NCBI GenBank assembly: GCA_016235555.1
Contig: JACRKC010000129.1
Span: 1 to 64,000 of the forward strand
Direction: 5' to 3'
Length of the DNA stretch: 64,000 nucleotides
DNA from: Verrucomicrobiota bacterium
GTDB taxonomy: Bacteria; Verrucomicrobiota; Verrucomicrobiia; Opitutales; Opitutaceae
Below the pieces are notes generated by a model, which saw nothing but the letters and a program-made list of their open reading frames with translations, ran no database searches and was not told where the DNA came from. This document shows, in pieces, positions 1 through 64,000 of the stretch (within the stretch, counting starts at the first letter, position 1; each line of letters opens with the position of its first letter). A program made the translations under genes and the position numbers.

Positions 1-66
1 GAACCCCACCGGTTTGAGTGCAACACGAGCAACGCTCACGGCGGGGTTCGGCGACCCCGCCCTACA
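1..66. repeat. Short palindromic repeat at window start
   Basis: The stretch opens with GAACCCCACC and contains the compact hairpin GGCGGGGTTCGGCGACCCCG near its end. It lies just past the stop codon of the minus-strand glycosidase-like gene. It fits the general type of palindromes found between genes throughout this window and could also act as a transcription terminator stem, although no T-run follows. Confidence 0.4.
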
Positions 67-82
67 ATCGAGCCGCTTTTAT

Positions 83-2362
83 TCACCCCAGATCCACCGC
101 GACCACCTCGTGATCGAGGATCGAGGGCACGGTGACTTCGAGCCAGTCGCCATCGCGGCGTGCATCCACGGCGCGATTTGCGACGAGCAGTCTGGTCGCA
201 CGCGATGTCGCCCCGGCCGGCAGGCGCACCCGCACCTTTTGCTCGCCCACCGCCATCAACTCGCGGATCGGACCCTTCATCATCATCGGGTTCGTGAGAT
301 TCACGAGGTGCACGGTGAGCGACGCCTTCTGCCGCCATGGCACGACCTCCACCACGCCCGGGCCGCGCACCTCGACCGGCGCGGGCTCGTTGGTGGCCCA
401 CGCGACGGCATTGCGCAGCAGCTTGCCGTGATCGGGATCGAGGATTTCCCAGAACGTGCGGTCGATGTCCCACGGGAAATACACGACTCGCCCGCCAGCC
501 GCTCCGACCTCGCGGAGAAACACCTGCGCGACATCCGTGCGCGGCGTCTTCATGAAGACCTTCTCCATCGGCAGATCGGGATATGATGGAATGAGCGTAA
601 GCGGCGGGTTTAAGAACTTCTCCTTCGCGACGACCTCGAGCCGGTTCACGCCGTGCACGATGCGTGGCGCGTCCTCGAGGCCGGCGAGCAGCGGATGACC
701 CTTCGCGGTGTCGTGCTCGAGCCGCAGATAGGCGTTGCGCATCGGGCCCTCGGTTTTTCCGGTCGCACTGACCCCGAAAAGATCCGCGAGGCCGAAGTCC
801 TTGCGCTTCACACCCCACTCGTCGTGGAGCGACGTGGTCGTGGTCGCGACGAGGCCGCCACCGCGCCGCACGAACGCCCGGAGCTGTTCGCACTGCGCGT
901 CGGACAGCGCGGCGATCGCGGGCAAAATGAGCGTCTTGAAATTCGCGAGGTGCTCCGCGTCGAGCAGCCGGTCGTGCACCATCTCGAACGGGATGCGCGC
1001 CTCGACGAGCGCATGATACCAACCATCGGTCGCATCCTCCCGGCCGCCGCGATTCCCAGGCTCGCCGGGGACGAACCACGCCGTCTGCTGCGAATAAACG
1101 ATCGCCACGCGCGCGAGTGGGCGCTCATGGCGGAGATATTTTTCGTTCGCGGCGCACCACGTGTAGAGTTCCTCGACCGGCTTCAGCCAACGCGGGTCGT
1201 GGATCGCGCCGGCGAATTTCGTGAACCACGGGCGCAGGCCGTTCGCGAGGCCGTTGATCGCCCAGAGGCGGATCTCGGCGCCGTTTTGCACCGAGTCCTT
1301 CCAGCGATACGGCTCCTCGAGGCCGACGCTGAAGATGCCGACGATCGGTTTGCGGCCCATCGTGGCGCGGAATTCCTTGCCGCGTTTGCCGTTGCCCCAC
1401 GGCGGCATCACGCCGCGACGCGCCTGGTGATCCGCCATGAGCGTGGGCGCGAGCTGGCCGATGCGCACCATGTCGAGCCCGCTGCCGGCGCCACCACCGG
1501 TGTTGGGGATGACGCATGAGTCGGGGTTGATCGCGCGCACGGCGTCGTCCCACTTGCGCCAGAGCGCGAAGAGCCGCTCCTGCCGCCATAAAATGTAGGC
1601 GCGGCGCGCGGGATCGGCGGGGCTCGTAGCAGCCGAGGTGACGAGGCTGGCGCGCGGCAGCTCAAACCCGGTAGCCTCGCGGAAATTTTTCCGGCACGCC
1701 TCGCAGTAACACATCCCCGAGCCGTCCCACCGGTTGATGAAGATGCCGTCGGGCTTGTAGCGCGTCATGATCTCGCGCTTCACCTCGGTCATGAAGTCGA
1801 AGTTGTAGGGCCCGAGTCCGCAGGTAACCCACATCTCGGGCGACGCCCAGTGGCGGCGGCGCTGGCCGTCGGCGTTGACGTGGATCCACTCGGGATGCGC
1901 CTTCTCCGCGTCGTCGTAGGTCGCGTGCGGATCGGTGCGCGCGATGACAACCATGCCGAGCTTGCGGCAACCGGCGACGAGCTCGCCGAACACATCGCGT
2001 TCGCCGAGCCACGCGCTGCGGTGGTGAAACGGAATTTGCGTCGGGTAATAGGCGACGCACCCGCCGCCGCTCAGGCACACGGCGTCGGACTTCGTGCGCG
2101 CGAAATAATCGAGCCAGAAGTTGAGATCGAACTTCCCCGCCTGCGGATCGTCCTCAACGAGCGTGAGCTGCGCCCAGCGCATGGGTTTGTCGACCCACGA
2201 AGGCGCAGGTGGGATGGCCGCTGCTGCTGCATTCGTGGAGGCGGCGGCGGTTTCCGCGGCCCGCGCCGGGCGCAGAGTAAACTCACGCAGCGTGACCGCA
2301 GCGCCGGCGACCGCGGTGGTTTTGAGGAAATCGCGACGGGACGGCAGGCTCGAAGACGGCAT
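83..2362 (-). CDS. Tat-exported glycoside hydrolase-like protein with trimerisation (GATase-like) domain
   Basis: A 759-residue protein starting with a twin-arginine signal (SRRDFLKTTAVAGAAVTL), so it is probably exported folded. Residues about 60-400 look like a TIM-barrel of the 'hypothetical glycosyl hydrolase 6' or beta-galactosidase-like type, with many aromatic residues and the stretch GIFINRWDGSGMCYCEACRK, common in these proteins. Residues about 410-600 resemble the beta-galactosidase trimerisation domain, a class I glutamine amidotransferase-like fold (LARVAIVYSQQTAWF, then ALSDAQCEQLRAFVRRGGG). The substrate cannot be told from the sequence; plant or algal glycans are plausible for this group. 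It stands alone and is transcribed away from glyQS. Confidence 0.75.
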   Translation of the reverse strand: MPSSSLPSRRDFLKTTAVAGAAVTLREFTLRPARAAETAAASTNAAAAAIPPAPSWVDKPMRWAQLTLVEDDPQAGKFDLNFWLDYFARTKSDAVCLSGGGCVAYYPTQIPFHHRSAWLGERDVFGELVAGCRKLGMVVIARTDPHATYDDAEKAHPEWIHVNADGQRRRHWASPEMWVTCGLGPYNFDFMTEVKREIMTRYKPDGIFINRWDGSGMCYCEACRKNFREATGFELPRASLVTSAATSPADPARRAYILWRQERLFALWRKWDDAVRAINPDSCVIPNTGGGAGSGLDMVRIGQLAPTLMADHQARRGVMPPWGNGKRGKEFRATMGRKPIVGIFSVGLEEPYRWKDSVQNGAEIRLWAINGLANGLRPWFTKFAGAIHDPRWLKPVEELYTWCAANEKYLRHERPLARVAIVYSQQTAWFVPGEPGNRGGREDATDGWYHALVEARIPFEMVHDRLLDAEHLANFKTLILPAIAALSDAQCEQLRAFVRRGGGLVATTTTSLHDEWGVKRKDFGLADLFGVSATGKTEGPMRNAYLRLEHDTAKGHPLLAGLEDAPRIVHGVNRLEVVAKEKFLNPPLTLIPSYPDLPMEKVFMKTPRTDVAQVFLREVGAAGGRVVYFPWDIDRTFWEILDPDHGKLLRNAVAWATNEPAPVEVRGPGVVEVVPWRQKASLTVHLVNLTNPMMMKGPIRELMAVGEQKVRVRLPAGATSRATRLLVANRAVDARRDGDWLEVTVPSILDHEVVAVDLG

Positions 2363-2403
2363 GGGGCGAAGGGGTTGATTCGTTGTTACCGCGCCGGTCT
2401 TTT

Positions 2404-2477
2404 TTGAACAGGAAGAACGGGAAGGTCGGGAAGAAATTCCTTCTGCTTTTCCCGTTCTTCCCGGCCTTCCTGTTCAA
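2404..2477. repeat. Palindromic repeat, family I, copy 1
   Basis: A 74-bp inverted repeat that begins TTGAACAGGAAG and ends CTTCCTGTTCAA. A second copy of the same length (47310-47383) sits inside a PIN-toxin gene and breaks it. This copy occupies the divergent gap between the glycosidase-like gene and glyQS, where promoters for both would be expected. Confidence 0.85.
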
Positions 2478-2533
2478 GTCCGCTGACTGGGGAATTGACC
2501 GCGCGCCCGGCGCGCGGCTAACTCTCGCGCCTT

Positions 2534-4063
2534 ATGTCCGCTGAATCCGCCAATCCCGCCGTCAACATGGATGCCATCGTGTCGCTCGCGAAGCGCCGCG
2601 GCTTCATCTTCCAGTCGTCCGAAATCTACGGCGGTCTCAACGGCTTCTTCGACTACGGCCCCCTCGGCTCCGAGCTCAAGAAGAACATCCGCGACTGCTG
2701 GTGGAACGACATGGTGCGCCGCCGCGACGACGTCGTGGGTGTCGAGACCTCCATCATCATGCACCCGAAGGTATGGGAAGCGTCGGGCCACGTCGCCGGC
2801 TTCACCGATCCGCTCGTGGACTGCAAGGTGAGCAAGCAGCGTTATCGCGCGGACCAGTTGTTTTTCGCCGCAGTCGTGGTCGACGGCAAAACAGTCGGCT
2901 ATGTGTCCGCCCTTGAGAGTGAGAAGACCACCGAGGACCTCCAGGCCGCCGCCGAGACCTTCAAACGCAAGAAAGCCATCCAAGGCACGCTCGCGCCCGT
3001 CGCGCCCCGCGATTTCACCGAGGCGAAGCCCGAAGAGTGGGCGCTCATCCCCTCCCCCGCCACCGGCGAGCCCGGCAGCCTCACCGAGCCGCGCGCGTTC
3101 AACATGATGTTCGAGACACACGTCGGCCCGATGCGCGACTCCGCCTCGGTCGCCTACCTCCGCCCGGAGACGGCGCAGGGCATGTTCGTCGATTTCAAGA
3201 ACGTGGTCGACACCGGCCGCGTGAAGCTGCCCTTCGGCATCGCGCAAATCGGCAAGTCGTTCCGCAACGAGATCACGCCGCGCAACTTCATCTTCCGCTC
3301 GCGCGAGTTCGAGCAGATGGAGATGGAATATTTCATCCACCCCGACGCCGACTGGTTCAAGTGCCACGAGGACTGGCTCGCGTGGTGCAAGGCCTGGCTC
3401 ATCTCGATCGGCCTGCCCGAATCGCACCTCTCGCTCTACGAGCACAAGAAGGAGAAGCTCGCGTTCTACTCGCGCCGCACGGTGGACATCATGTTCAACT
3501 ACCCGTTCGGCGTGCAGGAGCTGTGGGGCATCGCCGCGCGCAGCGACTACGATCTGAAGCAGCACCAGCAGTTCAGCGGCGTGCCGCAGACGTGGTTCGA
3601 CGAGGCGACGAAGCAGAAAGTCGTCCCCCACGTGATCGAGCCCGCCGTGGGCGTCGACCGCATTTTGCTCGCCGTGCTCTGCGCCGGCTACGCGGAGGAG
3701 GACGTGAAGGACGAGAAGGGCAACGTCGAGAAACGCACCGTGCTCCGCCTCTCGCCGCGTGTCGCGCCGGTGAAGGTCGCCGTGCTCCCGCTCCTCAAGA
3801 ACAAGGAGGCGCTGGTCGGCCGTGCCAAGGCGCTCTACCAGAAACTGCAGCGCCGCTACGCGGTGTTCTACGACGACGGCGGCGCCATCGGCCGCCGCTA
3901 CCGCCGCCAGGACGAAATCGGCACGCCGTGGTGCGTGACGATCGACTTCGATACGATCGAGAAGCCGGGCGACACGTTCACGCTGCGCGAGCGCGACTCG
4001 ATGCAACAACGCCGCCTCAACGAGGCGGAGCTCTTCGCACTGTTGGAAGAGAAGGTGTATTGA
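2534..4063 (+). CDS. glyQS: Glycine--tRNA ligase, dimeric class II type
   Basis: A 509-residue cytoplasmic enzyme that charges tRNA-Gly with glycine using ATP. It is of the single-chain, alpha2 dimeric type (as in eukaryotes, archaea and many bacteria), not the split GlyQ/GlyS tetramer. Visible family features are the N-terminal [20 protein letters not shown], the class II motif 2 region [20 protein letters not shown] at about residue 240-260, motif 3 ending in VGVDR, and a C-terminal anticodon-binding domain ([15 protein letters not shown] onward). The length is normal for the family. The start ATG is followed at once by the conserved N-terminal region. It stands alone. Confidence 0.97.
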
Positions 4064-4074
4064 GCGCCTGAAAG

Positions 4075-4140
4075 CAGGTCAGGTCTCTGACCTGCCCATT
4101 TCGCGACGCAGATCCCCACAGGCGGGTCACAGACCCGCCC
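4075..4140. repeat. Palindromic repeat, family G, copy 1
   Basis: Two adjoining hairpins, CAGGTCAGGTCTCTGACCTG and GGCGGGTCACAGACCCGCC, between glyQS and the SNF2 gene. A similar arrangement with the second hairpin recurs at 25991-26056. A short version (GGTCACAGACC core) occurs near 31160. Confidence 0.7.
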
Positions 4141-4170
4141 GACCCCAAGCCTCCGCCGCCCGCACCCCCG

Positions 4171-7100
4171 ATGTCCGCCAAGAAAAAAGCCTCCGGCGGC
4201 CTCGAGGTGCGCACCCCCGAGGCCCGCGCCAAGCTCGTTGCCTGGTTCGACAAACTCGATCCCGCCACCTGCCAGCGCGGCCAGACCTACTACGAAAATG
4301 GCCACGTGCTCGCCGCCTGGGCCGACGCCGATCACTACGTGTGCGCCGATGTGCGCGGCCAGGAGACCTACCAGGTCACGCTCTTCCTCACGCGCGGCAC
4401 GTGGACCTCCGAATGCAGCTGTCCCATCGGTGGCGGTTGCAAACACACCGCCGCCGCCGCCCTCGCGTGGATCGCCAGCGAGGGAGCGGACATCGACGAG
4501 GAGCCGATGGAGGAGGACGCATTCGAGCTGCCGTCCGCCGCCACGCTGGCGGATCTCCGGAGCTGGGCGCTGCCACCCTCCGCCGCGAAACCGGCGGACG
4601 CCACCAGGAAGAAAAATACGTTTCGCGAGCAGTGGACCGCCAAGCTCGCGGACAAACTCGGCCGTCCGCTCACCGCCGAGGAGGGCCGCCTGCTCGGGCA
4701 GCTCTCCGCGCTCTTCAACCGCCTCGTGCAGGCCTGGGGCCATCTGCGCCGCGACGATCTGATTCACCACGGGTTTGGCGCGGCGGTCCCGCCCGGCGGC
4801 GACGAGTGGTCGCCCCTGTTCCAAGGCTGGTGGCTGCCCCAGAGCCCGCCGCGCGATCCGTGGGCGCTGTGGCAGTTCCTCGCGTTCTCCCTCGAGCGCA
4901 ACGGCCAGCCGATCCCCGCGGTGTTCCAGCCGATGACCGATCTCGCCCCGGTGCGCCAGCGCATCGGGCAACTCCTCCTGCGCGCCGAGCTCGACACCTG
5001 GCGCCGCGCCCTCGCGGCGGCTCCCACCCCGGCCGCGGCCGGGCCGGCTTACGTGCGCGCCAATCCCGCCGAATCGATCAAGGGCCTGCGCGTGCGGCTC
5101 GACTCCAAGGGAGTCTTTCTCATCGAGCAACGCGCCGCTTCCGCCAAGGGATGGAAGACCGCCACGCAGACGATGTTCCGCCACCTCGCCAACGCCTTCG
5201 GCAGCGACCTCGAACATCTGCCCGGCGCCGAGCGCACGCTCGCCACCCTCCTGGCGACCGAAGCCCGCAAAAATCTCTACGGCATCCAGCGCGCCCTGCC
5301 CGCCGAACTCGCCGGCCTCATCCTCGCGACGCCGGAGCTCCACGCGCTGCTCTTCAGTCCCGGCGGATCGCCGCTGCCGGTCGCGCCCGCCGCGCTGGTG
5401 CGCGAAGCCGTGCCCTCCCCGACGACCTCCGAGCGGCTCGAGCTCCGCCTCGTCACACCGGACGGACGCGACGCGGCGCCCGCCGTGCCGGTCGTGACCG
5501 CGCCTGGCACGCACTATTTTTTCGAGGAAACACTCTGGCCCGGCCCGCCGCCCGTGCCCGCGTCCACGCTCCCGGTCGTCGCGCTGGCCGAGCCCGACCT
5601 CGCGCTGCGCCTGCGCGCGACCGGCCTGCGGCTGCCGGCGTCGCTCGAACCGAAAATCAAACGCGCCGTGCTCCGCCCGCTGCTCCGCTGCTGGCTCGAA
5701 GAATCGAAGGACGGCTACAGCGCCGACCAGTTCTTCGCCCACCTCATCGCGCGCTCCGACGACCCGCCGTGCGCGCAGACCTGGGCCGGCTTCAACGGCT
5801 GGCAATGGTGCAAAGACCAGGCCCCGCCCCCGCGTCGTCCCGACGATCCGTTTCTCGAACTCGACCTCTCCGCCGCCAACGCCGTGGGCGCGCGCTTCGG
5901 CGAGTTCCGGCTCGTCTGGCAGGACTGGCACCAGGCCTGGTTTCGCATCGCCTCGCGCAATTTCCCCGATGAGTTCGCCACGTGGCACGCCACGCTCCCG
6001 CCCGGCGTCGCGATCGAACTCTCCCCCAACCTCGCCGGCCTGCTCGACGCCCCGTTGCGCGCCACCGTGGATTTCTCGGCCATCCCGGCCGAAGGCGCCG
6101 GGCACGACTGGTTCGACCTCACGGTCGCGCTCCGCGTCGAAGACACCACGCTCACCGCCGAGGAAATCGCGTTGTTGCTGAAGTCGCGCGGCAAATGGGT
6201 GCGCCTCAAACGCGGCTGGCGCCGTCTCGAACTCGCCGCCGGCGCCGGCATCACCTCGGCCGACGAAGCCGCCGCCACGCTCGACCGCCTCGGCCTCGGC
6301 GCCGCCGACGTGCTCGAAACCGGCAAGTCCGCCACGCACCGCCTGCACGCGCTCCAGCTCGCGGGCGAGGCCGCCGCGCTCGAGTCGCGCGACGCGAAAC
6401 TCGCCGCCGGTTTGCGCGACCGCGCCGCGCGCCTCGCCGCCATCGCGCCGCCCGCCCTCCCCGCCGGCCTCACCGCCACGCTGCGCCCGTATCAGGTCGA
6501 GGGCTTTCATTTTCTCGCCCACCTCGCCGCGCAAGGCTTCGGCGGCGTGCTCGCCGACGACATGGGCCTCGGCAAAACGGTGCAAACCCTCGCCTGGCTC
6601 CTGCACCTGCGCGCCACCAGTAGCCGCGAGCGTGAGCGAGTGGATTCACCCTTCCGCGCCCTCGTCGTGTGCCCGAAAAGCGTCACGCACGGCTGGCTCG
6701 CCGAGACCGCACGCTTCGCCCCCGCGCTCACCGCCGCCGCCTTCACACCCGCACTCGCCGCCGCCAAGCCCCCCTCTCCCAGCTCCAATCTGCCCTCGCC
6801 CATCACCGATCTCCTCGTCGCCAACTACACCCAGCTCCGCCTCGCCGCTGACTGGTTTCAATCGATCGCGTGGGATGCCGTCGTGCTCGACGAAGGCCAG
6901 TTCATCAAAAATCCCACGAGCCAGGGCGCCGCCGCCGCGCGCGCCCTCCCCGCGCGCCATCGCCTCGTGCTCACCGGCACGCCCGTCGAAAACCGCCTCA
7001 CGGATTTGTGGAGCCTGTTCGCCTTCGCCCAGCCCGGCCTGCTCGGCACGCAGCCCGCCTTCAAGCGGCAGTATCCCGCCGACGATGCCGCCGCCCTCGC

Positions 7101-7887
7101 CCGCCTCCGCCGCCGCTCGCATCACTTCCTGCTGCGCCGCACGAAGGCCCAGGCCGCGCCCGATCTGCCGCCGCGCACCGAAGACGATCTCGTCGTCGAA
7201 CTCGAGCCCGCCCAGCGCAAGCTCTACGACGCCGAACTCAAGCGCGCCCGCGCCACGCTCCTCGGCATCGAGACCGACCGCGCGCTCGACCAGGTGCGCT
7301 TCAACATCCTCGCGAGCCTCCTGCGCCTCCGCCAGATCTGCTGCCACCCCGCGCTCATCGACCCCGCGCACGCCGACACCCCCAGCGCCAAGCTCGACGC
7401 CCTCCTCGAGCGCCTCGAAGAACTCAAGGAGGAAGGCCACCAAGTCCTCGTCTTCAGCCAGTTCGTCGAGATGCTCGAACTCATCCGCGCCCGCCTCGCC
7501 GCCGCGGAGATCGGCCACCTGATCCTCACCGGCGCCACGGAAAACCGCGCCGCGCTCGTCGACACGTTTCAGACCGACCGGACGAAAACCGTTTTCCTGC
7601 TCTCGCTGAAGGCCGCCGGGTTCGGCCTCAATCTCACCGCCGCCAGCTACGCGATCCTCTACGACCCGTGGTGGAACCCCGCCGTCGAGGCGCAGGCCAT
7701 CGACCGCACGCACCGCATCGGCCAGACCAGGCCCGTGATCGCCTACCGTCTGCTCGCCGACAACACCGTGGAGCAGAAAATCCGCGCCCTCCAAAAGGAA
7801 AAAGCCGCGCTGGCCAGCGCCGTCGTGCAGGAGGAATCGCTCGCGAGCGTGATGGACCTCGACAGCCTGCGGAAAATCCTCGCCTGA
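4171..7887 (+). CDS. SWIM zinc-finger SNF2/Rad54-family helicase
   Basis: A 1238-residue DNA-dependent ATPase of the bacterial SNF2 family. The N-terminal SWIM zinc finger has the pattern CSCPIGGGCKH at about residues 82-92. A long middle region is followed by the two RecA-like lobes: Walker A DDMGLGKTVQT near residue 790, the DEAH-box equivalent VVLDEGQFIKN near 905, motif III LVLTGTPVENRLTDLWSLF, and C-terminal helicase motifs ending in IDRTHRIGQTRPV near 1178. Such proteins remodel protein-DNA complexes or help transcription and repair; the partner is unknown. One odd point: codons about 817-825 (SSRERERVD) are a half-copy of palindromic repeat family O, lying between motifs I and Ia. Long antisense frames here are codon shadows. 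Confidence 0.9.
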   Translation: MSAKKKASGGLEVRTPEARAKLVAWFDKLDPATCQRGQTYYENGHVLAAWADADHYVCADVRGQETYQVTLFLTRGTWTSECSCPIGGGCKHTAAAALAWIASEGADIDEEPMEEDAFELPSAATLADLRSWALPPSAAKPADATRKKNTFREQWTAKLADKLGRPLTAEEGRLLGQLSALFNRLVQAWGHLRRDDLIHHGFGAAVPPGGDEWSPLFQGWWLPQSPPRDPWALWQFLAFSLERNGQPIPAVFQPMTDLAPVRQRIGQLLLRAELDTWRRALAAAPTPAAAGPAYVRANPAESIKGLRVRLDSKGVFLIEQRAASAKGWKTATQTMFRHLANAFGSDLEHLPGAERTLATLLATEARKNLYGIQRALPAELAGLILATPELHALLFSPGGSPLPVAPAALVREAVPSPTTSERLELRLVTPDGRDAAPAVPVVTAPGTHYFFEETLWPGPPPVPASTLPVVALAEPDLALRLRATGLRLPASLEPKIKRAVLRPLLRCWLEESKDGYSADQFFAHLIARSDDPPCAQTWAGFNGWQWCKDQAPPPRRPDDPFLELDLSAANAVGARFGEFRLVWQDWHQAWFRIASRNFPDEFATWHATLPPGVAIELSPNLAGLLDAPLRATVDFSAIPAEGAGHDWFDLTVALRVEDTTLTAEEIALLLKSRGKWVRLKRGWRRLELAAGAGITSADEAAATLDRLGLGAADVLETGKSATHRLHALQLAGEAAALESRDAKLAAGLRDRAARLAAIAPPALPAGLTATLRPYQVEGFHFLAHLAAQGFGGVLADDMGLGKTVQTLAWLLHLRATSSRERERVDSPFRALVVCPKSVTHGWLAETARFAPALTAAAFTPALAAAKPPSPSSNLPSPITDLLVANYTQLRLAADWFQSIAWDAVVLDEGQFIKNPTSQGAAAARALPARHRLVLTGTPVENRLTDLWSLFAFAQPGLLGTQPAFKRQYPADDAAALARLRRRSHHFLLRRTKAQAAPDLPPRTEDDLVVELEPAQRKLYDAELKRARATLLGIETDRALDQVRFNILASLLRLRQICCHPALIDPAHADTPSAKLDALLERLEELKEEGHQVLVFSQFVEMLELIRARLAAAEIGHLILTGATENRAALVDTFQTDRTKTVFLLSLKAAGFGLNLTAASYAILYDPWWNPAVEAQAIDRTHRIGQTRPVIAYRLLADNTVEQKIRALQKEKAALASAVVQEESLASVMDLDSLRKILA
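6620..6643 (+). repeat. Half-copy of palindromic family O, in frame inside the SNF2 gene
   Basis: The 24 bases starting GTAGCCGCGAGCGTGAGCGA match, without mismatch, one arm of the full palindrome at 23101-23156 read on the other strand. Here they are read as coding sequence (…SSRERERVD…) in a loop position between helicase motifs I and Ia. The second arm is absent. Confidence 0.7.
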
Positions 7888-7943
7888 AGCGCCCGCGTCA
7901 TCCTGCGGTTGCGACCGCGCGGACACCGCGCATAGTTCGCGCC

Positions 7944-8516
7944 ATGAACGCCCGCCCCGCCCTCCGTTTCGCTGCCACCCTTTGGTTGCTGCTTCCCCTC
8001 GCCGCCTTCGCCGCGAAGTCCCCCGACGAACAGCGCGCCGACACCCGTAAGATGCGCGACGACGTCCTCGCCGAGATCTACAAGGCCAACCCGGCCGTGA
8101 AGGAGAAGGTGAAGAAGTCGGTCGGCTACGCGGTGTTTTCCAATGTCGGCGTGAACGTCATCTTCGCGAGCTTCGCCGGCGGCAAGGGCCTGGTCGTAAA
8201 GAAAGGCACGCTCAAGGACACCGAGACGTTCATGAAGATGGGCTCGGTGGGCATCGGCATCGGACTCGGCGTGAAGGATTTTCGGGCGCTCTTCATTTTC
8301 ACCGACAAGGCCAAGCTCGACGCCTTCATCGAGAAGGGCTGGGACTTCAGCGGCCAGGCCGACGCCGCGGCGAAGTCCGATGACAAGGGCGCCGCATTCG
8401 CCGAGGCCGGCACCGTGCTCCCCGGTGTGGAGGTCTACCAGCTCACGAAAAACGGCGTGGCGCTACAGGCGACGCTCCAGGGCACGAAATACTGGCGCGA
8501 CAAGGATTTGAACTGA
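7944..8516 (+). CDS. Secreted lipid-binding SYLF-domain protein
   Basis: A 190-residue protein with an N-terminal signal peptide (FAATLWLLLPLAAFAA) and one SYLF/Ysc84 domain, recognised by VKKSVGYAVFSNVGVNVIF, GGKGLVVKKG and IGIGLGVKDFRALFIFTDK. This domain binds phosphoinositides in eukaryotes; in bacteria the proteins are periplasmic or outer-membrane associated and their role is poorly known. The ATG at 7944 is chosen because it opens the signal peptide; the frame stays open further upstream but runs there as a shadow of the helicase gene. A palindrome separates it from the convergent radical SAM gene. Confidence 0.88.
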   Translation: MNARPALRFAATLWLLLPLAAFAAKSPDEQRADTRKMRDDVLAEIYKANPAVKEKVKKSVGYAVFSNVGVNVIFASFAGGKGLVVKKGTLKDTETFMKMGSVGIGIGLGVKDFRALFIFTDKAKLDAFIEKGWDFSGQADAAAKSDDKGAAFAEAGTVLPGVEVYQLTKNGVALQATLQGTKYWRDKDLN

Positions 8517-8600
8517 AGGTGGGCAGGCACGTCCCCGTGCCTGCATTCTGCGGATCGACACCGATCGCCCATGCGGGTGCAGGGACGCACCCGCCCACCT
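8517..8600. repeat. Palindromic repeat, family E; possible two-way terminator
   Basis: An inverted repeat opening AGGTGGGCAGGCACGTCCCC and closing with the mirrored GCGGGTGCAGGGACGCACCC GCCCACCT. It exactly fills the gap between two convergent genes, so it could end transcription from both sides. The same arm motif (GGTGGGCGGGCCCGTCCCCG) occurs after the oxidoreductase gene at 40680. Confidence 0.75.
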
Positions 8601-10156
8601 CACGCGCCCGCATGTCGTGCCTGCCGGTGCGCGAGCGGCGCGGCGGCAGCCGGTGCCCGATTGAAGCGCGCGAGCACGTCCGCGGCGACATGCGCCCGCA
8701 ACGCCGCCGGCACATCTTTCTGTCCGGCGCGCTGTGCATCGCGCGCGAGCGATGTCGCCACCACGGCTTCGGTGAGCCCGCGCTCACGCACGAGAAACTC
8801 CCACACCCGCTCCATGAGCCGCGCCAGCGCGATGCCGTGGTGCCGGCCTTCGTGCGTGTGGAACCAATCGCTGAACCGCATGAACTCCCCGAACGGTGAC
8901 GCCGCCGTCGTCGCGTTCGATCCGCCACTCCAGAACAACGCCAGCGTTTCGACGAAGTTCCCGCTGTTGCCCACGAGATCCCACATGCGCGCGAAGCGCC
9001 GCAGCCGTTGCATCGCGGGAAAGTCGAGCAGGCGGTTTTGCAGCAGCTCGTAGGGCGGCAGCGGCGAATACACCATGCCCCACTCCGCATCGTGCCGCCC
9101 GATCGGCGTGCCGCGCAGGCGTTTCAGGATGCCAACCTGGATTTCCTGCGGCCGCAGCGCCACGAGCCGGTCGAACCCCGCCGCAAAACTCTCCCATGTC
9201 TCGCCCGGCAATCCAACGATGAGATCGGCGTGGATATGCACGCCAGTCGACTCGCGGAGGAAGCGGAAGTTGTCCTCGAGTTTCGCGTAGTCCTGCCGGC
9301 GGCTGATGAGCGCCGCGACCTCCGGGTTGAACGTCTGGATGCCCACCTCGAATTGCAGTGCGCCGGGCGGAAATTTCGCGATCAGCTCGCGCAACGCCGG
9401 CGGCAGCCGGTCCGGGATCATCTCGAAATGCAGAAACAACCCCGGCCGCAGCCGTGCGAGGAAGAACTCGAGGATCGCGCGGCTCACGCCGAGGTTCAGG
9501 TTGAACGTGCGGTCGACGAACTTGAAGTGCTGCACGCCGCGCGCGAGCAGCCGCGCGAGCGCCGCGAGGAACGCGTCGAGCGGAAATTGCCGCACCGGGA
9601 TGTCGAGCGACGAGAGGCAGAACTCGCATTCGAACGGACACCCGCGCGACGCCTCCACGTAGATCAACCGGTGCGCGATGTCGGCGTCGGTGTAGTCGTC
9701 GTAGGGCAGCGCGACGCTCGCGAGCGCCGGCAGCGGCGCGGCGATGATCTTGTCCACGGGCCGCGCGCCCCCGAGCACGGCGCGGCAGAGCTGGGCAAAC
9801 GCGAGGTCGCCCTCGCCCGTGATCGTGTAGTCGGCGAGGCGGACGATTTCCTGCGCCGCGGTCTCGTGGCTCACCTCGGGGCCGCCGAGCACCACGACGA
9901 GATCGGGGCGGAGTTTTTTCAACAGCGCGACGAGCTCGGTGGTCGGCGTGACGTTCCAGATGTAGACGCCGAGGCCGACGATCCGCGGCTCCAGCGCGAG
10001 CAACCGCTCCGCCACGTCGAGCGGGCGTTCGTTGATCGTGAATTCCGCCAGCGCCGCGCGCGACCGCAGCTCGCCGAGGTTGGCGAGCAGATAGCGCAGC
10101 CCGAACGAAGCGTGGATGAACTTCGCATTAAGTGTGGCGAGCACGAGGTCGGGCAT
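8600..10156 (-). CDS. B12-binding domain radical SAM protein (DUF4080 type)
   Basis: A 518-residue protein from the ATG at 10156. Residues 1-140 form a cobalamin-binding Rossmann-like domain ([20 protein letters not shown], then VGLGVYIWN and [11 protein letters not shown]). A radical SAM domain follows with the cluster motif GCPFECEFC, where three cysteines bind a 4Fe-4S cluster, and a C-terminal DUF4080-like region. Proteins like this carry out radical methylation or related chemistry on unknown substrates. The upstream 30 codons in the same frame are rejected because they overlap the divergent neighbour's start and lack family resemblance. It ends inside the family E palindrome. Confidence 0.88.
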
Positions 10157-10244
10157 GCGCGGCGGAACCGTAGCGCAGCCCGCCGCGATGCAAAGCCGAG
10201 TTTTCGCCTTCCGCGCCACCGCACGGACGCGCAAAGTCCGCTGC

Positions 10245-11342
10245 ATGACCCGTTACGAAGCCTACCTCACGAAGGACTGGAAGGAACACGGCATCGCCCA
10301 TGTGGTGGTCGCGCGCATCAGTGACGACACCGTGGCGGCCGTCGGCGTGTTTCTTGTCGATACCTACTGTCTCGGCGTCAAAGACGCCTTTCTGGAGTCG
10401 GATGTGCCGGCGTCGGAGCTGGAGGGTTTCATCGCCGCCAATTTCCCCGGGGGCGACCCGGAGCGCATCCATCCCACCTGCGCCAAGAAACTCATCGAAG
10501 GCGCCATCGCCTACGCGGAGGGCCTCGGCTTTGCGCCGCACCGGGATTTTCGCAAAGCGCGCCGCGTGCTCTCGGGCCTCGACGCGGCCTTGTGCCCGAC
10601 CGGGTTCACCTTCGGTTGCAATGGCCGCCCGTGCTACATCCAGGGTCCGAACGACGACGAAGCGCGCGTCGATCGCGTGCTGGCCACGCTCGAGGCCCGC
10701 TGCGGCGCCGATGGTTTCGACTACGAACTGCCCGAAGATGAGGACGACATCTCATCCGTGCGCGAAGCGCTGATCGAATGGCTCGATGCCGAGCCGCCCG
10801 ACGTGCCGCGCTTCTACCAACTCAGCGGCATGGTCACCGCGCTGCACATCTGCCCCGGCGTGGTGCTGCCCACCGCGCTGCTTGATGTGCTGTGGGCGGA
10901 GAGCGATCCCGGTTGGTCCAGTGACACGGAGCTGCAGACCTTCATGGACCTGTTGATGGAGTATTGGAACTACGCCGGCGACCTCGTGGCCGACGCCGTC
11001 CAACCTGACGCCCCCGCTCACGTCCAGATCATGGACATCTGGGCGGAAAACCTGCCGGGGGATTCCAGTCTGCCGATGATGGCGGCGACAATCGAGTGGG
11101 CGGTCGGCTTCATGCGGATGACCGCGGTGTGGCCCGAGGTGTGGAAAGACGCGCTCACGCGGCCCGAGCTCGTTCCGCACTGGGAAGTCGTGCGCTGGTG
11201 GGCGCACATCACCGAGGACAACAACAAGGATCGCATCGCCGATGCGGCCGAGGCAGCCGTGCCCCGCACCATCAACCATTCCGTGATCGCTCTCGCCCGC
11301 GCGCTGCGGAGCGAACGCACTTCGCCCGGCAGTGTCACGTAA
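10245..11342 (+). CDS. YecA/UPF0149-like hypothetical protein
   Basis: A 365-residue protein from the ATG at 10245, divergent from the radical SAM gene with 88 bp between starts. The N-terminal part ([20 protein letters not shown], then DTYCLGVKD) and the acidic middle are shared by uncharacterised bacterial proteins; the C-terminal half, with [17 protein letters not shown] and a helical, acidic stretch, resembles the YecA/YgfB (UPF0149) family. No catalytic motif or membrane segment is visible, so it is probably cytoplasmic. The family assignment is from memory of sequence style and is weak; a profile search would settle it. Confidence 0.6.
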
Positions 11343-11344
11343 TA

Positions 11345-11423
11345 GGTGGAGCGCGTTGCCCCCAACGCGCTTCTGCGGTCCACGTCGCAGTCCCGGCGGG
11401 TGGGGGGCAAGGCGCTCCACCCC
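11345..11423. repeat. Palindromic repeat, family L, copy 1
   Basis: Inverted repeat with arms GGTGGAGCGCGTTGCCCCCA and the mirrored GGGGGGCAAGGCGCTCCACC, between convergent genes. A second copy (12827-12945) has the same arms but carries another palindrome in its centre. Confidence 0.8.
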
Positions 11424-11440
11424 GGCTGCACGGATCCGGC

Positions 11441-12679
11441 TCAGTCAAACCCGCGCTTCAGCCGCGCCCGCAGGTCCTCGATCAACGCGTCGCATTCGCG
11501 TGCCAGCGACTCCAGCTCGCCGCGCGCGGCGGCGAGCCACGCGGGATCGGTCAGCTTTTCCTCCGCACACGCGCCGGCCGCCCGCAACGCATCGTCCAGA
11601 TACTCGCGGGCGCGCTTGAGGCGGACGATCTTGCCCGCGCAGAAATCCACGGGCGGCGGCCACTCTTCGCCGCCGAGCGCGCCGGCGAACTTCGCCCCGG
11701 CGCTCATCGCCGCGCCCACCAGCTCCGCGACCGGGTGCTCGCGCGGTGCGTCGTCGGGCACCCAGCCGCGCGCGTCCACGTCGTTCATCATCCGCACCGA
11801 GAGTTCGAACGCCCGCTCGGCCACCGGGTGTTTGTGATCCAACTCGGCTTCGAGTTCCGGATCGGGATGCTTCAGCGCCTCCTCGGCCGCGCGGTTCATT
11901 TCCTCGACCCATTCGGCCCGTTCGGCCTCCTGCTCGGGCGTGAGCGGTTTCTCCCCCCGCTCGCGGGCGCGACGCTCGAGTTCCTCCTCGAGAATTTTCG
12001 CATAGTCGGCCTCCGGACCCTCGCGATCGAGTCGCGCCTGGATGCGATCGGCCAGGCGATCGCTGTCGGCCTGCATTTTTTCCGCCTCCTCCTCGGTCTG
12101 CGGCTGCCCTTCGTTCCATTCCGGCGGCGTGTCGTCGATCGGTTCGCCCTTCGCCTGGCGCTCGGCGATGACCGCCTCGCCGAGTTGCTGCATGAATCCG
12201 CTCATGCCGTCGGCGTTGGCGGCGCGCTGTTTTTCCTCCTCGTCCGGCGTCATGTCCCACGCGATGTCGGGCGAAATGGTGAGCTGGAACGTCGCCGACT
12301 CGATCACGATGCGGCCGTTGCGATCGCTGAACCACTCGAGATAAAGGCTGTTGCCCCAGTGCCACGGCCACGGCTTGCGCGCCTTGTAGTATTCGCCGAT
12401 CTGGCTGAGCGGAATCTCGGGCACCTTCACTTTGCGGGACGCGGTGACGTCGCCGACGGTGCCCGTCTGCCGCGTCGCGAGGCCCTTGAGCTCGCCAGGT
12501 TGCGGCTCCGGGTTCACAAACTCCAGCCGCCGTCCCGCGAGGTCGCGCCAGCAGTTGCCGGCGAGATCGAGCTCCACCGGCTCGGCGCGGCCGGCGAACC
12601 AGATGCGGCCGGTCACGCGGTCGCGCACGCGGTTGTCGATTTCACCGCGGACGACGGCTTCGTGAATGCGCCAGGCCAT
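11441..12679 (-). CDS. Conserved hypothetical charged protein
   Basis: A 412-residue protein I cannot assign to a named family. It begins MAWRIHEAVVRGEIDNRVR, the opening of a small beta-rich domain of about 110 residues (WFAGRAEPVELDLAGNCWRD). A middle region from about residue 140 to 270 is very rich in Glu, Arg and Ala (for example EEAEKMQADSDRLADRIQAR) and probably forms long helices or a coiled coil. The C-terminal helical region has paired cysteines spread apart. There is no signal peptide or membrane segment. Codon use and GC match the neighbours, so it looks like a resident gene. Confidence 0.6.
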   Translation of the reverse strand: MAWRIHEAVVRGEIDNRVRDRVTGRIWFAGRAEPVELDLAGNCWRDLAGRRLEFVNPEPQPGELKGLATRQTGTVGDVTASRKVKVPEIPLSQIGEYYKARKPWPWHWGNSLYLEWFSDRNGRIVIESATFQLTISPDIAWDMTPDEEEKQRAANADGMSGFMQQLGEAVIAERQAKGEPIDDTPPEWNEGQPQTEEEAEKMQADSDRLADRIQARLDREGPEADYAKILEEELERRARERGEKPLTPEQEAERAEWVEEMNRAAEEALKHPDPELEAELDHKHPVAERAFELSVRMMNDVDARGWVPDDAPREHPVAELVGAAMSAGAKFAGALGGEEWPPPVDFCAGKIVRLKRAREYLDDALRAAGACAEEKLTDPAWLAAARGELESLARECDALIEDLRARLKRGFD

Positions 12680-12746
12680 AGGTTTTCGCTGCGCGAAAAC
12701 CTAGATTTCCGCGCCCCCAGGCAAAGCCTTATTTTCCCAGGGCGCA

Positions 12747-13128
12747 GCGCGTCGTGGCTGAGGCGTCCCGCCTCAGTGGGAATCGTGCATTTGAATGTGG
12801 TTTCGCTGGCGAAAAGATCGGATCGAGGTGGAGCGCGTTGACCCCCAACGCGCTTTTGGTGGGAGGGGCTTTACGCCCCGACGAGTCGCGGGGTAAACCG
12901 CTCCCACCTTCACACCAGCGCGTTGAGGGCAACGCGCTCCACCCCGACTGCAATGTTCTGCCTCAGAGGGCGTCGAAAAAACCTCGTGATCGCGCGGTCC
13001 TGTAGCGGAACGCGTGAGCGTTTCGCTCGAAGCGGCGAAAGCCTCACGGCTTCCGCTACCCTGCTGGGCGACCTTTTTCGACGCCTTCTCAGTTGAGAAA
13101 AACACGAGACGGGACGCCTCGTCCACGA
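12747..13128. repeat. Nested palindromic repeat cluster (families K, L, D, C)
   Basis: The 490-bp gap between the hypothetical protein and pcm holds no gene but several palindromes. Family K (CGTCGTGGCTGAGGCGTCCC) appears at 12751-12776 and again, inverted, at 13103-13128. Between them lie family L (12827-12945) with family D nested inside it (12858-12908), and then a palindrome with arms near GGCGTCGAAAAA (12961-13092) whose centre is family C (13002-13059). Such nesting means that repeats have been inserted into older repeats. Confidence 0.8.
13002..13059. repeat. Palindromic repeat, family C, intergenic copy
   Basis: A 58-bp inverted repeat, GTAGCGGAACGCGTGAGCG…CGGCTTCCGCTAC. Read on the other strand, both arms (26 and 25 bases) are identical to the copy found in frame inside the antiporter-like gene at 56077-56132; only the loop differs (7 against 5 bases). 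A longer relative is at 40903-40972 and one arm is in nuoC. Confidence 0.9.
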
Positions 13129-13171
13129 TCCTATCCTGCCGCTTGCCGGGGCCGCGGCCGGGCGCTAGCGT

Positions 13172-13915
13172 GTGACCGTGAATTCACGCTGGTTGCTTTG
13201 GTCGCTGGGCTGCGGTGTCGCCCTCGCCGGCGGCGGCGAGCCGCCGCGCCCCTCGTCGCCGTTTCCCGTCGACGAGGCCTTCGCGAAACACCGCGAGGCG
13301 ATGGTCCGGGCTCAAATCGAGGCGCGCGGCATCAAGGACCCCGCGGTGCTCGCCGCGCTGCGGCGGGTGCCGCGCCACGAATTCGTGCCCGACGCCCAGC
13401 GTCGTTTCGCCTACGAGGACCGGCCGCTGCCGATCGCGGCGGGGCAGACGATTTCGCAACCCTTCATCGTCGCCGTGATGACCGAGCTGCTGCGCGTGAA
13501 GCCCGGCCAGCGCGTGCTCGAGATCGGCACCGGCTCGGGTTATCAGGCCGCCGTGCTCGCGGAGCTGAAACTCGAAGTCTACTCGATCGAGATCGTCGCG
13601 GAGCTCGCGCAGTCGGCCCGCGTCACGCTTTCCCGCCTCGGCTACGACCGCGTGCACGTGCGTGCTGGCGACGGTTACGCGGGCTGGCCGGAGTTCGCGC
13701 CGTTCGACGGCATCATCGTGACCGCCGCGCCGCCGAAAGTCCCGCAACCGCTGATCGACCAGTTGAAACCCGGCGCCCGCCTCGTCGTGCCCGAGGGTGT
13801 GCAGGAGCAGGAGCTGGTCGTCTACGAAAAGCGGGTCGACGGCGAACTCCACCGCACGAGCGTGCACCCCGTGCGCTTCGTGCCGATGACCGGGAAGGCG
13901 CAGGAGCGGAAGTAA
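13172..13915 (+). CDS. pcm: Protein-L-isoaspartate O-methyltransferase, apparently exported
   Basis: A 247-residue enzyme that methylates L-isoaspartyl residues in damaged proteins using S-adenosylmethionine, starting their repair. The signature is clear: IKDPAVLAALRRVPRHEFVP, AGQTISQPFIVAVMTELL, the SAM-binding motif I VLEIGTGSGYQAAVLAEL near residue 115-132, and GYAGWPEFAPFDGIIVTAA. The core is normal in length. Unlike the usual cytosolic enzyme it begins with a hydrophobic stretch (RWLLWSLGCGVALAGG) that looks like a signal peptide or lipoprotein-type signal, so it may act in the periplasm. The start is GTG, either 13172 or 13178. Confidence 0.93.
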   Translation: MTVNSRWLLWSLGCGVALAGGGEPPRPSSPFPVDEAFAKHREAMVRAQIEARGIKDPAVLAALRRVPRHEFVPDAQRRFAYEDRPLPIAAGQTISQPFIVAVMTELLRVKPGQRVLEIGTGSGYQAAVLAELKLEVYSIEIVAELAQSARVTLSRLGYDRVHVRAGDGYAGWPEFAPFDGIIVTAAPPKVPQPLIDQLKPGARLVVPEGVQEQELVVYEKRVDGELHRTSVHPVRFVPMTGKAQERK

Positions 13916-14029
13916 GCGCGACGAAATACGGAATCGCGTTGAGTAGACTTGGCGGCATTTCGCCCACTTGAGGTCACAAAGTGGCACCTCAAACTCTCCG
14001 CGTCGGCGCCAAAATGGTTGGCCGGGCGA

Positions 14030-15988
14030 TTACGTTCCTACGACCTCATCCATAGCCAAGATCTCGATAATCACGTATCTCTTGAAGTCGTCCACCGTCG
14101 TGAAGCACCGGTAGCCGGCACGGCTGGCGAGAGCCAGGACTTCGTTGCTTTCGTTCAGCAGCACGGCCACCGGCTGGCTCAGTTCCGACTGAATCCCGTC
14201 GGGCCAAGCCAAATCAAATACCGCTACTTGCTCGCCGCTGATTGGGTCGGTGTAATCAAACGCTAGCATTCCGCGTGGCAGTCCTTTGTCCCGCATCCAC
14301 TCATTGAGCGATTCGAGTGTCTCCTCCTCGGCTTCGCTCGTGATGCCGCTGGCAGCAAAAACTTTCGCAGGCACCGCAGCGGGCGGCCCGGCGAGCCAGC
14401 GAGTGTCGCCGTGGAGTAACTCCTCCATTTGCCGGTTCATTTCTGCGGCGAGCAGCACCTTTCGCGCTTCAAGGAAATCGCGATACCGTTCGATTCTCCA
14501 AAGTGCTGGGTCCGATGGAATCCACTGCGATGCCAGTGCGCCCGGATGCGCCTTTTCGACCGCGGGGAAGTATTCCTGGGGCAAGGTCGCACTGATGTCT
14601 AGGTTCGTATCCTTGGTCAGGAAGCAGAAGTTGGCCACTGCGTTCACCTCCGGCTTCCGGAATTTCCGCCCGTAGAGCTGCTTCTTGGGGAAGATGTGAT
14701 GCACCTCCAGCCTGCTCATTTTGCCGAGTAGATTCGCTTTGAGCGGCAGACCTGTGCCCCAATCGCGTGCCTCGCCCATGCGCGTGAGCAGGTAAAGAAC
14801 CGGGTAGAAGCGCGCACCGAGACTCCAACCGGTGAAGTGACCCGCCTCGACACGAAGTCCCCCATGCCAAAGGCGGAGCTGTTCAAGTAGTTTTTCGAGG
14901 CCTCCATCGGCTTCCTCCAAAGCGGCGAGGTCTTGATCGACATACGACTCGGTCGAACCAGAGAACCGACCCCACATTCCCGCCTGCACAAACCAGAATA
15001 GCAGCTTGTCGCGCTCCTTCGCATCCAGCCCCCCCGTGCGCCGGTCGAGATAACGTGCCATCACAGGCACCGCAAAACGGCCGAATAACACTTGGTCGTG
15101 ATCCAACCCCAACCGGCCGCTGATCAAATTGAGGCACGTATCAATGTGCTTTGTGGCGCGATTGAGGCCATCCTGAATCTCCTCCGACGTCTTTTCGTGA
15201 AGAAACTGAAACTTCGCTTCGCCGGTCAGAACAGTGTTCACGGAGCGCAGGAGCCAGTCCAAATTGAAATGGTAATCCGCCCTTGCCCAGTGCTTGAGCT
15301 TGGCCTTCATCACGTCGCGACCTTCTGGCCAATCGGCACAAATCTTCGCAAGCGCCAGATCGCCTTTGGAGAGTTTGGTGCCGCCGCTGTTAACCCGGTT
15401 GAAAATGTCCACGACCACATCCAATGACTTGTCCGCGCCGGTCACTTCCTCGACGTGAAGGTCGATTTCCCCAATACCGAGTATTCGGGAGATTCTCGCC
15501 GAATACTTGATTGCTTTCGTCCCCACGCGTGAATCCTCAGCGAGTTTCTCAACCAGTCTTTCGTGCCCCTGCTGCCCCTGACTCATCAGCGCAGTCACAT
15601 CGATCCATAACGGGTCATCCTTCATCTTGACTGGCTGATAAAATTCGAACGCCTGCACATCGAGGTGGAACATCAACCCGGTCAGCGTCTGCGGATTACC
15701 GTCGAAGAACTTCGGCGGCCGGCCCCGAACCACGCCGTAAAGTGAGGTCATGCGCTGTTGGCCGTCGAGCAGCAGCTTCACGACGCCGGCCGCCAGCGGA
15801 CCATCACCGCGGTGTGTAGCCAATTTTGACTCGGTGGCCCACACCAGCAGCCCGCCAACCGGGTGCCTGCGGTAAAGAGAGTCGAACAAGCCGCGCACCT
15901 GCTCTCGGTTCCAAACATAGCCGCGCTGAAATTCGGGGAGTGCCATGTGGCCACTGTCTATGTGGTCGAGAATGGTGGAGATTTTCAT
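14030..15988 (-). CDS. DUF262 / HNH-family nuclease-like protein (GmrSD/SspE-like, possible defence gene)
   Basis: A 652-residue protein. The N-terminal DUF262 domain shows PEFQRGYVWNREQVRGLFDS at residues 18-37 and the nucleotide-binding and hydrolysis motif DGQQRMTSL at about 75-83. A C-terminal region near residues 427-437 holds an HNH-type metal-finger motif, LEVHHIFPKKQL, as in DUF1524. The pairing matches type IV restriction protein GmrSD and SspE, which sense and cut modified phage DNA, and some ParB-like regulators. A further 170 residues at the C-terminus are of unknown role. Codon use is visibly more AT-rich than its neighbours, suggesting transfer. No other defence gene flanks it, so the defence role is inference. 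Confidence 0.82.
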   Translation of the reverse strand: MKISTILDHIDSGHMALPEFQRGYVWNREQVRGLFDSLYRRHPVGGLLVWATESKLATHRGDGPLAAGVVKLLLDGQQRMTSLYGVVRGRPPKFFDGNPQTLTGLMFHLDVQAFEFYQPVKMKDDPLWIDVTALMSQGQQGHERLVEKLAEDSRVGTKAIKYSARISRILGIGEIDLHVEEVTGADKSLDVVVDIFNRVNSGGTKLSKGDLALAKICADWPEGRDVMKAKLKHWARADYHFNLDWLLRSVNTVLTGEAKFQFLHEKTSEEIQDGLNRATKHIDTCLNLISGRLGLDHDQVLFGRFAVPVMARYLDRRTGGLDAKERDKLLFWFVQAGMWGRFSGSTESYVDQDLAALEEADGGLEKLLEQLRLWHGGLRVEAGHFTGWSLGARFYPVLYLLTRMGEARDWGTGLPLKANLLGKMSRLEVHHIFPKKQLYGRKFRKPEVNAVANFCFLTKDTNLDISATLPQEYFPAVEKAHPGALASQWIPSDPALWRIERYRDFLEARKVLLAAEMNRQMEELLHGDTRWLAGPPAAVPAKVFAASGITSEAEEETLESLNEWMRDKGLPRGMLAFDYTDPISGEQVAVFDLAWPDGIQSELSQPVAVLLNESNEVLALASRAGYRCFTTVDDFKRYVIIEILAMDEVVGT

Positions 15989-16129
15989 GCGATTCCGAAT
16001 TCCCTGTAGCCAGTCCTCTCGTTAAAGCGCGATCGAGAGCGAGGCGTGAAAACCCTTCGGTGTCGCCGAGAAATGGGCAAACAAGAAAGAGGACGGGGTC
16101 GTGCGGCAATCCTGGCGGGCATGCAATCT

Positions 16130-16215
16130 TTGTGGCACGGATCTCCCGGCCCGTGCGATTGGTGGAACACTCCAGGGGTGGTCGAACCGTCACGGGTCGG
16201 GAGACCCGTGCCACG
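16130..16215. repeat. Palindromic repeat, family F
   Basis: Arms GTGGCACGGATCTCCCGG and the mirrored TCGGGAGACCCGTGCCAC enclose a loop of about 45 bp. It fills the gap between the DUF262 gene and the end of the sulfatase gene. I see no gene in 15989-16236. Confidence 0.7.
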
Positions 16216-16236
16216 CAATCGCCCGCCAGCGGGCTC

Positions 16237-17709
16237 CTACCTTCTGCGGCCGGGGAGATTGGCCAGCAGCGCCTTCATTTCGGCGAGTTGCGCGGCGTGG
16301 CGCGGATCGGCGGCGAGGTTGGTGAGTTCGTGCGGATCGTTTTGTTCGTCGAACAGCACTTCGCCGCGCTCGGCTTCGACCCATTGGCTGTAGCGCCAGC
16401 GATCGGTGCGCACGGTGCGGCCGAGAAATTCGCGATACGCCACCACCGAGTAGGCGGGGCGATCCCATTTGGCCGCGGGATCGCGCAGAAGCGGGAGCAT
16501 CGACACGCCCTCCACGCCGTCGGGCGCGGGCAGGCTGCACAGCTCGGCGAGCGTGCGGTAGAGGTTGACCATCTCAATCGGACGATCGCAGACGGCGCCG
16601 GCTTTCGGGGTGACGCCCGGCGCGACGAGGAGGAACGGCGCGCGCACCGCGACCTCGAAGAGCGAGTAGGCTTTCGACCAGCGGCCTTTCTCGCCGAGGT
16701 GGTAGCCGTGGTCGCCCCAGAGGACGACGATGGTGTTGTCGCGCAGGCTGAGTTCGTCGAGGGCGCGGAGGATGCGGCCGACGTTGTCGTCCATGAACGA
16801 CACCGCGGCCCAATACGCTCGCTTCATCTCGCGCGCTTGCGCCTCGCTCGCATCGCGCCCGATGAAGAGATCGGTGTTGCGGGGAACCACGCTCAGCTCG
16901 GGAAAGCCCGGCGGCACGGTGGGACGGTGCGCAAAATCGACGGGTAGCTCCATCTTGTCGATGTCGTAGAGGTCGTAGAACTTTTTCGGCGCGCGCGGCG
17001 GGCTGTGGGGGTTGGTGAAGCCGCAGGCCAGGAAGAAGGGCTTCCCGGCGTCCTTGTATTTCTTGAGGTATTCGACGGTGCGCTTGGCGTGCTGCACGTC
17101 CTGGTAGGTCTCGCCGTCGCCTTCGAGCACGACGATCGAGTCGGAGCCGCCGGCGCGGAACGGGCCCTTGCTTTTCGCGGCGGGCGCGTCGTCCGGATCG
17201 CGGGGCGCGGCCGCCGCGCGTTTGCCGCTGGCGGCGGAATCGATCGTTTCGGAGGCGTCGTCGGCATGGCGGCGGCGGGCGCCGCCCTCGGTCCAGGCGT
17301 CGGTGTCGTCGATGCCGATGTGGAAGATCTTGCCCTCGGTGACGGTGTTGTAGCCGTGGTCGCGGAAGTAGCGCGGCAACGTGACCCAGTCGCGATGCTC
17401 GCGGCCCCACCACTGGCGGTTGTCCAGCACGCCGGTCTGCGTGGGATAGCGACCGGTGAGGAGCGAAGTGCGCTGCGGGTTGCAGAGCGGGTATTGGACG
17501 TAAGCGCGGTTGAAGCGCACGGAGCGGGCAGCGAGGGCGTCGATGTTCGGTGTCTTGATGCCGGCGACGCCGTAGCAGCCGAGCTCGGGGCGGAGGTCAT
17601 CGGAGATAAGGAAGAGGACGTTCGGGCGCGGTGCGGGAGCGGCGGCGAAGGCCGTGCCGCAGCAGCAGAGAACCAGCGCGAGTAGCCAAGGGCGGGGCGG
17701 GTTCTTCAT
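16237..17709 (-). CDS. Secreted sulfatase (iduronate-2-sulfatase-like)
   Basis: A 490-residue type I sulfatase that would remove sulfate esters from sulfated glycans outside the cytoplasm. A signal peptide (PWLLALVLCCCGTAFAA) leads into PNVLFLISDDLRPELGCYG, with the first metal-binding aspartates. The active-site motif C-N-P-Q-R is at residues 76-80; its cysteine is normally converted to formylglycine by a maturase, which is not seen in this window. WGDHGYHLGEKGRWSK supplies the second metal site. The start at 17709 is chosen because it opens the signal peptide. Lying next to a TonB receptor, it fits uptake and breakdown of sulfated polysaccharide. Confidence 0.92.
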   Translation of the reverse strand: MKNPPRPWLLALVLCCCGTAFAAAPAPRPNVLFLISDDLRPELGCYGVAGIKTPNIDALAARSVRFNRAYVQYPLCNPQRTSLLTGRYPTQTGVLDNRQWWGREHRDWVTLPRYFRDHGYNTVTEGKIFHIGIDDTDAWTEGGARRRHADDASETIDSAASGKRAAAAPRDPDDAPAAKSKGPFRAGGSDSIVVLEGDGETYQDVQHAKRTVEYLKKYKDAGKPFFLACGFTNPHSPPRAPKKFYDLYDIDKMELPVDFAHRPTVPPGFPELSVVPRNTDLFIGRDASEAQAREMKRAYWAAVSFMDDNVGRILRALDELSLRDNTIVVLWGDHGYHLGEKGRWSKAYSLFEVAVRAPFLLVAPGVTPKAGAVCDRPIEMVNLYRTLAELCSLPAPDGVEGVSMLPLLRDPAAKWDRPAYSVVAYREFLGRTVRTDRWRYSQWVEAERGEVLFDEQNDPHELTNLAADPRHAAQLAEMKALLANLPGRRR

Positions 17710-17781
17710 GGCGGGAAACGTGGCGGCGGGCGGGCGGATGCACAGCGCGGCGGGGCGCGGACAGTCCACTGTCCAAAGCAC

Positions 17782-17848
17782 GTAGCGGCCGAGGTGACGA
17801 GGCCGGAGTTCAGTCGCAACTCGCCGGCCTCCTCACGTCGGCCGCTAC
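17782..17848. repeat. Palindromic repeat, family B, copy 1
   Basis: A 67-bp inverted repeat with arms GTAGCGGCCGAGGTGACGAG and the mirrored CTCACGTCGGCCGCTAC. The second copy is in the nuoM upstream gap at 53583-53653 with nearly the same arms and an unrelated loop. Beside it (17874-17930) lie fragments of other palindromes, including one arm of family O. Confidence 0.85.
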
Positions 17849-17962
17849 GCACCGGGGCACAGACAGTCTATTCGCTCACGCTCGCGGCTACGGGGCGGTC
17901 GGCTTGCTGGCGCTCGCCGCTACGCACGGAATCCACCGCGGCGGGGGCGCCGCGGCTCGAGC

Positions 17963-20842
17963 TCAAAACTCCACCGTGGTCGTGAAGCGGAAGCTGCGGG
18001 GCTCGCCGAGATAAAGGCGGCGCACGCCGGTGTAGTTGTCGTTGTAGCGGCCGACGTTCGCGAGATACGAGTTCGTGATGTTCTTCACGTTGAGCTGCAG
18101 TGAAACGGGCAGGTTCCAGCGCGGCAGTTTGGTGCGGTAGCTCGCGAAGGCGTCGCCGAGGAGCGTCTCGTTACCCCAGTAGATGTGACCGGTCACCCGG
18201 TCCCAGCTCATGAAATTCTTCCCGTTGTAGCGCACCGAGCCGCCGATGGCGGTGCCGCGGAGCAGGCCTTCGCGGAACGAGTAGCGTGCGGTGCCGTTGA
18301 GCTTGTGCGGCCGGGCGCCGAAGGGCGTGTTCTGGCGGTCGACTTGGAAGGCGAGCTCGCTGTCGAGATCGGCGACGGCCTGGTTGAAGGTGGCGAGTTC
18401 GGCAGGGTTGTTGGCGAGCATCTGGCGCCACTGCGGGATGCGGGCGCCGAAGAAATCGAAGACCTCGCGGAAGAAATTTTCCCGGCGCCGCGTCGAGTGC
18501 GAGTAGCTGGCGCGCAGCGAGAGGTTCTTGGTCGGGTTGGCGACGAGCTCGACCTCGAGGCCGTTGGTGAACACGTCGATGGTCGCGGTCGTCCACGAAA
18601 TCGCCTGCCGGTCGTAGTCGGCCTGCGTGATTTTGCCGGCATCGAGCAGCGCATCGAGCATGGTGGCGAGGTTGTCCACGCCGAGCGCGTTGCTGCCCGG
18701 GAGAATGGGCGTGTCGTTGATCTGGCGCGTCTCGAACCACGTCGTGCGGAGGAAGAGCCGGTCGTCGCCAAAGACATCGAGCATCAGGCCGAAGTCGCGG
18801 CCGCGGCCCTCGGTGGGCTCGCCCACGTCGCCGCGCGGGAGCACGGTGCGGTCGAAGCGCGGCTGGCCGTTGTTGCGGGAGAGATTGTAGAAGGCCGAGA
18901 GGCGTCGCGTGGCGTGGAGCACGGCGCCGGCGGTGAACGTCTTCGGCCGGTAGCGGTGCGTGACATACTGGCCGTTGAAATACCACTCGCTCGCGGTGAG
19001 CAGCCCGGTTTTCACGCGGGGATCCGTCGCGGGCACGCGGGCCTCCTGCTCGTTGAGAAACTCGATCTGATCGACGCGGCCGCCGACCGTGGTGACGAGC
19101 CGGTCGCGGAACCAGAAGCTCTGCGCGGCGAACATCGCGGAGTTGATGGTTTTGAGCGTGTGGGTGTTGGCGGTGGCGCGAGAGGCGTAGGTGGAGTGGT
19201 AGCGCTTGCCGTTCCACGTGAACTCCCCGAGCACGAGCGTCGGGTCGCTCGGGTAGTAGGTCGTGAAATTTCCCGGCACGATGTAATTGCGACGGAAGAC
19301 CTGGTTCTGCCCGCCCTCGGCGTTGGCGGCGTTGGTGATGGGAACGTTGTCCTGATCGACCAGGGTTTCGTTGCGCCAGCGGCGGAACCGGCTCTGCTCC
19401 GAGCGCTCGCCGAGCAGCGCGATGCGGTGGTGGCCATACCAACGCGCGGACTTGCCCACATCGAGCGCGGCGCTGAGGCGGTAGATTTCGTTGGTGGTGA
19501 GGATCCAGTCCTTGAACCAGTTCGCGTCGAAGTAGAGCTGGCCGGCGTGGGGATTGGGCACCGTGCCGGTGGTGCCGTCGGGCCGCGGGAGCGTGAGGTT
19601 GGGATCGGCGCGGAGATCGGAGCCGGCGGGCGGCATGCCGTGGGCCTCGACGTCGGTGGTGTTGCAGAAATAGGCGAGCTCGACGACCACGCCTTTCGGC
19701 AGCCGCTGTTGCACGGTGGCCTGGCGTGTATTGAACGTCTGGTGGCGCGTGCCGCCGGGGCCGGTGACGTTGTAGTTGTAGGGCACGACGCTGGGAGACA
19801 CGAGCGTCTCGACACCGTAGCGGTTGATCGACTGGAACTCGCCGCGCATGTTGTAGACGGTCGCGTCCTGCGGCACGAAGGTGAAGCGGTTGTTATTCGC
19901 GTTGAACCGGCTCGTGCCGGCGAGTGCGGTCGTGCCATCGAACACGCGGCGCCCGCCGTCCTCCCATCCGGTGATCTGGTCCTGCGCGTTCCAACTTATG
20001 GTGAGGCTGTTGTCCATGCGCCCCTTTTCGAACGACGCGTGGACCACCGTGTTTTTAAATGGTTGGTAGGCGGCCGCGACCGTCCAGCGCGCCTGGTCGT
20101 TGAACTCCCAGAAGCGCCAGCTCTGGTTGTTCTGGTAGAGGCCGAGCAGGCGGAGCGAGAGCTTCTTCGGGATGAGCACGCGGTTGTAGTCGGCCTCGTA
20201 GCGCTCGAAGTGCCACGAGCCGTGCATCGACTTCAGCGTGGTGCGTGAGCGCTGCAGGTTGGCGCGCTTGCCGCTGAGCGAGACGAGGCCGCCCGCCTGG
20301 CCGAGGCCGAAGAGGATGGAGTTCGGGCCGCTCGCGACCTCGGCGCGCTCGACGTTGTAGAGATCGACCGGGACGCTCGACTCGACGAAGTCGCGCGAGG
20401 CGCCCGCCGGTGAGCCGCGCATGCGGAATTGGTAGTCGCCACCATCGGCACCGCGGCCCTGCGGGTTGTTGAAGCCGGCGTTCGCGTCCTCGACGTCGAG
20501 CTCGATGTTGGTCGCGTGGGCGAGCATCTCCTCGAGGTTGGTCGCGGCGATGTCGGCGAGGAACTCCGGCGTGAAGGCGGAGACGCTCGCCGGCGTGTCC
20601 TTGAGGCGCGAGTTGAGGCGCGAGCCGCTCGTGGTGTTGCCGGCCTGGTAACCGACGTCGTCCTCGGCGCGGACTTCGAAGGGTGAGAGCTCGACCACCT
20701 CGGTGGCGGGTTTGGCGGTGGGAGTGGCGGCGGTCGTCGGGGTGGCGGGCGGGGTGGGGGCCGTTTGCGAGAGGGCCGGCGGTGCGCACCAGAGGCCGAG
20801 CGAGAAAAAGCCAATGCAGAGACGAAGACGCGGTGTCGTCAT
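17963..20842 (-). CDS. TonB-dependent outer-membrane receptor
   Basis: A 959-residue outer-membrane transporter that would import a large substrate with energy from TonB. A signal peptide (LRLCIGFFSLGLWCAPPALS) is followed by an Ala/Thr/Pro linker, then VVELSPFEVRAEDDVGY, the TonB-box region characteristic of Verrucomicrobiota receptors. The plug domain comes next (TPASVSAFTPEFLADIAATN, GPNSILFGLGQAGG), then a long beta-barrel ending in aromatic residue F (RSFRFTTTVEF), as usual. The ATG at 20842 is preferred; upstream codons lack a signal. It lies downstream of nothing on its strand and upstream of the sulfatase, with which it may share a substrate. Confidence 0.93.
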   Translation of the reverse strand: MTTPRLRLCIGFFSLGLWCAPPALSQTAPTPPATPTTAATPTAKPATEVVELSPFEVRAEDDVGYQAGNTTSGSRLNSRLKDTPASVSAFTPEFLADIAATNLEEMLAHATNIELDVEDANAGFNNPQGRGADGGDYQFRMRGSPAGASRDFVESSVPVDLYNVERAEVASGPNSILFGLGQAGGLVSLSGKRANLQRSRTTLKSMHGSWHFERYEADYNRVLIPKKLSLRLLGLYQNNQSWRFWEFNDQARWTVAAAYQPFKNTVVHASFEKGRMDNSLTISWNAQDQITGWEDGGRRVFDGTTALAGTSRFNANNNRFTFVPQDATVYNMRGEFQSINRYGVETLVSPSVVPYNYNVTGPGGTRHQTFNTRQATVQQRLPKGVVVELAYFCNTTDVEAHGMPPAGSDLRADPNLTLPRPDGTTGTVPNPHAGQLYFDANWFKDWILTTNEIYRLSAALDVGKSARWYGHHRIALLGERSEQSRFRRWRNETLVDQDNVPITNAANAEGGQNQVFRRNYIVPGNFTTYYPSDPTLVLGEFTWNGKRYHSTYASRATANTHTLKTINSAMFAAQSFWFRDRLVTTVGGRVDQIEFLNEQEARVPATDPRVKTGLLTASEWYFNGQYVTHRYRPKTFTAGAVLHATRRLSAFYNLSRNNGQPRFDRTVLPRGDVGEPTEGRGRDFGLMLDVFGDDRLFLRTTWFETRQINDTPILPGSNALGVDNLATMLDALLDAGKITQADYDRQAISWTTATIDVFTNGLEVELVANPTKNLSLRASYSHSTRRRENFFREVFDFFGARIPQWRQMLANNPAELATFNQAVADLDSELAFQVDRQNTPFGARPHKLNGTARYSFREGLLRGTAIGGSVRYNGKNFMSWDRVTGHIYWGNETLLGDAFASYRTKLPRWNLPVSLQLNVKNITNSYLANVGRYNDNYTGVRRLYLGEPRSFRFTTTVEF

Positions 20843-20989
20843 GAGGGGAGGGTTTGGGGTGGTCAGAACTGCCGTCAGCCGCCCGCGACGTGGGCCGCGG
20901 ACCAACTGCGATTCAGTGCAACGGCGTGGCAAAGGAAAGCCCGCATTGCACACCGGCGGAGGCACCTCGCCTTTTGTGCGGAGGACCGA

Positions 20990-21076
20990 AAGGTGGGCCG
21001 GTCGCTCCGCGGGCGGCCAAACACGAGCGGTAGTCGAAGCGAATTGGCCGTGCGCGGAGCGCCCGGCCCACCCCGC
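20990..21076. repeat. Palindromic repeat, family P, copy 1
   Basis: Inverted repeat with arms GTGGGCCGGTCGCTCCGCGG and the mirrored GCGCGGAGCGCCCGGCCCAC. Similar arms flank the larger family H repeat at 51747-51994. No gene is seen in 20843-21092; the region just upstream of the TonB receptor should hold its promoter. Confidence 0.7.
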
Positions 21077-21092
21077 AGTGGAGTTACGCGGC

Positions 21093-21536
21093 TCAGTCGC
21101 GTCGGATCTCCAGATGCACGGCGTCGAGCGCGAGCTTCATTTCCTGCAGGAAATAAATCGTCGACCCGATGAGCGTCAGCAACGCGGCGCAGAACACGGC
21201 GATGACGAGCGCACCCGACTCGAGTTGCAGCAGCGCCGACACGAACAGCACCAGGATCAACACGCTGACGAGCAGGACAGTCGTCGCACCGAGCGTGATC
21301 GAGCGCCGCAGGATGCCCGCCCGGCGATCAATGATGGCGATCTGCGCATCGATGCGCGTCGTATCGCCCGCGCCCAGCGCCGCCCGGTCGCGGCTCAGAA
21401 GCCGCGCCCGATCGATCAGGCGGCCGAGGCGGTTGGTCAGCGAGAGCTGGAGCAGGCCGACGCCCGAGATCAGGATGACCGGGCCGATCGCGAGCTGGAG
21501 GATGGGGACGAGTTGTTGGAGCGAAGGGACATTCAT
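21093..21536 (-). CDS. DUF2721-family membrane protein
   Basis: A 147-residue integral membrane protein. It has a hydrophobic N-terminal segment (LQLAIGPVILISGVGLLQLS), the family stretch LTNRLGRLIDRARLL, a cytoplasmic basic region, and two further hydrophobic helices (TTVLLVSVLILVLFVSALLQ and LVIAVFCAALLTLIGSTIYF). This order and length fit DUF2721, whose function is unknown. The ATG at 21536 is used because the longer frame upstream is a translated repeat. Confidence 0.82.
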   Translation of the reverse strand: MNVPSLQQLVPILQLAIGPVILISGVGLLQLSLTNRLGRLIDRARLLSRDRAALGAGDTTRIDAQIAIIDRRAGILRRSITLGATTVLLVSVLILVLFVSALLQLESGALVIAVFCAALLTLIGSTIYFLQEMKLALDAVHLEIRRD

Positions 21537-21585
21537 GGCAGCGCGCGCAGTGTAACATACTTTGTGCCGGCCGGGTGGCGTTTCT

Positions 21586-21700
21586 TGGGCGCCTCGCACT
21601 TTCTTGCCCGGCGGAGCGGCGCTTTTCCAAGCGCCCAAGCCCGGCGGTAGAAAACCGCCGCTCCGTCGCGCTCGCCGGACGGTGAGAAACTGCGACGCGC
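21586..21700. repeat. Palindromic repeat, family M, copy 1
   Basis: The stretch contains GGAGCGGCGCTTTTCCAAGC GCCCAAGC on one side and GGCGGTAGAAAACCGCCGCTCC on the other. Related copies are at 25545-25660 and 42243-42340; all three contain the hairpin CGGCGGTTTTCAACCGCCG or a near match and end in a CTTGCA/AAGAAACTG-like flank. Confidence 0.7.
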
Positions 21701-21711
21701 CCGCGTTGCTT

Positions 21712-21854
21712 GGGGTGTAACTCAAACTGAGGTCAGTTCTCGAACGCCTTGGTTTTAGCCGCGGCCTATGACCGCCGTCGTTGCGCCACGGGGATTTGTT
21801 CGGCGGTCATCGACCGCCGCAGCAAACTACTGACCTCAGTTTGAGTAACACCCC
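21712..21854. repeat. MITE-like palindrome, family A, copy 1
   Basis: A 143-bp element with long terminal inverted repeats: left end GGGGTGTAACTCAAACTGAG, right end the mirrored CTCAGTTTGAGTAACACCCC. Within them lies a second inverted repeat, GGCCTATGACCGCC and GGCGGTCATCGACCGCC. Full copies are at 38017-38158 and 46584-46726. There is no open frame; the element has the shape of a non-autonomous transposon. Confidence 0.88.
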
Positions 21855-21916
21855 GTTGCTTGCGATTACGTTGCCGCGGCTTGCGGGACGCGGGGCGTTG
21901 CGTTCCACTCGCCTGC

Positions 21917-22504
21917 ATGACCGCCCACGACCACGCCCGCTCGCTTATCGATGCCGCCCACGCGGCGGATCCGGTGCAGGCCGCCGATGGGCGTCCGGCG
22001 GAACTGGTCTACGGCGAACGCGTCGAGGCGTGGGTCGTGCGCCTCGTGCCGGCCGCGGCGCCCCACCTGCGGCTCGCCGCCCGCTGCCAGCATCTGGAGC
22101 GCTTTCTCACGCCGCGCGCCACGTTCCCCGACGGCAAGGTCGGCTACCTCAGCTGGCGGAAATCCCTCTACACGAAACAGGCCGAGCGCGCCCGCGCCCT
22201 GCTGCTGGCCGCCGGGGTGAGCGAAGCGGAGGCCGACGAGGTCGCGACGTGGGTCTCGAAGACCGGCCTGAAAACCAATGCCGGCACCCAGGCGCTCGAG
22301 GACGCCGCGTGTCTCGTGTTTCTCGAAAACGAAATCGGCGCCTTCGCCGCGCAGCACACCGACTATCCGCGGGAAAAGTTCGTCGAGATCATCCGCAAGA
22401 CCTGGCGCAAGATGAGCCCGGCCGCGCAGTCGGCCGCGCTCGGTCTCGCGCTGCCCCCGGCGATCGCCGCCCTCGTGCGCGCAGCGGTGAGCGGGGCCGA
22501 TTGA
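21917..22504 (+). CDS. DUF4202 domain-containing protein
   Basis: A 195-residue cytoplasmic protein that covers a whole DUF4202 domain: ARSLIDAAHAADP near the start, then LAARCQHLERFLTPR, YLSWRKSLYTKQAERA, LEDAACLVFLENEI and a C-terminal helix. The conserved His, Arg and Glu positions look like those of HD-type metal-dependent phosphohydrolases, but the family has no proven function. The ATG at 21917 is preferred over an upstream in-frame ATG because the conserved region begins there. A family A repeat lies just upstream. Confidence 0.85.
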   Translation: MTAHDHARSLIDAAHAADPVQAADGRPAELVYGERVEAWVVRLVPAAAPHLRLAARCQHLERFLTPRATFPDGKVGYLSWRKSLYTKQAERARALLLAAGVSEAEADEVATWVSKTGLKTNAGTQALEDAACLVFLENEIGAFAAQHTDYPREKFVEIIRKTWRKMSPAAQSAALGLALPPAIAALVRAAVSGAD

Positions 22505-22561
22505 CGGCGGGACGGCTTTGCACTGCGCTCGAAACCCGCCCGGTCCCCGTCCGGCTTACGT

Positions 22562-23029
22562 ATGAAGAAAACGAAAAAGATCCTGCTCGGCCTCGCCTTC
22601 GTGCTCGTGGCGATCCAGTTCATCCGGCCGGCGAAAAACCTCTCGACGACCCCGCCCGGGAAAGACGACTTCCTCGTCCGCTTCGCGCCGCCCGCCGAAG
22701 TGAAGTCGATGCTTCAGACGGGTTGCTACGACTGCCATTCCAACCACACCCGCTACCCGTGGTATGCCGAGCTGCAGCCCACCGCCTGGTGGCTCAAGCG
22801 CCACATCGACGAGGGCAAGGAGCAGCTCAACTTCTCCGAATTCGGCAGCTACACGACGCGCGAGCAGGGCAAGAAGGTCGACGCCATCATCGACCAGACC
22901 GAGATGCGCGGGATGCCGCTCAAGTCCTACACCTGGATGCACCGCGACGCGATTTTCACCGAGGCGCAGATCAAGGCCTTCGTCGCGTGGCACGAGGCGT
23001 TGAAGGACAAACTCGATCCGGAGAAGTAA
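22562..23029 (+). CDS. Haem-binding domain protein (single CxxCH)
   Basis: A 155-residue protein with an N-terminal membrane anchor or signal (ILLGLAFVLVAIQFIRPAKN) and one c-type haem motif, CYDCHSNHTRYPWY, near residue 55. IQFIRP, WWLKRHIDEGKEQLNFSEF and the region after the haem site are typical of the 'haem-binding domain' family (PF14376), small periplasmic cytochrome-like proteins of unknown electron partners. It follows the DUF4202 gene by 57 bp on the same strand, so both could share a transcript. Confidence 0.9.
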   Translation: MKKTKKILLGLAFVLVAIQFIRPAKNLSTTPPGKDDFLVRFAPPAEVKSMLQTGCYDCHSNHTRYPWYAELQPTAWWLKRHIDEGKEQLNFSEFGSYTTREQGKKVDAIIDQTEMRGMPLKSYTWMHRDAIFTEAQIKAFVAWHEALKDKLDPEK

Positions 23030-23100
23030 ACACCCCGGAGCAAGCTCCGGGGCATTTGATCAAACCTCCCACCATGGCCGCATCACGTTCTCCGATCCTG

Positions 23101-23156
23101 GTAGCTGCGAGCGTAAGCGAGTGGTTCCTCGTCCACTCGCTCACGCTCGCGGCTAC
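23101..23156. repeat. Palindromic repeat, family O, full copy
   Basis: A 56-bp inverted repeat: left arm GTAGCTGCGAGCGTAAGCGA GTGG, an 8-base loop, and the mirrored right arm CCACTCGCTCACGCTCGCGG CTAC. One arm recurs in frame in the SNF2 gene (6620-6643) and another near 17874-17891. A small hairpin (CCCCGGAGCAAGCTCCGGGG, near 23034) precedes it. Confidence 0.85.
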
Positions 23157-23201
23157 ACCAACCAAGGCGAAGCATGCTTCGCGGGATCGGACCCAACGAG
23201 C

Positions 23202-23750
23202 ATGAACCGGCCGCGTCCGCCCGCCACGTTTGCGACCGCGCGCCTCGCCGCGCATCCGCCGCGGCCCGAGGACGCGCCCGCCGTGCTCGCCGCCTACGCG
23301 GGCGATCCCGAGGTCACCCGCTACCTCGCGTGGAAACCCTACGTGCGCCACGAGCCGCTGGCGGTGTTTTTCGCCGAGTGCGCCGCGCAATGGGCCAGCG
23401 GTCACGGGCACCTGGCCTGGCTCCTGCGTTTCAAGGGCACCGCCACGCCCATCGGCTCGTGCGGCCTCACCTTCGAGCCGGCGGGCACCGCGATGTTCGG
23501 CTATGTTTTCGCCCGCTCCGTCTGGGGTCGCGGGCTCGCCACGGAGACGCTCCAATTCCTCGTCGATTGGTCGCTCGCGCAACCGTCGATCCACCGCGCG
23601 TGGGCGATGTGCCACGCCGAGCACACGGCCTCGGTGCGGGTGATGGAGAAAGCCGGCCTCGCCCGCGAAGCGCTGCTGCGCCGCTGGCATGTGTTCCCCA
23701 ACCTCGGCCCCGATCCGCGCGACTGCATCGTGGGCGCGAAAGTGAAGTAG
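23202..23750 (+). CDS. GNAT-family N-acetyltransferase (RimJ/RimL-like)
   Basis: A 182-residue acetyltransferase that would transfer an acetyl group from acetyl-CoA to an amine. It shows the RimJ/RimL pattern: TARLAAHPPRPEDAPAVLAA at the start, then VTRYLAWKPY, IGSCGLTF, the CoA-binding loop region RSVWGRGLATETLQFLVDW, and the C-terminal SVRVMEKAGLAREALLR. The start ATG at 23202 opens the conserved region. Its last 57 bases and the bases just after form a 76-bp stretch that occurs again, unchanged, at 25144-25219, on the far side of the Sel1 gene. The substrate is unknown. Confidence 0.88.
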   Translation: MNRPRPPATFATARLAAHPPRPEDAPAVLAAYAGDPEVTRYLAWKPYVRHEPLAVFFAECAAQWASGHGHLAWLLRFKGTATPIGSCGLTFEPAGTAMFGYVFARSVWGRGLATETLQFLVDWSLAQPSIHRAWAMCHAEHTASVRVMEKAGLAREALLRRWHVFPNLGPDPRDCIVGAKVK

Positions 23751-23769
23751 CACCTGGCGCCTTGCCGCC
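23694..23769 (+). repeat. 76-bp direct repeat, left copy (3' end of GNAT gene)
   Basis: This stretch, beginning TTCCCCAACCTCGGCCCCGA, is identical base for base to 25144-25219. It covers the last codons and stop of the acetyltransferase gene. The bases following the left copy begin the Sel1 insert; those following the right copy (aggcgccacc…) complete a small hairpin with the repeat's end, so the right junction looks like the ancestral continuation. Confidence 0.93.
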
Positions 23770-25100
23770 TATTTGATGAAAGCCATCAGGCGGCGGACGC
23801 GAGTTTTCCCGTCCGGGTAGCCACGCAGGTGTGCTTGCCAGAAGACCTTGGCCGCAAGGCCAAAATTTTTGGGCGTGCCGATACCGTCTTCGTAGCAGAA
23901 ACCCAGGTTCAGCAGCGCAAACGGGTGCCCTTTTTCCGCCGCACCCCGCACATATTCAAATGCTTTCGCCTCATCCTTCACCAGTCCGCCCACCTCCTTT
24001 GTGCCCCAGTAGTAGAGGTAACCTAGGTAATTTGCCGCTTCCGCCACTCCGTCTTCCGCGAGTGCCTGGAGGTCCGCGAGCGCTTCCGTGACTCTCGCCG
24101 TCTCATCCCATCCGCGCAATTTCATCATGGCCAGAAAAACCCGGGCATCACGATTCCCCTGCTTCGCCGCTCGGACGAAACAATCGCGCGCCACCTTGTG
24201 GTCGCGTTTGGCATACTCACCGACGAGGTGCGCCCGCCCGAGTTCGACCAGCGCATCCGCGCGTTCGCCAGCCATGGTCGTTAACACTGCGACGTGCTCG
24301 CGCACCCGCGTCGGCGCGATCCATGCCGCGCGGTTGGCTTCACGGACATAACCGATGGAAAGAAGCAGTTTCGCGCCGGGGGTGTCCTTCTTCGCCAGTG
24401 CGCCGAGCTTCGTCCATGCTTCCGGGTCGGCATGACAACCGGCCTCAAAATAGTAGTCCATCGCGCGCGGGATGTCCGGCTGGCCGCCGATTTTCCCCTC
24501 CGCATACGCATCGCCGATCTGGACGAGCCCAAACGTCTGGCCCAATTCCGCCGCCCGGCGTGCGAACCGGTCCGCAGCCGCTCCGTCGCTTCGTCCGTCG
24601 TAGCCGATCGCATAATAGTAGCCGAGACGGGCCATGGCATGCGGTGAGCCCCCTTCGCTGGCTTCAGCAAGCTGTTGCATCACCAGTTTCGGTTCGGCGC
24701 GACCGCCCATCTGGTAACCCTTGGCTCGCGCCCACACATCGCGACCGACGAGACTCCCTTCGCGCGCGGCTTCCTCCACCAACCGCAGCCCACGCGGCTC
24801 GTCGGCCATCTCGGGATAACCCCAGCCTTTGGAAAACAGCATCATCCAGCCAAGGTAGGCTTTCACCTCCGACCGCGGATCTCGTTCAAACTCCTTTCGC
24901 AAGAAATCCAGGGCCGCCCGGCTGCCGTCGATCTCGCGCATCTGGCGAAACCGGACGCCAAACACATCTTCGCGGATTTGCTGCACGGTTCCGCCCGGCC
25001 ACCTCAAATCCGGTTCGGCGCTACGCGCCGCGACCACGCCAACCACGGCGATCAGCACGCGCTTCCAAGCCGCCCATTCGGTCCGCACTGAGATTCCCAT
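23769..25100 (-). CDS. Secreted Sel1-repeat protein
   Basis: A 443-residue protein with a signal-like start (WKRVLIAVVGVVAARSA) and a series of Sel1/TPR-like helical repeats: SPHAMARLGYYYAIGYDG, FGLVQIGDAYAEGKIGGQPD, ADALVELGRAHLVGEYAKRD, RDARVFLAMMKLRGW, EAANYLGYLYYWGTKEVG and FALLNLGFCYEDGIGTPKNF. Sel1 repeats bind other proteins; no enzyme domain is visible. The gene is oriented against its neighbours, looks less GC-rich than they do, and sits between two perfect 76-bp direct repeats of the acetyltransferase 3' end. Its stop codon uses the last base of the left repeat. This suggests a recent insertion of the whole gene. Confidence 0.85.
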   Translation of the reverse strand: MGISVRTEWAAWKRVLIAVVGVVAARSAEPDLRWPGGTVQQIREDVFGVRFRQMREIDGSRAALDFLRKEFERDPRSEVKAYLGWMMLFSKGWGYPEMADEPRGLRLVEEAAREGSLVGRDVWARAKGYQMGGRAEPKLVMQQLAEASEGGSPHAMARLGYYYAIGYDGRSDGAAADRFARRAAELGQTFGLVQIGDAYAEGKIGGQPDIPRAMDYYFEAGCHADPEAWTKLGALAKKDTPGAKLLLSIGYVREANRAAWIAPTRVREHVAVLTTMAGERADALVELGRAHLVGEYAKRDHKVARDCFVRAAKQGNRDARVFLAMMKLRGWDETARVTEALADLQALAEDGVAEAANYLGYLYYWGTKEVGGLVKDEAKAFEYVRGAAEKGHPFALLNLGFCYEDGIGTPKNFGLAAKVFWQAHLRGYPDGKTRVRRLMAFIK

Positions 25101-25143
25101 GGTTTCATCATGCCGTCATGCGAGTTCCCGTCGCAACCGCTTT

Positions 25144-25219
25144 TTCCCCAACCTCGGCCCCGATCCGCGCGACTGCATCGTGGGCGCGAAAGTGAAGTAG
25201 CACCTGGCGCCTTGCCGCC
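25144..25219 (+). repeat. 76-bp direct repeat, right copy
   Basis: Identical to 23694-23769. It carries the 3' end of the acetyltransferase frame, including its stop codon, without the rest of that gene. It ends 27 bp before the first DUF2007 gene. Confidence 0.93.
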
Positions 25220-25246
25220 AGGCGCCACCCGCGCTACGGTCCGCCC

Positions 25247-25477
25247 ATGACCACCGTGACCACCTGCTCGAATCTCGCGGAGGCGCAATTGCTGCGGGCC
25301 TTGCTGGTGGACGCGGGGATTCCGGCCTTTCTGCCGGAGGAACTCACCGCCAACGCCGCCCCGCAACTGGTGTTCGGCTCCGGCATCCGCCTGCAGGTCG
25401 AAGACGAGGATCTCGACGGGGCGAGAGCCGTGCTCGCCGCGGCCGAGGTGCCACGGCCGGCCGATCCCCGGTCCTGA
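25247..25477 (+). CDS. DUF2007 domain protein, paralogue 1
   Basis: A 76-residue protein made of one DUF2007 ('putative prokaryotic signal transducing protein') domain, a small ferredoxin-like fold. MTTVTTCSNLAEAQLLRALL, GIPAFLPEE and IRLQVEDEDLDGARAVLA follow the family pattern. It shares its first nine residues and overall pattern with the next gene at 25721. Its substrate or partner is unknown. Before the Sel1 insertion it probably lay directly downstream of the acetyltransferase. Confidence 0.82.
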   Translation: MTTVTTCSNLAEAQLLRALLVDAGIPAFLPEELTANAAPQLVFGSGIRLQVEDEDLDGARAVLAAAEVPRPADPRS

Positions 25478-25544
25478 ACAAATGGCGCGTGCCTGGATTT
25501 CGCGCGCCCCGGGCTGACGATCGCTGGGCGTATCCCGCTTGCCG

Positions 25545-25660
25545 GCACGCCGAACGCCGCGCCGCCGGGAGCGGCGGTTTTCAACCGCCGTCCGCAGGAC
25601 TGCGGCCGTGGAACAGAGCCGCGCCGGCTGCGGCGGCACAAGAAACTGCGATACGCCCAC
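25545..25660. repeat. Palindromic repeat, family M, copy 2
   Basis: Contains GGAGCGGCGGTTTTCAACCG and a GC-rich mirrored half, ending near CAAGAAACTGCGATACGCCC, which mirrors GGGCGTATCCCGCTTG at 25525. It fills the 243-bp gap between the two DUF2007 genes. No gene is seen in the gap. Confidence 0.65.
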
Positions 25661-25720
25661 CGATAGTTTCCAGTCGGATGCAGGCTTGCGACCCCGCGGT
25701 TGTCGGCTTAGCGTCCGGTC

Positions 25721-25936
25721 ATGACCACCGTAACCACCTGTTCGAACGAAGCAGAAGCGGAGTTGATCAAATCGGTGCTCGAAGAGGCCAACCTCCCGGC
25801 CTCGATCATCGACGACATGTTCGGCGGAGCGATCCGCGTGCAAGTCGACGACGCCCACGTCGCCGAAGCCGAACGGCTGCTGGCCGAGCTGCAAGCCACG
25901 CCCCAGGACCAGTCCCCGGATCAACCGGGCGCCTGA
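25721..25936 (+). CDS. DUF2007 domain protein, paralogue 2
   Basis: A 71-residue DUF2007 protein: MTTVTTCSNEAEAELIKSVL, LPASIIDDMFGG, IRVQVDDAHVAEAERLLAEL. It is a tandem paralogue of the gene at 25247; the first ten codons are nearly identical in DNA as well, but the rest has diverged, so the duplication is not recent. No signal peptide or membrane segment is present. Confidence 0.83.
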   Translation: MTTVTTCSNEAEAELIKSVLEEANLPASIIDDMFGGAIRVQVDDAHVAEAERLLAELQATPQDQSPDQPGA

Positions 25937-25990
25937 TAAAGGTCGCGCGATCGACTGACGGCACCGCAGTCCCACGTGCGCGATTTGAAG

Positions 25991-26056
25991 TCGGGCGGGT
26001 CTGCGACCCGCCCATTTGCGCGCGCCGGGTTCGAGCGCGGGTCACAGACCCGCCCT
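25991..26056. repeat. Palindromic repeat, family G, copy 2
   Basis: GTCGGGCGGGTCTGCGACCC and GGGTCACAGACCCGCCC, resembling 4075-4140, between the second DUF2007 gene and the convergent Fe-S repair gene. Confidence 0.7.
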
Positions 26057-26095
26057 ACTCCGGACACCCGGCGTCAGTTAATTGGGCGAGTTTCG

Positions 26096-26830
26096 TTAAT
26101 TCGCCCCCGCCAGCTGGCCCTCCAGCGCGAGGGCGCGCGGGAACAGCACGTTGTTCTCCTTGTGCACGTGCTGGTGGAGGTCGGCTTCGAACTGCGCGAG
26201 TCCGGCCAGCAGGGCCCGGTGCGTGTTGCAGTCGTCGGGCTTCGGCGTGAAGCCATCGGTGAGCTTGCGCAGGTGGGCGATGGCACCGCCGGCATTCTCG
26301 TGTTCGGCCTCCATCACGCGGATCGGGTTGGCGATGGTGCCACAGTGCGACGAGGCCCCGGCCGCGCCGCGTTCCAGCTCGCGCACGATGGGAAAGAGAA
26401 TCTGTTCCTCCTTCATCATGTGGCTGAACATCTCGTCGTGCAACGCGGCGACGGTCGCCGCCACTTCGGGCAGACGGGCGTCGCGCCACGCGTGTTTCTC
26501 CGCCACGCGCCCGGCTTTTTCGAGCAGCGCCGGCAGCTCGCTCTTCACGTAGGCGTGATGGGTCGCTTCGATGTGATCGGCGAGCGCGGTCAGCGACAGG
26601 CTCGCGGGATCGACTCCGGCACCCGATCCGCCGGACAACCGCGCGGCGGCGGAGAGCGTGATGGCCAGCGTGGCGGCATCGAGCCCGCGCGCGGCGCAAA
26701 CTTCGGCGAGCGAGCGTTTGCCGCCACAGCAGTAGTCGATCCCCACGTCCTCGAAGACGCGGGCGAGCAGCGGATGCGCGGCGACGATGTCGCCGACCTT
26801 GGATTCGAGGGTGAACGGTTTCTCAGTCAT
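26096..26830 (-). CDS. ric: Iron-sulfur cluster repair di-iron protein (RIC/ScdA/YtfE)
   Basis: A 244-residue cytoplasmic protein that repairs iron-sulfur clusters damaged by nitric oxide or oxidants. The N-terminal ScdA_N (DUF542) domain has TLESKVGDIVAAHPLLARVF and the conserved GIDYCCGGKRSLAEVC with its paired cysteines. The C-terminal hemerythrin-like domain supplies histidines and glutamates for a di-iron site: HIEATHHAYVKSELP, LHDEMFSHMMKEEQILFP, ANPIRVMEAEHENAG and LHQHVHKENNVLFPRAL. The length matches the family. The ATG at 26830 begins the conserved N-terminus. Expression would be expected to respond to nitrosative stress, but no operator is evident. Confidence 0.95.
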   Translation of the reverse strand: MTEKPFTLESKVGDIVAAHPLLARVFEDVGIDYCCGGKRSLAEVCAARGLDAATLAITLSAAARLSGGSGAGVDPASLSLTALADHIEATHHAYVKSELPALLEKAGRVAEKHAWRDARLPEVAATVAALHDEMFSHMMKEEQILFPIVRELERGAAGASSHCGTIANPIRVMEAEHENAGGAIAHLRKLTDGFTPKPDDCNTHRALLAGLAQFEADLHQHVHKENNVLFPRALALEGQLAGAN

Positions 26831-27007
26831 GGCGGGAACGGTGTCAGTCGGACAGTGCGGTGGCGGGATTGCCGGCACCACCTTGGCACGCCGGCGCCGG
26901 TCGCGCTTTGACGTGGGTCAAGCGTCCGCCAGTTTCAGGCGGCGCGGCTTTGGGCTTGCCGTCCGGCGCGGCGCAGGCGCTTGCTGCGCCCTCTGCCCCG
27001 CCTCGCC

Positions 27008-30000
27008 ATGCTCACCTCCAGTCGCCAACTTCTGGCCCGCAGCGGATGTCTGCTGTTCGGGCTCGTCACCGCCCTCGCGCAGCCCGCCGCACCGCGCCCG
27101 CTCACGCACGCCGACTTCGATACGTGGCGCTCCATCGGCGCGCCCCAGCTCTCCCGCGACGGAAAATGGCTCGCGTATTCGTTCATGCCGCAGGATGCGG
27201 ACGGCGAGGTGATCGCGAAGGAACTCGCGACCGGCCGCGAGCTGCGCGTGCCCGTCGGCACGCTGCCGCCGCCCGCCATCACCCCCGGCGAGGAAAACAC
27301 CAACCCCGAGGCCCCGCCCCCGCCGCGCACCATCCGCCTGCAGCTCACGAGCGACGGCCGCTACCTCGTCGCCAACACCCACCCGCCCAAGGCCGACGTG
27401 CTCGCCGCCCGCAAGGCCAAGAAAAAACCCGAGGAGATGCCCAGGGACGGCCTCGTGATCCTCAACCTCGCCACGGGCGACACGACGCGTCTCGCCGAGG
27501 TGAAAAGTTTCGCCGTGCCATCGAAGGGCGGCGCGTGGCTCGCCTATCTCAAGGAAGGCAAACCCGAGGAGAAGAAACCCGACGACGCCAAACCGGCCGC
27601 CGAGAAAACCACCGAACCGGACGACGACGGTGACATTTCGTCCGAAGCCTACGACGACCAGCAACGCGGCGGCGGGCGCGCCGGCGGCCGCAGCGGTGCG
27701 GGCGCCGCGACCGGTTCTCCCGCCGCGCCCACCCGCACCTACGGCTCCGACCTCGTGCTCCGCAATCTCGCCACAGGCGCCGAGCGCACGCTGGCGAGCG
27801 CCGTCGACTACACCTTCGCCCGCGATGGCAAGACCCTCCTCTTCACTGTCTCCTCGAAAACCGAAGCGCAAAACGGCGCCTACGCCGTCACGCCCGGCGA
27901 CGATGCCGCGCCGGTCGCGCTGCTCTCCGGCAAAGGCAAATACTCCCGCCTCACCTGGGACCGCGAGCAGACGCAGCTCGCCTTCGTCAGCGACCGCGAC
28001 GATGCCGCCGCGAAACAGCCGCGCTTCAAGCTCTACCACTGGCCGCGCGGCGCCAAAGAGGCGGCCGAACTTGTCGCCGCCTCGACGCCGGGCTTCCCCG
28101 CCGATCTCGTCGTGAGCGACAAAGCCGCGCCCGGGTTCTCGCGCGACGGCAAAAAACTCCACGTCGCCGCGGGCCTGCCGCCCAAGCCCGCGCGCACCGC
28201 GCCCGACGAGGTCGACCGCGTGTCCGCCGATCTCTGGCGCTGGAACGACGACTTCGTGCAGCCCATGCAGCGCGTGCGCGCCAACCAGGACCGCAACCGC
28301 ACCTACCGCGGCGTGCTCGATCTCGCGAGCCAGCGCTACACGCAGCTCGCTGACGCCACGCTCGCCACCGTTTCCCTCAGCGACGACGGCACCCGCGCCC
28401 TCGGCAGCGACGACCGCGCCTACCGTCGTCGCGTCGATTACGACGGCCGCTACGCCGACACCTACCTCGTCGATCCCGCCACCGGTGCGCGCCGCGAGCT
28501 GATGAAACAATTCCGCGGCACCACACCCGCGTGGTCACCCGACGGCAAATGGGTTGCCTACTACACCGACAAGCACTGGCACGTGGTCGACACCGCCACG
28601 GGCACGACGCGCAACCTCACCGCCAGACTCAAAACCCATTTCTGGAACGAGCAGGACGACCGTCCCGAGCCACCCTCCACCTACGGCGGCGCCGGCTGGA
28701 CCAAGGACAGTGCGTCCTTCCTCGCCTACGATCGTTACGACGTGTGGCAACTGTTCGCCGACGGCCGCGCCCCGAAAAACCTCACCGCCGCCCACGGCCG
28801 CGCCACCAAGGTCGCCCTCCGCGTGCAGCGCATCGACCCGATCGACGAGGACGACGATGAGCGTGGGGTTGATCCCGCCAAGCCGCTGACGCTGCGCGGC
28901 GAGAGCGAGGAGACGCGCGCGAGCGGGTTCTTCCGCACGACGTTTGCCGCCACGGGCGCGCCCACCCGCCTCCTCTGGGGTGACAAGCGATATACCTACG
29001 CCGGCCGCGCGCAGGAAGCCGACGTGCTCGTCGTCACGGCGTCGCGCTTCGACGAGTTTCCCGACGTCCACGTGACTGACGCCTCGTTCGCCCGGCTGAC
29101 GAAGGCCACCGACGGCGGCGCGCAACTCGCCCAATACGCCTGGGGCACCGCCGAACTCATCGCGTTTCGCAGTGCCAACCGCGTGCCGCTGCAGGCCGCG
29201 CTCTACAAGCCGGCCAACTTCGACCCGAAGAAAAAATATCCGCTCCTCGTCTACATCTACGAGCGCCTGTCGCAGAACGTGCACAGCTTCATCAACCCCG
29301 CGCCCGGCTCCGGCAGCATCAACGTCTCGCTCTATACCAGCAACGGCTACCTCGTGCTCATGCCCGACATCGTCTACCAGACCGGCGAGCCCGGCCAGAG
29401 CGCGCTCCGCTGCGTGCTCCCCGCCATCGACGCCGTGGTGAAACTCGGCTGCGTCGACGAGCAGGCCATCGGCATCCAGGGCCACTCGTGGGGCGGTTAC
29501 CAGATCGCCTACCTGGTCACGCAGACCAACCGCTTCGCCGCCGCCGAGGCCGGCGCACCCGTCGGCAACATGACCAGCGCCTACTCCGGCATCCGCTGGG
29601 GCAGCGGCCTGCCCCGGCAGTTCCAATACGAGCAGACGCAGAGCCGCCTCGGCAAAAAGCTCACGGACGCGCCCCAGCTGTTCCTGGAAAACTCCGCGGT
29701 GTTCCAGATTCAGAAAGTGAAGACGCCGCTGCTCATCCTGCACAACGACGCCGACGACGCCGTGCCGTGGTATCAAGGCATCGAGCTGTTCCTCGCGCTG
29801 CGCCGCCACGACAAGCCCGCGTGGTTGTGGAGCTACAACGGCGAGTTTCACGGCCTCCGCCGCCGCGCCGACCAGAAGGATTGGGCGCTGCGGCTGAACC
29901 AGTTCTTCGACCATTTCCTCAAGGGTGCCCCCGCTCCGGAGTGGATGGAAAAAGGCATCCCGTATGTCGACCGCGACGAGGAGAAGGACCGGTTCAAGCA

Positions 30001-30019
30001 AGCGGCGGCGAAACTGTGA
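27008..30019 (+). CDS. Secreted S9-family (prolyl oligopeptidase-type) peptidase
   Basis: A 1003-residue serine peptidase with a signal peptide (LLARSGCLLFGLVTALAQ). The N-terminal two thirds is a beta-propeller-like region with repeats such as TFARDGKTLLFTVSSK and AWSPDGKWVAYYTDK. The C-terminal alpha/beta-hydrolase domain begins near FDPKKKYPLLVYIYE and has the nucleophile motif GHSWGGY (Ser near residue 827), the acid in HNDADDAVPW and the catalytic His in GEFHGLRRR. It is long for the family because of a charged, low-complexity insert around residues 195-240 (KPEEKKPDDAKPAAEKT, then Gly/Arg-rich). It probably digests peptides in the periplasm. Confidence 0.93.
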   Translation: MLTSSRQLLARSGCLLFGLVTALAQPAAPRPLTHADFDTWRSIGAPQLSRDGKWLAYSFMPQDADGEVIAKELATGRELRVPVGTLPPPAITPGEENTNPEAPPPPRTIRLQLTSDGRYLVANTHPPKADVLAARKAKKKPEEMPRDGLVILNLATGDTTRLAEVKSFAVPSKGGAWLAYLKEGKPEEKKPDDAKPAAEKTTEPDDDGDISSEAYDDQQRGGGRAGGRSGAGAATGSPAAPTRTYGSDLVLRNLATGAERTLASAVDYTFARDGKTLLFTVSSKTEAQNGAYAVTPGDDAAPVALLSGKGKYSRLTWDREQTQLAFVSDRDDAAAKQPRFKLYHWPRGAKEAAELVAASTPGFPADLVVSDKAAPGFSRDGKKLHVAAGLPPKPARTAPDEVDRVSADLWRWNDDFVQPMQRVRANQDRNRTYRGVLDLASQRYTQLADATLATVSLSDDGTRALGSDDRAYRRRVDYDGRYADTYLVDPATGARRELMKQFRGTTPAWSPDGKWVAYYTDKHWHVVDTATGTTRNLTARLKTHFWNEQDDRPEPPSTYGGAGWTKDSASFLAYDRYDVWQLFADGRAPKNLTAAHGRATKVALRVQRIDPIDEDDDERGVDPAKPLTLRGESEETRASGFFRTTFAATGAPTRLLWGDKRYTYAGRAQEADVLVVTASRFDEFPDVHVTDASFARLTKATDGGAQLAQYAWGTAELIAFRSANRVPLQAALYKPANFDPKKKYPLLVYIYERLSQNVHSFINPAPGSGSINVSLYTSNGYLVLMPDIVYQTGEPGQSALRCVLPAIDAVVKLGCVDEQAIGIQGHSWGGYQIAYLVTQTNRFAAAEAGAPVGNMTSAYSGIRWGSGLPRQFQYEQTQSRLGKKLTDAPQLFLENSAVFQIQKVKTPLLILHNDADDAVPWYQGIELFLALRRHDKPAWLWSYNGEFHGLRRRADQKDWALRLNQFFDHFLKGAPAPEWMEKGIPYVDRDEEKDRFKQAAAKL

Positions 30020-30038
30020 GCCATCGCCCAACCGCGAG

Positions 30039-30139
30039 GTAGGGCCCGCTCTCCGAGCGGGCCTGGGTTCAACGGCTGTCCGCGCGCCGCGGGTCCCTTC
30101 CACCCGCAAACCCAGGCCGGTTCGGAGAACCGGCCCTAC
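30039..30139. repeat. Palindromic repeat between S9 peptidase and kinase-like gene
   Basis: Inverted repeat with left arm GTAGGGCCCGCTCTCCGAGC GGGCCTGGGTT and a mirrored right arm ending CGGAGAACCGGCCCTAC; its centre holds another small hairpin. It lies between convergent genes. Confidence 0.7.
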
Positions 30140-30154
30140 CCCGGCCCGGTCGCG

Positions 30155-30643
30155 TCACCGGTGAAACGCAATGTTCGTCGGCGAAAGATCGAACATGAAG
30201 AGCCCGTGGCTGCGCAGCACGGCGAGCACCTGCTGCACCTCGGGCCATCGCTCGCCAAACTGCTCCCGCTTTTCCAAGCTCTCCTGCCACTCGTCTTGGG
30301 GAAAATCCGGCGGCTCATCGAGCCAGGTGGCAGCGAAATCCAAAACAAAGGGCCGCGCCACGATGGTCATTTCGATGACCCGATATTCGTCGTCGCAGCG
30401 CAAGAGTTGCGGAACGTTGAACCCACGCACCTCGACGAGTCCGATCTCGCGCAAGCGCAAGTAGGCGCTCTTCTCGCGACGTAGGCCTGCTCGTCGCGGT
30501 GCAGCTTCACCGCGAAGCGGCGGAGATTCGCGTTGTTTTTGGCGACGCGCACGATTCCGTGAATTCCAGTGCCGACGTTCTTGCGTGAACGTCAGATTTC
30601 TCGCCTTCGCGTAGGCTTCCGCCCGCTGGAAAACATCCGCCAT
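30155..30643 (-). pseudogene. Protein kinase/phosphotransferase-like gene with two compensating frameshifts
   Basis: The open frame gives 162 residues. Its C-terminal half (SAYLRLREIGLVEVRGFNVP, VIEMTIVARPFVLDFA, and FDLSPTNIAFHR at the end) looks like a small family of kinase-like or phosphotransferase-fold proteins. Residues about 20-55, however, are Arg-rich nonsense (RRQKQRES…). The next frame over the same bases reads GTGIHGIVRVAKNN and RRFAVKLHRDEQAYV, which looks like the missing glycine-rich loop and lysine strand. One inserted base early (near 30585) and one lost base (near 30480) would explain this. Either the gene is decayed or the sequence has two errors here. No function can be claimed as it stands. 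Confidence 0.6.
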
Positions 30644-30686
30644 GTTAATTTCGCCGCCTGTCGCCGCTCATTCCTCCCAAGTGCAG

Positions 30687-30890
30687 ATGCATTTGGTGGT
30701 GGACGGAGCGCGGCTGAAGCTCGCCCAGCTCGGCCCCGATTTTCTCATCCTCGCCGAGCCCGCGGCCTGCCGGCAGCAGCACGCTGAAATTGCCCTCGAA
30801 GTCGATGCGATCGAAGAGCGCTGGAAAATCGACCTGCCTGACGGTCTCGCCGCCGCCGGCCAGCGCACGCGGATTGTGAACCGGACATAG
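30687..30890 (+). CDS. Small conserved hypothetical protein
   Basis: A 67-residue protein starting at the ATG at 30687 (a GTG at 30681 and an ATG at 30642 are alternatives). It reads MQMHLVVDGARLKLAQLGPD, FLILAEPAA, then EIALEVDAIEERWKIDLPDG. I recall similar small proteins beside kinase-like genes of the type found on the opposite strand here, which suggests a functional pair, but this is memory-based. Fold prediction would suggest a small beta protein. Divergent from the damaged kinase-like gene, with start regions overlapping. Confidence 0.5.
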   Translation: MHLVVDGARLKLAQLGPDFLILAEPAACRQQHAEIALEVDAIEERWKIDLPDGLAAAGQRTRIVNRT

Positions 30891-31055
30891 GTGCGCACGC
30901 CGGCGGTGGAGGCGAAAGCGAAAGTCGGCTGGATCACGCGCGTCACCGCACTATCGCGCCAAGCGGGAATTGGCACTCCGGAAGACATTTTCACCGCGAC
31001 CTGGGCCTGCCCTCCGGCGTCCCCGCGACCATCCGCGACGGGAAGAAGGCGCCGT

Positions 31056-31178
31056 TCCATCACGGATGCCATGGATGAATACGAATCGATTCCCGCCGCG
31101 TGGCCTTGATCCGTGTTCATCCGTGTAATCCGTGGTCAAGAATCCGTCCGTTTTCCGGGGGCCGGTCACAGACCGGCC
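31056..31178. repeat. Repeat-like intergenic stretch
   Basis: This contains the phrase CCGTGTTCATCCGTGTAATC, a stretch seen widely as an intergenic repeat in Verrucomicrobiota and Planctomycetota, followed by the small hairpin GGCCGGTCACAGACCGGCC. In 30891-31055 I see no convincing gene: frames are open on both strands but resemble nothing. Confidence 0.45.
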
Positions 31179-33248
31179 CTACCCCGGCCCGATCTGCCGC
31201 GTGAAATAGCGGAAGATCGTCTCGGCGACGACCTGGCCTTTTTCGTCGAAGCCGTCGATGGGCAGAGAAACCGTTTTCCGTCGGAGGCCCGGAATCGATC
31301 CCTTCCAAATTGGTTCCTGTTTAGTCTTCAGTCGGAAGATCAACGACAGGCCGTTCGATTGGTGGGCGGTCACGGTCTCCACGTCGGCGAACTCCAGCCG
31401 GCGGTGCCAACCTGAATAACTGAGTCCGTCCGCCGCGAGCACCAGCTCGGCGCCAAAATGCCGCCGGAAGTAAATGCCGGTTCCTCCAAACAAGCACACG
31501 CCAAACACCGCCATCATCCACCAGACCGCGGCCGTCCCGGTTGCAGCCGCAATCGCGATGAAGATAGCTGTGGCGACAGCGGTCATGAGTGCGACGATCC
31601 ACAGGCCTGTCGACTTCCGCTTCCACCGTTTCTCCGGAAAATGCCCTGCGAGCAACTCCTTGCCGGCGTCGGTCTTCACGTCGGCTTCGATCACGTGAGT
31701 CTGCTCGCGCATCCGCGCGACCGCTGTGCCGGCTTCCTGCACGATTGTCGTGAAGAGTCCCTCGCGGCCCGTCAGCCACGCGGCCGCCGCGCTCGGCGTT
31801 TCCTCCGCGGCCATCGCGCGCGCCTCGTCGGGGCCGATCGCCTGGCCGAGGGAGGCGAGGCGCACCAGCAGCGTCGGGTGCGAGTCGAGCGGGTGCGGGG
31901 CCGCCTTGTCGAAGAGCTCAGTCCAGAATTCCGGCTGCGGCAGGAGCTTCGCGCGCACCACCGAGCGCAGCGACACTTCCAGCGGGCTCGCCGTCCCGCC
32001 GGTCACCGTATCGTGGAGCTGCCGCTGGAACGCCTCGATCAGCACGTGGATCTTCACGAGCGCCCGCGCGGCGATCGCGGGCGAGGTGAGCTCGGCGGCC
32101 TTCTTGTCGGCGAGCAGCTCGCGTTGCCGGGACGTTTCCTGCTCCGTCTGCGCGAACGACCAGCCGAAGAAATTGAGCAACTGGCAGCTCGGCCAGCCCA
32201 CCCAGCCGGACTGCGCGAGCGCGAACATCGTGGCGTTGGCCTTGTGGCGCAGCGGGTAGAATTCGCGCGTGAGCCGCGTGTCGTCGCCGATGAAGTGCCC
32301 CAGCTCGTGGCCGATGATCGCGAGGACCTCGTCGGGCGCGAGGTGCGCGAGCGCGGGGTGCGAGAGATAGAGCGTGCGGCCCTCGGCGCGGCCGGTGCCG
32401 TGGTTCACGGCAAGCTCGGTCACGTAGAAATTCAGCTGCATGCCGACGACGATGTGGTCGGGCGGCGCGGTGTGGAGCCGCGCGGCCGCGGTGCGCACCG
32501 CGGCCCACAGCTCGGGCGCCTCGGCGGGCGTCACGCTGCGCGCCATGCCTTCGGTGAACTCCATCGGCACGCGGGCGAGCAGGATTTTCGCGCTGTGCCA
32601 GAGCGCGTAGCCCCCGCCGATCGCGAGGGCGATGATGAGCTTCGGGTAATACTGGTCGGCGAGCAGCACCGTGATCTCGTAGCTCGCGTAGGTGAGCAGC
32701 GGCGCGAGCAGCACCACGTCGGCGACGGCGGCGGCCATCGCGATTTTCCAACTGAGCTGGTAGGCGCCGATCAACGCGTCGCGCGAGCGCCGCGCGCGGC
32801 GGTTGAGCAGCGTGACGGCCCCAAAGGCCCCGAGCAGGATCGCCATGAGCGCGGTCGCGAGCCCGAGGCCCCAGCGCAGGCGCGTGAAGTTGGCGGCGAT
32901 GCCCGACTGCGCGAAGCTCGCGCGCAGTTTTTCGAAGCCGGGGCGGGGCGCGCGGCAGACTGCGTGGAAATCGATCTGCGCGAAACGCGCCGTCTGCTCG
33001 GCCTTCTGCGCGGGCGTGAGCTGGGTCGACTTAGCGATTTGTCCGGCGATCTGCTCGTGGAGCTTGCGCTCCAGCCAGAACGGCGCGGCCACGTAGAAGG
33101 CCAGCGTGAGCGTCGGGATGAGCAGGCTGAGGAGGACGGCGCGGCCGCGGTTGCGCCGGATATCGAGCGGCGGTTCGCCGCCGGGGGCGGGATCGGTCGA
33201 AGGCTGGCTCACGGAGGGGAGTGCACGCCCCGATCGCATTCGAGCCAA
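31179..33248 (-). CDS. M48-family membrane zinc metalloprotease
   Basis: A 689-residue membrane protease. After a short cytoplasmic tail come membrane helices (AVLLSLLIPTLTLAFYVAAP, WGLGLATALMAILLGAFG, VADVVLLAPLLTYASY), then the zinc-peptidase domain with AIIGHELGHFIGDDTRL near residue 315, where two His and one Glu form the catalytic site. A second pair of helices (IVALMTAVATAIFIAIA, VWWMMAVFGVCLFGGTGIY) and a small C-terminal beta domain follow. The first-third region 'RKLHEQIAGQIAKS' is periplasmic. The layout is like HtpX/Ste24-type quality-control proteases but longer. The start may instead be a GTG at 33212. Confidence 0.87.
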   Translation of the reverse strand: MARMRSGRALPSVSQPSTDPAPGGEPPLDIRRNRGRAVLLSLLIPTLTLAFYVAAPFWLERKLHEQIAGQIAKSTQLTPAQKAEQTARFAQIDFHAVCRAPRPGFEKLRASFAQSGIAANFTRLRWGLGLATALMAILLGAFGAVTLLNRRARRSRDALIGAYQLSWKIAMAAAVADVVLLAPLLTYASYEITVLLADQYYPKLIIALAIGGGYALWHSAKILLARVPMEFTEGMARSVTPAEAPELWAAVRTAAARLHTAPPDHIVVGMQLNFYVTELAVNHGTGRAEGRTLYLSHPALAHLAPDEVLAIIGHELGHFIGDDTRLTREFYPLRHKANATMFALAQSGWVGWPSCQLLNFFGWSFAQTEQETSRQRELLADKKAAELTSPAIAARALVKIHVLIEAFQRQLHDTVTGGTASPLEVSLRSVVRAKLLPQPEFWTELFDKAAPHPLDSHPTLLVRLASLGQAIGPDEARAMAAEETPSAAAAWLTGREGLFTTIVQEAGTAVARMREQTHVIEADVKTDAGKELLAGHFPEKRWKRKSTGLWIVALMTAVATAIFIAIAAATGTAAVWWMMAVFGVCLFGGTGIYFRRHFGAELVLAADGLSYSGWHRRLEFADVETVTAHQSNGLSLIFRLKTKQEPIWKGSIPGLRRKTVSLPIDGFDEKGQVVAETIFRYFTRQIGPG

Positions 33249-33378
33249 GCCGCAACCGCTGTCCCGGGAGATTTTCCCGACCCCGCGTCACCGGTGAAAA
33301 TCAGCCCCGAAGAAAGCGTGTCTTCCGCCTTCGCGCCGCTCAAGCTCGGCACCTCTGTGTCGTTGTAATTTCAGTCAC

Positions 33379-37902
<4,524 letters not shown>

Positions 37903-38016
37903 TCGGGTGCATTCTGCCGGCGGGCCCGGCCGGCGGTCGGGCCGATCGCGCCCCGCGTCTGACGGGTGCAACGCAAACGGAGGACAACCCCCGAGCGGCC
38001 GGGCTGCACGATGGGC

Positions 38017-38158
38017 GGGGTATGACTCAAACTGAGGTCAATTCCGAAGGCCTTGGCTGTAGCGGCGGTCTATGACCGCCGACGCACCGCCAGCCGTGCT
38101 TCGACGGCGGTCATAGACCGCCGCTACAAATCGCCGGCCTCGGTTTGAGTTACACCCC
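38017..38158. repeat. MITE-like palindrome, family A, copy 2
   Basis: A 142-bp copy: left end GGGGTATGACTCAAACTGAG, inner palindrome TAGCGGCGGTCTATGACCGC and its mirror, right end CGGTTTGAGTTACACCCC. A degenerate fragment resembling the left end lies just before it at 37964-37985. The gap 37903-38281 holds no gene. Confidence 0.88.
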
Positions 38159-38281
38159 GGTGGGCGGGGTGGGCGGTTTGGGCTGCACTTGCGCCTGAAT
38201 ATTTCGCGAGCGAGGTATTGCCGCCGCGCCCGGGGCACGCTCAACTGCCCATCTCGTTTCGCTCCTCGACCAACCCCGCCC

Positions 38282-39196
38282 ATGGACCGACGTTCCTTCC
38301 TCCAATCATCCGCCGCCCTCGCGGTCCTCGCGCCGCTCGCCCTCCGCGCCGCCGATGCCACCGCCAGACCGGCCCGCCAGAACCGGAAGGGCTTCATGTT
38401 TGGCACGCTGCGCGTCGATCCCAAGCAGCCGAAGACCGTGCTCGAGCGCTTCAAGCTGCTGCGCGCGGCGGGCTTCGCCGGCGTCGAGGTCAACAGCGGC
38501 CTCGCCCAGAAGGAAGTGCTCGACGCCCAGGCCGCCAGCGGACTCGCGATGGCGAGCGTGACCATCGCCACGCATTGGTCGCACCCGCTCAGCTCGCCCA
38601 ACCCATCCGCCCGCGAGGTCACCGTCGCGTCGCTCAAGCAGGGCCTGCGCGACGCCAAGGCCTACGGCGCCAAATCCGTCCTCCTCGTCCCCGCCGTCGT
38701 CAACAAGGACATCTCCTATGCCGACGCCTACACGCGCTCCATCGCCGAGATCAAGAAAGCCATCCCGCTCGCCGAGGAGCTGGGCGTCGCCATCTCGATC
38801 GAGAACGTCTGGAACGCCTTCCTGATGAGCCCGCTCGAAGCCGCCGCCTATGTCGACCAGTTCAAGAGCCCGATGGTCCGCTGGCATTTCGACGTCGGCA
38901 ACGTCGTCAACACCGGCTGGCCCCAGCACTGGATCCAGGTGCTCGGCCCGCGCATCGCCAACGTCCACATCAAGGAATTCAGCCGCAAACTCCGCGACGA
39001 AAAGGGCCCGCGCGCCGGCTTCGGGGTCGACCTGCTGGAGGGCGACAGCGACTGGCCCGCCGTCATGGCCGCCCTCGACGCCGCGAAATACGACGGCTGG
39101 CTCATCACCGAGCAAGGCCACCGCCTCCCCGGCGTCGACGATGCCACCTGGCTCGCCCAAATCTCGCAGAAACTCGACCAGATCCTCGCCTGCTGA
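38282..39196 (+). CDS. Tat-exported sugar phosphate isomerase/epimerase-like protein
   Basis: A 304-residue protein of the xylose isomerase-like TIM-barrel family. It opens with a twin-arginine signal (MDRRSFLQSSAALAVLAPLA), so it is probably exported. Barrel features include FKLLRAAGFAGVEVN, VAISIENVWNAFLMSP with a metal-ligand Glu, MVRWHFDVGNVVNTGWPQHW with Asp and His, and ANVHIKEFSRKL with the next ligand pair, ending in GWLITEQG. These suit a divalent-metal epimerase or isomerase of sugars or inositols. It is followed by an exported oxidoreductase with the same type of signal, a common pairing in Verrucomicrobiota and Planctomycetota. The exact substrate is not known. Confidence 0.88.
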   Translation: MDRRSFLQSSAALAVLAPLALRAADATARPARQNRKGFMFGTLRVDPKQPKTVLERFKLLRAAGFAGVEVNSGLAQKEVLDAQAASGLAMASVTIATHWSHPLSSPNPSAREVTVASLKQGLRDAKAYGAKSVLLVPAVVNKDISYADAYTRSIAEIKKAIPLAEELGVAISIENVWNAFLMSPLEAAAYVDQFKSPMVRWHFDVGNVVNTGWPQHWIQVLGPRIANVHIKEFSRKLRDEKGPRAGFGVDLLEGDSDWPAVMAALDAAKYDGWLITEQGHRLPGVDDATWLAQISQKLDQILAC

Positions 39197-39230
39197 AACG
39201 CACCCCGTTCCCTCAACGTCCCCTTATCGT

Positions 39231-39324
39231 GTCATTCTGAGCGCAGCGAAGAATCCAGTTGGATTCGCACCCTGCATCTGGCCCGCGCCTCTCCTCTTGG
39301 ATTCTTCGCTGCGCTCAGAATGAC
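39231..39324. repeat. Palindromic repeat, family J
   Basis: Left arm GTCATTCTGAGCGCAGCGAA GAATCCA and mirrored right arm TTCTTCGCTGCGCTCAGAAT GAC, about 40 bp apart. This motif is a widespread bacterial intergenic repeat. It separates the isomerase-like and oxidoreductase genes, so the two may not share one simple transcript. Confidence 0.88.
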
Positions 39325-39354
39325 AAATCAGAAACTGATTTCTCCTCACTCACC

Positions 39355-40680
39355 ATGAACCAAAACCCCGCCTCCACTCCTGCCCTGAGCCCGTCGAATG
39401 GGCTCCCCCGCCGCGACTTCCTGAAAAAGTCCACCACGCTCGCCGCCGGCGTCGCCCTCGGCTCCGCCATCACCCGCCCGCTCTCCGCCGCCTCGCAGAA
39501 ACGCGTCATGGGCGCCAACGACCGCATCCGCATCGCCCAGATCGGCTGCGGCAGCCGCGGCAAGGACGCCCATATCAAGAACGGCATCCTCCCCCACCTG
39601 AAGGACACCAACTTCGAAATCGTCGCCCTCGCCGATCCGTGGCGCCAGCACCGCGAGGAAACCAACGCCCTCATCAATGCCACCTTCGGCCGCGACGCGA
39701 AGATGTTCACCTCCTACCGCGACGTGCTCGCGATGGACGACGTCGACGCCGTCATGATCGCGTCGCCCGATTTCCACCACACCACGCACCTCGAAGCCGC
39801 GGCGAAAGCCGGCAAGCACATCTACATCGAGAAGCCGCTCGCCACCGACTTCAAGGCCCTCCTCCGCGCCTACGACGCCGCCAAGGCCGCGCAGGCCCGC
39901 GGCAGCATCATCCAGGTCGGCACGCAGCTCCGCAGCCTCCCCGGCGTCACCGGCGCCCGTCAGGTCGTCCTCGACGGCGCCATCGGCAAAATCAACCGCA
40001 TCGACGAGTGCCGCAACGGCGAGAAGCCCTACTGGTATTCCTACCTCGGCCGCGAAGTCACCAAGGAGGACGTCGACTGGAACGAGTTCCTCGGCGACAC
40101 GCCCAAGCAACCCTTCAACGCCCGCAAGATCGGCGCCTGGTATGGTTACTACGAGTTCTGCCAGGGCCCCGTCCCGCAATGGGGCGCGCACTTCCTCGAT
40201 CTCATGCACTACGTCACCGGCTGCGGGATGCCCGAGTCGTGCGTGTGCCTCGGCGGCGTGACGACCTGGAAGGACGAGAACAACTTCACCACGCCCGACA
40301 ACGTGATGGCCACGTGGATGTATCCCGAGGGCTTCATGGTCACGAGCTCGAACAATTTCGGCAACAGCTCCGGCAACACCCGGAAATTCTTCGGCAGCAA
40401 AGGCACGCTCGACGTCGGCAACTGGAACGTCCCCACCTACAGCGCCGAGGGCGGCCCGAAGCGCGACGGCAAGATCCGCGGCAAAGTCGAGGTCCCGCAG
40501 ATCGCGCGCCCCGACCATTTCCGCAACTGGCTGAATTGCCTGCGCGACGGCCAGACCCCGCACGCCAGCATCGACGCCGGCTACCAGCACGCCGTCGCCG
40601 TCATGATGGCCGTGATCTCCTACGACACCGGCAAGAAGACGATCTACGACGCGAAAGCCCGCACGATCAAAACGGCGTGA
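39355..40680 (+). CDS. Tat-exported Gfo/Idh/MocA-family oxidoreductase
   Basis: A 441-residue NAD(P)-dependent sugar oxidoreductase-like protein. The twin-arginine signal is LPRRDFLKKSTTLAAGVALG. The Rossmann domain starts at RIRIAQIGCGSRGKDAHI (GxGxxG-type), followed by DVDAVMIASPDFHH and the family motif HIYIEKPLATDF near residue 155-165. The C-terminal domain includes GKINRIDECRNGEKPYWY and GPVPQWGAHFLDLMHYVTG. Such exported forms, with tightly bound cofactor as in glucose-fructose oxidoreductase, are common in this phylum. The ATG at 39355 is used as it opens the Tat signal region. The substrate is not known. Confidence 0.92.
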   Translation: MNQNPASTPALSPSNGLPRRDFLKKSTTLAAGVALGSAITRPLSAASQKRVMGANDRIRIAQIGCGSRGKDAHIKNGILPHLKDTNFEIVALADPWRQHREETNALINATFGRDAKMFTSYRDVLAMDDVDAVMIASPDFHHTTHLEAAAKAGKHIYIEKPLATDFKALLRAYDAAKAAQARGSIIQVGTQLRSLPGVTGARQVVLDGAIGKINRIDECRNGEKPYWYSYLGREVTKEDVDWNEFLGDTPKQPFNARKIGAWYGYYEFCQGPVPQWGAHFLDLMHYVTGCGMPESCVCLGGVTTWKDENNFTTPDNVMATWMYPEGFMVTSSNNFGNSSGNTRKFFGSKGTLDVGNWNVPTYSAEGGPKRDGKIRGKVEVPQIARPDHFRNWLNCLRDGQTPHASIDAGYQHAVAVMMAVISYDTGKKTIYDAKARTIKTA

Positions 40681-41014
40681 GGTGGGCGGGCCCGTCCCCG
40701 TGCCCGCCTTCGCCCCTCGTCGTGGACGAGGCGTCCCGCCTCGTGATTGATCGAACCCGTGAAAGACCCGGACGCCGACCGAGCGATGCTCGACAAGTCG
40801 CTCGGTCAGCCGATCCGTCCGTTACTGCGAATCGGTTTTCACCATCCCTGCTTTCATCAGACTGTGTGAAAACCCGGCGGCATTCGTTCAGCCGCGCGAA
40901 GCGTAGCGGAAACCGTGAGGTTTTCGTGGGATTTGGCCCGCGTTCGGGCGAAAAGCTCACGCTTTCCGCTACAACCGCCATGTTTTCACACAGTCTGTCA
41001 CGAGCAGGGCTACG
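40681..41014. repeat. Intergenic cluster of palindromes (families E, K, C and an enclosing repeat)
   Basis: There is no gene in this gap. It holds an E-type arm (40680), a K-type hairpin (GACGAGGCGTCCCGCCTCGTG, near 40726), and a composite at 40859-40998. The composite has outer arms CAGACTGTGTGAAAAC and the mirrored GTTTTCACACAGTCTGT enclosing a 70-bp family C palindrome (40903-40972). Confidence 0.78.
40903..40972. repeat. Palindromic repeat, family C, long copy nested in another repeat
   Basis: GTAGCGGAAACCGTGAGGTT…AGCTCACGCTTTCCGCTAC: the family C arms with a longer centre, placed between the arms of a different inverted repeat (40859-40998). Confidence 0.82.
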
Positions 41015-42163
41015 TTACGGCCTCCACGCGTCCGCGCCCGCGATGCCCTTCGCGCCCGCCGGGTCGCGACCGTAGGTGCCGCCGATCTCCTTTGTCGGCA
41101 GTTGCGGCGTGCTGCGGTCGGGGCGGTCGGCGCAATACCACCAGTTGCGCGCAAACGTGAACGTCTCCGGCGCCGTGCCCGGCCCGATGTTCACGCCGCC
41201 GGACGCCCACGTCGCCGACTCGAAGATCACCACGTTGTCCGAAAACTCCCCGCGCCGGCACGGCACGAAGCCCGGCGCGCGTGTCTGCTGTAGAATGCGG
41301 ATCGCCCAGCGGCCTGGCCGCTCGATCGTGTTGAAGCGCACCACCGCGCCGTCGACGTTCACGAACGCGATCGGCGCCTGCGCACCGACAAACGTGTTTC
41401 CCTCGACGCGGATGTCGCGCGCCTCCGCGTGTTCGCCCGTCGCCGGCAACGGCGGGCGGAAAAACTCCAGCCCCGTCGAGCCGCCGAGGTTGATCGCGCG
41501 CTGTCCGGCGTGGTCGAAGCGATTCCGCCGGATCGCGATGTCCGCCGAGCCGCCCTTTGCCTGCACCGCGGCCACACCCGTCGTGTCCGTGTGCCGTAGC
41601 GTGCAGCCTTCGATCACCCCGCGGTGGCAGCCGACCATGTCGATGCCTTCGCCGCCCGTGCCCCAACGCTCGACCGTGCAGTCGACGATCCGGAAATCCG
41701 CGAGGCCCGAGAGTTTGATGCCGTCGTGATTCCCGCCCGTGCCGATGTCGCGCACCTTGATCCCGCGCAGCACCACATGGTGGGCGCTCAGATCGTATTT
41801 GCCGCCGTCGTCGATGTTGAGACCGTTGGCGGTGAGCTTTTCGAAAACGAGATCGTGCAGTTCCACGAACTGCGGACTCGTGAGGTGCAGTCCCTCTTTG
41901 GCGCCCGAAAACACCGGCGGCCGGGTTGGATCCGCCGCCGCGATCACGATCGGGTTGCCCGCCATGCCGCGCAGACCGGCAAACAAAAAGCCGCCCCCGT
42001 AGTCACCCGCCGCGAGCAGCAGCCGGGAACCGGGTTTCACCGCGGCCACCGCGGCGCGCAGCTCCGCCGCATCCCGCACCGCGATGTCCGTCGCGTGCGC
42101 CACGCCCGCGAGCACGACCGCGAGGACGAAACCAAGTGCGGGTCTTGACCGGGCGGACAGCAT
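41015..42163 (-). CDS. Secreted right-handed parallel beta-helix protein
   Basis: A 382-residue protein from the ATG at 42163, which opens a signal peptide (LGFVLAVVLAGVAHA). It has successive beta-helix coils typical of pectate lyase-like and other polysaccharide lyases and isomerases: FVELHDLVFEKLTANGLNID, HHVVLRGIKVRDIGTGGNHD, FRIVDCTVERWGTGGEGIDM, GVIEGCTLRHTDTTGVAAVQ, IAIRRNRFDHAGQRAINLGG, and VVRFNTIERPGRW. No catalytic motif can be named, so the activity is open; carbohydrate binding or cleavage outside the cytoplasm is likely. It converges with the exported oxidoreductase gene across a repeat-filled gap. Confidence 0.82.
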   Translation of the reverse strand: MLSARSRPALGFVLAVVLAGVAHATDIAVRDAAELRAAVAAVKPGSRLLLAAGDYGGGFLFAGLRGMAGNPIVIAAADPTRPPVFSGAKEGLHLTSPQFVELHDLVFEKLTANGLNIDDGGKYDLSAHHVVLRGIKVRDIGTGGNHDGIKLSGLADFRIVDCTVERWGTGGEGIDMVGCHRGVIEGCTLRHTDTTGVAAVQAKGGSADIAIRRNRFDHAGQRAINLGGSTGLEFFRPPLPATGEHAEARDIRVEGNTFVGAQAPIAFVNVDGAVVRFNTIERPGRWAIRILQQTRAPGFVPCRRGEFSDNVVIFESATWASGGVNIGPGTAPETFTFARNWWYCADRPDRSTPQLPTKEIGGTYGRDPAGAKGIAGADAWRP

Positions 42164-42242
42164 GCGACGTGCGCCACGTTGCACAGCTTTGCGCCCGCGC
42201 GGCAAAGCGATAAAGTGTCCGTCCGTCGCCTCGGGCGCATCT

Positions 42243-42340
42243 CAGTTTCTTGCAGTCCGGAGAGAGCGACGGAGCGGCGGTTTTCAACCGCCGAGCTTGG
42301 GCGCTTGGAAAAGCGCCCCTCCGCAGTGCAAGAAAGTGAG
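42243..42340. repeat. Palindromic repeat, family M, copy 3
   Basis: Flanked by CAGTTTCTTGCAGTCCGGAG and the mirrored CCGCAGTGCAAGAAAGTGAG, with two hairpins inside (GGCGGTTTTCAACCGCC and GGGCGCTTGGAAAAGCGCCC). It is the best-preserved of the three M copies. Confidence 0.8.
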
Positions 42341-42447
42341 CTGCGCCTCGTCGCCTCTCTACGGGAAACCGCTGAGGCCCGGTGAGGTCACACGGGACGC
42401 TTGGTGCCGGCAAGTTGCTGGACGGTTATCGCGCCGTGCTGGCTCTA

Positions 42448-42695
42448 TTCAGAACGTCATACCAGTTACGTAGCGGTTTGGCATTGTAGGCCCGGCCGGT
42501 GGCCGGGCAGCCCGCCCATCGGGCGGGCCTACAAAATCCAGAGTGCCGAAGCGCCACGTAAACGGTATCAGAAGTCGCCGATCACGAGCGAGGTTCGCGT
42601 GGCGGCCGGCGTCCCTGCCCGCCGACGGGCACGGGCCCGATGGGCAGGCCCGGAGGCCTGCCGCGTCGCGGCGTCTTCTGACGTTCTGTATCACA
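42448..42695. repeat. Composite nested palindrome, family Q
   Basis: Outer ends ATTCAGAACGTCATA and the mirrored TCTTCTGACGTTCTGTAT enclose two units. One has arms TACCAGTTACGTAGCGGTTT GGCA and an imperfect mirror around 42541-42570, with the hairpin TGTAGGCCCGGCCGGTGGCC…GGGCGGGCCTACA in its centre. The rest (42571-42690) is GC-rich with further small hairpins. No gene is seen in 42164-42718. Confidence 0.6.
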
Positions 42696-42718
42696 GCCGA
42701 CACCGGCCGTGAGAGCAA

Positions 42719-44221
42719 TTACATCGCCAGCTGGGGGCGCGTCGGCTCCGGCCAGTCGATGTGGAAGAACTTCCCGCGCGGCTGGTCGGTGCGCTCGTAG
42801 GTGTGCGCGCCGAAGAAGTCGCGCTGACCCTGGAGCAGATTGGCCGGCAGGCGGGCCGAGCGATAGCCGTCGTAGTAAGCGAGCGCCGAGCTGAAGGTGG
42901 GCGCGGCCACGCCGCATTCCGCGGCGAGCGCGACGACCTTGCGCCAGTTTTCCTGCGCCTTCTTGACCGTCTTGTTGAAATACGGGTCGAGGAGCAGGTT
43001 CGCGAGGTTCGGGTCGCGCTGGTAGGCCTCGGTGATCTTTTGCAGGAACACCGCGCGGATGATGCAACCACCGCGCCAGATCTGCGCGATCTCGCCGAAG
43101 TTGAGCTTCCACTTGTATTCCTTCTGCGCCTCACGCATGAGCTGGAAGCCCTGCGCGTAGGAGCAGATTTTCGAGCAGTAGAGGGCGTCGTGGATCGCCG
43201 CGATGAGCGCCTTCTTGGAGCCTTTGTATTTCTTTTTCGGGCCCTTCAGGATCTTCGAGGCGGCGACGCGCTCTTCTTTCACCGCGCTGAGGCAGCGGGC
43301 GAACACGGACTCGGCAATCGTCGGCGCGGGCACGCCCATGTCGAGGGCGTTGACGGAGGTCCACTTGCCCGTGCCCTTCTGGCCGGCGGTGTCGAGGATG
43401 ACGTCGACGATCGGCTTCTTCGTCATCGGATCCTTCTGCTTGAGGATGTCGGCGGTGATCTCGATGAGGAAGGAGCCGAGCATGCCGGCGTTCCACTCGG
43501 AGAAGATGGCGCCCATCTCGGGGGCCTTCATGCCGAGCAGGCCCTTCATCAACGCGTAGGCCTCACAGATCATCTGCATGTCGCCATACTCGATGCCGTT
43601 GTGGCACATCTTCACGTAGTGGCCGGCGCCGTTCTCGCCGATGTAGGCGGCGCAGGGCACGCCACCGGTGATGGGTTTGCCGGGCGCGGCGCCACCGAGT
43701 TGCGCGCCGGTCTTGGCGTCGACCTTGGCGGCGACGGCGTTCCAGATGGGTGCGAGTTCCTTGTAGGCCGCGGGATCGCCGCCGGGCATGAGGGCCGGGC
43801 CGAAGCGCGCGCCTTCCTCGCCGCCGGACACGCCGGAGCCGATGAAGCGGAAGCCTTTTTCGCGAAGCGTTTTTTCGCGGCGGATGGTGTCGGTCCAGAG
43901 CGCGTTGCCGCCGTCGATCACGATGTCGTTCGGCGCGAGGAGCGGCACCAGCGAGTCGATCACGGCGTCGGTGCCTTTGCCGGCCTGGACGAGGATGATG
44001 ATCTTGCGGGGCTGGGCGATCGAGGCGACGAACTCCTCGAGCGTCTTCGTGCCGACGACGCCACCGGGAGTGTTCGGATTCTCGGCGACGAACTTGTCCG
44101 TCTTTTCCGTCGTGCGGTTGTAAACCGAAATCTGGAAGCCGTGATCGGCGATGTTGAGGGCGAGGTTCTGACCCATCACGGCGAGTCCGATGAGTCCGAT
44201 ATCAGAGTGAGTTTTGGCCAT
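42719..44221 (-). CDS. gnd: 6-phosphogluconate dehydrogenase, decarboxylating
   Basis: A 500-residue cytoplasmic enzyme of the oxidative pentose phosphate pathway, converting 6-phosphogluconate to ribulose 5-phosphate, CO2 and NADPH. It is of the long type: the NADP-binding [20 protein letters not shown] at the N-terminus, [20 protein letters not shown], the catalytic region [19 protein letters not shown] with its Lys, [12 protein letters not shown], and the C-terminal [15 protein letters not shown] and [30 protein letters not shown]. The ATG at 44221 is preferred to an upstream one because the conserved region begins immediately. It stands alone, with repeats downstream. Confidence 0.97.
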
Positions 44222-44350
44222 AGCTGGACGCGGACCGTAGCCCGTCCGCCGGCTGAAAACCACCCTTCTTTTTCAGGCCGGCGTCATAATTAGCCGTCCG
44301 GCGCGGCCGATACGCCCGGCTGCTTGCCGCCAGGCCCGGCTCCAGCTCGG

Positions 44351-44581
44351 TCAGAGCAGGCCGGAGAAAATCAACAACGCACCGATGGCCAGCAACGTGG
44401 CTACGATAGTGAGGAGCAACCAGTTGCCGCGGCGGGCCTGCTCCTCATCGTAGGCGTCATTATGGTCCCGGCGGCGCGAGGCCGGGGCGACCCGGGTCGA
44501 TTTTCCGCCTAGTTTCGCAAAAGCCGAAGGGTTCTCGGGAGCGTCTGGGGGCTGCGGCATGGGCAGACGGGTGGCGTTCAT
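44351..44581 (-). CDS. Small single-pass membrane protein
   Basis: A 76-residue protein with a basic, polar N-terminal part (LGGKSTRVAPASRRRDHND) and one C-terminal membrane helix (NWLLLTIVATLLAIGALLIF). Its start codon overlaps the stop of the preceding gene (44578) as ATGA, so the two are translationally coupled. I do not recognise the family. Confidence 0.55.
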   Translation of the reverse strand: MNATRLPMPQPPDAPENPSAFAKLGGKSTRVAPASRRRDHNDAYDEEQARRGNWLLLTIVATLLAIGALLIFSGLL

Positions 44582-44910
44582 GGGTGGCGCTTGGCCATGG
44601 GACCGGTCGCGGGCTTGGCGGGCGGCCCCTTCGAAGGAAGAAAGGTCGCGAAAAACCCCACCACCGGCGTGGCCCAAGCCGGCTCGTTCCGTTCGTAGAT
44701 CCAGTTGAAGCCCACCACGGTCACCGCGACAAACGCCACCACGGTGATGACGACCCGGTTCATCTTCGCGACGTGGCGCAGCAGCGCGACCAAGGCCACC
44801 AGCACCACCACGGCGAGCCCCAACCGCAGCCAGAAATCCACCGGGATGGCGCGCAATTTCTCCAACACCGGAGTCGCGGCCGGCGCGGTGGCTGCAGCAA
44901 GGAGGTTCAT
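44578..44910 (-). CDS. Small membrane protein with two helices
   Basis: A 110-residue protein from the ATG at 44910, preceded by a good ribosome-binding site (GGAG region close upstream is weak; the ATG choice rests on the start of hydrophobic sequence). Two membrane helices (FWLRLGLAVVVLVALVALLR and VVITVVAFVAVTVVGFNWIY) are followed by a short periplasmic or cytoplasmic tail rich in Lys and Pro. It overlaps the next gene by four bases. The family is not recognised. It diverges from the gltD-like gene. Confidence 0.6.
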   Translation of the reverse strand: MNLLAAATAPAATPVLEKLRAIPVDFWLRLGLAVVVLVALVALLRHVAKMNRVVITVVAFVAVTVVGFNWIYERNEPAWATPVVGFFATFLPSKGPPAKPATGPMAKRHP

Positions 44911-45086
44911 GCCCGCACGGAGTAATCCCACCGCCCGTCGAAACGAGGCGAAAGCGTTCTTACTGCGCGTTTGACGAATTTTTCTGATTCGCCGGCATCC
45001 GGGCTTCGGGCGTGCAAACGCCCGTGTTACCTGCACACTCGACCGGCGTCAGACCTCCCCAAGAATCCCCGGACAAACGTCCCGCC

Positions 45087-46568
45087 ATGCCAACCGAAAG
45101 CGATCCCTCCGCGCTCCCCGCGCCTTCGGCGGCAACCCCCGTCGCACGCATCGCCGGCGACCCCAAGCACGCTTGGGCGGAAATTTCCGCCTCCTCCCCG
45201 CCGAAGCGCGGCGCCGACGACCGCGTGCACGACTACGCGGAGATCTACGGCTGCTACACCGAGGCCGCCGCCAAGGCGCAGGCGAGCCGCTGCATCCAGT
45301 GTCCCGACCCGCTGTGCCGCCAGGGCTGCGCGCTGTGCAACCGCATCCCCGAGTGGCTCGCACTCGCCGCGAAAGGCGAATTCCTCGAAGCCGCCAGGAT
45401 TTCCCGCGCCACCAGCAACCTCCCGGAAATCTGTTCGCGCGTCTGCCCGCAGGAAAAACTCTGCGAGGGCGCCTGCATTCTCGCCTCCAAGACCGACCCC
45501 GTCGCCATCGGCGCGATCGAGCGCTTCATCAACGACTACGCGTTCGCGCACGACGCCGTCGAAGCCCAGAAGATCGAGTGGAACGGCTTCAACGTCGCCG
45601 TGATCGGCTCCGGCCCCGGCGGCCTCTCGTGCGCCGACGAACTCATCCGCGCCGGCTACGGCGTCACCGTTTTCGAAGCGCAGATGATCCCGGGCGGCCT
45701 GCTCGTGAACGGCATCCCGGCCTTCAAGCTCGACAAGCACATCGTCGAGCGCCGCGTCGACCTCCTGAAAAAACTCGGCGTCAAGTTCCGCCTCGGCGTC
45801 GAAGTCGGCAAGGACGTGTCGCTCGACCAGCTGCGCAAGGAAAACGACGCCGTCTTTCTCAGCTTCGGCGCGCAGAAACCGAAGGCTCTCGATCTCCCCG
45901 GCGCCGAACTCAAAGGCATCTCCGCCGCGCTGCCCTTCCTCATCCAGAAAAACGTGATGTCGCCGCTCGTCGACCTCCCGCAGATCGACGTGACCGGCCA
46001 ATGCGTGGCCGTGCTCGGCGGTGGCGACACCGCGATGGACTGCCTGCGCACCGCGCTGCGCAGCGGCGCGCGCGAAGCCGTGTGCATCTACCGCCGCGAT
46101 CTCGCCAACATGCCCGGCAGCCGGAAGGAATACGCCAACGCGATCGAGGAAGGCGCGCGCTTCGAGTTTCTCACCAACCCCGTCGAGATCATCGCCGGGG
46201 CTCAGGGCGAGGTGAAGGCGATGCGCTGCGTGCGCATGGCGCTCGGCGAGCCCGACAAATCCGGCCGCCGCTCGCCGAAACCGGTGCCCGGCTCGGAATT
46301 CCTCGTGCCGGCGGACCTGCTGATCGTCGCCTACGGCTTCGACCCCGTGCCCTTCTCGTCGGGCAACGACGCCGAGCCCCTCAAGACCGACCGCTGGGGC
46401 TCGATCACTGTCGACGAAAACCAGATGACGAACCTGCCCGGCGTCTTCGCCGGCGGCGATTCCGTGCGCGGCCCGAGCCTCGTGGTGCACGCCGTGAAGG
46501 ACGCCCGCCGCGCCGCGCAGGCGATGCACCGCTACCTGCAGGCCAGGGTGCAGGCGATGGTGAAGTAG
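45087..46568 (+). CDS. gltD: NADPH-dependent glutamate synthase small subunit-like oxidoreductase
   Basis: A 493-residue FAD- and Fe-S-containing oxidoreductase. The N-terminal helical domain holds two cysteine clusters, CIQCPDPLCRQGCALCNRIP from residue 69 and ICSRVCPQEKLCEGAC, that bind 4Fe-4S clusters. A FAD-binding Rossmann motif, AVIGSGPGGLSCADELI, is near residue 172, and an NADPH motif, VAVLGGGDTAMDCLRTAL, near 308. GltD feeds electrons to GltB to make glutamate, but no gltB lies in this window, so it may serve a GltB encoded elsewhere or another partner, as many GltD-like proteins do. The start at 45087 gives a normal length. Confidence 0.9.
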   Translation: MPTESDPSALPAPSAATPVARIAGDPKHAWAEISASSPPKRGADDRVHDYAEIYGCYTEAAAKAQASRCIQCPDPLCRQGCALCNRIPEWLALAAKGEFLEAARISRATSNLPEICSRVCPQEKLCEGACILASKTDPVAIGAIERFINDYAFAHDAVEAQKIEWNGFNVAVIGSGPGGLSCADELIRAGYGVTVFEAQMIPGGLLVNGIPAFKLDKHIVERRVDLLKKLGVKFRLGVEVGKDVSLDQLRKENDAVFLSFGAQKPKALDLPGAELKGISAALPFLIQKNVMSPLVDLPQIDVTGQCVAVLGGGDTAMDCLRTALRSGAREAVCIYRRDLANMPGSRKEYANAIEEGARFEFLTNPVEIIAGAQGEVKAMRCVRMALGEPDKSGRRSPKPVPGSEFLVPADLLIVAYGFDPVPFSSGNDAEPLKTDRWGSITVDENQMTNLPGVFAGGDSVRGPSLVVHAVKDARRAAQAMHRYLQARVQAMVK

Positions 46569-46583
46569 GGCGAACCCCGGCGA

Positions 46584-46726
46584 GGGGTGTGACTCAAACT
46601 GAGGTCAGTAGTTTGTAGCGGCGGTCTATGACCGCCGAACGAATTCCATTGGCGCAACGACGGCGGTCATAGACCGCCGCTACGGCCAACGCATTCGAGA
46701 ACTGACCTCAGTTTGAGTTACACCCC
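46584..46726. repeat. MITE-like palindrome, family A, copy 3
   Basis: A 143-bp copy: left end GGGGTGTGACTCAAACTGAG GTCAGT, inner palindrome TAGCGGCGGTCTATGACCGC and its mirror, right end ACTGACCTCAGTTTGAGTTA CACCCC. Its inner parts relative to copies 1 and 2 are rearranged: the sequence CGAA(C/T)GC flank seen on the left of copy 1 lies on the right here, as if the element had inserted in the opposite orientation. Confidence 0.88.
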
Positions 46727-46777
46727 CCGGCGAGGTGCGGCTTGACCCGCGCCCGAGGTCAGACAATCGGGTGCGAC

Positions 46778-47011
46778 ATGACAACGGCCACCACCGCCCG
46801 CGAGTTCGTGCGCAACTTCGCGTGCCTGCGCAAAGTCGCAGCCAACGGCGGCGAAGTGATCGTCCGGGATCGCGGTGGCCGGGCGTTCATTTTTCGGGCA
46901 ACGGACGAACACCACGCCACCTTGGCCGAGCAATTGCATGACCTGCGTGGATCGCTGGCGACCGGCGTGCGGGTCAAGAGCCTGAAGGGCTTTGGTCGCA
47001 ACCGCGCGTGA
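46778..47011 (+). CDS. Phd/YefM-like antitoxin
   Basis: A 77-residue DNA-binding antitoxin candidate: TTAREFVRNFACLRKVAANG, then EVIVRDRGGRAFIFRA, the Phd/YefM fold pattern of a small N-terminal beta-alpha domain that binds the operon's own promoter, followed by a toxin-neutralising tail. It overlaps the following toxin start by GTGA, the usual coupling. Since its toxin is broken (next entry), it is now an orphan antitoxin. The start at 46778 is preferred to the in-frame ATG at 46742. Confidence 0.78.
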   Translation: MTTATTAREFVRNFACLRKVAANGGEVIVRDRGGRAFIFRATDEHHATLAEQLHDLRGSLATGVRVKSLKGFGRNRA

Positions 47012-47536
47012 AACCGGTCGCCGACACCGGCCTGCTGGTCGGTTTCCTTGATCGGTCCGACCAATATCATGACTGGGCTGCCGGATGTTTCGATGAGTTG
47101 CGCACCGTCCTGACCACGTGCGAAGCCGTGATCGCCGAAGTCGAATATCTGACCCCCGGCCCCGGTCCGCTCCTGATGGAAATGGTCCGGCGTGGCACCT
47201 TGCACATCGTGCCCCTGCTGCCTGCGGAGGCCGAAGCCATCGGGGCTTTGCTCAAACGCTATCCCACTCTATCACAATGTCGAAGAATCGCTCGTCTCGA
47301 ACGAAATTCTTGAACAGGAAGCTGGGAAGGACGGGAAGAATCCAATTTCTGCTCTTTCCGCTCTTCCCGGCCTTCCTGTTCAAAATCGTTCGGTTGCGGC
47401 CCTAAAGTTCGCCGACGCCTGCTTGGTGCGGCTCCGTGAAATTCTTCCCGGCGCGACGATCTACACCACGGATCGGAGAGATTTTACGATTTATCGCCGT
47501 CATCGAAACCAATCGATCAAGTTCGTGAGTCCGTGA
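47008..47536 (+). pseudogene. PIN-domain (VapC-like) toxin broken by a palindromic repeat
   Basis: The first part reads VADTGLLVGFLDRSDQYHDW, with the first PIN acidic residue, then CEAVIAEVEYLTPG and ALLKRYPTL, and runs into a premature stop at 47313. The end of a normal PIN toxin, LKFADACLVRLREILPG with YTTDRRDFTIYR, is found about 130 bp later in another frame, up to 47536. Between them lies a copy of family I repeat (47310-47383) with extra flanks. Thus the toxin, which would have cut RNA with its conserved Asp/Glu residues, was inactivated by this insertion. Confidence 0.85.
47310..47383. repeat. Palindromic repeat, family I, copy 2 (inside the PIN toxin)
   Basis: 74 bp, TTGAACAGGAAGCTGGGAAG…CTTCCTGTTCAA, the same length as 2404-2477. 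The inverted repeat extends outward with CGAACGA on the left (47298) and TCGTTCG on the right (47386), suggesting a still larger enclosing element, perhaps 47270-47400. Confidence 0.88.
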
Positions 47537-47605
47537 ACGGATGGCCCTGGGCCCATGGGTTGAATTCCCCCCGACCTTGGCATTGCCCCGCGCGCCGCGC
47601 CCTGA

Positions 47606-48892
47606 ATGCTCGCGCGCATGACACCCTTCGTTCGCCGGGTCTTCTGTGTCGTTCTCGGGATCATCGGCGCGGCCCGACTGCGCGCCGAACTCTCGCCCGA
47701 GGAAAAGAAACTCGCCGACTGGCTCGCCGGCCAGCAGGAGGAGATGATCGCGTTGCTGGAGAAATCCGTGAAGATCGACAGCCCGAGCGAGAACGTCGCC
47801 GGTGTGCGCGCGATGCACGATTTGTTCGCCGGCGAACTGCAGCCGCTCGGCTTCACGCCGCGCTGGGTCCCGCTCGCGCCCTCGTCCGGCCGGGCCGGGC
47901 ATCTTTTCGCCGACCACCAAGGCGCCCGCGGCCAACGCGTGCTCATGATCGGCCACCTCGACACCGTGCTGCCCGGCGGCCGCTTCGTGCGCGAGGGCGA
48001 CCGCGCCCGCGGCTCCGGCACCAGCGACATGAAGGGCGGCGACATCATTCTGATTTACGCGATCAAGGCGCTGCACGCCATCGGCGCTCTGGCAGGTTCC
48101 CAGATCACCGTGGCGATGACCGGCGACGAGGAGTCCATCGGCCGCCCCGTGGAGGATTCGCGCCGCCCGTTGATCGAGGCCGGCAAAGCCTGCGACGTGG
48201 CGCTCTGTTTCGAAGGCGGCAGCCGGAACGAGGCCACCACCGCGCGCCGTGGCGCCAGCAACTGGGAACTCGAGGTCACCGCGCCGACCGGCCACTCCTC
48301 CGGCATATTCTCCGCCGCGATGGGCAGCGGTGCCATTTACGAGGCGGCGCGCGTGCTCGATCGTTTCCAAACCGAGCTGCGCAAACTGCCCGGCCTCACC
48401 GCCAATGTCTCCCTGGTCTCCGGCGGCGCGGAAGTGACCGAACAGCCCTTCGGCGCCAGCGCCACCGGCAAGGCCAACATCATCCCCGCCCGCGCCATCG
48501 CCCGCGGCGACATCCGCGCCGTCACGCCCGAGCAACTCGATCAAGCCGAGCAACTGATGCGCGACATCGTCGCGCAGCACCTGCCGCGCACCGAAACGAA
48601 GTTCCGCCTCGAACGCCGCTACCCGCCCATGGCCAGCGGCCCGCGTCACCTCGAAGTGCTCGCGCTCTACGACCAGGCGAGCCGCGACCTCGGGCAGGGT
48701 CCCGTCGCCGGCAACGATCCCACCCGCCGTGGTGCGGGCGACGCCGCCTTCGTCGCACCGTATTGCGGAACGCTCGATGGGCTGGGCATCTTCGGCAGCG
48801 GCGCCCACGCCGACCGCGAAAGCGCCGATCTCAAATCCCTCGTATCGCAATCCACCCGCGCCGCCGTGCTGCTCTACCGGCTGACGCGGTGA
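47606..48892 (+). CDS. Secreted M20-family metallopeptidase (glutamate carboxypeptidase-like)
   Basis: A 428-residue zinc peptidase with a signal peptide (VFCVVLGIIGAARLRA). The M20 metal ligands and catalytic residues are visible: VLMIGHLDTVLPGG (His and Asp), GTSDMKGGDIILIYAI (bridging Asp), VAMTGDEESIG (catalytic Glu), a dimerisation domain (GASNWELEVTAPTGHSSGIF), and IFGSGAHADRESADLKSL at the end. The enzyme would release C-terminal residues, possibly glutamate, from peptides or conjugates outside the cytoplasm. The start is either ATG at 47606 or ATG at 47618; the second begins directly at the signal peptide. Confidence 0.92.
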   Translation: MLARMTPFVRRVFCVVLGIIGAARLRAELSPEEKKLADWLAGQQEEMIALLEKSVKIDSPSENVAGVRAMHDLFAGELQPLGFTPRWVPLAPSSGRAGHLFADHQGARGQRVLMIGHLDTVLPGGRFVREGDRARGSGTSDMKGGDIILIYAIKALHAIGALAGSQITVAMTGDEESIGRPVEDSRRPLIEAGKACDVALCFEGGSRNEATTARRGASNWELEVTAPTGHSSGIFSAAMGSGAIYEAARVLDRFQTELRKLPGLTANVSLVSGGAEVTEQPFGASATGKANIIPARAIARGDIRAVTPEQLDQAEQLMRDIVAQHLPRTETKFRLERRYPPMASGPRHLEVLALYDQASRDLGQGPVAGNDPTRRGAGDAAFVAPYCGTLDGLGIFGSGAHADRESADLKSLVSQSTRAAVLLYRLTR

Positions 48893-48977
48893 GCCAGGAA
48901 CTCCTCGCGAACACGACCAGCGGTCCCGAGCAGAACCGAAACTTGCTTCAGGGGCCCTTGTCGCTAACCTGACCCCG

Positions 48978-49196
48978 ATGAGCGTTCAGGAAATCAAGCA
49001 GCAGATCGCGACTCTCTCGCTGGATGACCAGGCCCAGTTGGAGTCGTATCTGAGAGTGACCCGGGCCGCGCGCGCGCCGGGTTTCCAAGAGCACATCGAG
49101 GCCGCCCATCGGCGGATGGATGCGGGCCAGGCCATTTCGTCGTCAGAACTACGGGCCATGCTGGCCACCGACCGGTCGGCCGATAGTTCCCGGTGA
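48978..49196 (+). CDS. Antitoxin of a RelE-type toxin-antitoxin pair
   Basis: A 72-residue small protein: MSVQEIKQQIATLSLDDQAQ, then YLRVTRAARAPGFQEHIEAA. It has the size and position of an antitoxin and its stop overlaps the GTG start of the next gene as GTGA. It lacks a clear DNA-binding motif. The pairing with the toxin downstream is the main argument. Confidence 0.72.
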   Translation: MSVQEIKQQIATLSLDDQAQLESYLRVTRAARAPGFQEHIEAAHRRMDAGQAISSSELRAMLATDRSADSSR

Positions 49197-49444
49197 GCTA
49201 CGATTTCTCGCTGGATCGCGAGGCTGTCGCCACCTTTCAGGCCGCCACCGTCCGCGAACGCCGGCTGTTGTTCGACGCTTGTGAAAACCTCGCCCGCCAT
49301 CCCTTCACGCGCGGCGACTACTCGTTCGTCGACGCCAATGGCCGCGAAAATCACGTCATCGATTTGGGAGACTTTGTGCTGACTTTCTGGACCGATCACG
49401 CGGCGCGGATGGTGCGGATTCTCAAGCTGGAAAGAGCGCAGTAG
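49193..49444 (+). CDS. RelE/ParE-type toxin
   Basis: An 83-residue protein with RelE-fold features: VATFQAATVRERRLLFDACE, then LARHPFTRGDYSFVDANG and the C-terminal LTFWTDHAARMVRILKLERA. RelE-type toxins cut mRNA at the ribosome or, as ParE, poison gyrase; which applies cannot be told. GTG start overlapping the antitoxin stop. Followed by about 290 bp without a clear gene (see the entry for 49445-49736). Confidence 0.75.
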   Translation: MSYDFSLDREAVATFQAATVRERRLLFDACENLARHPFTRGDYSFVDANGRENHVIDLGDFVLTFWTDHAARMVRILKLERAQ

Positions 49445-49736
49445 CCCGGCGGCCATCGCACCGTCGGTCGAATTTTCCCCTCCTGCGAAGCTGGCTACGC
49501 TTTGCCTGTATTCCCGGAGACTCCTCGGCTTGGTCTGTCTGTCACTGGTCAAGCCATGACTCTCTCTGGCTCCTACGATTAGGCGGCGCGCTGCTTTGAG
49601 CGAAGCAGCCGAAGGGGTCTGGTGGTATATCTTAACGTCCGCCGCACGCGTGGCAGGGCATGCGAAAGCAGGCGTGGCCGAAGCGGAAGCCGCCTTCATC
49701 CTTGCCCGGGATATTTGTGTCGATAGCGTGAGGTCC
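49445..49736. other. 292-bp gap between toxin-antitoxin pairs
   Basis: I see no gene or strong palindrome. An open plus-strand frame that extends upstream from the next antitoxin to 49596 lacks family resemblance in that part. The stretch CCTGCGAAGCTGGCTACGCT resembles common repeat-like sequence. A promoter for the following pair is expected here but not recognised. Confidence 0.4.
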
Positions 49737-49955
49737 ATGGATGCCGTCCTTCCGCTCGATCATATGACCACGGAGGAAAAGCTGCGCGCGATGGATGCGC
49801 TGTGGGCGGATCTCTCGCGCAACGCCGACACCTACGAGTCGCCCGCGTGGCATCGCGACGTGCTGCGCGAACGCGACCGTCGCATCACCGAGGGCAGGGA
49901 GCCGTCGGCCAATTGGGAAGAGGCCAAGCGCAGACTCCGCGAACGCCTCCTGTGA
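49737..49955 (+). CDS. Addiction-module antitoxin (PF09720-like)
   Basis: A 72-residue antitoxin with the hallmark MTTEEKLRAMDALWADLS, then YESPAWHRDVLRERDRRITE GREPSANWEEAKRRLRERL, closely following the 'addiction module component' family. The ATG at 49737 gives a typical length; an upstream in-frame start at 49596 and an internal ATG at 49764 are alternatives. Its stop overlaps the toxin start by GTGA. Confidence 0.87.
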   Translation: MDAVLPLDHMTTEEKLRAMDALWADLSRNADTYESPAWHRDVLRERDRRITEGREPSANWEEAKRRLRERLL

Positions 49956-50251
49956 AAGTTCGGATTCGGCCTTCGGCGGAGGACGATTTGGCTGACGGTT
50001 TTGCCTTCTACGAAAGCCAGCAGGCCGGATTGGGCCGCTACTTTCTTGATTCGCTGTCAACCGACATCGACTCGCTCGCACATTCCGGAGGAATACATCG
50101 CCAAGTGTTTGGTGCTCACCGGTTGCTTTCGCGCCTATTTCCGTTCGCCGTTTACTACGATGTCGTGGGCGACACGGCTCACGTGAAAGCCATCTTGGAC
50201 TGTCGTCGCGATCCGAAATGGATTCAGACGAAGGTGCGTGCAGCCCGTTGA
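49952..50251 (+). CDS. RelE/ParE-family toxin
   Basis: A 99-residue toxin starting at GTG 49952: VRIRPSAEDDLADGFAFYES, FLDSLSTDIDSLAHSGGIHR, then the C-terminal FPFAVYYDVVGDTAHVKAIL DCRRDPKWI. The pattern 'Y..VYY...D...V.AILDCRRDP' is typical of ParE toxins. It follows its antitoxin with a GTGA overlap and ends five bases before the end of the convergent nuoN gene. Confidence 0.87.
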   Translation: MKVRIRPSAEDDLADGFAFYESQQAGLGRYFLDSLSTDIDSLAHSGGIHRQVFGAHRLLSRLFPFAVYYDVVGDTAHVKAILDCRRDPKWIQTKVRAAR

Positions 50252-50256
50252 GCGCG

Positions 50257-51717
50257 TCACCGGGCCGAACCTACCGCCAAGGGAATATTCACGTTCGCCA
50301 CCGACTGCGTGAGCGCGTCGATCATCGTCGCGGGAGCGACGCCGAGGGCGACGATCAGGATGATCAGGGCGATGCAGAGAGCGCGCGTGCCGGCGTCGAG
50401 AGTGATGGGGGCGGCGTTTTCCTGCGGGTCGCCGAAGATCGCTTCCTTCACGACGCGGAGGTAATAGTAGACGGCAACGGCGGCGTTGAGCATCGTCACG
50501 ATGACGAGCGCGAGGTGTCCCTTGGCCAGCACGGCGGTGAGGAGCGAGAGTTTGCCGAAGAAGCCGACGAAGGGCGGAATGCCGGCGAGGCCGAACACGC
50601 CGACGATCAGCGTGAGGGCGAGCAGCGGCGAGCGGCGGTGCAGCCCCGCGAGTTCTTCGATGGCGACGTTGGTGCCGTCGCGCGACACGCGCGAAATCAC
50701 CACGAAGCAGGCGAGCACCATGAGCACGTAGCCGGTCACGTAGTAGAGTGCGGCGCCGAAGCCTTGGCTGCTCAACGCCACGAAGCCGACCACCGCGTAG
50801 CCCGCGTGCGCGATGCCGGAGAATCCGAGCAGGCGCTTGAAGTCGGTTTGCACGAGCGCGATCAAGTTGCCGAACAGCATAGAGGCGATCGCGAGGCCAG
50901 TGAGGAGCGTCGCGACCGAGGAGTTTTCGCCCGACGCGAGCGAGACCAACCGCGCGAGCACGGCGACGGCGGCGACCTTCGGGAGCGAGGCGATGAGGCT
51001 GGCGGTTTCGTTGGACGCGCCCTGGTAGACGTCAGGCGTCCAGAAGTGGAAGGGGAAGACCGCGAGTTTGTAGAAGAGCCCGGCGAAGGTGAACGCGAGA
51101 CCGGCGATCGCGAGCGGCGAGTGGAGGACCGGCGCGAGCTTGGCGGCCATCAGCGGCAACGAAGTCGTGCCAGTCAGGCCGAAGAGGTAGCTCAGACCGA
51201 AGAGCATCACGCCGTTGGCCGCGACGCCGAACATGATGTATTTGATCGCCGACTCCATCTGGCTGCGCTGGCCGTCGCGCTCGCGGCGCATCGGCACCAT
51301 CAGGTAGAGCGGGAACGACGACAGCTCGAGGGCGATGACAAGCGCGATCACGTCGACGCAGCTCACGAGCATCACAAGGCCGGTCACACTCAGCGTCAGG
51401 AAGAGGAAATATTCCGGCTGCGTGCGCTCGCGAATGTCGGGCAGGCGTCCGCTGACGAAGAGAATCGCGACGTAGCCGACGGCGATGACGAGTTTCAACA
51501 ACTGCGAGAACTGATCGACGCGGTAGGCGCCGCTGAAGAGCACGGCCTGCTGCTTGAGCGCCAACACGCACGCCACGACCGTCGCGATGGCCGTGGCTAT
51601 GGCGACGAGCCGGGCGCGTTGCGCGAGACCTTCACCGATGGAGACAAAGAACAGCGCCAACCCGCCGGCCAGCAGGACAAGTTCGGGGAGGAAGGCGGTG
51701 AGAAAGGCGGAGGTCAT
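50257..51717 (-). CDS. nuoN: NADH-quinone oxidoreductase subunit N
   Basis: A 486-residue membrane subunit of complex I with about 13-14 helices, one of the proton-pumping antiporter-like subunits. Conserved parts are ALVIALELSSFPLYLMVPMR, SAIKYIMFGVAANGVMLFGL, PFHFWTPDVYQGASNETASL and KRLLGFSGIAHAGYAVVGFV with pump-channel Lys, Glu and His residues. The start at 51717 opens the first membrane helix (FLPELVLLAGGLALFFVSIG); the longer frame upstream is translated repeat. It is the last gene of the operon and is separated from nuoM by a 330-bp repeat-filled gap. Confidence 0.95.
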   Translation of the reverse strand: MTSAFLTAFLPELVLLAGGLALFFVSIGEGLAQRARLVAIATAIATVVACVLALKQQAVLFSGAYRVDQFSQLLKLVIAVGYVAILFVSGRLPDIRERTQPEYFLFLTLSVTGLVMLVSCVDVIALVIALELSSFPLYLMVPMRRERDGQRSQMESAIKYIMFGVAANGVMLFGLSYLFGLTGTTSLPLMAAKLAPVLHSPLAIAGLAFTFAGLFYKLAVFPFHFWTPDVYQGASNETASLIASLPKVAAVAVLARLVSLASGENSSVATLLTGLAIASMLFGNLIALVQTDFKRLLGFSGIAHAGYAVVGFVALSSQGFGAALYYVTGYVLMVLACFVVISRVSRDGTNVAIEELAGLHRRSPLLALTLIVGVFGLAGIPPFVGFFGKLSLLTAVLAKGHLALVIVTMLNAAVAVYYYLRVVKEAIFGDPQENAAPITLDAGTRALCIALIILIVALGVAPATMIDALTQSVANVNIPLAVGSAR

Positions 51718-51744
51718 GATGCAATCGCAGTGTGCTGGCGCAGA

Positions 51745-51995
51745 GGGGTGGGCCAGGCGCTCCGCGCGCGGTCGGATTGCGCGCCCCAACCGGGCGCAAT
51801 TGGACAGCCCGGGGCATCGCCCCGGGAAACGAACGAACAAATTCCAAGCCCTGTGAGGGCGCAATCGTCGCCCGAAAATGTCGCCCCTTCAGGGCTCTGA
51901 CGTTTTTCCGGATTGATCACCCAAGGTTGCACCTTGGGCTGTCGAATGGCGCCCCGTTGGGGCACAAGGCCGCGCGCGGAGCGCACGGCCCACCC
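51745..51995. repeat. Repeat family H copy 1, enclosed by family P arms, in the nuoM-nuoN gap
   Basis: Outer arms GGGTGGGCCAGGCGCTCCGC and the mirrored GCGGAGCGCACGGCCCACCC enclose a unit of about 190 bp (51779-51966). The unit opens GCGCCCCAACCGGGCGCAAT, has hairpins CAGCCCGGGGCATCGCCCCG and CCCAAGGTTGCACCTTGGG, and central mirrored phrases 'CAAGCCCTG…CAGGGCT'. A second copy of the unit lies between nuoD and nuoH. This type of sequence is a known abundant repeat in Verrucomicrobiota and Planctomycetota. It fills the gap 51718-52047; no gene is seen. Confidence 0.85.
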
Positions 51996-52047
51996 ACGAG
52001 CCGACGCGCCGGATGTTGCTGAAGGTTTCGCGGGCATGGTTTCGTTT

Positions 52048-53550
52048 TTATGGCAGCGCACTCGCCACCTGCGTGACGGCCGGGCCGGCTTGCTTCAGGA
52101 GGTTGAGCACCGTGGCGTGCATCGCGTGCACGAACGGCTGCGGGTGCAGGCCGATGATCAAAACAAACGCGAGCAGCGGCGTGAGCGTTATGATTTCGCG
52201 CGCGTCGAGGTCCTTCAGGCCGGTGTGGTCGGGGTTGGCCGTGCCGCCCCAAGCGACGCGTTGGAGCATCCGCAGCATGTAGGCGGCGGCGAGGACGACG
52301 CCGGGGACGAGGATGATCGTGATGGTCTTCGAGGCGGCGAAGCTGCCGGCCAGCACGAGGAATTCACCGATGAAACTGTTGGTGCCCGGGAAGCCGAGCG
52401 AGGAGAGGCAGAACACGCCGAGGAAGCCCGCGAACACCGGCATGAACTTGCCGATGCCGGCCGCTTCACTGAGGTCGCGCGTGTGCAGGCGCTCGTAGAT
52501 GATGCCGACGCAGATGAACAACGCGCCGGTGGTCACGCCGTGGTTGATCATCACGAGCGTGGCGCCTTCGAGGCCGTTCACGTTGAGGGCGAAGATGCCG
52601 AGCGTCGCGAAGCCCATGTGGCCCACGCTGGAGTAGGCGACGAGTTTCTTGAGGTCGGCTTGCGCAAGGGCGGTGAAACCGCCGTAGAGAATCGCCACGG
52701 CCGAGAGCGCGAGGATGTAGGGAGCGAAGACGTGCGTCGCGTGCGGCGTGATCGGCAGGCAGAAGCGGAGGAAACCGTAGGTGCCCATCTTCAGCAGCAC
52801 GCTGGCGAGGATCACGGAGCCGGCGGTCGGCGCCTCGACGTGCGCGGCTGGGAGCCACGTGTGAAACGGGAACATCGGAACCTTGATCGCGAAGGAGAGG
52901 AAGAACGCGCCGAAGACCCACAGCTGGAACGTCGGCGAGTAGTTCTGCCCCATCATTCCCGGGATGCTGAAGCTGCCGGTCTGCAGCCGCAGCGCGATGA
53001 GCGCGACAAGCAGCAGCACCGAGCCGGCCATGGTGTAGATGAAGAACTTGATCGAGGCGTAGATTTTGCGCGGGCCGCCCCAGACGCCGATGAGCAGCGC
53101 CATCGGGATGAGCATCGCCTCCCAGAACACGAAGAACAGGATCGCATCGAGCGCGCTGAACACGCCGACCATCGCCGCCTCCATGATGAGAAGGCAGATC
53201 ATGAATTCCTTCACGCGTTTCGTGATGTAGCGCCAGGAGGCCAGCACGCAGAGCGGCGTGATGAGCGTCGTCAGCAGCACGAGCAGCACGCTGATGCCGT
53301 CGAGGCCGAGCGCGTAGTCGATCTTGAGGAAGGGAATCCACGCGACCTGCTCCTTGAACTGGAAGGCGGCGGTCTCGGGGTTGAAGCGCCACCAGAGCGG
53401 GAGCGAGATCACCGCGATGACCGTCGTGCTGATGAGCGCCCACCAGCGCTGGGCCTGTTCGCCGCGGAGGACGGCCGCGATCGCCGCGGCGACCAGCGGG
53501 CTGAAGATCAGCACGCTGAGGAAAGGAAAGTCGCTGGTGGCGGGGTTCAT
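52048..53550 (-). CDS. nuoM: NADH-quinone oxidoreductase subunit M
   Basis: A 500-residue membrane subunit with about 14 helices. Family marks include VAWIPFLKIDYALGLDGISV, ILFFVFWEAMLIPMALLIGV WGG, PMFPFHTWLPAAHVEAPTAG SVILASVLLKMGTYGFLRF, and DLKKLVAYSSVGHMGFATLG, which carry the conserved Lys and Glu residues of the proton channel. The length is normal for the NuoM family. It lies downstream of a family B repeat and the second NuoL/MrpD-like gene. Confidence 0.96.
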   Translation of the reverse strand: MNPATSDFPFLSVLIFSPLVAAAIAAVLRGEQAQRWWALISTTVIAVISLPLWWRFNPETAAFQFKEQVAWIPFLKIDYALGLDGISVLLVLLTTLITPLCVLASWRYITKRVKEFMICLLIMEAAMVGVFSALDAILFFVFWEAMLIPMALLIGVWGGPRKIYASIKFFIYTMAGSVLLLVALIALRLQTGSFSIPGMMGQNYSPTFQLWVFGAFFLSFAIKVPMFPFHTWLPAAHVEAPTAGSVILASVLLKMGTYGFLRFCLPITPHATHVFAPYILALSAVAILYGGFTALAQADLKKLVAYSSVGHMGFATLGIFALNVNGLEGATLVMINHGVTTGALFICVGIIYERLHTRDLSEAAGIGKFMPVFAGFLGVFCLSSLGFPGTNSFIGEFLVLAGSFAASKTITIILVPGVVLAAAYMLRMLQRVAWGGTANPDHTGLKDLDAREIITLTPLLAFVLIIGLHPQPFVHAMHATVLNLLKQAGPAVTQVASALP

Positions 53551-53582
53551 GGGAGCGGAATCGACGGGACGCGCCGCGGAAC

Positions 53583-53653
53583 GTAGCGGCCGAGGTCACG
53601 AGGCCGGAAATCGCGGATGGCGGGCACGCCGGCCTCCTCACGTCGGCCGCTAC
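53583..53653. repeat. Palindromic repeat, family B, copy 2, in the nuo operon
   Basis: A 71-bp inverted repeat with arms GTAGCGGCCGAGGTCACGAG and the mirrored CTCACGTCGGCCGCTAC. It lies in the 159-bp gap between the second antiporter-like gene and nuoM, and is almost the same as the copy at 17782-17848. Confidence 0.87.
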
Positions 53654-53709
53654 CAGAGGCGAACCACCACCTGCCTTGTGTATCTGTGCCTTTGTGGTTC
53701 ATCGATCGT

Positions 53710-55560
53710 TCAGAGCATCACGACGAGGATGACGACGAGCACCGCAGCCACGCCGAAGGCCACGGTGAGATTTTCCTGGAGCGCGCCGCGTTGCGCGGTG
53801 CGCAGGCGGCCGCCGAGATCGCGGATGGAGGAGGCGAGTCCGTCGACCACGCCGTCGATCACGCGGCCGTCGAAGACGGCCGAGGCCCGCGCGGCCGACA
53901 TGAGCGAGGAGATGCCGCCGTAGCGGTAGATTTCGCCAACCAGGTTGTCGACGGCTTGGATCGGTTTGCGCGAGAGCCAGAGGACGGCTTGGCCGGCTTT
54001 CCGGTAGGGCCAGTCGAGGTCGAGGCTGATCTTGGCCTCGGGCTCGAGTTTCTTGATGAGCAGGAAGAACCCGAGCGCGGTGAAGAGGAGGATCTGGAGC
54101 GTCTCCGAGACGTGGTAGGAGCCGTAGACGACCTTGGCGTATTCATGCGCCGGCTCCTGGTAGGGCAGCATGTCGTAGAGATACGGCGTGTAGCTGCCGA
54201 TGAAGATGCAGAGCCCCGCGGTGATCGCCATGGCGGCGTTCATGTTCCACGGCGGTTCGGCGGCGCGTTGCCACGTCTCCTTCGAGCAGTGGTTTTTGCC
54301 GAACCAGATGAAATACGGAACCTTCAAGCCCGTGTGCAGGAATGTGCCGGCCGACGCGAGCATGAGCAGGAAGCCGACCCACAGCTTGTGATCCTCAAAG
54401 CCGGCGGCGACGATCATGGACTTGCTGACAAAGCCGCTGAAGAGCGGGAACGCCGAGATGGAGAGACCGCCGATGAGCGTGAAGAGGAACGTCCACGGCA
54501 TCTTCTCCCAGAGACCGCCGAGTTCCGTGAACTTGCTCTTGCCGGTCATGAACAACACGGAGCCGCAGCCCATGAAGAGCAGGCCCTTGTAGAGGATGTG
54601 GGCGAACGCGTGGGCACAGGCGCCGTTGATCGCGAGTTCGGTGCCGAGGCCGACGCCGGCGACCATGTAGCCGACCTGGCTGACGATGTGGTAGGCGAGC
54701 AGGCGGCGGCAGTCGTTTTCGAGCACCGCGTAGACGACGCCGTAGAGCGCCATGGCCACGCCGAGGGCGATGAGAATTTCCATGCCCGCGAAGCCGCGGA
54801 TGAGCGCGTAGACGGCGGTCTTCGTCGTAAATGCGCACATGAACACCGAGCCGTTGAAGGTGGCCTCGCCGTAGGCGTCGGGCAGCCACGCATGGAACGG
54901 CGGCACCGCGGCATTGAGGATGAAGCCGATCATCACCAGCCACGCGCCGATGGATGGGTGCTTCACGTCGAAGAGCGCGAACTCCATGCTGCCGGTCGCC
55001 TTGTAGTGGAGCATGATGCCGGCGAGGAGCGCGACGCCGCCGGCCATGTGCACGAGCAGGTAGCGGTAGCCGGCGCCGAGCGACTCCTCGCGACCGCGGA
55101 ACCAGATGAGGAACACCGACGACAGCGCCATCAGTTCCCAGAAGAGGAAGAGCGTAATGAGATCGCCGGCGAGGATGGCGCCGAGCGAACCGGCCACGTA
55201 GATCCATGCCACCGAGTGCTCGACCGCACGCTTCACGTGCATGCCGTAGAGCGAGCCGATGATGCACATCAGCCCCATGATGTAGAGGAACACGTTGCTC
55301 AGCGCGTCGACGCGGCCGAACGTGAGCGTGAACTTCAGGAACGGAACGACACCGAACGTGCCCTTCGCCAGCGCAACGATGCGCCAGAAAGTGAGCGCCG
55401 GGATGAGCAGCAACCAGCCCTTGCGGAGCTTCTCGGGCACGAGCGGCAGCAGGAGCGCGCCCGCGATCAGGATGAGCGCTGGATGCAGCCAGAACCCGGA
55501 GGACGGAAGACTGAGGTCGGAGGACAGGGCCGCCATGAACGGAGCCAGAAGATCACTCAT
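53710..55560 (-). CDS. NuoL/MrpD-like proton or cation transporter subunit (second copy)
   Basis: A 616-residue membrane protein of the NuoL/M/N-MrpD superfamily with about 15-16 helices. It shows LAGDLITLFLFWELMALSSV, AAVPPFHAWLPDAYGEATFN GSVFMCAFTTKTAVYALIRG and CRRLLAYHIVSQVGYMVAGV, with the channel Lys, Glu and His residues. It resembles the 'Na+/H+ antiporter subunit D' type with a long C-terminal extension; a hydrophilic stretch (EPEAKISLDLDWPYRKAGQA) is followed by a last helix (TVAFGVAAVLVVILVVML), which could play the role of the NuoL lateral arm. No other NuoL is present. It overlaps the preceding small gene by eight bases. Confidence 0.86.
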   Translation of the reverse strand: MSDLLAPFMAALSSDLSLPSSGFWLHPALILIAGALLLPLVPEKLRKGWLLLIPALTFWRIVALAKGTFGVVPFLKFTLTFGRVDALSNVFLYIMGLMCIIGSLYGMHVKRAVEHSVAWIYVAGSLGAILAGDLITLFLFWELMALSSVFLIWFRGREESLGAGYRYLLVHMAGGVALLAGIMLHYKATGSMEFALFDVKHPSIGAWLVMIGFILNAAVPPFHAWLPDAYGEATFNGSVFMCAFTTKTAVYALIRGFAGMEILIALGVAMALYGVVYAVLENDCRRLLAYHIVSQVGYMVAGVGLGTELAINGACAHAFAHILYKGLLFMGCGSVLFMTGKSKFTELGGLWEKMPWTFLFTLIGGLSISAFPLFSGFVSKSMIVAAGFEDHKLWVGFLLMLASAGTFLHTGLKVPYFIWFGKNHCSKETWQRAAEPPWNMNAAMAITAGLCIFIGSYTPYLYDMLPYQEPAHEYAKVVYGSYHVSETLQILLFTALGFFLLIKKLEPEAKISLDLDWPYRKAGQAVLWLSRKPIQAVDNLVGEIYRYGGISSLMSAARASAVFDGRVIDGVVDGLASSIRDLGGRLRTAQRGALQENLTVAFGVAAVLVVILVVML

Positions 55561-55813
55561 CGTAGTAATCCTCCCGGGTCATGATGCCCGAATGGCCGAA
55601 CCATTTTGAAACGTAGACGATCACCACGCAGGCCACGAAACCGAAGGCGGCCCAGAAGCCGGGGATGTGCTCGGGCTTCGTGTGCGCGTGATGCTTGTCG
55701 ACGATCGCCGGGATCGCGTCGGCCGCGATGAGCAGCACCAGCACGACGAGGCACACCCAAATGACGGTCTTCAGGTGGGCGCGGAGAAATTGGATGAGGC
55801 GGAGGAGGTTCAT
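55553..55813 (-). CDS. Small membrane protein of the complex I-type operon
   Basis: An 86-residue protein with two membrane helices (VIWVCLVVLVLLIAADAIPA and PGFWAAFGFVACVVIVYVSK WFG), a His-rich loop between them (DKHHAHTKPEH) and a charged end (IMTREDYYDE). It lies between two NuoL/MrpD-like genes, with its stop overlapping the next start by eight bases. I do not know it as a standard Nuo or Mrp subunit; the genetic context suggests an accessory membrane subunit of this complex. The start at 55813 opens the basic N-terminus and has GGAGG just upstream on its strand. Confidence 0.75.
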   Translation of the reverse strand: MNLLRLIQFLRAHLKTVIWVCLVVLVLLIAADAIPAIVDKHHAHTKPEHIPGFWAAFGFVACVVIVYVSKWFGHSGIMTREDYYDE

Positions 55814-55823
55814 GGGGACCGGA

Positions 55824-55908
55824 AGTAGCGAGTAGCGAGTAGCGGGTAGTGAGCAGGCCAAGCCCCCGAAGCATGATGCTCGCTACTCGCTACTCGATGC
55901 TCACTACT
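55824..55908. repeat. Palindromic repeat in the nuo operon gap
   Basis: Left part AGTAGCGAGTAGCGAGTAGC and mirrored right part GCTCGCTACTCGCTACTCG, in the 100-bp gap between the first antiporter-like gene and the small membrane protein gene. Each arm itself contains a short tandem repeat GAGTAGC. Confidence 0.82.
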
Positions 55909-55913
55909 TGGTT

Positions 55914-57464
55914 TCATTTTACGACGGCCTCGGCGAAGCGCATGAAGAAGTCCGGGTAGAAGCCCAGCACCACGGAGATGGCGGCGGTGAGGCAGAGCGG
56001 GATGACCATGGCGAGCGGGGCTTCGCCTTCGTGGTGCTCGGCGGCGCCGTGTCCGCCGTGGTCGTGATGTTGCTCCGTAGCGGAAGCCGTGAGGCTTTCG
56101 CCACCATGCGAAACGCTCACGCGTTCCGCTACAGACGGCTGGCCGAAGAAGGCTTGGTAGATGACCGGCACGAAGTAGGCCGCGTTGAGCAGCGTGCTGG
56201 CGACCAACACGACGAGGATGCCGATGGCACCGGCGTCGAGCGCGCCGACGAGCAGGTAGAGTTTTGAGATGAATCCCGCGACCGGCGGCGCGCCGATCAT
56301 GCTAAGCGAGGCGACGGCGAAGGCGCCGAAGGTCCACGGCATCTTGCGACCGAGGCCGCCCATCTCGGAGATGTTCTTCTTGTGGGTCGCGACGTAGATC
56401 GCGCCGGCGCAGAAGAACAACGTGATCTTCGAGAACGCGTGGTTGGCGATGTGGACGAGACCGCCCTCGATCGCGGTCGGGCTGAGGAGCGCGACGCCGA
56501 GGATGATGTAGGACAGCTGGCTGACGGTGGAGTAGGCGAGCCGCGTCTTCAGGTTGTCCTTGCTGAGCGCGATGATCGACGCGGCGAGAATGGTGAACGA
56601 AACGAAATACGCGGTCGGCAGACCGAGGTTGAGACGCGCCATGAGATCGACGCCGAACACGTGGAGCATCACGCGCACCGTCGAAAACACGCCCACCTTT
56701 ACGACCGCGACGGCGTGGAGCAGCGCGCTGACAGGCGTCGGCGCCACCATCGCGCCCGGCAGCCAGTGGTGCAACGGCATCACGCCGTTCTTCGCGAAGC
56801 CGAGGATGCACGCGGCGTAGAGGCCGACGATGACGGCGTTGTGCGCGGTGGCCGGGAGGATGCCGGTGTGGACGTTGGTCGCGAAGTCGAGCGTGCCCGA
56901 GAGCACGTAGATCAGCACCATCGCGGGGAGGATGAGACCCTTGGCCGTCGTGGTGAGATAGGTGATGTATTTCCGCGCGCCCTCGTAGCCTTCTTCGTCC
57001 TGGTGGTGGGCGACGAGCGGGTAGGTCGTCACGCTCACAATCTCGTAGAAGAGGTAGAGCGTGAGGAGATTGTCGGAGAACGCGCAGCCGATGGCGCCGA
57101 AGAGCGCGAGGGCGAAGCAGGTGTTGAAACGCGTCTGCGCGTGCTCGTGCAGCCCGCGCATGTAGCCCGCCGAATAAAACACCGCGAGGATCCAGAGGAA
57201 CGACGCGGCGACGGCGAACATCATCGACAGCGCGTCGGCGCGCAGCGTGAAGCTCAGGCCGGGCAGCAGTTCGAAGAGCGTGTAGCGCAGCGCCCGGCCG
57301 GCCTGCACATCGGGCACGAGCGAGGCGACGATCCCGAACAGCGTGACGGCCGCGAGGAACGAGCACGTTTCGCGGACGTTGGGCCGCTTGCCGGTGGCCA
57401 TGACCAAGCCCGCGCCGACAAGCGGCGCCAGCACGGCGAGGAGGAGGCGGATGTCGGTTTGCAT
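55914..57464 (-). CDS. NuoL/MrpD-like proton or cation transporter subunit (first copy), with in-frame palindrome
   Basis: A 516-residue membrane protein of the NuoL/M/N-MrpD superfamily with about 14 helices. Conserved parts include DNLLTLYLFYEIVSVTTYPL, NGVMPLHHWLPGAMVAPTPV SALLHAVAVVKVGVFSTVRV and NLKTRLAYSTVSQLSYIILG, with channel Glu, Lys and His. It is like the Mrp subunit D branch. Between the second-last and last helices lies a loop containing VAERVSVSHGGESLTASAT, which is exactly the translation of a 56-bp family C palindrome, followed by a His-rich run (EQHHDHGGHG). The loop is probably tolerant, so the protein may still work. It follows nuoK after a 230-bp gap. Confidence 0.87.
   Translation of the reverse strand: MQTDIRLLLAVLAPLVGAGLVMATGKRPNVRETCSFLAAVTLFGIVASLVPDVQAGRALRYTLFELLPGLSFTLRADALSMMFAVAASFLWILAVFYSAGYMRGLHEHAQTRFNTCFALALFGAIGCAFSDNLLTLYLFYEIVSVTTYPLVAHHQDEEGYEGARKYITYLTTTAKGLILPAMVLIYVLSGTLDFATNVHTGILPATAHNAVIVGLYAACILGFAKNGVMPLHHWLPGAMVAPTPVSALLHAVAVVKVGVFSTVRVMLHVFGVDLMARLNLGLPTAYFVSFTILAASIIALSKDNLKTRLAYSTVSQLSYIILGVALLSPTAIEGGLVHIANHAFSKITLFFCAGAIYVATHKKNISEMGGLGRKMPWTFGAFAVASLSMIGAPPVAGFISKLYLLVGALDAGAIGILVVLVASTLLNAAYFVPVIYQAFFGQPSVAERVSVSHGGESLTASATEQHHDHGGHGAAEHHEGEAPLAMVIPLCLTAAISVVLGFYPDFFMRFAEAVVK
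56077..56132. repeat. Family C palindrome inside a coding gene, in frame
   Basis: 56 bp, GTAGCGGAAGCCGTGAGGCT…ACGCGTTCCGCTAC. Both arms equal those of the intergenic copy at 13002-13059 on the opposite strand; loops differ. The reading frame of the antiporter-like gene passes through it without a stop. Confidence 0.92.
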
Positions 57465-57466
57465 CA

Positions 57467-57572
57467 GGAATTTGCCGCGGCGAAACGGCGGTGCGGCGTG
57501 GAATGCGAAAGCGCCGAGGCGAAGCGGACGGTCGCATCCAGCAAATTCCTAAGTTCGCCGCAAAGCGGCGAA
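57467..57572. repeat. Palindromic sequence in the nuoK-downstream gap
   Basis: Arms AGGAATTTGC (57467) and GCAAATTCCT (57541) enclose about 60 bp, and the strong hairpin TTCGCCGCAAAGCGGCGAA follows at 57554-57572. It overlaps the gap 57465-57694 between nuoK and the antiporter-like gene. A 70-residue open frame on the minus strand here (ending at 57464) reads as repeat-derived sequence and is not called as a gene. Confidence 0.7.
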
Positions 57573-57694
57573 GAGAGGTGGGACGTCGTTTGCAGCGCGC
57601 AGCGCTGCCTTAGCCGCCGGGCGGAACGGCCGGCGGCGATAGCGAGAGGGAGGAGCGAAAGAGGCATCGTTTTCATGTCGCACCTGCCCGGCGG

Positions 57695-58024
57695 CTAGCC
57701 TTTGAGCTCCGACATGTCCCCGGAGTGGATCGAGCGGTAGTTGCGATACACCGCGATGATGATGCTGAGCGCGATCGCGACCTCGGCGGCCGCGAGGCCC
57801 ATGATGAAGAGCACGAAGATCTGGCCGACCGACGGATCGGGCGCGAAGAAGCGGTTGACGGCCATGAAATTCAGCGAGGCCGCCGCGAAGATGAGTTCGC
57901 CCGCGATCAACATGCCGATGAGTGTGCGGCGGCGGATCAGGCCATAGACGCCGGCGGCGAGGAGGAAGGCGGCGACGATGAGGTAGATCGCCGGGCGTTC
58001 GTGGAGGTGGAGGAGCGCGTTCAT
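57695..58024 (-). CDS. nuoK: NADH-quinone oxidoreductase subunit K
   Basis: A 109-residue membrane subunit with three helices: IYLIVAAFLLAAGVYGLIRR, LIGMLIAGELIFAAASLNFM AVNRFF and GQIFVLFIMGLAAAEVAIAL SIIIAVYRN. The Glu residues in helices 2 and 3 needed for proton transfer are present. The ATG at 58024 overlaps the nuoJ stop as ATGA. The length is normal. Confidence 0.96.
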   Translation of the reverse strand: MNALLHLHERPAIYLIVAAFLLAAGVYGLIRRRTLIGMLIAGELIFAAASLNFMAVNRFFAPDPSVGQIFVLFIMGLAAAEVAIALSIIIAVYRNYRSIHSGDMSELKG

Positions 58025-58554
58025 TCTTTGGTCCTCCCTGAACGGGCGATCACGAGGGCGCCGAGAATTGCCACAAGGAGCACGGCCGAGATGAGTTCGA
58101 ACGGCAGGCTGTAGGTGGTGAGCAGCGAAAGACCGACGGCGCGGACGGAGCCGTCGCTCACGAGCTTCGCGGGCGCGGTCCACGGGCCATGCAGGCTGAG
58201 CCAGGCAACACCGGCGAAAACAAGCGCGGAGACCGCGAGGGCGCCACCGCTCCACAGGCGGGCGTGACGGCGCTTCTCTTCACCGGCGGGCTCGTCGGGC
58301 TCGGAGAGCATCACGCCGAACACGATCGTGACGCACACCGCGCCGACGTAGATGAGGATTTCCATCAGCGCGAGGAACGGGCTGTTCAGGAAGTAGTAGA
58401 GGCCGGCGAGGCCGACGCAGGAAATCATCAGTCCGGAGACACCGCGGATGATGCGCGTGCTGAGCGCCGCGATCAGCGCGCCGCCCACCGTCAGGCCCAC
58501 CGCAACGGCAAAGATGGCGAAGACAAGGTAGTCGGCGAACGGGAACGGCTTCAT
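58021..58554 (-). CDS. nuoJ: NADH-quinone oxidoreductase subunit J
   Basis: A 177-residue membrane subunit with five helices: YLVFAIFAVAVGLTVGGALI, VSGLMISCVGLAGLYYFLNS, the family motif FLALMEILIYVGAVCVTIVF GVML, ALAVSALVFAGVAWLSL and a last helix SAVLLVAILGALVIARS. It overlaps nuoI upstream and nuoK downstream by four bases each, so these three are tightly coupled. Confidence 0.95.
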   Translation of the reverse strand: MKPFPFADYLVFAIFAVAVGLTVGGALIAALSTRIIRGVSGLMISCVGLAGLYYFLNSPFLALMEILIYVGAVCVTIVFGVMLSEPDEPAGEEKRRHARLWSGGALAVSALVFAGVAWLSLHGPWTAPAKLVSDGSVRAVGLSLLTTYSLPFELISAVLLVAILGALVIARSGRTKE

Positions 58555-59216
58555 GTCGGCTTCTGCTCCGGGGCCGCAGGCGAGGCGGCAGCCGGCGCCG
58601 GAACCGGCGCGGACGTTGCGGGTTTCGCGGGAGTCGCAGCAGGCGCGACCACCGGCGCAGCAGCGGGGGAAGACGTGGCGGCGACCGGAGTGGCGGGCGT
58701 CGGAGTTGCCGCGGGCGCTGCCTCAGCAGGCGGAGCCGGCGGGGTCGGATGGGTTTTCTTCCACTCCTCGGACTCGGCTTGCAGTCGCTTGTAGATGTCC
58801 ATCTTCGCGAAGTCGTCGCGGTCGCGGCTCACGACGTTGTATTCCTTCGAGTATTCGATGGCGTCGCTCGGGCAGGCTTCGACGCAGCAGCCGCAGAGGC
58901 TGCAGGTGGTGAAATCGAGTTCGTATTTCGAGACGGATTTTCTCTTCTCCCCTTCGCGCTTGGCGCCGTCGACTTCGAGGGAATTGCTCGGGCACGCCCG
59001 CACGCACAGGCCGCACGCGTTGCACTTGGCCTGGCCGGTCGCGGGATCGAGGATGAGTTTCACGTGCCCGCGGAAGCGGTCGGGCATCGGGAGGGTCTCG
59101 TGCGGATACTGGACGGTGATCGTCGGCTTGGCGGCCTCGCGCGCGGTGATGCGCATGCCGGTGATCAGGCTCTTGAAGCCGTCGTAGGTTTCGCGGATGG
59201 CGGTCTTGAGGCTCAT
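58551..59216 (-). CDS. nuoI: NADH-quinone oxidoreductase subunit I, with long Ala/Pro tail
   Basis: A 221-residue Fe-S subunit of the hydrophilic arm of complex I. Two ferredoxin-type motifs, CNACGLCVRACPSN and CSLCGCCVEACPSDAIEYS, bind the two 4Fe-4S clusters that pass electrons towards NuoB. After about residue 150 the protein continues with a low-complexity tail of Ala, Pro, Thr and Val (such as PAEAAPAATPTPATPVAATS), about 65 residues, not found in the usual enzyme. The tail might link to or cap another subunit or may simply be tolerated. It starts 4 bp after nuoH and overlaps nuoJ. Confidence 0.95.
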   Translation of the reverse strand: MSLKTAIRETYDGFKSLITGMRITAREAAKPTITVQYPHETLPMPDRFRGHVKLILDPATGQAKCNACGLCVRACPSNSLEVDGAKREGEKRKSVSKYELDFTTCSLCGCCVEACPSDAIEYSKEYNVVSRDRDDFAKMDIYKRLQAESEEWKKTHPTPPAPPAEAAPAATPTPATPVAATSSPAAAPVVAPAATPAKPATSAPVPAPAAASPAAPEQKPT

Positions 59217-59220
59217 GGGA

Positions 59221-60255
59221 TCAGTGGAGTGAGGGGAACACGAACGGCATCAGCTTCATCATCGCGCCGGTGAGCAGCAGCGTGCCGAGCGAGACGGGGA
59301 TGAGAATTTTCCAGGAGAGGTTGAGCAGGCTGTAGAACTGCGTGCGTGGAAACGTCCACCGGATCCAGATCACGGTGAAGATGAGCGCATACATCTTGCC
59401 GAGGAACCACACGGGGCCCCACAGGCCGCCCGAGAGCGCACCGATCGGGCTTTGCCAGCCACCGAGAAAGAGGATGGTGGCGAGGCAGCAGCCGACGACG
59501 ATGTTGGCATACTCGGCCATGAAGAAGACGCCGAAACCCATGCCGCCGTATTCGGTGAACGCGCCGGCGACGAGTTCGCTCTCGGCCTCGGCCATGTCGA
59601 ACGGCGCGCGGTTCGTCTCCGCCAGCATGCACGTGAAGAAGATCACGAACGTGACCGGCATCAGCGGGTTCACCCAGACCTTGAACAGGTTCCAGTGCCA
59701 GAACCAGCCGGCCTGTTGCTTGACGACCTCGCTGAGATCGAGCGTGCCGGTGACCATCAGCATCGTGATCACGACGAGCAGCATCGGAATCTCGTAGGCG
59801 ACGCTCTGCGAGACGACGCGGGCGGCGGAGATGATCGCGTATTTGTTGCGCGAGGCCCAGCCGCCGAGCATCAGCGCCATCACGTTGATCGAGCCGAAGG
59901 AGAAGACGAAGAGCAGGCCGATGTTGAGGTTGACGGCCACGATCGAGTCGCCGAACGGGATCGTCGCGAGGCACATGAGCGGCGGGGCCATCACCATGAG
60001 CGGCGCGGCGCGGAAGAGCAGTGCGTCGGTGCCCGGCGGGACCATGACCTGCTTGGCGAGCAGCTTGATACCGTCGGCGAGTGGCTGGAGGATGCCGGCG
60101 GGGCCGGCCTCGTTCGGGCCGGGGCGGCGCTGGATGCGGCCGGCGCCCTTGCGCTCGGCGAGCACGAGGTAGGCGGCGTTGGCGCCGACGAACGCGCAGA
60201 TGGCCACCAGATAGAGGAGGATGCGGACCGGCTCGAGGTTGAGGAAGTCGATCAT
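59221..60255 (-). CDS. nuoH: NADH-quinone oxidoreductase subunit H
   Basis: A 344-residue membrane subunit with eight helices that forms the quinone-site junction between the two arms. Family marks: LVLAERKGAGRIQRRPGPNE AGPAGILQPLADGIKLL near the start, VAYEIPMLLVVITM, and CMLAETNRAPFDMAEAESEL VAGAFTEYGGMGFGVFFMAEYAN. The start at 60255 gives the usual N-terminus; GAGAGG lies upstream of it as a ribosome-binding site. A 286-bp repeat-filled gap separates it from nuoD, where nuoE, nuoF and nuoG would normally be. Confidence 0.97.
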   Translation of the reverse strand: MIDFLNLEPVRILLYLVAICAFVGANAAYLVLAERKGAGRIQRRPGPNEAGPAGILQPLADGIKLLAKQVMVPPGTDALLFRAAPLMVMAPPLMCLATIPFGDSIVAVNLNIGLLFVFSFGSINVMALMLGGWASRNKYAIISAARVVSQSVAYEIPMLLVVITMLMVTGTLDLSEVVKQQAGWFWHWNLFKVWVNPLMPVTFVIFFTCMLAETNRAPFDMAEAESELVAGAFTEYGGMGFGVFFMAEYANIVVGCCLATILFLGGWQSPIGALSGGLWGPVWFLGKMYALIFTVIWIRWTFPRTQFYSLLNLSWKILIPVSLGTLLLTGAMMKLMPFVFPSLH

Positions 60256-60283
60256 GGCTGCACCTCTCTCCCAAGCGACCGAC

Positions 60284-60480
60284 GATGCCTGCGGCCTGCG
60301 CCCCAACGGGGCGCGATTCGACAGCCCAGGGCAACGCCCTGGGAATCCAGAACCGAAAATCGCTCAAGCCCTGAAAGGGCGAAACTCCCTTGCGCCCCTT
60401 CAGGGCTTGAAAAATTCGCAATCAAGAACCCGGGGCCTTGCCCCGGGCTGTCGAATGGTGTCCCTTCGGGGCACGAGGCA
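60284..60480. repeat. Repeat family H copy 2, in the nuoD-nuoH gap
   Basis: Starts GCGCCCCAACGGGGCGCGAT, contains CAGCCCAGGGCAACGCCCTG GG, the mirrored phrases CAAGCCCTGAAAGGGCG / CGCCCCTTCAGGGCTTG and ends GCCCCGGGCTGTCGAATGG. It matches the unit at 51779-51966 in order and length. It lies exactly where the NADH-input genes are missing; no gene remnant of them is seen. Confidence 0.87.
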
Positions 60481-60541
60481 GCCACAGGCTGGCACGGAGT
60501 AAGTTTCCCGAAAGAAACACGGTGGCTGGTCGACGCCGTTT

Positions 60542-61684
60542 TCATCGATCGATGTCGGGGATGACGAGATCGAGGGATCCCATCATGGCCAGGGCGTCGG
60601 GCAAAATCATGCCTTTGCTCGCCTCCTCGTAGAGACTCAGGTTGGAGAACGACGGCGCGCGCAGCTTCACGCGATACGGGATTTCCTTCCCGTCGCTCAC
60701 GATGCGCACCATGAAGCGGCCGCGCGCGGCCTCGACGGCGTAGCAGTAGTCGCCAGCCGGCGGCTTGATCACGCGCGGGACTTTCGGCGCCATGAACGGG
60801 CCGGCCGGGATCAGGTCCAGCGCCTGCTCGATGATGGAGAGGCTTTGCTCCATTTCATCCATGCGCACGAGGTAGCGCGCCATGGAGTCGGCCTGCGGGT
60901 AAGTCGGGATCTTGAACTTGAGCTTCGGGTAAACCGAATACGGCTCGACCGTGCGCACGTCGTAGGCGACGCCGGCGCCGCGGATCACCGGGCCGGTCGC
61001 GCCGTAGCGGCGGCACATGTCGGCGCTGATCGGGCCGATGTCGGTGAGGCGCTTGCGGAGGATGATGTTATCGGTGACGAGCTCTCGATACATCGTGAGC
61101 CGAGGCTTCATGTGCGCCACGAAGTCGCGCGTGCCCTTCAGGAACGCGTCGTCGACGTCGTTGTAGAGCCCGCCGAAGCGATAGTAGCAATAGGTCAGCC
61201 GCGCGCCGCAGAGGCCCTCGAGCAGATCGAGGATTTTTTCGCGGTCATCGAAGGCGTAAAGGATCGGGGTGAAGCCGCCGAGGTCGAGGAGCAGCGCGCC
61301 CCACCAGACCATGTGGCTCGAGATGCGGTTGAGTTCGGAGGTGATGACGCGGGCGTATTCCGCGCGCTCGGGGACCTCGATCTTCAGCGCGCGCTCGACG
61401 GCACCCACGTAGGCGTGGGTGTAGTTCATCGCCGAGAGGTAATCGATGCGGCTGGTGTTGGGGAGGAACTTCGCCCACGAGCGGTTCTCGCCCATCTTTT
61501 CGTGCATCCGGTGGATGTAGCCGATGATGGGCTCGGCACGCTGGATCCACTCGCCGTCCATCGTCATGAGCACGCGGAGCACGCCGTGCGCGGCGGGATG
61601 CTGCGGACCGAGGTTGAGCGTGAACGTCTCGTGCGTGCCGTCGCTCGCGTGACCGGAGGTGATCAGGCCTTTTTCTGCGATCAT
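60542..61684 (-). CDS. nuoD: NADH-quinone oxidoreductase subunit D
   Basis: A 380-residue hydrophilic subunit that forms the quinone-binding site with NuoB. It shows TFTLNLGPQHPAAHGVLRVL, IIGYIHRMHEKMGENRSWAK FLPNTSRIDYLSAMNYTHAY, NRISSHMVWWGALLLDLGGF TP, and the C-terminal PSFSNLSLYEEASKGMILPD ALAMMGSLDLVIPDIDR. These are the standard signatures, including the conserved His and Tyr at the quinone pocket. The start overlaps the nuoC stop as ATGA. Confidence 0.97.
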   Translation of the reverse strand: MIAEKGLITSGHASDGTHETFTLNLGPQHPAAHGVLRVLMTMDGEWIQRAEPIIGYIHRMHEKMGENRSWAKFLPNTSRIDYLSAMNYTHAYVGAVERALKIEVPERAEYARVITSELNRISSHMVWWGALLLDLGGFTPILYAFDDREKILDLLEGLCGARLTYCYYRFGGLYNDVDDAFLKGTRDFVAHMKPRLTMYRELVTDNIILRKRLTDIGPISADMCRRYGATGPVIRGAGVAYDVRTVEPYSVYPKLKFKIPTYPQADSMARYLVRMDEMEQSLSIIEQALDLIPAGPFMAPKVPRVIKPPAGDYCYAVEAARGRFMVRIVSDGKEIPYRVKLRAPSFSNLSLYEEASKGMILPDALAMMGSLDLVIPDIDR

Positions 61685-62262
61685 GGCGCGTAGTCCTTCC
61701 GCAGCGGATGGAAGTCCGCGTCCTCCGGCAGGAGGAACGGTTTCATATTGGGGTGGCCGGAAAAACGGATGCCGAAGAAATCGTGCGTCTCGCGCTCGTG
61801 CCAGTTGGCACCGGGAAACACGGGCGAAATCGTCGGCAATTCGGGCGTGGCGCGCGGCACGCGGGTGCGCACGACGACGCGGAGCGAAGCGGTCGGGTGG
61901 AAGTAGTCGTAGACGACCTCCATCTCGTTTTGCGCCATCCAGTCGACGCCGGTGACGGCATCGAGGCCAAAGCCGGCGCGGTCGAGCAACTGCGCGGCGG
62001 CGACGACCTGATCGGGGGCGACGGTGGCGTTGAGATCGTAACCCTTGAGGGCGTGCGCGACGGATTGGACGGGGCTCGGTTTTGGTAGGTCGGGGTTTAC
62101 CCCCGACGTGTCGGGCGTAAAGCCCGACCTACGCCCCGACTCGACCGAGGAAGCGGTTCCGTCGGGGCATAAAGCCCCTCCCACAACTGGCAGCGAAACG
62201 CTGGCGCGTTCCGCTACGAGGGCGGCGAACTGCGCGGTGAGTTGCTCGAGAGTCGGGTTCAC
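61681..62262 (-). CDS. nuoC: NADH-quinone oxidoreductase subunit C, with in-frame repeat mosaic
   Basis: A 193-residue subunit of the hydrophilic arm. It starts at GTG 62262, overlapping the nuoB stop as GTGA. The family core runs from [20 protein letters not shown] to the end, with [25 protein letters not shown] and the signature [20 protein letters not shown]. Residues about 16-59, between the N-terminal helix and the core, come from three palindromic repeats lying in frame (62085-62217): they read as VAERASVS, then [15 protein letters not shown], then [16 protein letters not shown]. The insert adds about 44 residues but the core looks whole. Confidence 0.94.
62085..62217. repeat. Mosaic of three palindromic repeats inside nuoC, in frame
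   Basis: From left: a palindrome (GTAGGTCGGGGTTTACCCCC…GCCCGACCTAC, 62085-62132); a family D unit (GCCCCGAC…GTCGGGGCATAAAGCCCCTC CCAC, 62133-62184); and one arm of family C (GCGAAACGCTGGCGCGTTCC GCTAC, 62193-62217). The nuoC frame crosses all three without a stop. Family D elsewhere is nested in family L at 12858-12908. Confidence 0.85.
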
Positions 62263-62843
62263 GACGAGGTTTCCTTGAGCTGCGCGACCGGGAAGCGACG
62301 CTTGCCGGTGATTTTTTCCTCGAGCTTGAGGATGCCCTCGATGAGCGCCTCGGGCCGCGGCGGGCAGCCGGGCACGTAGACATCGACGGGGAAGAGCTTG
62401 TCGACGCCCTCGACGACGGCGTATTGGCCGGGATACTTGAACGGGCCGCCGGAGAGGGCGCAGTTGCCCATGGCGATGACCCATTTCGGCTCCAGCATCT
62501 GGTCGTAGAGGAGCTTCACCGCGCCGGCCATTTTCTTGTTCACCGTGCCGGCCACGATCATGACGTCGGCTTGGCGCGGCGACGGACGGAACACCTCGGC
62601 GCCGAAGCGCGAGAGGTCGAAGCGCGCCATGCCGGCGGCCATCATCTCGATGGCGCAGCAGGCGAGGCCGAAGGTGAGGGGCCAGAGCGAATTGGCGCGG
62701 CCGAGCGCGAGCAGGTCGTCGAGCTTGGCGAGTTTGACGATTTGCGAGCACTCGACGGGGATGCCGGGCTCCCCGGGGGGCGGTGTCTTGCAGGCGCACT
62801 CGGCGGGGGCGGGCGCCGGCGTTGGGTTCAGTGGCGCGTCCAT
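62259..62843 (-). CDS. nuoB: NADH-quinone oxidoreductase subunit B
   Basis: A 194-residue Fe-S subunit carrying the last cluster (N2) before quinone. The ligands are seen in [20 protein letters not shown] (paired Cys), [12 protein letters not shown] and [19 protein letters not shown]. The N-terminal 30 residues are Pro/Ala-rich. The start at 62843 follows a good ribosome-binding site (AAGGAG) and lies 16 bases inside the end of nuoA. Confidence 0.97.
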
Positions 62844-63217
62844 TTGAAAACTCCTTTTTTCCAGGCGTAGACGATCACGAGCGACAGGACCCCGACGAAG
62901 AGACCGAGCTCGACAAAGTCCCGCCATACAAAGCCCGCCCGCCCATAGACCAGCGCGACGGGAATCAGGAAGAGCACATCCACGGCGAAGGCCACGAAGA
63001 CCAGCGCGTAGAGGTAGTAGACAGCGCTGTAGCGGATCCACGCGTCGCCGATCGGGTCCATGCCGCACTCGATGGCCTGGCCGGTTTTGTCGAGGGTCGT
63101 GCGCGTCCAGCGCGGCGCGAGGAAGTAGACCAGCACGAACGGCCCGAGGGCGAAGGCGAATCCTCCGAGGCAAAACACCGCGATGTAGATGAGGTCGCCT
63201 TTGAGGATGTCGTTCAT
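62828..63217 (-). CDS. nuoA: NADH-quinone oxidoreductase subunit A
   Basis: A 129-residue membrane subunit with three helices: [26 protein letters not shown], then YECGxDP-type loop [20 protein letters not shown] (conserved Glu-Cys-Gly), [26 protein letters not shown] and [19 protein letters not shown]. It is the first gene of the operon. The start at 63217 is preferred over in-frame codons upstream that lack resemblance. The promoter should lie in the gap 63218-63396, but none is clear by eye. Confidence 0.96.
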
Positions 63218-63396
63218 GAGAGACGGAGGCGCCCGGGTTTCTGGTGGGCGCGGCGTCATCATGGCAGGGAGCGCGCGCCGGGGCATCGCACGCTTTGGCC
63301 ATCAGTCCGCATTTATTGCGTCACCGGGCGGCGCGACTCCGCATCCCTTGGCGTCCGTCGAGCGTGCCCGCCCGTGACGGTCCCTAATACCCCGCG

Positions 63397-64000
63397 TTAG
63401 GCCGACGCTCCGGCGGCGGACTCCGCGGCTTCGGCGCGGTGCTTCAGGGCATCGATCAAACCGGGAAAAATAAACCGGTGAAACGGCACCACGGCATACC
63501 AGTAAAGGTAGCCCGGCAGGCCGTGCGGTTCGAAAAACGCCGTCTGCTCCACCCGCGCGCCCTCCGCGTCGGGCTGCACCTCGAACTGGAGCCACGCGCG
63601 GCCGGGGAGTTTCATCTCGGCGCGCAGCCGGAGCAGATGCGGCTCCTCCAACGCCTCCACGCGCCAGAAATCCACCGGATCGCCGACGATCAGCTCGTGC
63701 GGCCGGCGCCGGCCGCGGCGCATACCGGTGCCACCGACCATCCGGTCCATCAGACCGCGCAGCTGCCAGAGGAAGTTGCCCGCCGGCCAGCCCTCGTCGC
63801 CGCCGAGCGAACAGATCGCGTCGAACACCCGCTGGGGCGCCGCCCGCACCCGCCGCCGCCGGCTGTCGAGCAACATGCCCTCGAACGACCGCAACGCGTC
63901 CGCCTCCGGCTGATCCGGCGAAAAACTGGAGAGGCTCGACGCCCACGTGGTTTCCACGTCGTCGGCCGCGAGTCGGGCCAGCGCCTGCCGCACCGCTTCG
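63397..64000 (-). CDS. SDR-type oxidoreductase, C-terminal DUF2867 domain (cut by window end)
   Basis: The frame is open to the window edge, so only the C-terminal 200 residues are visible. They show the DUF2867 domain, an SRPBCC-like fold: LDSRRRRVRAAPQRVFDAI, GGDEGWPAGNFLWQLRGLMD RMVGGTGMRRGR, VGDPVDFWRVEALEEPHLLR LRAEMKLPGRAWLQFEV and PGYLYWYAVVPFHRFIFPGL. In related proteins this domain follows an NAD(P)-binding short-chain dehydrogenase domain, which would lie beyond base 64000. It is transcribed in the same direction as the nuo operon, upstream of nuoA. Confidence 0.87.
   Translation of the reverse strand, partial: EAVRQALARLAADDVETTWASSLSSFSPDQPEADALRSFEGMLLDSRRRRVRAAPQRVFDAICSLGGDEGWPAGNFLWQLRGLMDRMVGGTGMRRGRRRPHELIVGDPVDFWRVEALEEPHLLRLRAEMKLPGRAWLQFEVQPDAEGARVEQTAFFEPHGLPGYLYWYAVVPFHRFIFPGLIDALKHRAEAAESAAGASA

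Follow-up and report, generated by a model that had tools for sequence, protein, structure and literature searches.

An in-frame GTAG-type REP heterodimer in a NuoL/MrpD-like gene of an Opitutaceae bacterium, and the recurrence of palindromes in loops of two repair-type enzymes

The stretch of DNA analyzed here (referred to as "the window") comprises 64,000 nucleotides of contig JACRKC010000129.1 from a Verrucomicrobiota bacterium of the family Opitutaceae, whose genome spans 8.03 Mb in 140 contigs. One of its genes encodes a NuoL/MrpD-like membrane subunit, and this gene contains a short palindromic repeat of a family referred to as family C (Table 1). A preliminary description had reported the repeat as lying in frame in coding DNA, and we find the same: the frame stays open, and the repeat contributes 19 residues that read VAERVSVSHGGESLTASAT and correspond to codons 445-463 of the protein. 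The element is laid out as a BIME or REPIN: a head-to-head GTAG-REP heterodimer of two inverted 24-nt units, in each of which an unpaired GTAG precedes an 8-bp stem capped by a GTGA loop.

Table 1. Coordinates of the family C features and the host gene in the window.
Feature	Position	Strand
Host gene, NuoL/MrpD-like membrane subunit (PF00361), 516 aa, open frame	55914..57464	-
GTAG-REP head-to-head heterodimer (family C), phase 0, 19 residues	56077..56132	-
REP half, gcc type (GTAG, 8-bp stem, GTGA loop)	56077..56100	+
REP half, cgc type	56109..56132	-
Family C pair, arms identical to those of 56077..56132, nested in a longer repeat, intergenic	13002..13059	
Intergenic 70-bp pair of an acc and an agc half, within a longer inverted repeat	40903..40972	
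Single half of family C with 2 mismatches, in frame within the NuoC-like gene at 61681-62262	62195..62217	-

Both arms of the element match the family pattern (GTAGCGGAANNCGTGAGNNTTTC) without mismatch, and at ≤3 mismatches this pattern occurs seven times in the window, against a mean of 0.02 over 100 shuffles. Each half folds on itself through its 8-bp stem, and the two together form a long hairpin with two 2-nt internal mismatches that come from the unlike cgc and gcc halves (predicted fold: z -6.2 as DNA, -34.8 kcal/mol as RNA). The arms (26 and 25 nt) are identical to those of the intergenic pair at 13002-13059 read on the opposite strand while the loops differ, both as first described. 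Calling the arms perfect holds for this identity between copies, but not within the element, where their mutual complementarity is imperfect.

An AlphaFold2 model of the host protein (35 sequences, mean pLDDT 81.8) gives values below 50 for residues 449-478, between helices 414-440 and 484-502, and predicts that the insert starts as a short helix (445-452); on this model the insert lies between two late membrane helices, in agreement with the earlier placement. The closest relatives of the protein are Opitutaceae and other Verrucomicrobia MAGs. The 19 residues had been expected to be absent from most homologues, and they are found in none of the best 80 of 270 relatives and in none of the 11 homologues from the closest whole genomes. 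Among 57 relatives, no second genome of the same genus was found. Among the same best 80 of 270, the loop measures 13 residues in 58 proteins and ranges from 11 to 48, compared to 40 in the window protein and 21 once the insert is subtracted; given this range, the loop is naturally length-variable, and it is His-rich. A DNA scan of these 80 homologue loci returned a single possible family C half, with 3 mismatches and outside the gene (locus L075).

Genome-wide, the family C half occurs in 123 exact copies, 64 on one strand and 59 on the other, while the reversed control gives 0; two sub-patterns occur in 84 and 74 copies at ≤1 mismatch. From 80 stretches around the known places (all but two of them) plus the window, allowing ≤4 mismatches per half, we collected 94 elements, of which 79 are pairs carrying GTAG on the outside and 15 are singles. 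The pairs comprise a cgc/gcc type (37 pairs, 58 bp commonest), an acc/agc type (34 pairs, mostly 70 bp), and other kinds (8 pairs). All four half types have the GTAG, the 8-bp stem, and a 4-nt loop, and like halves are joined to each other in 0 of the 79 pairs. As judged by eye, most 70-bp pairs and 11 of the 41 pairs of ≤60 bp share flanks, and these pairs therefore sit in longer repeats. The copy at 13002-13059, first described as an intergenic palindrome, is one of the 11 and so is not free-standing. By the same inspection, the five copies internal to genes (see below) show neither set of shared flanks. A target-site duplication was sought across the 79 pairs and no consistent one was found, with 55 pairs sharing no base run and the longest run being 4 nt. 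Counting the source genome each time, 16 of 200 genomes of the same family carry exact family C halves, as do 4 of 387 genomes sampled across the phylum.

Two arrangements of family C were observed besides. The longer inverted repeat around the 70-bp pair in the window (40846-41009) looks MITE-sized, and most other 70-bp copies have its flanks. Elsewhere in the genome, five pairs and a single, with differing spacers, are clustered at L190 2501-3574 (G000:C111:19937-21010), where the last pair lies across a gene end.

The preliminary description had proposed counting family C across the genome, together with its share inside genes and the frames used. According to gene calls from a home-made gene finder, 82 of the 94 elements are intergenic, 4 lie across a gene end, and 8 fall within predicted genes (7 pairs and 1 single), compared to about 81 of 94 expected in genes at random if the coding share of the window (86%) is used, or about 78 with that of all DNA examined (83%). 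Two of the seven in-gene pairs lie less than 30 codons from a predicted start that is itself uncertain. The other five are internal, in genes encoding the NuoL/MrpD-like protein, an OGG-like DNA glycosylase, a sulfatase, a U32 peptidase, and an EndoQ-UvrD helicase. Left out of these five are the second pair of L170 and the pair of L172 (both within 30 codons of the predicted start), the single half at 62195, and the elements of L155, L183, L195 and one L190 pair, which overlap gene ends. The helicase gene (L186 431-3634) is predicted to encode an EndoQ-like domain fused to a UvrD/PcrA-like helicase in one protein.

All five internal pairs are read in phase 0, as VAERVSVS-x-ESLTASA(T/P), VAEAVRLS-x-ETLTRSAT, or VAETVRFS-x-ETLTRSAT. 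On either strand, TAG and TGA are confined to one phase of the element and the other two phases are open. A rule of "always phase 0" was rejected, with the pair near a gene start in L172 and two cases from other genomes (L391 and L400) being in phase 1; the in-gene cases seen have only in common that none is read in the phase that bears the stops. All five internal pairs also have lengths of 2 mod 3, whereas among intergenic pairs no longer than 60 bp this holds for 4 of 31 (p 3e-4; five pairs at gene starts or ends excluded). The 31 are not independent, since they include 20 copies of 58 bp, many of which derive from a single larger repeat. The recent spread or active copying proposed in the preliminary description may apply: the arms are intact, but spacers vary among the in-gene copies and no transposase partner was found at the loci checked (see below). 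The 2 mod 3 lengths are most simply read as insertion of the element together with one further base.

Twenty stretches from five other genomes with family C yielded 38 elements, of which 30 are intergenic, 2 lie across a gene end, and 6 fall within predicted genes, although among these six the L390 gene is weakly supported and one half in L401 is doubtful (4 mismatches). They include a 56-bp pair in phase 0 (L405), an in-frame 58-bp pair in phase 1 that runs contrary to the length rule (L391), and two direct halves in phase 1 (L400).

For the four other internal hosts, the family C residues are absent from all homologues compared (8 of 8 for the helicase, 29 of 29 for U32, 29 of 29 for OGG, and 17 of 17 for the sulfatase). 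The helicase insert corresponds to 19 gap columns in the PcrA alignment, directly before the conserved GDxDQxIY stretch, and without these 19 residues the loop has the same length as in 3 of the 8 homologues. In the OGG-like protein, subtracting 19 residues leaves 4, below the 8 of the shortest homologues shown, and in the U32 peptidase the insert brings no clear net gain in length.

The loops of the OGG-like protein and the helicase also carry palindromes in other genomes. In the helicase loop, one homologue (L242) has an 18-bp inverted repeat with one mismatch and another (L246) a 31-bp perfect one. In the OGG loop, a palindrome starting GGTGGAGCGCGTTG, which occurs twice in the window (11345 and 12917), is present in three homologues from two genera (L302, L305, and L308), and other palindromes are present in L325 and L329. 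The OGG loop of L405, from another genus (g27), contains the 56-bp family C pair mentioned above. This pair lies six residues further along and has one half of another type, so it is probably an independent insertion. Over up to 94 homologues of the five proteins, perfect inverted repeats of at least 12 nt number 7 in 5,721 nt of loop and 7 in the remaining 169,086 nt (odds ratio 30; p 1e-7, a value that is too strong because two OGG cases share one homologue, the bases are not independent, and some cases are perhaps inherited). The seven loop cases are divided between the helicase (2) and OGG (5), with none in the U32, sulfatase, and NuoL/MrpD loops. Within the window, codon shuffling indicates no general excess of perfect inverted repeats of at least 13 nt in genes (0 seen vs. 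0.42 expected), a test that misses REP dimers because their arms mismatch.

Another gene in the window carries several such repeats. The NuoC-like gene (61681-62262, minus strand) contains three in-frame REP-type inserts at 62085-62217 within one open frame: the single family C half, a GTGGGAGGGG-type unit at 62161-62184 that has an intergenic copy at 12859, and a second GTAG dimer of the GTAGGTCGGG type at 62085-62132. The linker in which they lie varies among 25 aligned homologues, and one half of the dimer at 62085-62132 is identical to a repeat that stands on either side of two Y1 transposase loci in the same genome (L035 and L040). Between genes, the window also contains a 28-bp perfect inverted repeat of another kind at 39230-39325 (TGTCATTCTGAGCGCAGCGAAGAATCCA, 40-nt spacer), and, at 38058-38128 and 46615-46683, two pairs of another GTAGCGG palindrome (GTAGCGGCGGTCTATGACCGCCG), which in contrast to family C join like halves.

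The source genome contains ten Y1 transposase loci, five of which have GTAG-hairpin repeats on both sides. Family C was found near none of the ten (in fetched flanks of about 1.5 kb or less), and near none of 30 Y1 loci checked among 47 matches in six other genomes that contain family C.

In-frame GTAG REPs are already known from this family. Di Nocera, De Gregorio and Rocco (2013; PMC3733652) described them with the highest intragenic number in Opitutus terrae, itself an Opitutaceae, so the preliminary statement that no such description was known for this phylum does not hold. In that account, over half of the inserts are dimers or groups encoding 20-30 residues, repair genes are frequent targets, loops and linkers are suggested as sites, and heterodimers are suggested to be protected from enzymes that clear long perfect hairpins (PMC3733652). 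The elements of O. terrae and those described here are both GTAG-tagged short palindromes, often head-to-head dimers, that lie in frame in genes including repair genes, and both belong to Opitutaceae, going by the closest relatives of the window protein; the host genes differ, so far as PMC3733652 names them. The comparison of family C with the 24 published GTAG families covers their described features (PMC3733652). Family C shares with the GTAG superfamily the unpaired GTAG end, a stem of 8 bp (mostly 6-9 bp in the superfamily), many copies, head-to-head unlike dimers (79 pairs among 94 elements), and a mostly intergenic position; the association with a RAYT, seen for other REPs of the same genome, was not found for family C at the 40 Y1 loci checked. 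It likewise resembles the RAYT-mobilized BIMEs and REPINs in its two inverted REPs with a short spacer, in a genome whose Y1 loci are flanked by other REP families, but differs from them in having no Y1 partner at these loci and in having copies in coding DNA too. Rickettsia palindromic elements are also palindromic repeats lying in frame within unrelated genes (PMC10969869; PMC3733652), but they measure about 150 bp (PMC10969869) as opposed to 56 bp here and come from another phylum, and RPE-4 and RPE-6 are of the CGTC type rather than the GTAG type (PMC3733652). We thus rejected a Rickettsia-type element on the basis of tag and length; the in-frame insertion seen in the five internal cases is shared behavior, not membership.

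We consider it very probable that the element at 56077-56132 is a non-autonomous GTAG-type REP dimer that landed in a membrane subunit, in a loop of variable length, and has persisted there because it is nearly harmless. It would have entered in one piece of about 57 bp (56 bp and one base), probably via single-stranded hairpins and a RAYT/TnpA-REP (Y1) transposase acting in trans; such RAYT action on family C is inferred by analogy. Purifying selection would then remove nearly all in-gene copies, sparing copies whose insertion lengthens the gene by a multiple of three bases, whose reading phase is not the TAG/TGA one, and which sit in a tolerant loop. A cellular function is not needed to explain the element. 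In favor of this reading are the copy number, the structure and unlike pairing of the halves, the scarcity of copies in genes, the common length class and phase of the five internal pairs, the absence of the residues from homologues, the length of the helicase loop without its insert, and the GTAG-hairpin repeats around five of the ten Y1 loci. Against it stand the missing Y1 partner at the 40 loci checked, the dependence among the intergenic pairs in the length test, the length of L391 and the phase of L391 and L400, the OGG and U32 loop lengths, the 21 residues left in the NuoL/MrpD-like loop as opposed to 13 in 58 of 80 homologues, and the lack of a consistent target duplication.

Among the alternatives, one that we regard as improbable, though less so than the others, is that two 24-nt halves of eight codons each entered separately around target DNA that is now the spacer, which would keep the frame at any spacer length. 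The differing spacers of the in-gene copies, the 15 singles among the 94 elements, and the OGG loop, where subtracting 16 codons leaves 7 residues and thus comes nearer to the 8 of the shortest homologues, speak for such separate entry; yet the helicase length found in 3 of 8 homologues is restored by a 19-codon and not a 16-codon model, and neither the 2 mod 3 lengths of all five internal pairs nor the unlike halves in 79 of 79 pairs would be explained. It is unlikelier still that the palindrome is functional in place, as a hairpin in the operon mRNA or a useful protein loop. The strong predicted fold and the arms free of mismatch to the family pattern would fit a function, whereas the absence of the insert from the best 80 of 270 homologues, the presence of the same repeat in unrelated genes, and the pLDDT below 50 at 449-478 argue against it.

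Copying from an intergenic element by recombination or gene conversion, rather than by transposition, would account for the arms identical to those at 13002, but we give it little credence: the spacers and flanks differ, the larger repeat of the 13002 copy is missing at 56077, and no flank is shared. A chance match, or a fortuitous likeness of conserved protein sequence to the repeat, was rejected, as the shuffle mean and the homologue comparison above leave it a negligible probability and no points in its support were found.

Compared to what is known of in-frame GTAG REPs in Opitutaceae, the part of our results that goes further is the recurrence of palindromes in the same loops. Tentatively, and with clearly more doubt than confidence, certain loops of conserved Opitutaceae proteins, above all of DNA-repair enzymes, may be recurrent landing pads, where different palindromes in different genera independently give rise to new in-frame segments; GTAG dimers would be suited to this in that their stop codons all fall in a single phase and in that the pairs to survive are those of unlike halves, which form no long perfect hairpin. 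PMC3733652 gives one instance of different REPs near one site, recB of Xanthomonas, and differing sites for the other genes of that kind, which is evidence against a general landing-pad rule.

The five in-gene family C copies, each with homologue controls, are new cases of in-frame insertion, and also new are the palindromes of other genera in the OGG and helicase loops, the three inserts in nuoC, and the lack of a transposase partner at 40 loci. That different palindromes occupy the same loops of the OGG-like protein and the EndoQ-UvrD helicase in different genera makes an old suspicion testable, and raises the question of whether REP insertion is a repeated source of protein loops, with repair genes as favored targets.
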